Source: Chloroflexota bacterium (GTDB taxonomy: Bacteria; Chloroflexota; Dehalococcoidia; Lucifugimonadales; VXLM01). Taken from it: a stretch of DNA of 37,320 nucleotides. The stretch lies in NCBI GenBank assembly GCA_026713145.1, contig JAPOPA010000348.1, forward strand, positions 1 to 37,320, given 5' to 3'. The first letter of the stretch is position 1. Each line of letters begins with the position of its first letter. Below, piece after piece: positions 1-37,320 of the stretch. Under the pieces are notes generated by a model. It was not told the DNA's origin, did no database searches, and saw only the letters and a list, made by a program, of their open reading frames with translations. Both the position numbers and the translations under genes were made by a program.

Positions 1-309
1 CCCGATCTCATCCTGCTCGACCTTAACCTTCCGATGAAGGACGGTCTGGAAGTGCTGAAGGAGATGGCGAGCGATGAGAGCCTGAGCTCAATCCCCGTCA
101 TGATACTTACGGGCACGGAGGCAGAAGAAAGTCTCCTGGAATCGTATAACATCCCTGTCAGCCGCTTCAGCAGGAAGCCCATTGAACTCAGGCGGTTCAA
201 TGACGTGATCAACTGGCTGAACAATCCTGCGGCAAAACGTCCTATCGTTGCGCCCCCGCCGCCTCCCCCGGCCGCTGAACCCAAGAAGAAGTGGTGGTGG
301 CCGTTCTAA
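1..309 (+). CDS. Response regulator receiver domain, 5' truncated by the window edge
   Basis: This is the C-terminal two thirds of a CheY-like receiver. The reading frame is open from base 1, upstream of the first ATG of the ORF track, and starts with [11 protein letters not shown], which carries the phosphoacceptor Asp. Further on are the switch Thr (MILTGT) and the conserved Lys-Pro (SRKP), so the visible part is catalytically complete. The [11 protein letters not shown] block is identical to the one in the receiver at 2050-2517, so the two are probably paralogues on either side of the kinase. After the domain comes a proline run and the unusual C-terminus KKKWWWPF. It likely exchanges phosphate with the kinase 42 bases downstream. 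The N-terminus, including the acidic pair, lies outside the window. Confidence 0.9.
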   Translation, partial: PDLILLDLNLPMKDGLEVLKEMASDESLSSIPVMILTGTEAEESLLESYNIPVSRFSRKPIELRRFNDVINWLNNPAAKRPIVAPPPPPPAAEPKKKWWWPF

Positions 310-351
310 CGGCACGCCATTTACGAGGACGGAGCTAACGGGGAGGGAATT

Positions 352-2046
352 GTGGTTGTGCACGGCGAGATGAGCCGGGAGCAACTTGTTGCCGAAGTTG
401 AAGACCTGCGGCGACGTATCTCCGAGCTAAACAAAGAACAAGACATCTGGAGTGGGTCCGGAGAAGTTCCGGAAGCTCCATCCTTCGCCTACCACAATCC
501 TTCGCCGGTCGTGCGTTTCGACTCGAACGGCACCGTTCTCACTATAAATCCGGCAGCGGTGGAGCTCATCGGTCCCGAGGCGATGGAAGGTTCGTCTCTT
601 GTCAGTGTTCTTCCCGTTATAAGCAGCCTGAATGTTGAGCAGACAATAGCCAACGACGGTCAGTTCAGCTTTGAGGCTGAAGTCGAGGGCAGGTGGTTTC
701 ATTTCGTCGTCGTTGGAATGAAGGAATACGGCACCGGCCACATTTACGGCTACGACATCACGGGACGCCGCCGGGCCGAGGATGCCCTCAGGGCCAGTGT
801 GGCCGAACAGCGCAGGCGAACGCGAGACCAGGAAACCCTCTCCAACATCGCCCGCATCATTGGGTCTTCGCTTGCAATCAATGAGGTATATGAGCGTTTT
901 GCCGCCGAGGTCGCCCAACTCATACCGTTTGACCGCATTGTCATCAACGTCAATGCAGACCGCCCCGGATACATGGTTGATGCCTATCAGTCCAGTGCAG
1001 TGGAGGTTCCTAACCGTGCCCCGGACCATGCCTACGCAATCGAGGGTACGCTCTCTCAAGCAGTGATGGTGTCGCATCGCTGCATCGTCTTTCAACCGGG
1101 AAGTGAGAATGAGGCGGATGCAGGGTACGCCGGACTCTTAGGCGCCTATGAAATGGGCCTTCGATCGTTTCTCTCCGCTCCGCTCTTGTATCGAGGAGAG
1201 CCGATAGGGTGCCTGAACCTTCATTCCCTCGTTCAAAATGCGTATTCTGAGCGGCACCGGCTGTTGGCGGAACGAATCGCCGTCTACATAGCGGGCGCCA
1301 TCGCCAACGCGCAGCTTCATGCGCAAGTTACAAGACAGACGGATGAGCTGGCACGATCGAACCGGGAGTTGGAGCAGTTCGCTTACGTAGCTTCTCACGA
1401 TCTCCAGGAGCCGCTACGCATGGTTTCGAGCTACGTATCGCTCTTGGGACGCCGGTACGGCGATCAGCTCGACGACCGCGCTGACAAGTACATCCACTTC
1501 GCGGTGGACGGCGCCAATCGTATGCAGCGGCTCATTCACGATCTTCTTGCCTATTCCAGGGTTGGCACCAAGGGCGTAGAGTTGATGCCGACCGATACGG
1601 TTCCCTTAGTCCGCGAGACCTTGTCCAACCTGGAGGTCGCCATAGGCGAGAGCGAGGCCCAGGTCGTATTCTCCGATCTCCCTTCGGTCATGGGAGACCC
1701 TTCACAACTGAGGCAGCTCTTTCAGAACATCATCGGGAATGCTCTGAAGTTCCGGTCGGAAAGCCGCCCGCGTGTCGAGCTTGGCGCAAAGCAGGAGGGC
1801 GACCAGTGGACGTTTTCTATACGGGACAATGGCGTAGGATTCGACCAACGATATGCGGAGCGAATTTTCGGAGTCTTCAAGAGGCTCCACCGAGACGCCG
1901 ATATCCCCGGCACGGGAATCGGCCTCGCGATCTGCCAGCGCATCATTGACCGGCATGGCGGACGAATCTGGGCTGAATCAAAGCTTGGCGAGGGATCGTG
2001 CTTCTATTTCACGCTTCCCGCCGTTGCCGAACATGGAGAGTCATAA
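352..2046 (+). CDS. PAS-GAF sensor histidine kinase (phytochrome-like family)
   Basis: Hybrid-free sensor kinase of 564 residues with no transmembrane segment, so probably cytoplasmic. It starts at GTG with GGGAGG five bases upstream. Order: short coiled coil (about 8-30), PAS domain (about 45-140), second coiled coil, GAF domain (about 165-320), HisKA dimerisation domain with the phospho-acceptor His349 in ASHDLQEPLR, and HATPase domain with N-box Asn463 (IIGNALKF), G1 box DNGVGF and G2 box GTGIGLAI. The SHDLQEPLR H-box is typical of the bacteriophytochrome/Cph1-like kinase group that pairs with single-domain receivers. The GAF domain has no obvious chromophore Cys that I can place with confidence, so the signal is unknown. 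It sits between two receiver genes, which suggests a small phosphorelay rather than a transcription-factor pair. Confidence 0.93.
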   Translation: MVVHGEMSREQLVAEVEDLRRRISELNKEQDIWSGSGEVPEAPSFAYHNPSPVVRFDSNGTVLTINPAAVELIGPEAMEGSSLVSVLPVISSLNVEQTIANDGQFSFEAEVEGRWFHFVVVGMKEYGTGHIYGYDITGRRRAEDALRASVAEQRRRTRDQETLSNIARIIGSSLAINEVYERFAAEVAQLIPFDRIVINVNADRPGYMVDAYQSSAVEVPNRAPDHAYAIEGTLSQAVMVSHRCIVFQPGSENEADAGYAGLLGAYEMGLRSFLSAPLLYRGEPIGCLNLHSLVQNAYSERHRLLAERIAVYIAGAIANAQLHAQVTRQTDELARSNRELEQFAYVASHDLQEPLRMVSSYVSLLGRRYGDQLDDRADKYIHFAVDGANRMQRLIHDLLAYSRVGTKGVELMPTDTVPLVRETLSNLEVAIGESEAQVVFSDLPSVMGDPSQLRQLFQNIIGNALKFRSESRPRVELGAKQEGDQWTFSIRDNGVGFDQRYAERIFGVFKRLHRDADIPGTGIGLAICQRIIDRHGGRIWAESKLGEGSCFYFTLPAVAEHGES

Positions 2047-2049
2047 GCC

Positions 2050-2517
2050 ATGACAACGACCGAGGTCGGACCACCAATAGAAATCCTGATTGTCGAGGAC
2101 AACCCCGGCGACGTTGAACTCGCCCGAGAGGCGCTCGACGATGCCAGCGTACGAAAGAACCTAACCGTTGCTGAGGATGGCGAGCAAGGGCTCTCACTCC
2201 TGCGACGAGAAGGATGCTATCGCCACGCCCACCGTCCCGACCTCATCCTGCTCGATCTGAACCTGCCAACAATCAATGGCCGCGAAGTCCTCGCCGAAAT
2301 CAAGTCTGACCCTGAACTCCGACGTATTCCGGTTGTAATCTTGACGAGTTCTGAAGATGACAACGACGTTATCGAGACCTACAACCTCCACGCCAACGCC
2401 TACGTAGTCAAGCCGGTCGACCTCGACCAATACATGCAGGTCATCAAGGCCGTTGAGGGCTTCTGGCTGGGGTTCGTCAAGTTGCCAACCAGGGGTCGTC
2501 TGGGCGAGTTCGCTTAG
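2050..2517 (+). CDS. Single-domain response regulator (Rcp1/CheY-like)
   Basis: A stand-alone receiver of 155 residues without an output domain. All signature residues are present: acidic pair Glu16-Asp17, phosphoacceptor Asp69 in LLDLNLP, switch Thr99 (ILTSS) and Lys121-Pro122. The [11 protein letters not shown] and [11 protein letters not shown] segments are typical of Rcp1-type regulators that partner phytochrome-like kinases. It begins three bases after the kinase stop codon, with a GGAGAG ribosome site inside the end of the kinase gene, so the two are translationally linked and this is the likely cognate partner. The 25 or so residues after the fold ([18 protein letters not shown]) have no recognised function. 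Its target must lie elsewhere. Confidence 0.93.
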
Positions 2518-2553
2518 ACGATGTACAGGGGAAGCGGCACTCGCCTGTTGGAG

Positions 2554-4146
2554 TTAAGGGTCGGGCTGGCAGATCTTGAAGGAATACAGATCGCAATAGC
2601 GGCTGTAGAATCGGAGCTTTGCCCCGCTCGATAACACCCTTGCGGGAAGCGCGGTTTGTCCCTTCCAAGTTACAACGTGCGCGGTCGAGTCGCCGGTGAA
2701 CGTGTCGCATGATGACCGCTCGTAACCCGGCACGACGTTGTCGTTGGCGTCGGTGAGTTCAACGGAAAGGAAGCCCTTTTCGGCGCACGCCGCATTCACG
2801 ACGAGGGCATCCCCGGCTCCGATGAAGGTATGGGTGCCCATAACCCCCTCGCGTGCGTCGGTGGCAAGCGATACGAAGCCCTCCGGTCGGAGGGTTGCCA
2901 GGCCTAGCCCTGTCTGCCCGCCGTTCCAGCCCGGTTGAGCCTCGGGAACGTCAAGTCCCTCCGGCTCGCCGAACATCCACCAGTCGTGGTGAAGATCCGA
3001 GCCTGCGTAGTAGATGCGGGTCTCGTCGTCGAGGAAGATGGGTTGGCTGCATGTCTCGGCCATGTATCGGTCCCAGCCTTCCGTCGACGTGGCAATGAAC
3101 GGAATGCCGCGGTTCACACGTTTCCAACTGAAACCATCCCTCGAATGCAGAAGGTGCAGGTCCACAGTGTTGAACGTGCGGTGGAAGATCGGCATCAGTC
3201 CGAGCCACAGGTCACCGACGCGGAAGCGGACGAGTCCATAGAACTCGTCGTCGAGCACGTCGTCCGTGTCGTCCGGGACGAGCATTTCGTTGAGAACGGG
3301 CCAGTTGGTGATGTCGTAGCTCGTCGAGGAGAAGACGCGTCGCTTGGCCATTCGCCACGGGTCGTTGGGGAAGTGAGCAGGACCCCAACCCGGCACGCGG
3401 GCGTGTTTGGGATTCAATGGCGGCTCCTGCATTGCCCTGGCGCGAGTGTCCAGAAAGTACATGCCCGTCTGCTCGTCCGCCGTCAGGATAATCACGTCTC
3501 CAAGCTGCCGGTCGGACATCTGGCCGATGGTAAAGGGTTTGTCGTACCTCGTCCATTTCCGCCCGTCGGCGGAGTATGCGGCAGAGATGCGGGAGTCCTC
3601 CAGGCCTGTGAATGCGTTCCAGTAGATTGCCTTGTATCGCTGTGAATCGTCCTCTTCAATTGGGTCCTTCAGGATCGAACAGGCGTGTATCCGCCCGTCT
3701 ACATCGTTGCCGAAGCAGATGTTCGTTTTGCTGCCATCGACAGCCCGGTAGTCGAGTTCGGGCTTCGTCCAGTGAATGCCGTCCTCGGACTCAGCATAGA
3801 GGAGCCTGTTATCAATGGTGGCGTCGTAGGAGGCGATTGCTGCGACTTCGTCGTCCTTCCTGCCCTCTCCCGACCGTTCGAGGCGCATGAACTCATCGTA
3901 GTCCCAACCCATGTCTTCGTACCAGAGCTTGTAAATTGACTCCCGTTCGTCCCAGTGGACGTTCCATGTATTCGTGCGGAAGTAGCTCGTTATCTCCCAG
4001 GGTCTGTCCGTCTTCACGATCGGGTTGTCCGGGTGCTTGACTGGTGTGTGCATTACGCGCGTGACGAAGTTCACGTACTCGATTACGTAGTTGTCGACAA
4101 GCAACTGGGGTGTGCTGCCTATGTAGATGGGTCTGGAAGTGGGCAA
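2554..4146 (-). CDS. Putative glycoside hydrolase-like five-bladed propeller protein
   Basis: A protein of about 530 residues with no signal peptide. It has the style of GH32/GH43/GH130-like propellers: an N-terminal LLVDNYVIE segment, PVKHPDNPIV, repeated Asp/Trp-rich blades (SRDGFSWKRV, YAESEDGIHWTKPE, YSADGRKWTRY) and PIFLDDETRIYYAGSD. These blade motifs appear in many uncharacterised sugar-acting proteins. The exact family and substrate cannot be assigned from sequence alone. The ORF track begins at a TTG at 4158, but the TTG at 4146 has GAGG six bases upstream and is the better start; no ATG lies before the conserved LLVDNY segment. It follows the epimerase gene on the same strand by about 120 bases and may be co-transcribed with it. 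Confidence 0.6.
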   Translation of the reverse strand: MPTSRPIYIGSTPQLLVDNYVIEYVNFVTRVMHTPVKHPDNPIVKTDRPWEITSYFRTNTWNVHWDERESIYKLWYEDMGWDYDEFMRLERSGEGRKDDEVAAIASYDATIDNRLLYAESEDGIHWTKPELDYRAVDGSKTNICFGNDVDGRIHACSILKDPIEEDDSQRYKAIYWNAFTGLEDSRISAAYSADGRKWTRYDKPFTIGQMSDRQLGDVIILTADEQTGMYFLDTRARAMQEPPLNPKHARVPGWGPAHFPNDPWRMAKRRVFSSTSYDITNWPVLNEMLVPDDTDDVLDDEFYGLVRFRVGDLWLGLMPIFHRTFNTVDLHLLHSRDGFSWKRVNRGIPFIATSTEGWDRYMAETCSQPIFLDDETRIYYAGSDLHHDWWMFGEPEGLDVPEAQPGWNGGQTGLGLATLRPEGFVSLATDAREGVMGTHTFIGAGDALVVNAACAEKGFLSVELTDANDNVVPGYERSSCDTFTGDSTAHVVTWKGQTALPARVLSSGAKLRFYSRYCDLYSFKICQPDP

Positions 4147-4269
4147 GATTCGCCTCAACCTTCAATCTCTTGTCGCCAAATCAAGCGTGACTACCGAGCC
4201 AATTGGTTCTTGCGCATAGGGACGTGCCACCCTGTGTTGCCTAGGAGGTCGACACGTCAGGTCGCTGCG

Positions 4270-4968
4270 CTACCCTTGATCGATCACATCCTGCGGGACT
4301 TCGGACCTGTCCTGCGGGCAGTAGCCGATGGCCTGTCTGCCGTGCTCGATATCGTAGAGGGGCCAGTTACTGTCGGACACGCCGAAGACTCGCTCATGAG
4401 TGATGCCCTCGGCAGTGAGGGCTGCTTCGAAGACCCGGACACAGTCGCCGTGACTCAGTTGGTGAGGATGGCCCGGCGCGTCGCGGTCTGTGTTGAAGTT
4501 CCCTATGCGCACGGAGACTACGCCGATGCCGTGCCGCGCGGAAAACATGTCGCCCATCGCTTCACCGAAGACCTTGGAGATGGTGTAGTAGCTGTCCGGG
4601 CGGGTAGGGAGGTCCTCCGTGCGGGTGATGCTGCGGGGATAGTAGGAGGAAGGATGGACTCCACCGCGACTGGCGAAGACGACCCTTTTCACTCCGTGTT
4701 CGAGCGCCGCCTCGAAGACGTGCCGAGTTCCGACCATCGACTGAAACGCCTGCTCCCAGTCCCCGCCCACGTTGCTAAGGTGGATTGTCGCGTCCACTCC
4801 ATTGGAGGCATGGTTGACGGCGTCCCAGTCGGTTACGCTTGCCACCGTATAATCGTCGATCTGCGGCGTTGGCCGAACGTCCAAGCCACGAAACTCGTAC
4901 CGGTCCTTGAGGTGCGTAATCAGGTGTTGGCCTATCTGTCCTGCTGAACCCGTAATCAATACCCGCAT
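4270..4968 (-). CDS. NAD-dependent epimerase/dehydratase (extended SDR)
   Basis: A 232-residue nucleotide-sugar or sugar-acid acting SDR. The Rossmann glycine motif is at the N-terminus (MRVLITGSAGQIGQHL), then GLDVRP where the acidic residue after beta-2 selects NAD, a VDATIHLSN segment, FASRGGVHPSS around the catalytic Ser/Thr region, and YYTISK with the catalytic Tyr and Lys. It is shorter than typical GalE-like enzymes (about 310), resembling the uronate dehydrogenase-like group of short extended SDRs (NADG-type, about 230-270 residues). That assignment is tentative. AAGGAG lies about nine bases before the ATG. Neighbouring sugar-related genes fit oxidation or epimerisation of a sugar or uronate. 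Confidence 0.82.
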   Translation of the reverse strand: MRVLITGSAGQIGQHLITHLKDRYEFRGLDVRPTPQIDDYTVASVTDWDAVNHASNGVDATIHLSNVGGDWEQAFQSMVGTRHVFEAALEHGVKRVVFASRGGVHPSSYYPRSITRTEDLPTRPDSYYTISKVFGEAMGDMFSARHGIGVVSVRIGNFNTDRDAPGHPHQLSHGDCVRVFEAALTAEGITHERVFGVSDSNWPLYDIEHGRQAIGYCPQDRSEVPQDVIDQG

Positions 4969-5202
4969 TTTGCTGTCTCCTTGGGCTGTGCGCCCTGGGC
5001 ACGTGGGAGTTTACGGGTGGGCGGGGGGAGTGTCAAACATGCGGGTCTCCAGGGCGGGATTGAAGCCTGCGCCTATGGTACGTTTGGCGTGACTTATTCT
5101 CAGTCTTACGGCCTCAGCGCATCGAATTGGTGTGACTCTCGATGCAGTCCGGACGTTGGACGAACTGTCGTCTGTGGGTCAAGACCCCGTCGACAGTGAG
5201 GC

Positions 5203-6420
5203 TCACTCGACCTCGTTCATGCGGACGTTCACTCTTCTGGATGGAGAGTGACCTGTGAAGGAATACGTCGCTGTGGTTACGTAGTCGCCTCGGTCAACCT
5301 CGCCTGAGCCGTCGACATCGAGGTGGACCTCGACTCCGTAGTCTCCGAACGGCCTCGGCTCCTGATAGTCAATGGCGTACCGGAACCTTCCGGGGTCTGA
5401 CGACTCTGTCGAGAAGTTGGGGATCATTCGCTCGGTAATCCGGCGTTTCCCCAAGTCGGGCCTGCTCAGGTCTTCGAGTCTGATGTAGAGAGACTCGCCA
5501 GCGATAGGCTCAGTCGCTCCCACGAACTCAATGGTTCCGCGGATGGTTGAAAGTGTCGGTGGCTCGGCATTAATGGGTTCCAGCTTTGGCGGCTCCCCGG
5601 GCGTGAGCCGGTACGCGTCGTCGTTGACATGGACGTTGACCGTTACCTCCGGATCTTCGAACGTGCCGATAACGATGTCCCATTTGGCAGTGTCGATGAC
5701 CGCGGCGCAAACTATTTCGTCAGATGCCGGAACAACGTTGTAGATCTCCACGTCGATGCTGTCCTCGTCACGAAGCCGTCGTACCGCCTCATATCCATTA
5801 GGGCGGGCACACGAGTTGGGCTGGATGGAAGTTACCTTGAGGACGTACGTATTCGGATTGTCGTCGGCCGCTACTATGTCGAGTTCCGTGATCGGGGCCT
5901 CGACTAGGACTGTGGCCTGCGTGTCCTCGGTCTGTTCCGTGGCCACCGGCTCCAAGGTCACATTCACGGCGTTGAGTACGCTTGTGCCGACGGCCATGGA
6001 CGCGGAATATTGGGCAGTCCATGCGAAGTCACCCTCGGAAATGTCGCCCGAATTGTCGGTGTCGAGATGGACGCGAACCCTGTAAGTATCTTTGGGCTCC
6101 AACTCCCTGTGCTCGATCAGGTACTTGTAGGTCGGGAGTGCAGAGGGGTCGACGGACACGTCCCCAATGACCTGCTCGACCAGGGACTTCGCAGCGTCGT
6201 CCTGGATACTGATGTCTTCCAGTCGGACATAGATCGTTGCTCCACTGACTTGGCTTTCGACTCCCTTGAAGGTGATATTCCCCTCTATCAGCTTGTTGCC
6301 GCGTCGGCTCGGCTGCGGCTTTGGAGTAGCCGTCGGTTCACTGTCTCCGCCGTCGCTCGCGCAGGCGATCGCGATGGGCATAAACAGCGCTATCAGACCG
6401 ACAATCAGCCACATCCTCAT
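5203..6420 (-). CDS. Lipoprotein with two YbaY-like domains carrying EF-hand-type calcium loops
   Basis: A 405-residue exported lipoprotein. Signal peptide with lipobox IAIAC (lipidated Cys20) is followed by an acidic/proline linker. Residues about 45-160 and 290-405 are two copies of one beta-sandwich unit: each has an xIYVRLED strand, then a loop matching the EF-hand pattern, DTDNSGDISEGD (120-131) and DVDGSGEVDRGD (368-379), then an aromatic strand (AQYS, ATYS). The units resemble the YbaY/type III secretion pilotin-like lipoprotein family, an assignment made by eye. A middle domain (about 165-275) contains two Cys that could form a disulphide. AGGAGG precedes the start at a rather long spacing, so the ATG at codon 3 is an alternative. 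Function unknown; calcium-dependent surface binding is inference. Confidence 0.75.
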   Translation of the reverse strand: MRMWLIVGLIALFMPIAIACASDGGDSEPTATPKPQPSRRGNKLIEGNITFKGVESQVSGATIYVRLEDISIQDDAAKSLVEQVIGDVSVDPSALPTYKYLIEHRELEPKDTYRVRVHLDTDNSGDISEGDFAWTAQYSASMAVGTSVLNAVNVTLEPVATEQTEDTQATVLVEAPITELDIVAADDNPNTYVLKVTSIQPNSCARPNGYEAVRRLRDEDSIDVEIYNVVPASDEIVCAAVIDTAKWDIVIGTFEDPEVTVNVHVNDDAYRLTPGEPPKLEPINAEPPTLSTIRGTIEFVGATEPIAGESLYIRLEDLSRPDLGKRRITERMIPNFSTESSDPGRFRYAIDYQEPRPFGDYGVEVHLDVDGSGEVDRGDYVTTATYSFTGHSPSRRVNVRMNEVE

Positions 6421-6581
6421 TTCTTCTTGCTTCCTCCTGTTTCCAATAACGCTCTGCGCAATGACCCGTTACCGTGCATGATGACGAAATTTGAGTGAAA
6501 CGGGGCCTTCTTTCATACAAGAAACGTACCACCGCCGGGCCTTCCGAGTCCAGACGGCGCACTATATATATTCATGCTGAA

Positions 6582-6590
6582 TGCTACAAT
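6582..6590 (+). promoter_or_regulatory. Candidate extended -10 promoter of the aldolase gene
   Basis: TGCTACAAT matches an extended sigma-70 -10 element (TGn plus TACAAT). It lies in an AT-rich patch 33 bases before the aldolase ATG, giving a leader of about 25 bases. No good -35 hexamer is found at 17 bases upstream, which is tolerated for extended -10 promoters. The same element recurs upstream of the solute-binding lipoprotein and citrate synthase genes. Confidence 0.45.
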
Positions 6591-6622
6591 AAGTCGCCAT
6601 ATACCAAACGACGGAGAGCACT

Positions 6623-7507
6623 ATGTCCGATTTTGAGGGCGTCTACCCGGCGATCGTCACACCGATGACTCGAGCCGGCGATCTGAACGAAGATGCGTTT
6701 CGGGTGGTATACGAAGGCAACGTTCGCGCGGGGGCACACGGCTTTTGGATCGCCGGGGGCACGGGCGAAAGCGTTTACCTCACAGAGGCCGAGAACAAGC
6801 GTATCGCGGAGATCGCGGCAGACCAGAACGACGGACGCGTCAAGAACATCATGCACGTCGGTGCGGCTACAACCGCGCAGGCCGCTCGACAAGCCGAGCA
6901 CGCCGCGAAGGTGGGAGTCGAGGCGATCTGCGCCGTTCCTCCGTTCTTCTACGGCGTGGAGGACGAAGCCATTGTCGAATACTACCGCGTAGTCGGGAAC
7001 GCAGCGGACTTGCCGCTGTTCGCCTACAATCTCCCCCACGCAACCGGTGTCGACATTGTCCCCGACCTTATGGCGAAAATTCAGGACGGCGTGCCCCAGC
7101 TTCGCGGTCTCAAGCACTCTTCTACGGAGTTCCACAACGTGTCATCATACGTGGAGATGGGGCTTGACTGCTTCATCGGCAGTTCGCTGCTGATGGCGCC
7201 CGCCCTGGCGATAGGGGCGGTAGGGTGCATAGACGGTCCCCTCTGCATCGTGCCCGAGCTCTGGGTGGACATCTGGAACGCTCATCGCGATGGGGATGGC
7301 GGGGCGGCGCTGGCCGCCCAGAGGCGAGCCATCGAGTTCGTGACCCTCAGCCGTTCCATACCGTTTCCGGCAGGATTCAAGGCCCTGGCGGGTGCTCGCT
7401 TCGGCATCGATTGCGGCGACCCCCGTCCTCCCTTTTCGCCTGCTACGGAAGAGGTGAAGGCCCTGCTCATAGCGAAGGCCAAAGCGGAAGACTGGTTCGG
7501 CTGCTAA
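6623..7507 (+). CDS. Dihydrodipicolinate synthase/N-acetylneuraminate lyase family aldolase
   Basis: A class I aldolase (294 residues, normal length) with an (alpha/beta)8 barrel. Seen: the pyruvate-carboxylate site GGTGES (45-50), Tyr135 in FAYNLP and the Schiff-base Lys164 in GLKHSS. All are in the expected order and spacing. The family cleaves or forms 2-keto-3-deoxy acids, sialic acid or dihydrodipicolinate using pyruvate. With gluconolactonase, SDRs and a Gfo/Idh/MocA enzyme nearby, a 2-keto-3-deoxy sugar acid aldolase role is more likely than lysine synthesis; this is inference. The ATG has GGAGAG five bases upstream. It is divergent from the lipoprotein gene at 5203-6420. Confidence 0.88.
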   Translation: MSDFEGVYPAIVTPMTRAGDLNEDAFRVVYEGNVRAGAHGFWIAGGTGESVYLTEAENKRIAEIAADQNDGRVKNIMHVGAATTAQAARQAEHAAKVGVEAICAVPPFFYGVEDEAIVEYYRVVGNAADLPLFAYNLPHATGVDIVPDLMAKIQDGVPQLRGLKHSSTEFHNVSSYVEMGLDCFIGSSLLMAPALAIGAVGCIDGPLCIVPELWVDIWNAHRDGDGGAALAAQRRAIEFVTLSRSIPFPAGFKALAGARFGIDCGDPRPPFSPATEEVKALLIAKAKAEDWFGC

Positions 7508-7523
7508 CCGCTGAAACCCTCTT

Positions 7524-10500
7524 GTGAATTCAATACTGGCACAGCGCGCTCCCTCGTTATCCTCGACGGTGAGGGCTTTCTTACTTGTTGCATTCGTTTC
7601 CCTCTTGGTCGTCATGAGCGTCGGCGGCGTTGGGGGACAGACGTCGGACGACCATGGGAATACCCTAAGCACCGCGACGAACCTTCCCCTCGGGTCTTCG
7701 ATAGAAGGCCGCATTAGCCCTGCCGACGATAGGGATGTCTTCAGGCTGGACCTCTCGAGCGCATCAGGGACCACTGACGTATGGATTTACACCACTGGCA
7801 GCCTCGACACCGTTGGGGGTCTGTTTGATCGGAACACCAACAGGCTGGCAGTCAACGATGACAGCTTTATCGTGGGCAGGTTCAACAATTTCCACATTCG
7901 GGCCAATCTCACGCCGGGCGTCTACTACATCCTCGTCGTCAGTTTCCGAAACCTGTTCGTAGGCGATTACACCCTCCACGCACAGGCCGTAGCCGACCCC
8001 GGCAACACCATCGACACCTCAACCCGACTGACTCTTGATTCCCCAACTCCCGGCACCATTAACACAGCAAACAACTCGGACTACTTCAGGTTGGAGTTCA
8101 CGGAGTTCACCAATGTGGACCTCTATGCAAGAAGCACCAATAACCAGCCGATTGACATTACGGTGCTTGACTCTCAGAGATCGGAAGTCTCTGTCAATAT
8201 ATCTCCTCGGCATATCAATACGCCTACGGGAATATTCAGGCACGGCTTTTGGATTCGTGACGATTTTGATCCTGGTACGTACTACGTAAGGATTTTCACT
8301 CGACCTGGGGTAGATTCCTACCCGGTGCCATACACCATCCACACATTCGAGGATGTGCGTTACACCGACTATATAGACGAGTGCGAAGCCAAAACAAGCC
8401 AGTTGAACGACCCTCTGATCCGCGACTCCTTGTACGCGTGCCAGTGGCACCTCGACAACCCCAGCGAGACGGATATCAACGTCGAGCCTGTATGGGAGGA
8501 GGGGATCAAGGGTGAAGGCGTCAATGTCGCAATAGTCGACGACGGGATGTATTACGCCCACGAGGACCTGAAGGACAACGTCGACACATCACGAAATCAC
8601 GACTACACCGACCGGAACGACATCTACACCCCCTTCGAGCACCATGGGACGCATGTAGCCGGCCTCGTCGCTGCGCGAGACAACGACATTGGCGTGCGCG
8701 GAGTGGCCCCTAGGGCGACGGTGTACGGCTATAACTTAATGGTAGACCCGACCTTCTTGAATCGAGCAGACGCGATGGGCCGCAATTACGATGTTACGGC
8801 GGTGTCCAGCAACAGCTGGGGACACCTTGATGGTCCTTGGCTTAGTCGCGCCATGGCGTTCTGGAATCGTGCGATAGAGACTGGAATCAACGACGGTAAC
8901 GGTGGCAAGGGAGTCTTTTACGTCTTTGCGGGTGGCAATGGGCACTTGGACGGAGACAATTCGAACCTTGATGAGTACAACAACCACTATGGCGTGACTT
9001 CGGTCTGCGCCGTGAACGACCACGACACGAGGAGTGGCTACTCCGAGATGGGCGCGAACTTGTGGGTCTGTGCGCCCTCGAACGACCGCTCCGACATTCA
9101 TCAGGGCATCCTCACTACGGAAAACTCAGATCGGTATTTCGAAGAGTTTGGCGGGACGTCCGCGTCAACTCCCGTTATCGCGGGCGTGGCCGCCCTCCTT
9201 AGAGGCGTCAACCCCGACCTTACGTGGCGGGACGTGAAACTGATTCTTGCCGGGTCCGCACGAAAGAACGATGCTCGGAACTCCGGTTGGCTGGGAGGAG
9301 CGAGGAAGTACGGTTCCACGTCCGACGCCGACCGCTATCACTTCAACCATGAGTATGGCTTCGGAGTCGTGGATGCCAAGGCGGCAGTTGATCTCGCCAA
9401 GGAGTGGCGTAATCTCCCGTCATTGGAGACTGCAGGGCTGGAGTCGAACAGGCTCAGCCTGACCATACCCGACGCGCCGCCGATTGGTCCGCCCGCGACT
9501 GTATCGACATCACTCAGACTCAATACCGGCATAGGGTTTGTCGAGTTCGTTGAAGTCAACGTTTCCTTCCGGCACAACTCCTTCCGTGACCTGCAGGTCG
9601 AGCTGGAGTCTCCGTCCGGCAAAGTCTCCCAACTCTCCGTCCCGTTTGATACGCGCACTGACGCCTTTCCCTCGTTCGCCCACGTGCCACTAAACGGCAC
9701 GTTTCGATTAGGTTCTGCAAGACATCTGGGTGAAGACCCAAACGGCGAATGGAAGTTGCATGTGACCGACCATTTCCAAACGGTGAGGGGTTCCCTCGAT
9801 TCGTGGAGCATCGAGGTCTACGGACATGAAAGCCCGCCTGGCCCCCCCCAAATAGACTCGATCACGCCGGGAGTCGGGAGCCTAACCGTTGTATGGAGTG
9901 CTCCCGACGACATCGGAAGTTCACAGGTCAGTTCCTATGACCTGCGCTACATCCAATCGGATGCCGACGAAACAGTGGACTCCAACTGGACCTTCGTTAA
10001 GGATGCGTGGAAGACGGACTCGGCCGGAAGCTTGGAGTATGTCATTTCTTTCCTGGTGGGCGGAGTGCGGTACGACGTTCAAGTCCGCGCCGTCAATCAA
10101 GCCGGAGCCGGACCTTGGTCGGACAGTGTCACTGGAACGCCGGTCCAGGTGACGTCGGGCGAGTGCGGGACTGCGGGCGCAGTGGCCGATCCTGAGAACA
10201 ACGCCGGTCTAGTGTCCGACTGCAACGCGCTCCTGGCGGCACAGAGTGCTCTGGCAGGTTCCGCAACATTGAACTGGTCTGCCGGCACTCCCATTGCGGA
10301 CTGGGAGGGAGTGACAGTGGGTGGGACACCGCAACGTGTTACCGAATTGAGCCTTTTCGACAGCGAGTTGACAGGAGCCTTACCCCTAGAGCTGGGAAGG
10401 ATCTCCAACCTGAAGCGACTGGTGCTATCCAGGAACCGACTGACGGGACAGGTACCTGCATGGATTGGCGACCTTGTCGAGCTGGAAGAACTCTCCCTCT

Positions 10501-12917
10501 GGGGGAACCAGTTGTCGGGGACGATACCTGCGTCGCTTGGCGGAATCAGCAACCTGGAGGAACTCTACCTGTCTCAAAACCGGTTGACCGGCCCAATACC
10601 GGCGTCGTTGGGCGACCTCAGCAACCTAAGGGAACTGTCACTTTGGCGAAATGAATTGACAGGGTCGTTGCCCATCGAATTGGGCAATCTCACCAAGCTT
10701 CAGCGAATGGTCCTTTCACGGAACCAATTGACTGGGACACTGCCGGTGTGGCTCGGTAACCTCACCGGCCTGGAGGCGCTATCGCTCTGGGGAAACGACT
10801 TCAGCGGTGCAATACCCGACGAGATTGGCGATCTCGGCAACTTGAAAGAGCTATATCTCGCCCAAAACAACCTGAGCGGCCCCATACCGAGTTCAATTGG
10901 CAATCTTGCCAGCCTGGAAGTGCTCTCGCTCTGGCGGAATCTCTTGACTGGGCCAATTCCGCCTGAACTCGGAAGCCTCACGAACCTTGAACAGTTGCTG
11001 CTCAGGGAGAATCTGTTGACGGGGTCGATACCCCTCTCATTAGGAAATCTCACGAATCTCCGGCAGCTGACCCTCCGGCAGAACCAGTTGGAAGGGTGCG
11101 TACCTGACGGACTGCGAGACGTGGAAGGCAATGACTTTGATGAACTCGCTTTGCCCTTCTGCGATGTCCTGCTCAGTGGTCTCGTAGTAACGCCGGGAAC
11201 GCTGGTCCAGTCGTTCGATCCCTATCACACCGAGTACACGGCGTTGTCGAGCGCGTCGCGGGTGACGGTGACTCCCGAAAACGAATACAACGCCACAGTG
11301 ATGTTCCTTGACCGGAATAATCGTGAAATCGCGGATGCCGATGCCTCGCTGGAAGGCCACCAAGTCGACCTCAACAGAGGGATCACCGTCATCAGAATCA
11401 AAGTTATGTCCCACGACGGCCTGGCCACCTTGACCTACTCCGTGGCTGTGAGCCGCGTGCCCAGCGCTCCCGCAGTGAACGATGTTACTTCAGGTAGCCG
11501 TGAACTAACGGTCTCGTGGACTCCGCCTGCCGAGACCGGAGGGTCGGATATCACCGCATATGACATTCGCTACATTCGGACTATTGATGACGAAACGGTG
11601 GAGTCCAACTGGGACGTGGTGGAAGACGTGTGGACTGCCACCGCCGGGGGTGCCTTTGAGTCTACGATTACCGGCCTGACAGGCAGCACACAATATGACG
11701 TTCAGGCACGAGCGGTCAGCCAAATAGGGTCGGGTATTTGGTCGGACACCGTAACAGAGTCAACGGCGGCCAGCGTCTGCGTCTCCGGTGGTGCGGTCGC
11801 GGACTCGACCAACCCTGACCTGATCGCCGACTGCGAGGCGCTGCTTGAAGCGAAGAACGTGCTGGCGGGGAACGGCTCGCTCGATTGGGATCCGTCGACT
11901 CCCATCGCGGCGTGGCAGGGCATCACCCTCCGCGGAACGCCGGCACGGGTGGCATGGCTGGACATTCGGGGAGGGGGACTGGACGGTTCGATCCCGGACG
12001 AATTGGGTCTGCTACAGGGCCTCACTTACATAAACCTTCGTAACAACAGCCTTGATGGTTCCATCCCATCCGAGTTGGGCAAGCTGACCGACCTCAGAAT
12101 CTTGGGACTGAACAACAATCAACTGAGTGGACGAATTCCGGACCTAAGCCGGTTGACCAAGTTGGAGCAACTGTACCTCTCAAATAACGACCTCACCGGC
12201 AGTTTGCCGGACTGGATGGGTACGTTGGAGAACGTGCGGGAACTCTGGCTTTGGGGCAATGAGTTTGAAGGGCCGATCCCGGACCTAAGGGGCATGACCT
12301 CTCTTGTTCGACTAAAGCTGCAGAGCAACAACCTGACGGGAGGCGTGCCGGGATGGTTTGGCGATATGGACAGTCTTGAGTACCTCTATCTTCACAAGAA
12401 TCCACTGGGCGGGACAATTCCACCGGAGTTGGGGGGTATGAGCAATCTTCGGTACCTGTGGCTCAATACGAATGAGTTGACCGGAGGTATACCGTCGGAG
12501 TTGAGTCAACTCTCCCGTCTCTGGGACTTGAACCTGCACTCTAATAGACTGAGTGGGTCGATCCCTCCTGAATTGGGTGGGATGCAAGGCCTGACGCATC
12601 TTCGACTCCACCGCAACCAACTAAGCGGCGGGATTCCACCCGAATTGGGCGAGTTGGAAAGTTTGAAGTTCCTTTGGCTGCATGGGAATTTGCTGGGCGG
12701 GTCAATTCCTGCCGAGTTGGGAAGGCTGACGAATCTGGAGAGGCTCTGGCTTAGGGAGAACAGGCTGACAGGGGCGATACCGGCGGAGCTTGACGAACTC
12801 AGCAAACTGACCCAGTGGCGGCTTGCTCGAAACCGGTTGGAAGGGTGCGTCCCGCAGGGTTTGAGTGAGGTGCCGGACAATGACCTTGCCGAGCTCGGTC
12901 TGAATGTCTGCCCCTAG
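7524..12917 (+). CDS. Secreted kexin-like subtilase with P domain, fibronectin III and plant-type LRR blocks
   Basis: A 1797-residue exported protein. N-terminal signal segment (hydrophobic VRAFLLVAFVSLLVV), two PPC-like beta domains (about 45-275), then an S8 peptidase with Asp339 in AIVDDGMYYAHEDLKDN (strikingly kexin/furin-like), His374 in HHGTHVAG, oxyanion Asn472 in AGGNG and Ser546 in GGTSASTP. A proprotein-convertase P domain follows (about 644-770). Then a duplicated module: Fn3 (about 771-870), Cys-bearing cap, 11 LRRs of 24 residues, cap LEGCVP..C; a cadherin-like beta domain (about 1217-1310); Fn3, cap, 13 LRRs and the same cap. The LRRs are of the plant-specific LTGxIPxxLGxLxxL type. 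Start is GTG without a clear ribosome site; a GTG at 7569 directly before the signal core is an alternative. It probably acts outside the cell on proteins; the LRRs likely bind a ligand or surface. Confidence 0.9.
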   Translation: MNSILAQRAPSLSSTVRAFLLVAFVSLLVVMSVGGVGGQTSDDHGNTLSTATNLPLGSSIEGRISPADDRDVFRLDLSSASGTTDVWIYTTGSLDTVGGLFDRNTNRLAVNDDSFIVGRFNNFHIRANLTPGVYYILVVSFRNLFVGDYTLHAQAVADPGNTIDTSTRLTLDSPTPGTINTANNSDYFRLEFTEFTNVDLYARSTNNQPIDITVLDSQRSEVSVNISPRHINTPTGIFRHGFWIRDDFDPGTYYVRIFTRPGVDSYPVPYTIHTFEDVRYTDYIDECEAKTSQLNDPLIRDSLYACQWHLDNPSETDINVEPVWEEGIKGEGVNVAIVDDGMYYAHEDLKDNVDTSRNHDYTDRNDIYTPFEHHGTHVAGLVAARDNDIGVRGVAPRATVYGYNLMVDPTFLNRADAMGRNYDVTAVSSNSWGHLDGPWLSRAMAFWNRAIETGINDGNGGKGVFYVFAGGNGHLDGDNSNLDEYNNHYGVTSVCAVNDHDTRSGYSEMGANLWVCAPSNDRSDIHQGILTTENSDRYFEEFGGTSASTPVIAGVAALLRGVNPDLTWRDVKLILAGSARKNDARNSGWLGGARKYGSTSDADRYHFNHEYGFGVVDAKAAVDLAKEWRNLPSLETAGLESNRLSLTIPDAPPIGPPATVSTSLRLNTGIGFVEFVEVNVSFRHNSFRDLQVELESPSGKVSQLSVPFDTRTDAFPSFAHVPLNGTFRLGSARHLGEDPNGEWKLHVTDHFQTVRGSLDSWSIEVYGHESPPGPPQIDSITPGVGSLTVVWSAPDDIGSSQVSSYDLRYIQSDADETVDSNWTFVKDAWKTDSAGSLEYVISFLVGGVRYDVQVRAVNQAGAGPWSDSVTGTPVQVTSGECGTAGAVADPENNAGLVSDCNALLAAQSALAGSATLNWSAGTPIADWEGVTVGGTPQRVTELSLFDSELTGALPLELGRISNLKRLVLSRNRLTGQVPAWIGDLVELEELSLWGNQLSGTIPASLGGISNLEELYLSQNRLTGPIPASLGDLSNLRELSLWRNELTGSLPIELGNLTKLQRMVLSRNQLTGTLPVWLGNLTGLEALSLWGNDFSGAIPDEIGDLGNLKELYLAQNNLSGPIPSSIGNLASLEVLSLWRNLLTGPIPPELGSLTNLEQLLLRENLLTGSIPLSLGNLTNLRQLTLRQNQLEGCVPDGLRDVEGNDFDELALPFCDVLLSGLVVTPGTLVQSFDPYHTEYTALSSASRVTVTPENEYNATVMFLDRNNREIADADASLEGHQVDLNRGITVIRIKVMSHDGLATLTYSVAVSRVPSAPAVNDVTSGSRELTVSWTPPAETGGSDITAYDIRYIRTIDDETVESNWDVVEDVWTATAGGAFESTITGLTGSTQYDVQARAVSQIGSGIWSDTVTESTAASVCVSGGAVADSTNPDLIADCEALLEAKNVLAGNGSLDWDPSTPIAAWQGITLRGTPARVAWLDIRGGGLDGSIPDELGLLQGLTYINLRNNSLDGSIPSELGKLTDLRILGLNNNQLSGRIPDLSRLTKLEQLYLSNNDLTGSLPDWMGTLENVRELWLWGNEFEGPIPDLRGMTSLVRLKLQSNNLTGGVPGWFGDMDSLEYLYLHKNPLGGTIPPELGGMSNLRYLWLNTNELTGGIPSELSQLSRLWDLNLHSNRLSGSIPPELGGMQGLTHLRLHRNQLSGGIPPELGELESLKFLWLHGNLLGGSIPAELGRLTNLERLWLRENRLTGAIPAELDELSKLTQWRLARNRLEGCVPQGLSEVPDNDLAELGLNVCP
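10410..10985 (+). repeat. Two tandem 288-base units, each encoding four LRRs
   Basis: Inside the first LRR block the repeats are not independent. The signatures VLSRN, SLWGN, YLSQN/YLAQN and SLWRN occur in this order twice, starting at 10410 and 10698, exactly 288 bases (96 residues, four LRRs) apart. This shows a block duplication of four repeats within the gene. Confidence 0.8.
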
Positions 12918-13017
12918 AAGGTGAACCGCGTGTGGACTAAGGTCGACGCTGTGATGCAACTCAGGCGGGCCTCACTCTAGGAACAGGAAAGACGTAGACA
13001 CTTGAATCAGACGTCGT

Positions 13018-13875
13018 TCAGCTGAGATCCGGGTAGTGAAGGGGATTCCCGGTTATCCCTACGTCGTACCGGGTGATGTGCCACCTGCCAATGTTTGCGC
13101 CAAGGAGCATGTCCCGCTTCTTTCCACAGAAGGCGATATTCGTGGGAGCCGCGATTAGGGTGCCCTCGAAGTCCTCGGCAAGGATGTCGACCTGCCCTTC
13201 AGGCGTTCGACGGTAGATCACATCGGGCCTGTACATCGACACGTAGAGGTTACGGTCGGTGTCGAAAGCAACGCCGTCGGGGACGGTTTTCGGAAACTCG
13301 GCTACGGTTTCGTGGTGACCGAGGCTACCGTCGGATTCGATGCCGATACGGTCAACGCGGGGTGGGTTCACGCTCATGGCGACGTAGAGGTCATCGCCGT
13401 CCGGACCGATGCACAGGCCGTTGGGGAATTCCTTCGGTCGCCTGTCCCATACCTCCGACTCGCCTCCCGGTCTGATGCGGTAGATCACGCCGTTGTCTTC
13501 GTGCCAGTCTCCGGAATCACACACGTACAGGTTGCCGTCGGCGTCGAATGCGGGGTAGTTCGGGACGCGGAACGGCTCGTCTTCGGTACCTGTCGAATAG
13601 ACCGAGACCGCGCCGCCTTTTGTAATCTTCATGACGGCTTTGTTGCCGGTATCGCAGGCGTAAATGTTGTGGTCCGCGTCGAGGGCGATACCGAGCACAA
13701 ATCCGCCCGTATCGGCGAACTGGACGACCTCCTGCCTCTCAACGTCGATTCTGTAGACCTGCCCCGCCTCGCCGCCGGCATAGGCGTAGCCGTCAAGCCC
13801 CCAGGCAATGCCCTCCGGGTGGTCTAGTCCTTCCACAAACACCGATACCTGTGTGTCGTTATTCAGAAGACTCAT
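13018..13875 (-). CDS. SMP-30/gluconolactonase/LRE family protein
   Basis: A six-bladed propeller of 285 residues. Seen: HPEGIAWGLDG at the N-terminus, repeated blade motifs (FDADGNLYVCDSG, LDADHNIYACDTG, FDTDRNLYVSMY), FPNGLCIGPDGDDLYVA and VPDGVAFDT, which carry the Asn/Asp metal ligands of the family (FPNGLC, PDGVA). Members hydrolyse sugar lactones to aldonic acids using a divalent metal. Cytoplasmic, no signal peptide. GGAGGAATT abuts the ATG. It lies 66 bases downstream of the SDR at 13942-14712 on the same strand, an arrangement that fits dehydrogenase making a lactone and lactonase opening it. Confidence 0.87.
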   Translation of the reverse strand: MSLLNNDTQVSVFVEGLDHPEGIAWGLDGYAYAGGEAGQVYRIDVERQEVVQFADTGGFVLGIALDADHNIYACDTGNKAVMKITKGGAVSVYSTGTEDEPFRVPNYPAFDADGNLYVCDSGDWHEDNGVIYRIRPGGESEVWDRRPKEFPNGLCIGPDGDDLYVAMSVNPPRVDRIGIESDGSLGHHETVAEFPKTVPDGVAFDTDRNLYVSMYRPDVIYRRTPEGQVDILAEDFEGTLIAAPTNIAFCGKKRDMLLGANIGRWHITRYDVGITGNPLHYPDLS

Positions 13876-13941
13876 AATTCCTCCAGCAGGAAGTAAGGAT
13901 CGAACAGTCCCGGGTCGGGCAGGTATTGTCCTTGTACCCGC

Positions 13942-14712
13942 TTATTCTCGCTCCAACATGAAGCCGTTGTTGAGGAAGGCCCCGTCGATCGGGATGGCCG
14001 TTCCGCTGATGTGCGCCGACTTCTCGCTGCAGAGGAACATCACCAGGTCCGCCACTTCTTCCGGGTAAGCCTCCCTCCCGGCGGGCATCCTCTTCAGCCG
14101 CTGTCCCTGCAGGGTGGGCTCACGTTTGTAGACCATCTCGGTCATCGGGGTGAGCACCATGCCGGGACAGACGGCGTTGACGTTGATGCCGTATTCCGCC
14201 CACTCCAGCGACAACACACCCGCGAGTCCGATCAGGCCCGCCTTGGCCGGAGTGTATGCTCCGCGCTCCGGCACCGGGGCCCTCGCGGCGACCGACGACA
14301 TGAACACGACGCGCCCTCCCTCGCCCTGCTCCACCAACCGTTTGCCGACGGCCTTGCTGAACAGGAACGCACCCGTCAGGTGCGTGTTGAGGGCCCTGCT
14401 CCAGTCCTCGGCAGCCAGTTCCAGAATGGGGCCCCTGATGTTGTTTCCGGCGCAGTGGACGAGAAAGTCAACTCTCCCGAATTGGTCGACCGTTTGCCGC
14501 ACTGTGGCTTCTACTGAGTCTTCTTCGGTAACCTCGACTTCTATACCGATCGCTCTGCCACCACGGGAAGAAATGGCGTTGGCCGTTTCACCGGCCCGGG
14601 TTGCATCCACGTCGGCAACTGCCACGCCGACGCCCGCATCGGCGAATGCACGGCTTACCGCGGATCCGATCCCGCCGGCTCCGCCCGTAACGATTGCCAC
14701 CTTGCCCTGCAT
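13942..14712 (-). CDS. Short-chain dehydrogenase/reductase (classical SDR)
   Basis: A classical SDR of 256 residues. Cofactor motif TGGAGGIG, an acidic residue after beta-2 (VAVADVDA, pointing to NAD), the HCAGN (NNAG-like) motif, catalytic Ser in VFMSSVAA and YTPAK with catalytic Tyr and Lys, then a VCPGMVLTPM segment. The ORF track starts at TTG 14742, but the ATG at 14712 (MQGKVAIVTGG) has GAGGAGG six bases upstream and matches the family's normal start. First gene of an operon with the gluconolactonase. Likely oxidises a sugar or polyol; substrate not deducible. Confidence 0.9.
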   Translation of the reverse strand: MQGKVAIVTGGAGGIGSAVSRAFADAGVGVAVADVDATRAGETANAISSRGGRAIGIEVEVTEEDSVEATVRQTVDQFGRVDFLVHCAGNNIRGPILELAAEDWSRALNTHLTGAFLFSKAVGKRLVEQGEGGRVVFMSSVAARAPVPERGAYTPAKAGLIGLAGVLSLEWAEYGINVNAVCPGMVLTPMTEMVYKREPTLQGQRLKRMPAGREAYPEEVADLVMFLCSEKSAHISGTAIPIDGAFLNNGFMLERE

Positions 14713-14742
14713 CTCCAGCCTCCTCATTTGGCTGTGGCGCAA

Positions 14743-14770
14743 TATATACCGTCCCGCGACGACCGGTCAA
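14743..14770 (-). promoter_or_regulatory. Candidate sigma-70 promoter of the SDR-gluconolactonase operon
   Basis: On the minus strand TTGACC is followed after 16 bases by TATATA (18 bases to TATATT), about 30 bases before the chosen SDR start. Position, spacing and AT-richness fit a housekeeping promoter in the 125-base divergent interval to the plus-strand SDR. Confidence 0.5.
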
Positions 14771-14837
14771 TCTTGACCTATCGTAGCCGATTGTTTCTCG
14801 GTACAATGGCCGGAAAAGAGGGTCTACGGAGGTACCC

Positions 14838-15674
14838 ATGGGAAGACTTGAGGGCAAGGTGGCAATCGTTACAGGAGGCGCCCAGGGTATCGGTGGAGCC
14901 ACTGCGAGACGCCTGGCCGAAGAGGGGGCCAAGGTACTCATCGCCGACATAGACGATGCGATGGCCGAGAAGAACGCGGAGTCAATACGCGCGGCAGGCA
15001 ACGTAGCGGACGTTGTCAGGGTGGATGTGAGCAAGCACGCGGACATCGAGATGATGGTGGGAAGGGCGATGGAGAATTGGGGGCGCCTGGATATTCTGTT
15101 CAGCAACGCCTTCGGCGTGCTGACGGCGGGCAGCGGCGGCGCTGTGGAGGTGTCTGAGGAAGACTGGGACTCTCAGATGGCGGTGCTTCTCAAAGCCATC
15201 TTCCTCGGGGTCAAGCATGCCGTGCCCGAGATGAGGAAGGTTGGGGGCGGGAGCATTGTCAATGTGTCGTCGGTCCACGGCATGTTCGGTGCTCCGGGTG
15301 CTCTCGTCTACGAGACGGCCAAACACGCCGTGATAGGGGCGACGCGACAGATGGCTACCGAGTACGGCCCGGACGGCATTCGGGTAAACGCCGTGCTCCC
15401 CGGCCACATGCTCACCGAACGCCTTCGGGAACACATGTGGAAGGATAACCCGTCCGGACTCGAATTCTTCAAAAACCAGTATCCCCTGCGCGACGTGGGA
15501 CGAGCCGAAGATATCGCCAACGCCGTGCTGTTTCTCTGTTCGGACGAGGCGTCGTTCATCACGGGTCATCCCCTGGTTGTGGACGGAGGTCATTCGATCC
15601 AGCTCCAGGAAAATTTCGGCGTACGCCAAGCCCACTTTGTGCAAGAAAACCCGGATACCCAGCTTCCTTACTAG
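14838..15674 (+). CDS. Short-chain dehydrogenase/reductase (classical SDR)
   Basis: A 278-residue classical SDR, complete. TGGAQGIG cofactor motif, ADIDD after beta-2 (NAD preference), SNAFG in place of the usual NNAG, catalytic Ser in VNVSSVHG, YETAK with catalytic Tyr and Lys, and LCSDEASFITGHPLVVDGG, the usual C-terminal signature. GGAGG lies about seven bases before the ATG. The gene is divergent from the SDR-lactonase pair and shares a promoter region with it, so the three probably answer to the same regulator. A TACAAT at 14802 could be its -10. Substrate unknown. Confidence 0.9.
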   Translation: MGRLEGKVAIVTGGAQGIGGATARRLAEEGAKVLIADIDDAMAEKNAESIRAAGNVADVVRVDVSKHADIEMMVGRAMENWGRLDILFSNAFGVLTAGSGGAVEVSEEDWDSQMAVLLKAIFLGVKHAVPEMRKVGGGSIVNVSSVHGMFGAPGALVYETAKHAVIGATRQMATEYGPDGIRVNAVLPGHMLTERLREHMWKDNPSGLEFFKNQYPLRDVGRAEDIANAVLFLCSDEASFITGHPLVVDGGHSIQLQENFGVRQAHFVQENPDTQLPY

Positions 15675-15876
15675 CGCTGAAGGCGACAACAATGCGGGTC
15701 AATCGGTTTTGCGGGACGGTTGCAGGACTTACCGGCATCTGACTTGGAAGATGTGAGTCACGCTCGCGTCCCTTCGTGTCAAATTAGTTGTGATTTCCAC
15801 TCTTAATCAGTTTCGCTGACCTTCAGTATTAACCTGGATCCTGACCTCCCAGCAAGGTCACGAAATAGCGTCTCGC

Positions 15877-15905
15877 TTGACTTTGTGAAACCGGTGTGAT
15901 AAATC
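15877..15905 (+). promoter_or_regulatory. Candidate promoter, distal
   Basis: TTGACT followed after 17 bases by TAAATC (16 bases to ATAAAT). Reasonable sigma-70 spacing. It would give a leader of about 300 bases before the solute-binding lipoprotein. Weaker of two candidates. Confidence 0.3.
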
Positions 15906-15980
15906 CCTTGCACCCCAAATGTTCCTGAATCTTGACTTTTTGTCCAAAAGGCTGATTGAAGTCCTAGACTAGTAAAATCA

Positions 15981-15989
15981 TGCTACGAT
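15981..15989 (+). promoter_or_regulatory. Candidate extended -10 promoter of the solute-binding lipoprotein
   Basis: TGCTACGAT, identical to the -10 region of the citrate synthase promoter at 29706. Transcription would begin near 15996, giving a leader of about 220 bases. No convincing -35 at the usual spacing. Confidence 0.4.
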
Positions 15990-16007
15990 TTTCGTGAAAA
16001 ATTCCCC

Positions 16008-16044
16008 CAAGTGTAACTGTTATCGTTACATCTCTGTACACTTG
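16008..16044 (+). promoter_or_regulatory. Inverted repeat, possible operator or leader hairpin
   Basis: CAAGTGTA and TACACTTG form a perfect 8-base inverted repeat with a 21-base spacer; the overlapping inner pair GTAAC/GTTAC gives an alternative, tighter hairpin. It would lie about 12 to 48 bases after the start of transcription predicted from the proximal -10 element, a usual place for a repressor operator. Mutually exclusive pairings would also suit an RNA switch. Confidence 0.4.
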
Positions 16045-16216
16045 GATTGAGCAAACACCGACAACTCGAAAGGAACAAGACGGCGTAAGTAGGTCCTTAC
16101 ATTTCACAACGGACGAGCAACCGCTAACCCCTCGAATCTCGAATCAAGAAATCGAAGTGCTAAACGAAGTGCTTTTGAAGGCCTTTCGAGGCCGTATCGT
16201 GTAGGAGGGAGAAATC

Positions 16217-19081
16217 ATGAAGTACCGTCTTTTGAAGTTAGGATCAATTTCGCTGATTGTTGCGGCGGCGGTGGCGCTGATCGTATCGATCGCATGCGGC
16301 ACCAGCGATGAAGAAGCTGCACCCACGCCGGATGTGGCAAGAATAATTCAGGACGCCGTTAGCAGCGTTCCACAGGGCGCGAGCGCTGCTGAAATTCAGA
16401 GTCTGGTCTCGGACTCGGTAGCGTCGGCCCTTGCAGCACAGCCGGCGGGCGTCACGCGGGCTGAAGTTGAGGCGGCGGTCAACTCTGCTTCCGCGGGTCA
16501 GCTTTCGGCCGCCGATGTTCAGAGGATCGTAGACCAGTCGGTTCGTGCGCTGCCCGCGCCCGAGGCCGCCGAGATCGATCTGGGCCAGCTCCGTTCCCTT
16601 GTACAACAGTCGGTTGTCGACTCTGTTCCTGAGGGGGTGAGCGCTGCCGACATTAACCGTATGGTTCAAGCGGCTGTGGGCGCTGTGCAGGCCGGAGCGG
16701 TTACGCGTGGAGACTTGGAAGACCTTGTCGCCAAGTCCATCCAAGATGTCGCCGCTGACCAGCTCACTGCTGCCCAGGTACAGGACATTGTGGACGCATC
16801 GCAGGCGGCGACTCGGGCCGCAGTGGACGCTTCGTTGACGGCAACGCAGGCCGCTGTGGACTCGGCGTTGATGCAGACTCAGAGCACGGTCGAGGAGGCT
16901 GCGATGGCGGCAAAAGCGGCCCAAGAGGCTGCGGAGAAAGCGGCATCAGATGCGGCGATGGCGGTCATCGAGCCGGTGCAGCCATTCGGCAAGCCGCTCG
17001 GCGTCGGCGGGTACTTCGACTACCGTTGGACCGGCCCCAAGCCCACGACTTTCCAGGAGTCTCCGATGTCGGCCGAACTCGTAAGGCAGGGTCAGTTGCC
17101 TCCATTGATGGAGCGACTGCCGGTGCCCGAGGACGTTCACGTAGTTCCGCCGCCGAACGAGATCGGCAGTTACGGAGGGACGTGGCGCGCGACGAGGCAC
17201 AGCCAGCGTTACCTGCAGCAGTACGCCAACGGGCATCCGCTGCAGTTGAACGCTGACGGTGCCAGCTACGTCGAGCGCGTGGCAAAGGGTATGGATCATT
17301 CCGAGGATGGGAGGGTCTACACGTTCTACCTCCGACGAGGAGGCAAATGGTCGGGAGGCTCCGACCTCACATCCGAGGACTTCCGCTTTACTTGGGAAGA
17401 CATCAATTACTACAACAATGCTGCCTCCAATGAGGCGGGACTGTCGGGCAACGGCCTCGGTCCTGACACTCCCTACAGCCGGGCCCGCGACCCCGTTACC
17501 GGCGCAGGCGCACGATTCGCGGTGATCGATGACTATACGTTCAGCTTCACGTTCGATTCCCCGAACTACACGTTCTTCGCGGGAACAACCAGCGCACGCG
17601 GCCCCGTTTCCTGCGGTTCGGGCTGGTGCTGGTACACGTCGGACGAGTACGCCAAGCAGTTCCACGAGAAGTACGCCGACCCAGCTGCACTTGCGAAGAT
17701 GGTAGCGGACGGAGAGCACGAAGACTGGACGAATCTGTTCCAACAGAGGGTGTCCTGGACGAACTGCGGCGACAACTGTATTGAGAACGGCCAACCGTCC
17801 GCCGGCGCCTGGAAGATGGAGTACTTCCTCGATGACCAGTCGTCCATGGTTCGCAACCACTACTACTTTGGAGTCGACCCGGATGGGAACCAGCTCCCCT
17901 ACGTGGACGGCATCATCAATTTCAAGATGGAGAGCGTGGACGTCGCAATCCTGCGCGCCATGCAGGGTGAGTCCGACCTGGATGCCGATACCCTCTCCCG
18001 CCAGATGAGCGGAATCCCTCTGTTCATCACGAACATGGAGCGGGGGGACTACAGCATCTACCACTGGCCCGATCTGTCGGGCGGTGACCATAGCCTCTTC
18101 TTCAACCAGACTTACAATGACGACCAGGAGATTGGGAGATGGATCAGAACGCAGGACTTCCGGATTGCGCTGTCTCTGGCCATCGATCGCGATGCGATCA
18201 ACAACATCGTCTTCTCGGGCGTCGCTCATCCCCAGAACTATGTCGTCCACGAGACCTCGCCCCATTATCCGGGCAAGCGATTCGAGACGATTGACGCCAT
18301 CCCGAAGGACATCGCCAGGGCCAACCAGATCCTGGACGATCTTGGCCTTGTTGACACCGACGGCGACGGCTTGAGGAATAGGCTGGACGGTGGCGGAAAC
18401 CTTGCGATCTATGCCGGAGTGGACTCCGCAAGGGTCAGTATAGCTGAGCTCTTGGCGTCGGACTTCGCTAAGATCGGAATCAAGTTCGATTGGAAGGAAG
18501 ACGGCGGTCACTGGGGTCTCATCCGGCAGAACCAGCAGTACCTTGGGATTTCGAACGTCAACGGCAGTTCCAACCTGTGGGCGCGTGGCAATCCTGTTGC
18601 CCCCTATCGCTCCGGCGAGCCTCAGGGGCCGTTGATCGGGCAGTACCTGACTAGCGGTGGCTCGGAAGGCATGGCCCCTACCGGACCCGATCCGGACTGG
18701 TTGCCAACGGCGCCTGATGACACCTGGCCTGCCGATGCCACCGGGAATATCAAGTTCCTGCTCGATAGCTGGACTGAAGGCGCGCAGCTTCCCGACCACG
18801 ACCCACGGAAGGTCGAGTTGGGGAAGGCGATGAGTAGAGTGGTCGCGCTAGAGAAGTACCAGCTAGGCACCATTGCCTTCACGGGCTTCAGTCGAGGTCT
18901 CATCGTCAAGCGGAACAACTTCCGGAACGTTCCCGAAAGGCAGATCAGGTACGAGCACGGCCTCTACAACATGGTCAACGCATTCGAGGATGGCACGGAC
19001 AACTACCATAACCCGGGCAACCGCTCGCGACGCTACACCAGCAAGGCGGTCTTTGCCTCCGGCGAGACCATCAGGCCGTAA
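16217..19081 (+). CDS. ABC transporter solute-binding lipoprotein (family 5, peptide/nickel type) with long helical stalk
   Basis: A 954-residue lipoprotein. Lipobox SIAC gives Cys27. Residues about 35-250 are an alanine-rich, helical stretch built of degenerate repeats of the form GxSAAEIxxLVxxSV, with no Gly/Pro-rich linker. From about 270 there is an SBP_bac_5 (OppA/DppA-like) fold: MERLPVPEDVHVVPP, YGGTWR, then a MDHSEDGRVYTFYLRRGGKWSGG segment (normally ...ytFhLRkgvkFHDG), and FRIALSLAIDRDAINN. That core binds oligopeptides or, in many marine bacteria, sugars. The ribosome site GGAGGG is strong. No permease or ATPase gene is adjacent, so the transporter partners are elsewhere. The stalk may hold the binding domain away from the membrane. 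Substrate unknown; the downstream genes favour a carbohydrate-derived solute. Confidence 0.88.
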   Translation: MKYRLLKLGSISLIVAAAVALIVSIACGTSDEEAAPTPDVARIIQDAVSSVPQGASAAEIQSLVSDSVASALAAQPAGVTRAEVEAAVNSASAGQLSAADVQRIVDQSVRALPAPEAAEIDLGQLRSLVQQSVVDSVPEGVSAADINRMVQAAVGAVQAGAVTRGDLEDLVAKSIQDVAADQLTAAQVQDIVDASQAATRAAVDASLTATQAAVDSALMQTQSTVEEAAMAAKAAQEAAEKAASDAAMAVIEPVQPFGKPLGVGGYFDYRWTGPKPTTFQESPMSAELVRQGQLPPLMERLPVPEDVHVVPPPNEIGSYGGTWRATRHSQRYLQQYANGHPLQLNADGASYVERVAKGMDHSEDGRVYTFYLRRGGKWSGGSDLTSEDFRFTWEDINYYNNAASNEAGLSGNGLGPDTPYSRARDPVTGAGARFAVIDDYTFSFTFDSPNYTFFAGTTSARGPVSCGSGWCWYTSDEYAKQFHEKYADPAALAKMVADGEHEDWTNLFQQRVSWTNCGDNCIENGQPSAGAWKMEYFLDDQSSMVRNHYYFGVDPDGNQLPYVDGIINFKMESVDVAILRAMQGESDLDADTLSRQMSGIPLFITNMERGDYSIYHWPDLSGGDHSLFFNQTYNDDQEIGRWIRTQDFRIALSLAIDRDAINNIVFSGVAHPQNYVVHETSPHYPGKRFETIDAIPKDIARANQILDDLGLVDTDGDGLRNRLDGGGNLAIYAGVDSARVSIAELLASDFAKIGIKFDWKEDGGHWGLIRQNQQYLGISNVNGSSNLWARGNPVAPYRSGEPQGPLIGQYLTSGGSEGMAPTGPDPDWLPTAPDDTWPADATGNIKFLLDSWTEGAQLPDHDPRKVELGKAMSRVVALEKYQLGTIAFTGFSRGLIVKRNNFRNVPERQIRYEHGLYNMVNAFEDGTDNYHNPGNRSRRYTSKAVFASGETIRP

Positions 19082-19102
19082 GACAACATCGGCGACCATA
19101 GT

Positions 19103-19140
19103 CCATCGCGGGGGCCTCCCAGAGGAGGTTCCCGCGATGG
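19103..19140 (+). terminator. Long hairpin after the solute-binding protein gene (terminator or mRNA stabiliser)
   Basis: CCATCGCGGG (19103-19112) pairs with CCCGCGATGG (19131-19140). The stem continues through two G-T wobbles and CCTCC/GGAGG to a four-base CAGA loop, 17 pairs in all. A T-rich TGTTTGTT follows. This is a common arrangement after highly expressed solute-binding protein genes: it limits read-through to the following genes and protects the 3' end. Confidence 0.75.
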
Positions 19141-19173
19141 TGTTTGTTATGAAAACCTAAGAGAAACGCCAAA

Positions 19174-20136
19174 ATGAGATATTTCACTGCTGAAGAAGCT
19201 CCGTATGGCATTCCTGATCGGTGGGAAGACGAGGCCACGAGACTGCTTAAGGTGGGCTGGAAAGGTCGTCTCGTGGCGGGTCTCTCCCAGTCCGCCTACC
19301 GTTCCTACGTCTTCCCTGTGGTCAGTCCAGCGGGAGTCTATGTCACCACCGAACGTTCCGCCAGCGATCACCCTTGGCACCAGTCGGTCACCGTTGGCAC
19401 CGACCGCTTCTACACCTACCTGCAAAGCCCGGAAGGCCCTGTCGAGCAGCCACCCCTCAACATGTACTGGGACTGGCCGTTTCAGGGCCGTGACGCAGGT
19501 CGTATCATCAGCAGCGTGGTCGACGAGCGCACCGAGCGGGCCGAGGACCATCTTGAAATTACGCAGAGGCTCCAGTGGCAAGGGCCGGAGGAGTATGGCG
19601 TCGGAAGCTATCGGCGCGTCCTCGCCGATGAGATTCGCATCATCGACGTGCGCCCAGGCGACGTTGCCAACATCATCGACGTGCGGAGCCAGGTGCGTCC
19701 GACCGACTGGGACCTCCGCATAGGCCCGTGTCGGCATGGGTACTTCACCATCCGTGTCGCGGATCATCTCCGTGTGGTCGATCGGCATGGCGACAAGGTC
19801 GGCGGAAAGCTCACCGCTTCGGGCGGCCGGGTAGGGGAGAAAGAAATTCGCTGGCAACTGGCCGATTGGGTGGACTACTCAGGCAAGGACGAGAGGGGCC
19901 GGATGGCCGGCGTCGCCATGTTCCAATTCCCGTCGGTCGGAAACGTCCCCTGGTACCTTGTCGACTACGGGTCGGTGCGAATCAATCCCCATCGCATGTC
20001 TCACCGATACATCAAGCGGGGAGAAATGCTCGACCTCGCGATTCGAGTTATCGCCCACGACGGCGACGCCGAGGAAGCGGGAATTGCGGACCTGTACGCA
20101 GCGTTCGCCGACGAATTCGGGATCCCGACGACCTAG
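19174..20136 (+). CDS. DUF6807 (PmoA-like) family protein
   Basis: A 320-residue soluble protein. SYVFPVVSPAGVYVTTE followed by SDHPWHQSVTVG matches the conserved block of the DUF6807 family, which usually reads YVyPl.GP.G..vTr...DHPhHRsl and is often annotated 'methane oxygenase PmoA' without evidence. Other seen features are NMYWDWPF and RIIDVRPGDVANIIDV. The name PmoA should not be taken to mean methane oxidation: these genes usually lie in carbohydrate loci beside Gfo/Idh/MocA oxidoreductases, exactly as here. The paired His residues suggest metal or sugar binding, but no activity is established to my knowledge. The ribosome site is weak. Confidence 0.78.
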   Translation: MRYFTAEEAPYGIPDRWEDEATRLLKVGWKGRLVAGLSQSAYRSYVFPVVSPAGVYVTTERSASDHPWHQSVTVGTDRFYTYLQSPEGPVEQPPLNMYWDWPFQGRDAGRIISSVVDERTERAEDHLEITQRLQWQGPEEYGVGSYRRVLADEIRIIDVRPGDVANIIDVRSQVRPTDWDLRIGPCRHGYFTIRVADHLRVVDRHGDKVGGKLTASGGRVGEKEIRWQLADWVDYSGKDERGRMAGVAMFQFPSVGNVPWYLVDYGSVRINPHRMSHRYIKRGEMLDLAIRVIAHDGDAEEAGIADLYAAFADEFGIPTT

Positions 20137-20150
20137 CCACGAGACCCTTC

Positions 20151-21296
20151 ATGCCCCAGGTGGAATCAGAATCCCAGTTAGTGCACCCTACCCAAAAATA
20201 TCGGGCCGGCGTCATCGGTCTCGGCTGGATGGGGATGCTGGCCGACATAGCCGTAGTCTACGAGCGGGGAACGTACACCGTCGACGACATTGAGCGTCCA
20301 ACGCCGGAGCTAGACGTTCACCGTGAGTTCCATCATCACCAGAACGTCGGCGGCGCGAATATACCCCACACGTGGGCCGAGGTCTTCCACGACAGGCCCG
20401 ACGTAGAGCTAGTCGCCGGAGCGGAGCGCGACCCTCAGCGCCTCAGCGCCTTCGGCGAGCGTTACGGAGTAGATGCTCTATACACTGACGCCGAGGAGAT
20501 GCTGCGCCGTGAGGCGCTTGACATCGTCGCCGTCGCCACCAATGTCAAGGGACGCGCCGACCTGACCTGTCTCGCCGTCGAGTCCGGGGCGAAGGCCATA
20601 GCGATAGAGAAGCCGATCGCCCACACCCTTGAAGAGGCCGATCGCATGGTCATTGCCTGCACTGTTGCGGGCGTGCCCCTCGTCGCGGGCGCAACTCCTG
20701 CGAATCATCCCTCCTATGCTCGCGCCAACGAACTCATTTCCGGCGGAGCAATCGGTGAGGTCGTCTCCATTGAGGCGGAGGCTCCGGCATCCCAGAAACC
20801 GCACTGGATGTATTTCGTCGACGAAATGCCTTTGTGGGTCGTGGGCGTAGGCGACGGCGAGCGGCGAGATAGCGGCAGCGACGAGTTTCTCGGACAGGGG
20901 CTGGCACAGACACGCGGCGAATCCGTCGTGCATTTCAGAAAGGGCGCCGGCCTCGTTCGTGTTTCCGGCACATCCGGCGAGATACTGCTGGACAGCAATC
21001 CCGGCTCCCAGTGGAGACTGTGGCAGGACGTGGACGTAGGGGCCGGTACGCGACGTGTGGAAATGCCATGGCCCTCACCCCAGTTCGAGGGCGGATACAA
21101 CGCCGTGTGCGGACTGACCGACCTGATTGACTGTCTGGAAGGCAGGCTCGTCGAGCCCAAGAACTCTGGCCGGCGCGCGGCCATCGCGCTTGAAGTTGAA
21201 ATCGCCCTGAAGATATCAGCGGCCAGCGGCGGTTCGCGGGTCGATCTTCCGTTGCGAGACAGGTCCCGCGGCCTTAACTACGACTGGTTCCGCTAG
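20151..21296 (+). CDS. Gfo/Idh/MocA family oxidoreductase
   Basis: An NAD(P)-dependent sugar-type dehydrogenase. Cofactor motif AGVIGLGWMG near the N-terminus; ELVAGAERDPQRLSAFGERYGV; the hallmark EKPIAHTLEEADRM, which carries the catalytic-site Lys; and a C-terminal beta-sheet half. The ORF track starts at 19728, but that upstream part overlaps the DUF6807 gene out of frame; the ATG at 20151 (14 bases after the DUF6807 stop) gives 381 residues, normal for the family. The neighbours argue that it oxidises the sugar or inositol-like product taken up through the solute-binding protein, with DUF6807 acting on the same substrate; this is inference. Confidence 0.85.
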   Translation: MPQVESESQLVHPTQKYRAGVIGLGWMGMLADIAVVYERGTYTVDDIERPTPELDVHREFHHHQNVGGANIPHTWAEVFHDRPDVELVAGAERDPQRLSAFGERYGVDALYTDAEEMLRREALDIVAVATNVKGRADLTCLAVESGAKAIAIEKPIAHTLEEADRMVIACTVAGVPLVAGATPANHPSYARANELISGGAIGEVVSIEAEAPASQKPHWMYFVDEMPLWVVGVGDGERRDSGSDEFLGQGLAQTRGESVVHFRKGAGLVRVSGTSGEILLDSNPGSQWRLWQDVDVGAGTRRVEMPWPSPQFEGGYNAVCGLTDLIDCLEGRLVEPKNSGRRAAIALEVEIALKISAASGGSRVDLPLRDRSRGLNYDWFR

Positions 21297-21363
21297 ATAA
21301 GTTCCACGAGCGGGCGCTACCCTTTTGGAATGCAGTTACGTTCATGGTGTTGAGAGGGTAAGG

Positions 21364-21369
21364 TACAAT
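21364..21369 (+). promoter_or_regulatory. Candidate -10 element upstream of the rhomboid gene
   Basis: TACAAT. Transcription would start near 21376, on top of the TTG start proposed by the ORF track, which supports the downstream ATG at 21411 as the true start. No clear -35. Confidence 0.35.
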
Positions 21370-21410
21370 CAGCTTTGCCCAGAATACCCAAATCCCGTCG
21401 GACCGCACCA

Positions 21411-21992
21411 ATGCAGAAAGCGTACAGCGTCAAAGCGACAATTGCCTCCGTAGCCGTACTTATCGCCCTGATGTGGGTAGTCGGTATGGTCAACGCTTTG
21501 CTCGACTACCGGCTAAGCGAGTACGGTGTCGTCCCGCGCACGGCAGAGGGGCTGATCGGAATCCCCCTGATGCCGTTTCTTCATGGCAGCTTCGATCACC
21601 TCGTTGTGAATACGCTGCCGGCAGTGGTGCTGGGCGGATTCGTGGCTATACAAGGCAGCAGGAAATTCCTGACGGCGACGGTGTTCATAACGCTGGTTGG
21701 CGGCGGCGCATTGTGGGTGGTCGGGAGGACCGCCGTCCACGTCGGCGCGAGCGGGCTGATATTCGGGTACTTCGGGTACCTTATTGCGAGGGCCTGGTAC
21801 ACCCGCAGCCTCGCATCGGTGCTCATTGCCGTTGTGGTAGCCGTCGTGTACGGCGGTATTCTTCTCGGGGTCCTGCCGTTCTTCCAGGAAGGGGTCTCTT
21901 GGGAGGGACACCTCACCGGCCTCATCGCGGGAGGGCTCGCCGCGCGATTGATGTGGAAGGAAGACGGGCCGGAAGAGTCCGATCAGGACTAG
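21411..21992 (+). CDS. Rhomboid-family intramembrane serine protease
   Basis: An integral membrane protein of about 193 residues with around six hydrophobic segments. The HGSFDHLVVN loop matches the rhomboid HxxxxHxxxN-type motif after the first helices; the catalytic Ser114 lies in HVGASGLIFG (GxSG) and the catalytic His167 in WEGHLTGLIAG. Both partners of the dyad are present, so it should be active. Rhomboids cleave transmembrane segments of substrate proteins within the membrane. The ORF track uses TTG at 21375; the ATG at 21411 is preferred because of the likely transcription start. It is a single gene ahead of the ATP synthase operon, which has its own promoter. Confidence 0.85.
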   Translation: MQKAYSVKATIASVAVLIALMWVVGMVNALLDYRLSEYGVVPRTAEGLIGIPLMPFLHGSFDHLVVNTLPAVVLGGFVAIQGSRKFLTATVFITLVGGGALWVVGRTAVHVGASGLIFGYFGYLIARAWYTRSLASVLIAVVVAVVYGGILLGVLPFFQEGVSWEGHLTGLIAGGLAARLMWKEDGPEESDQD

Positions 21993-22023
21993 TCCGAGCG
22001 GGCCTCGGGCGCGCCGGATTTCG

Positions 22024-22053
22024 TTGACACTCTGATTTTTCCTATGTTAGACT
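22024..22053 (+). promoter_or_regulatory. Promoter of the ATP synthase operon
   Basis: TTGACA (22024-22029) is a consensus -35. After 18 bases comes TAGACT, preceded by TGT, so an extended -10 element (alternatively TTAGAC after 17). Transcription would start about 30 bases before the first gene of the operon. Confidence 0.6.
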
Positions 22054-22090
22054 TCGGTCGCCTTAAGGGTACTGTTCTGAGGCTGTTACG

Positions 22091-22294
22091 ATGCGGTTGG
22101 TAGCCCGTTTAGTGGGTGTCGGCTGGTACGTCGCAATTTGCATCGTAGGCGGGGTGTGGGGTGGCGTCTGGCTCGATGAAAAGCTGGGTACCAGTCCGCT
22201 CCTTTTGCTGATCGGCCTCATGTTGGGGATCGGAGTTGCCGGAGCAGGCGTGTACCGGATGCTCGCGGCGCTGTTCCCAACGGGCGGTGAGTAG
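22091..22294 (+). CDS. AtpZ/AtpI-like ATP synthase accessory protein
   Basis: A 67-residue membrane protein with two hydrophobic helices (GWYVAICIVGGVWGGVWLD and LLLLIGLMLGIGVAGAGVYRML) joined by a short LDEKLGTSP loop, the standard pattern of the AtpZ/AtpI group. Located directly ahead of atpB, the usual place of this gene. These proteins help assemble the c-ring or transport divalent ions for the complex. Assignment rests on position, size and topology. Confidence 0.75.
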   Translation: MRLVARLVGVGWYVAICIVGGVWGGVWLDEKLGTSPLLLLIGLMLGIGVAGAGVYRMLAALFPTGGE

Positions 22295-22315
22295 TCGGAG
22301 GAGAATAACTAGAGC

Positions 22316-23380
22316 GTGACCAGAGCGATTCTGCTAGTCGTAGTTATTGCGCTCTTCATATCCATTGCCGGAGGCGCCGTCGGAAACGCATTTGGCCTCG
22401 GCTTCCTCGGCGCTCCCATGGCGCACATCCAGCTCCCTGCCGAGCCCGTTATTCCCGAGCCCCTGGCGAAGACAGATACCGCCTTCATTCGGGACATCAC
22501 CATAACGAACACAATGGTCGCCTCTTGGGCGGCCATTATTTTGCTCGTCGTCGTTTCGGTCATCGTTTCGCGCAAGGCCTCAACGGTCCCCGGCCGGCTG
22601 CAGGGGATGATCGAGATGGTCTTCGAGTTCTTCCTCGGTATTGGCGAGAGCATCGCAGGAGAACACGCCCGCCGATTCTTCCCCCTGGTGATGACCATCT
22701 TCCTGTTTATCATCGTCAACAACTGGATCGGCATCCTTCCCGGTTTCGGCACAATCGGATGGGTCGAGTCACCGAAGAAGGTGTTATACCACGCAGAGGA
22801 GAAGGCCGAGAGAGCCGGAGAGCACGTAGACCTAGCACACGTCGATCTTCAGGTGTTCGAGGGTACGGGAGCGCTGGTGATGCTGCCTCCCGGCTCAGTC
22901 GACAACCACATCTCGGTCGAGGAGTATGAGCGAGGCGAAGGCTTTGACAAGGAGAGTCAGACGCCCGGACTGCTGATCCCGTACCTCAGGAGCGCCAACA
23001 CCGACATCAATACACCGCTGGCCCTCGCCCTCATAGCGATGGTCGCGATCCACTGGTGGGGCCTGAGCACGCTGGGGATATTCGGTCACGTCGGCAAGTT
23101 CATCAACTTAAAGCAGGGACCGATCATGTTGATCGTCGGTCTCCTGGAGATCATCGGCGAGCTTGCGCGGATCGTCAGCTTCACCTTCAGGCTATTCGGC
23201 AACATCTTTGCGGGCGAAATGCTGCTCATAATCATGGCGTTCCTCCTGCCCGTGATCGGACTCATACCGTTCCTCGGCCTGGAGCTGTTCGTGGGATTCA
23301 TGCAGGCCATTGTGTTCTCGGTACTGACCCTCGTGTTCGCGTCGATGGCGGTCGTCGCTCATAACGGCGAGCACCACTAA
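22316..23380 (+). CDS. atpB: ATP synthase Fo subunit a
   Basis: The proton-channel subunit of the Fo part (354 residues). It starts at GTG with GGAG upstream. The essential Arg is in SFTFRLFGNIFAGEML, the strongest signature of the family, followed by a C-terminal hydrophobic hairpin ending LVFASMAVVAH. It is longer than usual (about 230-290): between IVNNWIGILPGFGTIGW and SANTDINTPLALAL there is an extra, highly charged segment of about 60 residues (see findings). The long N-terminal part with PVIPEPLAK is typical of Chloroflexota-like forms. Part of an uninterrupted ATP synthase operon. Confidence 0.95.
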   Translation: MTRAILLVVVIALFISIAGGAVGNAFGLGFLGAPMAHIQLPAEPVIPEPLAKTDTAFIRDITITNTMVASWAAIILLVVVSVIVSRKASTVPGRLQGMIEMVFEFFLGIGESIAGEHARRFFPLVMTIFLFIIVNNWIGILPGFGTIGWVESPKKVLYHAEEKAERAGEHVDLAHVDLQVFEGTGALVMLPPGSVDNHISVEEYERGEGFDKESQTPGLLIPYLRSANTDINTPLALALIAMVAIHWWGLSTLGIFGHVGKFINLKQGPIMLIVGLLEIIGELARIVSFTFRLFGNIFAGEMLLIIMAFLLPVIGLIPFLGLELFVGFMQAIVFSVLTLVFASMAVVAHNGEHH

Positions 23381-23656
<276 letters not shown>

Positions 23657-23687
23657 GCACGCCCATTAGGTGAACCGACGTGAAGGT

Positions 23688-23706
23688 CCGGCCTGGGAAT
23701 GGCCGG
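23688..23706 (+). other. Hairpin between atpE and atpF
   Basis: CCGGCC and GGCCGG with a seven-base loop, located 31 bases after the atpE stop. No T-run follows, so it is not a terminator; it may be an mRNA stability or processing hairpin that raises c-subunit output relative to the other subunits. Confidence 0.45.
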
Positions 23707-23730
23707 TAGGCTTCGCGTCAAGGAGAGAGC

Positions 23731-24231
23731 ATGGAAGCCCTAGGATTACACCTGCCGCAGTTGATTGCGCAGATCGTTGGCTTTCTCGTCCTGCTGTTCA
23801 TCCTCAGCAAGCTACTCTACAAGCCGCTGCTCAAAGTCATAGACGAGCGTTCGGCCAAGATCAAAGAGAGCCTCGAAGCGGCTGAGAGTGCGAAAGAGCA
23901 GGCCGCCGCCAGCCAGGAGCAGATGCAGGAGGACATAAGGAAGGCGCGCGAGGAGGGCCAGCAAATGATCGCGCAGGCCCGGGATGTCGCAGCGCGGTTC
24001 CGCGACGAAGAGATGGCGAAGGCAAGAGACGAGATCGCCGCCGAGCGCGCAAAGGCCGAGGCCGATATTCAGCGTGAACGAGACTCGGCCATCGAGGACC
24101 TGCGACAGGAGTTCGCCGGACTCGCGATCAGCGCCGCCGAACGCGTGGTGGAGCGTTCGCTCAGCGAGTCGGACCATCGCGACATCATTGATAGAGTGCT
24201 CGAAGAGAGCGGGACCATAGGAAAAGGATAG
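23731..24231 (+). CDS. atpF: ATP synthase Fo subunit b
   Basis: The peripheral stalk subunit (166 residues, normal length). One N-terminal transmembrane helix (LIAQIVGFLVLLFILSKLLY), followed by a long charged coiled coil (KESLEAAESAKEQAAASQEQ onward) and a C-terminal delta-binding part. GGAGAG precedes the ATG. Functions as the stator linking subunit a to the F1 head through delta. Confidence 0.95.
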   Translation: MEALGLHLPQLIAQIVGFLVLLFILSKLLYKPLLKVIDERSAKIKESLEAAESAKEQAAASQEQMQEDIRKAREEGQQMIAQARDVAARFRDEEMAKARDEIAAERAKAEADIQRERDSAIEDLRQEFAGLAISAAERVVERSLSESDHRDIIDRVLEESGTIGKG

Positions 24232-24244
24232 ACCTCAGCCCGAC

Positions 24245-24309
24245 CTCCTCAAGATGTCTTCAGGATTGAGGAGATTTCGGGAGGCACGTTTGTGACTGCT
24301 GATAGTCAC
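24245..24309 (+). other. Two hairpins in the atpF-atpH gap
   Basis: CTCCTCAA/TTGAGGAG (24245-24273, 13-base loop) and GTGACT/AGTCAC (24292-24309, six-base loop) lie in tandem in the 116 bases between atpF and the chosen atpH start. No T-run follows either. They could be mRNA processing or stability elements inside the operon. Confidence 0.4.
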
Positions 24310-24347
24310 GGACTGCTGTGGAACCAGACGGAGTAGACGAAGAAACT

Positions 24348-24890
24348 ATGCCACGATATCCGTCGGCAAGAAGGTACGCACAGGCCGTGTTCCAGATTGC
24401 ATTGGAACACGACAGCCTTGATGTGTGGGTCGACGACCTGCAAACGTTGGCCGATCTGCTTGACGACAAGCAGGTTGCCGCGTTTCTCGACGCGCCGCAG
24501 GTGCCGGAAGCCAGGAAGCTGCAGGCCATTCAGGAACTGCTCGGCGATTCGGTCGGCACGCTGTCGGGCAACCTGCTACGCCTTCTCGCGACAAAGAATA
24601 TGACGCTCTTGATACCCGCCGTCTTGGAGCAGTTTACCGAAATGGTCGACAAACACCGAGGCATTGAGTGGGCAGACGTCACGACCGTGGTGCCGCTGGA
24701 CGATGCCCAGCAGAAGGAAGTAGCACAACTCTTGAGTGGCATTGCCGGAAGCGAGGTCAGTCTCCGGACCTACGTCGAACCGGAGCTTATCGGCGGCATA
24801 GTCGCTCGACTGAACGACCGTGTTATCGACGGGAGCGTCCGTAGCAAGCTGAGGAACATGCACCGGCAGGTAGTGGAACAGATCGGATAG
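24348..24890 (+). CDS. atpH: ATP synthase F1 subunit delta
   Basis: The OSCP-like subunit that links the b stalk to the F1 head (180 residues). The typical N-terminal MPRYPSARRYAQAVFQIA and the C-terminal SEVSLRTYVEPELIGGIVARLNDRVIDGSVRSKL block are both clear. The ORF track starts at a GTG at 24318, adding ten acidic residues; the ATG at 24348 is the usual family start. Confidence 0.94.
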   Translation: MPRYPSARRYAQAVFQIALEHDSLDVWVDDLQTLADLLDDKQVAAFLDAPQVPEARKLQAIQELLGDSVGTLSGNLLRLLATKNMTLLIPAVLEQFTEMVDKHRGIEWADVTTVVPLDDAQQKEVAQLLSGIAGSEVSLRTYVEPELIGGIVARLNDRVIDGSVRSKLRNMHRQVVEQIG

Positions 24891-24944
24891 AACGTAGCGT
24901 ACTGCTTGGCTGTGACGAGCAATACGCAATAGCCGGAGGGTTAT

Positions 24945-26456
24945 ATGGCAGTACGAGGACAGGACATAGCGTCCGTAATCAAGCGTCAGATCGAGGAGTT
25001 CGGTCAGGAACTCACGATGGTGGACGTTGGCACCGTCGTAGAGGTGGGAGACGGCATCGCCCGGGTCCACGGCCTCTCCGGTGTAGGAGCGAACGAGCTC
25101 CTTGAGTTTGAGGGCGGCGTCATCGGAATGGCGCTGACCCTCGAAGAGGACAGCGTGGGATCGGTCATCATGGGCGACCCGCTGGCTGTCAAAGAGGGAA
25201 GCGAGGTGCGCGGCACGGGCCGCGTCGCCGAGGTGCCCGTTGGCGAAGCCCTCCTGGGTCGAGTCGTTGACGGCATCGGCAGACCCATCGACGGCAAGGG
25301 CCCGATTCGCACGACTGAGACGAGGGCCGTCGAATTCCTTGCTCCCGACGTGGCGTCCCGTGAGCCCGTGAATGTCCCGATGCAGACCGGCGTCAAGGCA
25401 ATCGACGCAATGGTGCCGATCGGGCGTGGACAGCGCGAGCTCATCATCGGCGACCGCTCCACCGGCAAGACCGCAATCTGTACCGATACGATCATCAACC
25501 AGAAGGGCGGCGACCTCATCTGCATATACGTCGCCATCGGCCAGAAGGTCGGCAAGGTCGCGCAGCTGCAGGCAACATTGGAGCAGCACGGGGCGATGGA
25601 GTACTCCATCATCGTCGCCGCCAACGCCTCCGACCCCGCCCCGCTCCAATATCTCGCGCCGTACGCCGGCTGCGCGATGGGCGAGTACTTTATGTACAAG
25701 GGCCAGGACGCCCTCATCATGTACGACGACCTTTCGAAACATGCATGGGCCTACCGCCAGATGTCCCTCCTGCTCAGGCGACCTCCCGGACGCGAGGCCT
25801 ATCCCGGCGACGTGTTCTTCCTGCACAGCAGGCTTCTCGAACGTGCCGCCCGTGTGTCGCAAGATCTTGGCGGCGGTTCGCTTACCGCCCTACCGATCAT
25901 CGAGACGCTGGCGGGCGACGTGTCGGCATACGTTCCGACCAACGTCATCTCCATCACGGACGGCCAGATCTATCTGGAGCCGGAGCTGTTCGCGTCGGGC
26001 ATCCGCCCCGCCGTGAACGCAGGTCTCTCGGTGTCCCGCGTCGGTGGAAGCGCGCAAACGCGAGGCATGAAGGGTGTGGCCGGTAGGATGCGCATCGAGT
26101 TGGCGCAGTACCGCGAGCTTGCCACCTTCGCCCAGTTCGGAACCTCCGACCTTGACGCGGCGACCAGGAGGCAGCTCGAACGAGGCCAGCGCGCCGTCGA
26201 GGTCCTCAAGCAGGACCAGAGCGTTCCGCTTCGAATGGAGCAGCAAGTCGCCATCCTCTTTGCCCTCGTTAACGGACACCTCGACGATGTTGAGATATCC
26301 AAGGTAATCGCATTCGAGCGGGCGTTCCACGACTTCATGAGTTCGAACCACCCGGCGATTCTTGAGAGCATCGCCGATTCCAAGGACGTTACGGAGGAGA
26401 CCGGCGAGTCACTGAACAAGGCGGTCATGGAATTCAAGGAGAGCGTGCCGTATTAG
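24945..26456 (+). CDS. atpA: ATP synthase F1 subunit alpha
   Basis: Non-catalytic nucleotide-binding subunit, 503 residues (normal length). Walker A GDRSTGKT (169-176), Walker B region [12 protein letters not shown], and the conserved [11 protein letters not shown] that carries the arginine finger reaching into the catalytic site of beta. N-terminal [13 protein letters not shown] and C-terminal three-helix domain also seen. The ribosome site GGAGGG is strong. Ends six bases before a small extra gene rather than before atpG. Confidence 0.97.
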
Positions 26457-26462
26457 GTCGAG

Positions 26463-26753
26463 ATGCAAAAGCAGCGCCGAGTCCTGGTAGTCGGAAGAAA
26501 CACGGACGATATGGATACCGTAACCGCGACGCTTGAGGGCAACGGCTACTCCGTGACGGGAACGCTGCACGACGACATAGCCGTCGACCTCGCGGGTTCG
26601 TCCGAGTTCGACGCCATCCTGATGGCAGACATGACACAGATAGAGCGGACCGGGCTGAGAGGCCAGATCCTGAAGAAACAACCGAAGATCAAGGTGGTGC
26701 AAGCCGAAGGCCCCGAATCGGTGCTGACACTGCTCAAGCAGGCCCTGCGGTAG
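26463..26753 (+). CDS. Small degenerate receiver-like protein inside the ATP synthase operon
   Basis: A 96-residue protein not normally part of the operon. It starts six bases after the atpA stop and ends ten before the atpG start, so it is tightly embedded and most likely translated. The predicted order of strands and helices looks like a CheY receiver: RRVLVVGRN (strand 1), DMDTVTATLEGNGY (helix 1), FDAILMADM (strand 3) and IKVVQAEGPESVLTLLKQAL (last strand and helix). However, the acidic pair is replaced by Gly-Arg, the phosphoacceptor position falls on Ala55 (or Asp56 shifted by one), and no Thr or Lys-Pro switch is seen. This would be a phosphorylation-independent pseudo-receiver, perhaps a regulator or assembly factor of F1. 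Fold inferred by eye; function unknown. Confidence 0.75.
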   Translation: MQKQRRVLVVGRNTDDMDTVTATLEGNGYSVTGTLHDDIAVDLAGSSEFDAILMADMTQIERTGLRGQILKKQPKIKVVQAEGPESVLTLLKQALR

Positions 26754-26763
26754 GGAAGAGAAA

Positions 26764-27639
26764 TTGCCAAGCGTAAGACAGCTTAGGCGACGCATCCGAA
26801 GCGTCGAGAACACAGCCAAGATAACGAAGGCGATGTCGATGATCGCGGCTTCCAAGATGCGCCGCGCCCAGGAGATGGCCCTTCAGAGCAGGCCGTACGC
26901 CGAGGACATGCGCAATCTTCTCGCCGACCTTGCCGCCCAGCCCGCCCCGGACGACGAGGAGTACATCCATCCATTGCTCCGCCGACGCGAGATCAAGCGG
27001 GCGGAGATCGTAGTGATAACTCCGGACCGCGGACTCACGGGTGGACTCCACAGCAGGATCAACCGCGCCGTAGGCGAGTTCATCTTGGAGCGACAGAAGG
27101 AAGGCGTTGAAACCAGCATCATTGCCGTCGGGCGGAAGGGCCGCGACTTCTTGGTGAGGACGGGGCAGGAAGTCCGGGCGGTATTCAGCGACCTCGGCGA
27201 CCGTCCCGAGCTAGAGGACGTTCGCCCAATCGCCACGTTAGTAAACGACGAATATGGCGAGGAGCGCGTGGATGCCGTGTACTTGGCCTACGCCGACTTC
27301 GTGAGCACGGTCACGCAGAGGCCGGTTGTCCAGCCGCTCCTGCCCGTTGTCCCGGCAGAACTGGAGTACAAGGACATGGTCGGGTACATCTACGAGCCCG
27401 ACCCGCTCACCGTGATGGCCGCGTTGCTGCCGCGCTTCGTTGACATGCAGGTCTACCACGCGGTCTTGGAGAGCGTGGCGAGCGAGCAGTCGGCCAGAAT
27501 GGTGGCGATGAGGAACGCGACGGACAACGCCAACGACATGGTTGCCGACCTTACGTTGGCAATGAACAAGGCCCGCCAGGAGTCGATTACGTCCGAGTTG
27601 CTGGACATCGTGGGCGGCGCGGCGGCTGTCGAAGCATAG
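26764..27639 (+). CDS. atpG: ATP synthase F1 subunit gamma
   Basis: Central rotor shaft subunit, 291 residues. N-terminal SVRQLRRRIRSVENTAKITKAMSMIAASKMRRAQ and the C-terminal ASEQSARMVAMRNATDNANDM/ITSELLDIVGGAAA are both highly typical. The start is a TTG with AGGGAAG upstream, an uncommon start codon that could lower its output relative to alpha and beta. Ends well before atpD. Confidence 0.95.
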   Translation: MPSVRQLRRRIRSVENTAKITKAMSMIAASKMRRAQEMALQSRPYAEDMRNLLADLAAQPAPDDEEYIHPLLRRREIKRAEIVVITPDRGLTGGLHSRINRAVGEFILERQKEGVETSIIAVGRKGRDFLVRTGQEVRAVFSDLGDRPELEDVRPIATLVNDEYGEERVDAVYLAYADFVSTVTQRPVVQPLLPVVPAELEYKDMVGYIYEPDPLTVMAALLPRFVDMQVYHAVLESVASEQSARMVAMRNATDNANDMVADLTLAMNKARQESITSELLDIVGGAAAVEA

Positions 27640-29091
<1,452 letters not shown>

Positions 29092-29102
29092 CAAGGACAA
29101 AG

Positions 29103-29534
29103 ATGCCGCTGACACTTCAAATAGTAACCGCCGAACGAATCGTCTACTCCGAAGAGGTGGACGTGCTCGTCGCCCCCGGAGTTGTCGGAGAGCTCGGCAT
29201 TCTGCCGAGCCACGCGCCACTGCTGACCATCATGCAGCCTGGCGAGATCCGCGTCGACAAGGGGGAAGAGCAGACCTACATCGCAGTTAGCGGCGGGTTC
29301 CTCGAGGTCATTGGCAACAAGGCGACCATCCTCGCCGACACGGCGGAGCGTGCCGAGGAGATCGACGAAGCTCGTGCTGAGGAAGCCGTCAAGCGAGCAG
29401 AAGAGCGAATCGAGTCAGCTACTTCCGCACAGGACTTGGAGCGCGCCCTCGCATCCGTTAGACGCTCACAGGCCCGTCTCAAGGTCGCTCGCCGGCGCAA
29501 TCGCGCCCCACGAGCGGAGATGCCCACAGGGTAA
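29103..29534 (+). CDS. atpC: ATP synthase F1 subunit epsilon
   Basis: The regulatory central-stalk subunit, 143 residues. N-terminal beta-sandwich (LQIVTAERIVYSEEVDVLVAP, GELGILPSHAPLLT, YIAVSGGFLEV) followed by a charged, helical C-terminal region (EEIDEARAEEAVKRAEERI onward) that in other species inhibits ATP hydrolysis. Last gene of the operon, 11 bases after atpD. Confidence 0.95.
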   Translation: MPLTLQIVTAERIVYSEEVDVLVAPGVVGELGILPSHAPLLTIMQPGEIRVDKGEEQTYIAVSGGFLEVIGNKATILADTAERAEEIDEARAEEAVKRAEERIESATSAQDLERALASVRRSQARLKVARRRNRAPRAEMPTG

Positions 29535-29844
29535 ACTCCCTACCGGACCAGGACGCGCCTGCGCGGGAACTTCCAATGGTTGAGCGCAATCCGGCGTCCT
29601 ATTGCTAATCCGCTGAGGCGCTTTGTACAGGCGCTCATCCGGTTTGGTAGTGTCTCATCCTTAGTACCGGTTGAAGCCGTAATCCTTGACTTATGGGCGG
29701 TTCGATGCTACGATTCCCTGAACCTTTCCGAGCCGTTTGAGACGACTTCAGACCCTTGGGAATGGTCATTCCCAAAGATTGCTCTAAGCGGCGCGTAGGC
29801 ATCCGAACTGGTTCCCGCGCCGTGTCGTGGAGGTTCCGGCGTCA
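29535..29844 (+). other. Intergenic region between atpC and citrate synthase
   Basis: About 310 bases without a credible gene. It holds the citrate synthase promoter at 29686-29714. I find no clear rho-independent terminator behind atpC. The 72-residue ORF at 29580 overlaps this promoter and is not supported. Confidence 0.55.
29686..29714 (+). promoter_or_regulatory. Promoter of citrate synthase
   Basis: TTGACT, 17-base spacer, TACGAT preceded by TGC (extended -10). This is the best sigma-70-type promoter in the window. Predicted leader of about 125 bases. Confidence 0.65.
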
Positions 29845-30993
29845 ATGGCCAAAGACACCGAGGTGGAACTAAAGAAGGGTTTCCGTGATGTCTACTTTGA
29901 CCGAACGACAACAAGCCTGATCGTTGGAAAACCCGGGAAGCTGCTCTACCGGGGCTACGGCATTGACGACCTCGCCGAGCACTCCTCCTTCGAAGAAACG
30001 AGCTATCTACTCCTTTACGGAGCGCTGCCCACATCCTCACAGTTCGACTCATTTTCCTCGGACCTGAAGAACTCTCGCGCACTTCCTGACGAAGTTGTGC
30101 AGATCATCGATCTGACGAAGGCCAGCCATCCGATGAACGTCTTGCGGACGGCCGTTTCGGCGATGGGCATGTCGGACGCGACCGAGATGGACGTTACGCC
30201 GGAAGGCGCACTGATCAAGGGCGTACGGATGACGGCTGCTCTCCCCACCATTGTTGCGGCCCACCATCGCTTGCGGAACGGCAATGAGCCGGTGGAACCG
30301 AACGCCGAACTTGACCACGCGGCGAACTTCCTCTACATGCTCAGGGGAGAGACGCCCGATTCACGCGATGCCAGGCTCATCGACAAGGACTTCGTCCTGC
30401 ATGCTGAGCACGGTGCCAATGCCTCGACATTTGTGGCTAGGGTGGCCGCCTCCACGCGAGCCGACTTTTATGCCGCGCTGGCTGCCGCGATTGCGACCCT
30501 GAAGGGGCCTCGCCACGGAGGAGCCGCCGAAGGCGCCATGAGAATGGCGGAGGAAATTGGGAGCGTCGAGAACGCCGAGGCGTACGTAAACTCCAAGCTC
30601 GAGGCCCGTGAGCGAATAATGGGCTTCGGTCACGCCGTATACAAGGATGTCGACCCGCGTGCGAAGCACTTGCGCGCAGGCGCGAAGGCACTCGGAGAGC
30701 GGGAAGGTCAGACCAAGTGGTACAGCATCATCGATGCGGTTACCAAGACCGACGCCATGCAGCGCAGGTCGCGCGCCGGATTGAATCCGAACGTCGACCT
30801 GTGGGCAGGAGCGGTCTATTCTCTTCTGGGAATTCCAGAGGACCTCTTCGTGCCCCTGTTCGCGATAGGCCGGATGCCCGGCTGGGCCGCTCACATCGTT
30901 GAACAATTGACCGCTAGAGACATTCTTCGGCCCAGGCTTCTGTACAGCGGGCCGGAAGACGTAGAGTACGTTCCTATCGAGGACCGTACATAA
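29845..30993 (+). CDS. gltA: Citrate synthase
   Basis: Condenses acetyl-CoA with oxaloacetate to citrate at the entrance of the TCA cycle. 382 residues, the short form of archaea, Gram-positives and Chloroflexota. Catalytic residues can be placed: His224 (PRHGGAAEGA), His263 (GFGHAVYKDVDPR) and Asp318 (NPNVDLWAG), with His189 in AEHGANAST in the substrate site. The ORF track begins at GTG 29827; the ATG at 29845 is preferred because GGAGG lies upstream of it. A 2-methylcitrate synthase activity cannot be excluded from sequence, but no prp genes are near. Confidence 0.92.
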   Translation: MAKDTEVELKKGFRDVYFDRTTTSLIVGKPGKLLYRGYGIDDLAEHSSFEETSYLLLYGALPTSSQFDSFSSDLKNSRALPDEVVQIIDLTKASHPMNVLRTAVSAMGMSDATEMDVTPEGALIKGVRMTAALPTIVAAHHRLRNGNEPVEPNAELDHAANFLYMLRGETPDSRDARLIDKDFVLHAEHGANASTFVARVAASTRADFYAALAAAIATLKGPRHGGAAEGAMRMAEEIGSVENAEAYVNSKLEARERIMGFGHAVYKDVDPRAKHLRAGAKALGEREGQTKWYSIIDAVTKTDAMQRRSRAGLNPNVDLWAGAVYSLLGIPEDLFVPLFAIGRMPGWAAHIVEQLTARDILRPRLLYSGPEDVEYVPIEDRT

Positions 30994-31023
30994 GGACCCG
31001 AAACGCCACGGAGGGGGTGTGCA

Positions 31024-31257
31024 GTGTCGGAGCAGGAACAAGAATCAGCCGCCGCGATCGACGATTGTTCGCATCGTTGGATGATCGAAAGTCCCAATGG
31101 TCCAACGAGTATGGGCACGTGTATGGATTGTGGCGCTGAAGGAGAGTTCAAGAATTCCGTCCCGATATCGGGGTGGGACAGGGACGGTTCCAGGGCCAAG
31201 AAGAACGCCGCCAACAAGAGCGCGAATGCGGCCCGCGCGGGATCCAAGACCAGCTAG
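31024..31257 (+). CDS. Small zinc-ribbon-like protein
   Basis: A 77-residue protein with four likely zinc ligands: Cys15 and His17 (CSHRW), then Cys33 and Cys36 (GTCMDCG). The IESPNGPTSMGTC segment between them is of a type I associate with Chloroflexota small proteins. The C-terminal third is Lys/Ala/Asn-rich and probably disordered or nucleic-acid binding. Starts at GTG with GGAGGG upstream, and is 30 bases after citrate synthase, so co-transcribed. A strong terminator ends the unit. Function unknown. Confidence 0.75.
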   Translation: MSEQEQESAAAIDDCSHRWMIESPNGPTSMGTCMDCGAEGEFKNSVPISGWDRDGSRAKKNAANKSANAARAGSKTS

Positions 31258-31283
31258 GTACTCACACCATTGGTGACGATTCC

Positions 31284-31315
31284 AGGGACACCTGAAATGG
31301 TGTCCCTTTTGGTTT
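31284..31315 (+). terminator. Rho-independent terminator of the citrate synthase unit
   Basis: AGGGACACC and GGTGTCCCT form a perfect nine-base stem with a six-base loop (TGAAAT), directly followed by the T-rich tail TTTGGTTT. Located 26 bases after the zinc-ribbon stop codon. Confidence 0.85.
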
Positions 31316-31334
31316 GATGGAGACCTGTTCTCGC

Positions 31335-32501
31335 ATGGAGCGCAAACCTGAAGCAGAGATTCGAAGGCGCATATCGTCAAACGGCCCCATCACGTTTGCC
31401 GAGTTTATGGAGGTGGCGCTCTATCACCCCAATGGTGGCTACTACACCAAAGACAGACAGGACTCGACTCACCGGGACTACTACACCAGCCCTTCCGCGC
31501 ATCCCGCCTTCAGCGCGCTGATCGCCGTCCACCTAGAGACCTTGTGGAAGGCTCTCGATGAGCCCACCCCGTTTCATGTCGTCGAGATGGGGGCCGGCAG
31601 CGGCCTCATGGCCCGGGATATCACCGAGTATGCCCGCCAACATCTGCCGGCGTTCTCTCTCGCAATGCGCTACGTCACGGTGGATAAGGAGAGCGGCGAC
31701 GAGGCGCGGGGAGTCGTCGGCTGTGTGTTGTCCAATGAGCTTATCGACGCCTTTCCCGTACACCGCTTCGAAATCAAGGATGACGATCTCGTCGAGTTGT
31801 TTGTCGATGTTGATGCCGACGGGAGATTCCACTCCGTTGCCGGGGAGCCGTCGACTCCGCTCCTTGTAGAACGGCTCGACAGGCTCGGCCTTAAGCTGCC
31901 CGATGGCACGCGGGGTGAGGTCAACCTTCGAATCGGTGAATGGGCTGGCCGGGTAGCAGAGATAATCGAGCGGGGATTCGTCGTTACCATTGATTACGGG
32001 CACGAGTCGGAGGAGCTGTACTCGCCGGAACGTTCACGCGGCACCCTTCAGACGTACTACAAGCATACTTCCGGGTCGAGCCCGTACCAGTGGATCGGCC
32101 GCCAGGACATCACGGCGCACGTCGACTTCACGACGGTGATCGAAGAGGGCCGCGGTGCCGGGCTGAAGCCGCTTTGCCTGATGACGCAGGCGGAGTATCT
32201 CGACAGGCTGGGTCTGAAGGTGTGGACGGGCCGGCTGCGCAACCGGGAGTTGTCGCCACATGACATTCGCGCCAATGCCATGGCGATGAGGGGCCTGGTC
32301 GATCCTGATGGCCTTGGCGGGTTCAAGGTGCTCATCCATGAGGTGGGCATGCAACGCGAAGATATCGATGGGCTGTTCCCTTCACAAGAGCGCGTGGAGC
32401 AGTTGCCGATGCCTCTGCTGCGGAGCGACCATGTTCCCCTATTCGAGGGCGGATATTCCTCAGATATGTGGAATATGGAAGTTCCACCGAGGGATGGGTG
32501 A
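31335..32501 (+). CDS. SAM-dependent methyltransferase, MidA/NDUFAF7 family
   Basis: A 388-residue class I methyltransferase. Typical N-terminal ITFAEFMEVALYHPNGGYYT, SAM-binding VVEMGAGSGLMARD, the conserved SNELIDAFPVHRF and TIDYG. In eukaryotes this family methylates an Arg of complex I subunit NDUFS2; bacterial substrates are not established. The ORF track begins at TTG 31314, but that is inside the T-tail of the terminator; ATG 31317 or 31335 are the choices, and 31335 has GGAG upstream at a long spacing. It must either read through the terminator or start from a promoter I cannot see. Convergent with the propeller gene. Confidence 0.85.
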   Translation: MERKPEAEIRRRISSNGPITFAEFMEVALYHPNGGYYTKDRQDSTHRDYYTSPSAHPAFSALIAVHLETLWKALDEPTPFHVVEMGAGSGLMARDITEYARQHLPAFSLAMRYVTVDKESGDEARGVVGCVLSNELIDAFPVHRFEIKDDDLVELFVDVDADGRFHSVAGEPSTPLLVERLDRLGLKLPDGTRGEVNLRIGEWAGRVAEIIERGFVVTIDYGHESEELYSPERSRGTLQTYYKHTSGSSPYQWIGRQDITAHVDFTTVIEEGRGAGLKPLCLMTQAEYLDRLGLKVWTGRLRNRELSPHDIRANAMAMRGLVDPDGLGGFKVLIHEVGMQREDIDGLFPSQERVEQLPMPLLRSDHVPLFEGGYSSDMWNMEVPPRDG

Positions 32502-32525
32502 GTCCGAACCCTTGCCCGAGGCGCC

Positions 32526-33749
32526 CTACGAAGGATCAAATAGCCGCACCGTCTGAACTTGGGGAGTGCCGTAGCGTTCAGTCACGTAGGCGATGTGGCT
32601 CCCGTCGGGCGACCAGACAATGGGGCCTTGATTCCCATCGAGGTTTCGGGCCTGGGCATTGGTGAGATTCCTCAAATCTTCCCCTTCAAACTGCATCACA
32701 TAGATGTCCGCGCCCACCACGGTGTCTTGGGTAGGGAAGTTCGGACGACCCTCAAAGGCGATCCACTCGCCGTCCGGAGACCAGGATGGTCTGGAGTCCT
32801 GCAAGCTGGTTCTCTGGCTGCGGTTGAATACACCGCCTCCGTCCGGGTCCATGATGTAGATTTCGAAGTCGACGGTGTTGCCCGCCGTGGCAAAGTCCCG
32901 TCTTGCGGCTTCAGAAAGCTCCCCACCGAATTCGGACTTTGGGCGGTTCGAGGAGAAGGCAATATAGCGTCCATCGGGCGACCAGGCCGGGAAGACGTCT
33001 GCGTCTTGGTTGTCCGTGAGTCGGGTGAGGTTTGAGCCGTCAGCGTTTATGACGTAGATCTCGTGGTCTCCATCCTCTCGCGACTGAAATGCAAGCCGTT
33101 GGCTGTCGGGCGACCATGTGGGATTGCCGTCGAAGTAGAAGTTGAAAGTGAGTCTGGTTTGGTCGCTTCCGTCGGCGTTCATCACATACAGTTCCGGTCG
33201 TGGCGCGGCTCCGGGGAATTCCGGCGCGCCGTCAAAGAACGGTTCCGGGGTGGGCTGAAGCTGAGGAGGCGGATCGGCGTCGCGATTCGACGTGAAGGCA
33301 ATTTTCGTCCCGTCCGGCGACCAGATGGGACGAGAGTACATTTGGGCTGGGTAGACGGTAAGGCTGGAGAGGCCGGTCCCGTCAGGCTTTACGCGGTGAA
33401 TGTCGGTCCTGCCCTGCGTCCGGCTGAGGAAGGCAATCCACTCACCGTCGGGCGACCATGAGGGTTCCATGTCCTTGGCTTCACGGTTTGTGAGGTTCAC
33501 TCGCCCGCTGCCATCGGCGTTCATCACGTAGATGTCCATGTTGCCCGTTTCGTCCGAAGAGAAGGAGACCCTGGCGCTGTCCGCCGACCACGATGGGGCG
33601 CTGTCGCCCAACGCATCGGGACCTCTGTTCAGCGCAACGCCGGCGACGATCCAACCTCCGACAGTCGTGATGGCGATGATGCCTACAATGACCCCCACGA
33701 CTATCAGCCCCCGGTCGCGGCGTCCCTTTAGCTTTTGCGGCTTCTGCAT
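32526..33749 (-). CDS. Membrane-anchored TolB-like (PD40) beta-propeller protein
   Basis: A 407-residue protein. One N-terminal transmembrane helix (GLIVVGVIVGIIAITTVGGW, about 14-40) after a basic stretch (KPQKLKGRRDRG), so anchored with the propeller outside. About six PD40 repeats of the form PSWSPDGEWIAFxSxRxGxxDIYVMNADGSxxxxLT, as in TolB and related propellers. There is no Tol-Pal locus around it. The ORF track uses a GTG at 33803; the ATG at 33749 has GGGAGG seven bases upstream and is the right start. Likely binds partners or acts as a surface scaffold. Confidence 0.85.
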   Translation of the reverse strand: MQKPQKLKGRRDRGLIVVGVIVGIIAITTVGGWIVAGVALNRGPDALGDSAPSWSADSARVSFSSDETGNMDIYVMNADGSGRVNLTNREAKDMEPSWSPDGEWIAFLSRTQGRTDIHRVKPDGTGLSSLTVYPAQMYSRPIWSPDGTKIAFTSNRDADPPPQLQPTPEPFFDGAPEFPGAAPRPELYVMNADGSDQTRLTFNFYFDGNPTWSPDSQRLAFQSREDGDHEIYVINADGSNLTRLTDNQDADVFPAWSPDGRYIAFSSNRPKSEFGGELSEAARRDFATAGNTVDFEIYIMDPDGGGVFNRSQRTSLQDSRPSWSPDGEWIAFEGRPNFPTQDTVVGADIYVMQFEGEDLRNLTNAQARNLDGNQGPIVWSPDGSHIAYVTERYGTPQVQTVRLFDPS

Positions 33750-33870
33750 GCTTCCTCCCTTACACGAAACGCGACCACGCTCCAACTCCAAGCATACCAC
33801 CAACGTAACCCAGTCGCATCAGCACCGCTTCCGAGCGCAGAAGCTGGGGCACACTGGGTGAGCCGCTGCG

Positions 33871-34033
33871 ACGGTTTGAGAAAGTGAGACGGTTTGAGAG
33901 TCCTGCTCGCTCGCCTTATTCTGGTCGTTGTTCTCATTTTGTGTCGGTCGGTCTTGCCTATTTATAAGGGGCGTTTGAAGCTATTTCTGCGAGGCTCATC
34001 CTGCGGATGGCGTACTGGCGATACGGTTTGAGA
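33871..34033 (+). repeat. Three direct repeats of an 11-base motif
   Basis: ACGGTTTGAGA at 33871-33881, 33889-33899 and 34023-34033. The first two are 18 bases apart, close to two helical turns, as often seen at regulator-binding sites. The third is 134 bases further. Chance recurrence is unlikely but not excluded. Confidence 0.45.
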
Positions 34034-34115
34034 GAGAAACCGAGATGCCAGAATTTCTGCGCCTTTTTTTTCTCAATTCGTTTCGCACGGATTCGTGCTC
34101 AATTCGCGGCTGCAC

Positions 34116-34135
34116 AGTGTCGCTTCAGCGACACT
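34116..34135 (+). other. Palindromic hairpin
   Basis: AGTGTCGCT and AGCGACACT with a two-base spacer, nine pairs. A weak T-stretch (TTTC) follows, so a poor terminator; a protein-binding palindrome or a leader hairpin 106 bases before the FAD oxidoreductase ATG is possible. Confidence 0.45.
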
Positions 34136-34240
34136 TTCAACATAGTCCATATGTGCTTGTGCGTCAAAGCGGCACCGGGTCACCCCACTCTGACGACAAG
34201 CTTGCCTGCAGTCACTCCTTCGCAATAGGCTGTAGACGAG

Positions 34241-35671
34241 ATGCCGTCCTCCAACTCATACGACGCGGTTGTCATCGGCGCGGGCCCGAACGGGCTGTCG
34301 GCTGCCATCGTGCTGGCGCAGGCGGGTAGGTCGGTCCTTGTCGTCGAGGGGAAGGAGACCGTCGGTGGCGGTATGCGTTCCGCCGAACTGACCCTGCCCG
34401 GCTTCGTTCACGATATCTGCTCGACCGCCTACCCGCTTGGGGCAGGCTCGCCGTTCTTCAGTTCCCTGCCTCTCGTCGAGCACGGCCTCGAATGGGTCCA
34501 TCCGATTGCACCGGTAACTCATCCCCTCGAAGATGGAGCGACCGCCGTGCTGCATCGTTCCGTGACGAAGACGGCAGATGGGTTGGACTCCGACGTTGAG
34601 GCATACGGCAAGCTCATGGGGCCGCTTGTAGCCGGCTGGGACGATTCCATCGAATACCTGCTGTCGCCGTTTCGAGGAACACCAAGGCATCCCCTGGCGA
34701 TGATGCGATTTGGCCTATCCGGTCTTCGGTCGGTCGAGTCGGTGGCGAACAGCAGGTTTGTGGGGGAAAAGGCCCGCGCCTTGTTCGCGGGAATTGGGGC
34801 CCATTCGATGCTTCCTCTCGACCGTTCATCCACAGCCGCAGTCGGACTCGTTCTCAGCATGGCGGGACACGCGGTGGGCTGGCCTTTCGCCCGTGGCGGC
34901 GCGCAGTCGATTGCGCGAGCGCTGGTGTCGTACTTGGAGTCGCTTGGAGGGGAGATCGTCACGAATTGGCAAATCGAGTCTCTTGATGATCTGCCGGAAA
35001 GCAGGGCGGTCCTCTGCGACATCTCTCCCGCTCAGCTACTAGGGATCGCCGGAGACAGACTGGACGGGCGTTATCGTCGGCGTCTTGAGTCGTATCGGTA
35101 CGGGGTCGGAGTCTTCAAGATAGACTTTGCGCTGGACGGGCCGATTCCATGGAAGTCGCCACAGACCGCATGGGGCGGGACCGTTCATGTCGGGGGAACG
35201 CTGGAAGAGATCGCCGATGCGGAGGCGACGGTCTGGAACGGTAAAGTGCCCGAGAGACCGTTCCTGCTGGTCGCTCAGCCCAGCCTGTTCGACGATTCGC
35301 GTGCACCGGACGGGAGGCACACGGCCTGGGCGTACACTCACGTCCCCAGCGGATCGACGTTCGATGCGACCGACCGGATGGAGACGCAGATCGAGCGGTT
35401 TGCCCCCGGCTTCCGTGAACGGATTCTGGCCAAGCATGTCATGAGTCCGTCGGCGCTGCAGGACTACAATGCGAACTACATCGGCGGAGACATCAACGGC
35501 GGCGTTCAGGACTCCCGTCAGACTTTCGCCCGACCGATGCTTCGTTGGAACCCGTACTCCACCCCGGTCAAGGGCCTGTATATGTGCTCCGCTTCCACGC
35601 CGCCGGGCGGAGGCGTCCACGGTATGGGCGGCTACCACGCCGCACGGTCGGCACTGCGTGACGTCTTTTGA
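34241..35671 (+). CDS. FAD-dependent oxidoreductase (PYROXD2/phytoene desaturase-like)
   Basis: A 476-residue flavoprotein. N-terminal dinucleotide motif VVIGAGPNGLSAAIVLAQAG, VVEGKETVGGGMRSAELTLPGF (the GG..R motif of amine oxidase/phytoene desaturase folds), and a C-terminal SASTPPGGGVHGMGGYHAA, the FAD-closing motif. The pattern matches the 'NAD(P)/FAD-dependent oxidoreductase' group related to PYROXD2 rather than true carotenoid desaturases; no carotenoid genes are nearby. Substrate unknown. No strong ribosome site before the ATG, though GACGAG is close. Ends with TGA, showing that TGA is a stop in this genome. Confidence 0.85.
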   Translation: MPSSNSYDAVVIGAGPNGLSAAIVLAQAGRSVLVVEGKETVGGGMRSAELTLPGFVHDICSTAYPLGAGSPFFSSLPLVEHGLEWVHPIAPVTHPLEDGATAVLHRSVTKTADGLDSDVEAYGKLMGPLVAGWDDSIEYLLSPFRGTPRHPLAMMRFGLSGLRSVESVANSRFVGEKARALFAGIGAHSMLPLDRSSTAAVGLVLSMAGHAVGWPFARGGAQSIARALVSYLESLGGEIVTNWQIESLDDLPESRAVLCDISPAQLLGIAGDRLDGRYRRRLESYRYGVGVFKIDFALDGPIPWKSPQTAWGGTVHVGGTLEEIADAEATVWNGKVPERPFLLVAQPSLFDDSRAPDGRHTAWAYTHVPSGSTFDATDRMETQIERFAPGFRERILAKHVMSPSALQDYNANYIGGDINGGVQDSRQTFARPMLRWNPYSTPVKGLYMCSASTPPGGGVHGMGGYHAARSALRDVF

Positions 35672-35780
35672 ATTACTGTCCGCGTCGAGATCGAGTATTG
35701 TATACGGACCGCATCCTGAGCCCCACACCGGCATCGAATCCTGCTTCCCTGCATCGAATTAACTGAAGGAGAATTTGTAC

Positions 35781-37028
35781 ATGAACCTTAGTCCACCTCA
35801 TACCCTGCTCGCCGGACTCACCGTCGCTACGCTCGTGGTCGTGGCCGCGGCGTGCGGCTCCCAAGAGTCATCCGAACCGGCTCCGGAGGAAGGTACTGCC
35901 GTTGTGCAGCCTGCCTCCTCGCCTCAACCGGAGCCAACTTCGTCCCCGGAGCCCGAGCCGTCCCCCGAACCGACCGAAGCGCCGGTGGCCTCATCCGAGA
36001 CTCAAGCCGAAGAGGATGACCCTTGGGGAGACCGCTACGATCCCTTCAAGGTGAGTTCGGTAGACGTTGACGGCACGCGCTACGAGGTTATGAACATCCT
36101 TCCCAAGGACGCCATTCGAGCGATATTCGAACCAAACTTCTTCAGGGCGGATGAGGCCAGGAATCAGTACCGTGAAACCGATCTGGTAATTGGAGTTTCC
36201 GTAGGTGGCGAACACCGGGCATACAACGTGGCCTACCTCAGCGGGCACGAGATCGTCAACGACGTAGTTGGAGGCAAGCCGATTGCGGTCACATGGTGAC
36301 CGCTTTGCTTCACGGCCATAGTCTATGGCCGAGAACTTGAAGAAGAGACGGTTAACTTCGGCGTGTCAGGCCGGCTGATAATGAACGCTCTCGTGATGTA
36401 CGACAGGGAGACCAATTCGCTGTGGAGTCAATTTCTTGGCAAGGCCATCCACGGGCAGTGCAAGGGCACGGAGTTGGAGATCGTTCCCTCTCAACTCACC
36501 AACTATGGGACCTGGACCAAGGCTCACCCTGACACCAAGGTGCTCGACACTCACACGAGCTACCCGATTGACGACCATTACCTCACCTACTATCGGGAGC
36601 AAAAGGCAGGCATCCTCGGCGAAAGGAACCCCGACGAGCGACTCCGGATAAAGGACATCATCCTCGGAGTGACGGGCGATCAGGGCCAGATAGCCTACAA
36701 CTATCTCGACCTAATAGAGGCGGAGGTAATAAACCACGAGTTCGAAGGGACGCCAATCGTCGCCGCAGTGGACCGAGAGGGCGGTGGCACCGCGATATTC
36801 CGGCGCACGGTTGACGGTCAGGTACTGGAATTCGAGTCGCTCGACGGAACCACCATGACCGATACCGAGTCGAGTTCCGTATGGGACAAAGCCTCAGGCC
36901 TTGCGGTTAGCGGCTCGATGAAAGGGACTCAACTCGAAACCCACCCGTTCATCCTATCCTTCTGGTTCGCGTGGACGGACTTCTACCCGGACACCGACCT
37001 CTACGAACCTGTGCCGATGGAGGGTTAG
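35781..37028 (+). CDS. DUF3179 lipoprotein, probable selenoprotein with in-frame TGA (Sec173)
   Basis: The ORF track lists 35775-36299 and 36363-37028 separately. They are in one frame; the only interruption is TGA at 36297-36299, and the 21 codons between it and the second listed ORF are open. Joined, they give 415 residues: signal peptide with lipobox AAAC (Cys25), a Pro/Glu-rich linker (about 30-75), then a complete DUF3179 domain (HEIVNDVVGGKPIAVTW, TGA, PLC, FGVSGRLIMNALVMYDRETNSLWSQ, FWFAWTDFYPDTDLYE). The family normally has a YCPLC-like motif here; the TGA replaces the first Cys, giving U173-P-L-C176, a UxxC redox motif. A SECIS-like hairpin follows. AAGGAG lies nine bases before the ATG. 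DUF3179 proteins are exported and of unknown function; Sec points to redox chemistry. A nonsense mutation or sequencing error is the alternative, but no further decay is seen in 243 codons after the TGA. Confidence 0.8.
36297..36331 (+). promoter_or_regulatory. UGA-Sec codon and candidate bacterial SECIS element
   Basis: TGA (36297-36299) is followed by a hairpin: CGGCCATA (36313-36320), loop GTC, TATGGCCG (36324-36331), a perfect eight-pair stem. The apical loop begins 21 bases after the TGA and its first base is G. Published bacterial SECIS consensus, as I recall it, asks for a loop of 3-14 bases, a G in the first two loop bases and 16-37 bases between UGA and loop; all are met. SelB would bind this hairpin to deliver Sec-tRNA. 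Confidence 0.7.
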
Positions 37029-37320
37029 GCAGGGGCGCCCTGGGGCTGGGATGCTTGAAGCAATGCCAGGGCGGCCTCGTCTCCCGCCTCCGACAGGGAC
37101 CGTACGTAGTCCTGTATGACGGGCGCCGCCGCGATCAACCGGGCATTCGCCAGTTGGTTCCGGTCGTCACTCATGCGGCCAAACACTGACGCGATGGTGC
37201 TCGACTCGGCGTCGATAATCTGCCGGGGGTTGAAGTCGTCGTACTTCCACGGCCCGGATATATCGTCCTTGCTCTCCAGGGAGTCGACGATTTGCCGGGC
37301 GTCGCCGTCCCCCTCAAGCG
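37025..37320 (-). CDS. Unidentified protein, C-terminal part (runs out of the window)
   Basis: A minus-strand frame open from the window edge to a TAA at 37027-37025, missed by the ORF track because its start lies outside. The 97 visible residues are acidic and helical (ARQIVDSLES, FNPRQIIDAESSTIASVFGR) and contain NARLIAAAPVIQDYVRSL, which resembles the 'NAxLIAAAPxLL' helix found in many small phage and bacterial proteins of unknown function. Ends QASQPQGAPA. Its stop overlaps the DUF3179 stop (TTAG, convergent). No function can be assigned. Confidence 0.6.
   Translation of the reverse strand, partial: LEGDGDARQIVDSLESKDDISGPWKYDDFNPRQIIDAESSTIASVFGRMSDDRNQLANARLIAAAPVIQDYVRSLSEAGDEAALALLQASQPQGAPA

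Follow-up and report, generated by a model that had tools for sequence, protein, structure and literature searches.

The arrangement of the F1 genes in the atp operon is generally among the most conserved gene orders, and an additional small gene between atpA and atpG raises the question of whether its product belongs to the ATP synthase or is merely encoded with it. In the window (the whole stretch of 37,320 nucleotides that was analyzed), the atp operon has the standard gene order atpB-E-F-H-A-G-D-C apart from this ORF. The initial annotation gave the coordinates of the ORF exactly and described tight spacing on both sides, which amounts to 6 and 10 nt. The features are as follows.

22316..29534, + strand, atp operon atpB-E-F-H-A-(ORF)-G-D-C
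24945..26456, + strand, atpA (F1 α), upstream neighbor of the ORF, stop codon at 26454-26456
26457..26462, + strand, 6-nt spacer from the atpA stop to the ORF start
26463..26753, + strand, ORF for a predicted 96-aa mini pseudo-receiver, 96 codons, ATG at 26463, stop at 26751-26753
26754..26763, + strand, 10-nt spacer from the ORF to the atpG TTG, carrying a ribosome-binding-like sequence, GGAAG
26764..27639, + strand, atpG (F1 γ), downstream neighbor of the ORF, TTG start at 26764

No promoter-like site was seen around the ORF, no Rfam match was obtained within the window, and searches of the open-licence literature turned up no described Chloroflexota gene at the atpA-atpG junction.

Conservation and Selection within the Genus

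The ORF is a real gene. Its conservation at the same place in close relatives and its dN/dS ratio, both proposed initially as checks, were determined in a genus sample of four species; absence from all close relatives, which was to count against the initial proposal, was not the outcome. The ORF lies between atpA and atpG with an intact frame in all four species examined of this genus of marine bacteria, and the congeners have identities to it of 89% (IRC4_bin_30, G002), 89% (SB0661_bin_13, G003), and about 54% (SAR202 ALOHA_A2.5_112, G001). The spacer between atpA and the ORF is 6 nt in two of these congeners and 1 nt in the ALOHA species. Relative to the two nearest species, substitutions at codon positions 1/2/3 number 7/5/18 and 6/5/18, and the dN/dS ratio, obtained by a simple count method, is 0.18–0.19, with lower values (0 to 0.12) for the atp subunits. 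A ratio this far below 1 indicates that the ORF is under purifying selection. A chance ORF was ruled out by this ratio together with the prevalence of changes at third codon positions, and a recent foreign gene was ruled out by a GC3 of 0.77, inside the range of the atp genes. A neutral passenger heading for loss, with a reading frame that is merely tolerated, would be in keeping with the confinement of the ORF at this site to one genus and with the turnover of other inserts at the atpA-atpG site within families (f31 and f6), but it is very unlikely given the dN/dS of 0.18, the absence of in-frame stops and frameshifts in four species, and the share of substitutions that fall at third positions (18/30 and 18/29).

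Receiver Ancestry and Loss of the Active Site

A Pfam scan of the window protein alone gave no family match, and no family member reached the curated Pfam cut-off in the scans. Profile comparisons were based on an alignment of the ORF protein with 19 relatives (A5). Response_reg (PF00072) was matched by 12/19 family members, the best at 4.3e-6, and in hhalign the family profile aligned with receivers from the same genome with a probability of 93% (E 2.9e-7), spanning β1 to β4. A profile search of the PDB with the family returned response regulators almost exclusively (best 7e-5) and included the FrzS structure, PDB 2gkg, as a weak match. The protein therefore has the sequence-profile relation to receivers that characterizes the CheY-like superfamily. 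In the same genome, at least 15 receiver domains exceed the Pfam cut-off. Two receiver-domain matches above that cut-off, of which one is full and the other is truncated at the end of the contig, lie near the start of the window, at 2083-2445 and 1-210.

The active-site replacements, taken from column states in the profile alignment, are as follows.

26493..26498, + strand, Gly11-Arg12 codons replacing the receiver acidic pair (Asp-Asp)
26625..26627, + strand, Ala55 codon replacing the phosphoacceptor Asp

Most family members share the Gly-Arg replacement of the acidic pair. The phosphoacceptor column contains Ala, as in the window member, Gly, or Glu, and Asp is retained in four relatives, which fits descent of the family from a working receiver. 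The ORF protein has no Thr/Ser at the end of β4 and no KP motif, so that no Thr/Lys pair is left, and none of the features of a phosphorylatable receiver (acidic pair, phosphoacceptor Asp, Thr/Ser, Lys) is present. Pseudo-receivers (PsRs) are defined as receiver homologues in which key active-site residues have been lost (PMC12632262), and the ORF protein fits this definition. As judged from these alignments, the ORF protein is receiver-derived, degenerate, and phosphorylation-incompetent. The initial annotation had recognized the loss of the acidic pair and phosphoacceptor, and the pseudo-receiver that it proposed is borne out by the profile relation to receivers and by the receiver-like fold of the model described below.

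Predicted Structure

Structure prediction and a fold search had also been suggested initially, with a non-receiver fold to be counted against the proposal; the fold obtained is receiver-like. An AlphaFold model from four near-identical sequences alone had a pLDDT of 58 and was set aside. When receiver fragments were added for residues 1–64, the pLDDT rose to 89 and the model comprised four β-α units. The added receivers were cut to β1-α3 because whole or near-whole receivers were misaligned beyond β3; residues 1–64 are consequently biased toward the receiver fold, and the remainder is not. The C-terminal part is also confident (block means 82–92), with only four orthologues aligned there. The predicted elements are as follows.

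β1 6–10, α1 14–26, β2 30–34, α2 37–46
β3 51–55, α3 59–72, β4 77–81, final helix 84–95

Foldseek matches to the model include BaeR (TM 0.85, rmsd 2.0), DivK (TM 0.83), and PorX; the CikA pseudo-receiver is also matched but ranks lower. Matches of low rmsd mostly contain about 20 gap columns, and the ungapped ones have an rmsd near 6. The predicted fold is that of a (β-α)4 receiver in which the usual fifth strand is missing. It lacks the five parallel strands of CheY-like proteins, and receivers are still its main structural matches. We read the Foldseek gaps as a probable loss of α4-β5, with the final helix at the place of α5. Alternatively, the final helix would be α4, as in HMM alignments to some receivers.

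Homologues Elsewhere in the Order

Profile searches covered 250 genomes of the SAR202-type order, mostly metagenome-assembled, in which some operons are lost to contig breaks. The family consists of solo proteins of 95–106 aa in several families of the order. Clear members occur in families f31, f37, f40, and f41, one per genome and none in the atp operon, and in a protein tree the copy from the genus groups with that of f40 (support 0.94). Outside the genus, the long junction gaps that were examined contained no family member, and scans of viral contigs likewise found none. Profile matches across the phylum (E about 1e-9 to 1e-10) were left out of the family; of the four that were read, three are receiver-kinase proteins and one did not yield the right frame. 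The association of the family with atp genes that would mark an ATP-synthase-specific subunit or regulator is limited to one genus, and the family has no general link to the ATP synthase. The tight spacing in the window had been taken initially as a sign of a functional link to F1; this argument is weakened by the finding that homologues in all other families that were examined lie away from the operon.

The neighbors of the homologues, named from reading the sequences, differ. In f31, four genomes with readable flanks have a PstS-like gene after the pseudo-receiver, and three of these have an LLM-type oxidoreductase before it; neighbors of other homologues include NUDIX, ThuA-like, and SDR proteins. 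These differing neighborhoods point to no particular partner. The PstS-like phosphate-binding protein gene (L058, L061, L062, and L063) is a possible hint to the role of the solo pseudo-receiver in f31.

These neighborhoods bear on the possibility that the ORF protein is a part of two-component signaling only, for example a decoy or a heterodimer partner of a kinase or response regulator, whose gene gains steady expression from its place in the atp operon. Its receiver ancestry and the 15 or more receiver domains of the same genome, as possible partners, favor such a role, and pseudo-receivers acting through heterodimers have been reviewed (PMC12632262). It is nevertheless improbable: no kinase or regulator gene was recognized adjoining any family member read, and the α4-β5-α5 dimerization face would be incomplete if the last helix replaces α5.

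The atpA-atpG Junction

Gaps of at least 200 nt, designated long, were surveyed in 117 operons of the order outside the genus, from 36 families. At atpA-atpG the median gap is 45 nt, and the gap is long in 21/117 operons and 13/36 families, as compared with 0/40 operons of other Chloroflexota (Fisher p about 0.002, an indicative value as species are not independent). In the same survey, long gaps occur at atpG-atpD in 13 operons, at atpH-atpA in 7, at atpF-atpH in 2, at atpE-atpF in 3, and at atpD-atpC in 9, a few of the last being assembly or coordinate artefacts (e.g. L166). The atpB-atpE gap, counted by length alone, is also long in 24/106 operons. In a tree of AtpA/G/D, long atpA-atpG gaps are spread over at least 10 separate lineages, and the nearest sister lineages of the genus, f3 and f11, have the slot without the ORF. 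The inserts comprise at least seven unrelated ORF types, and about one third of the long atpA-atpG gaps contain no convincing ORF. The contents identified in atpA-atpG gaps are as follows.

PaREP1/HEPN-like protein (G042)
HicB-HicA pair, splitting the atp operon (G173; L143)
4-kb insert with a methyltransferase-like gene and HicB-like ORFs, splitting the atp operon (G008; L144)
DUF4177-type proteins (G087, G033)
membrane protein (G029)
127-aa ORF (G089)
acidic-tailed protein of about 70 aa (seven genomes: L157, L154, L175, L199, L208, L155, L184)

The atpA-atpG junction in the SAR202-type order is a promiscuous slot. The conserved atp gene order from which the initial annotation argued is upheld as regards the order itself, but the atpA-atpG junction is often interrupted in these bacteria. 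The F1 part of the operon is repeatedly interrupted in the order, mainly at atpA-atpG and atpG-atpD. Because the slot is filled by unrelated inserts, a toxin-antitoxin pair among them, in at least 10 other lineages, location is a weak guide to function, and the link to F1 that had been drawn from it does not follow. More generally, a gene at an atp junction in this order is weak evidence of a role in the ATP synthase unless it is found nowhere else.

The gathering of unrelated inserts at a junction between genes for a three-copy and a one-copy subunit could also mean that the insert is a spacer that lowers translation of γ relative to α (3:1 stoichiometry), the protein product being irrelevant. 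This is the least probable of the explanations considered: the sequence of the ORF protein is conserved, the atpG-atpD junction also gathers inserts although β is again needed in three copies, and most relatives have no insert at all.

The protein of about 70 aa (A7) has the consensus LVEEAxKxLKGKQVIVVTSLESDGYLQEI...FVAWIYEDTGE and gave no Pfam match above the cut-off and no PDB match of weight. It is present in 7/247 genomes of the order, single-copy and only between atpA and atpG; the families concerned (f13, f26, f30, and f36) form one clade in the tree, with a loss in f33. It makes a better case than the ORF for an F1-linked accessory protein, since it occurs nowhere except at atpA-atpG. 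A broader possibility, of low probability, is that lineage-specific accessory proteins of the ATP synthase have repeatedly entered the operon through this slot.

Other junctions have inserts of their own. ORFs with a PCYCGC motif (PF13798-like) lie in atpG-atpD gaps of f21, f25, and f27 (L163, L217, and L145), with a Pfam match for the L163 copy. Related ORFs of 129–179 aa with the motif DLYRWFL...YG / TAWYDVPTAAF lie in the atpG-atpD gaps of L171, L185, L196, L198, and L205 (genus g78, family f41) and gave no Pfam match. Retropepsin-like aspartyl protease ORFs are present in atpG-atpD gaps of L186, in two tandem copies, and L195. PaREP1/HEPN-like proteins occur at two junctions in three families, at atpA-atpG in L135 and at atpD-atpC in L199 and L217, the L217 copy being assigned by resemblance only. 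Outside the order, the Chloroflexota operon L252 has a 1707-nt insert between atpG and atpD.

Role of the ORF Protein

The best reading, to which we assign a probability of about 0.56, is that the ORF product is a mini pseudo-receiver that binds protein without regard to phosphorylation, that its gene entered a permissive slot a single time and is expressed together with the ATP synthase, and that the partner of the protein is not F1 in particular. The protein belongs to a small family of solo shortened pseudo-receivers, usually one per genome and away from atp genes, and one copy would have come into the atpA-atpG junction on the branch leading to the genus. From that point on, the ORF would have shared a transcript with the F1 genes and probably been coupled to them in translation, so that the amount of protein is presumably set by atp operon expression, with steady co-expression with the ATP synthase. 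The protein would most likely be a constitutive protein-binding adaptor, like phosphorylation-independent pseudo-receivers such as FrzS. Phosphorylation-blind protein binding is the most economical reading because phosphorylation chemistry is absent and at least one face of the predicted fold is shortened.

The principal alternative is a genus-specific F1 regulator or assembly factor, recruited for binding α or γ, damping ATP hydrolysis, or aiding assembly. The ORF is kept between atpA and atpG with short spacing in all four species, is under purifying selection, and drifts in sequence to a degree similar to AtpH. Across the genus, AtpG falls to 72% and AtpH to 51% identity, yet the insertion and short spacing are retained, which is compatible with selection for location and counts against a mere lodger. 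Other bacteria do have small soluble regulators of the ATP synthase, such as AtpTheta of cyanobacteria (PMC9241938). On the other side, family members elsewhere are not linked to atp genes, the slot is filled by unrelated genes in many lineages, and the ORF protein has no sequence resemblance to a known F1 inhibitor. We regard this alternative as possible but unlikely. F1 as the partner is possible but not indicated, because the family occurs elsewhere without an atp neighborhood and the slot accepts HicBA, which is plainly unrelated to F1. Of the two, a lodger expressed along with the operon is more probable than a dedicated component of the ATP synthase. Also unlikely is the full proposition, in which a receiver lost its phosphorylation chemistry, was shortened to four β-α units, and was recruited to a genus-specific role in F1 regulation or assembly.

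Comparison with Known Systems

The ORF protein resembles PF00072 receivers in its β-α order, its hydrophobic strands, and the β1-β4 alignment with receivers of its own genome, but differs from them in having 96 aa, a predicted four β-α units, and alterations at all active-site positions. The loss of active-site residues is shared with pseudo-receivers, of which six minor Pfam types with (β-α)5 topology have been described and some of which work via protein contacts or ligand binding (PMC12632262). The minimal four-unit family of SAR202-type Chloroflexota lends itself to the question of what a receiver fold does when it lacks both phosphorylation and a fifth strand.

FrzS, a motility protein, is larger and has a full-length receiver-type domain. 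The ORF protein is, on sequence grounds, like the FrzS pseudo-receiver in being a phosphorylation-independent receiver relative and unlike it in being solo and shorter. FrzS of Myxococcus xanthus binds its protein partner through the α3-β4-α4 face, and FrzS-SgmX is a precedent for a pseudo-receiver that acts by protein contact (PMC12632262).

AtpTheta is a small soluble cyanobacterial ATP synthase regulator whose function has been shown (PMC9241938). Both it and the ORF protein are small and AtpTheta is tied to the ATP synthase in the literature; no sequence relation between the two is claimed. A genomic hitchhiker is a gene that travels in a conserved, highly expressed operon to which it is unrelated. 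The situation at the atpA-atpG junction is unlike that of the usual hitchhikers in that one junction is reused by different genes within one order.
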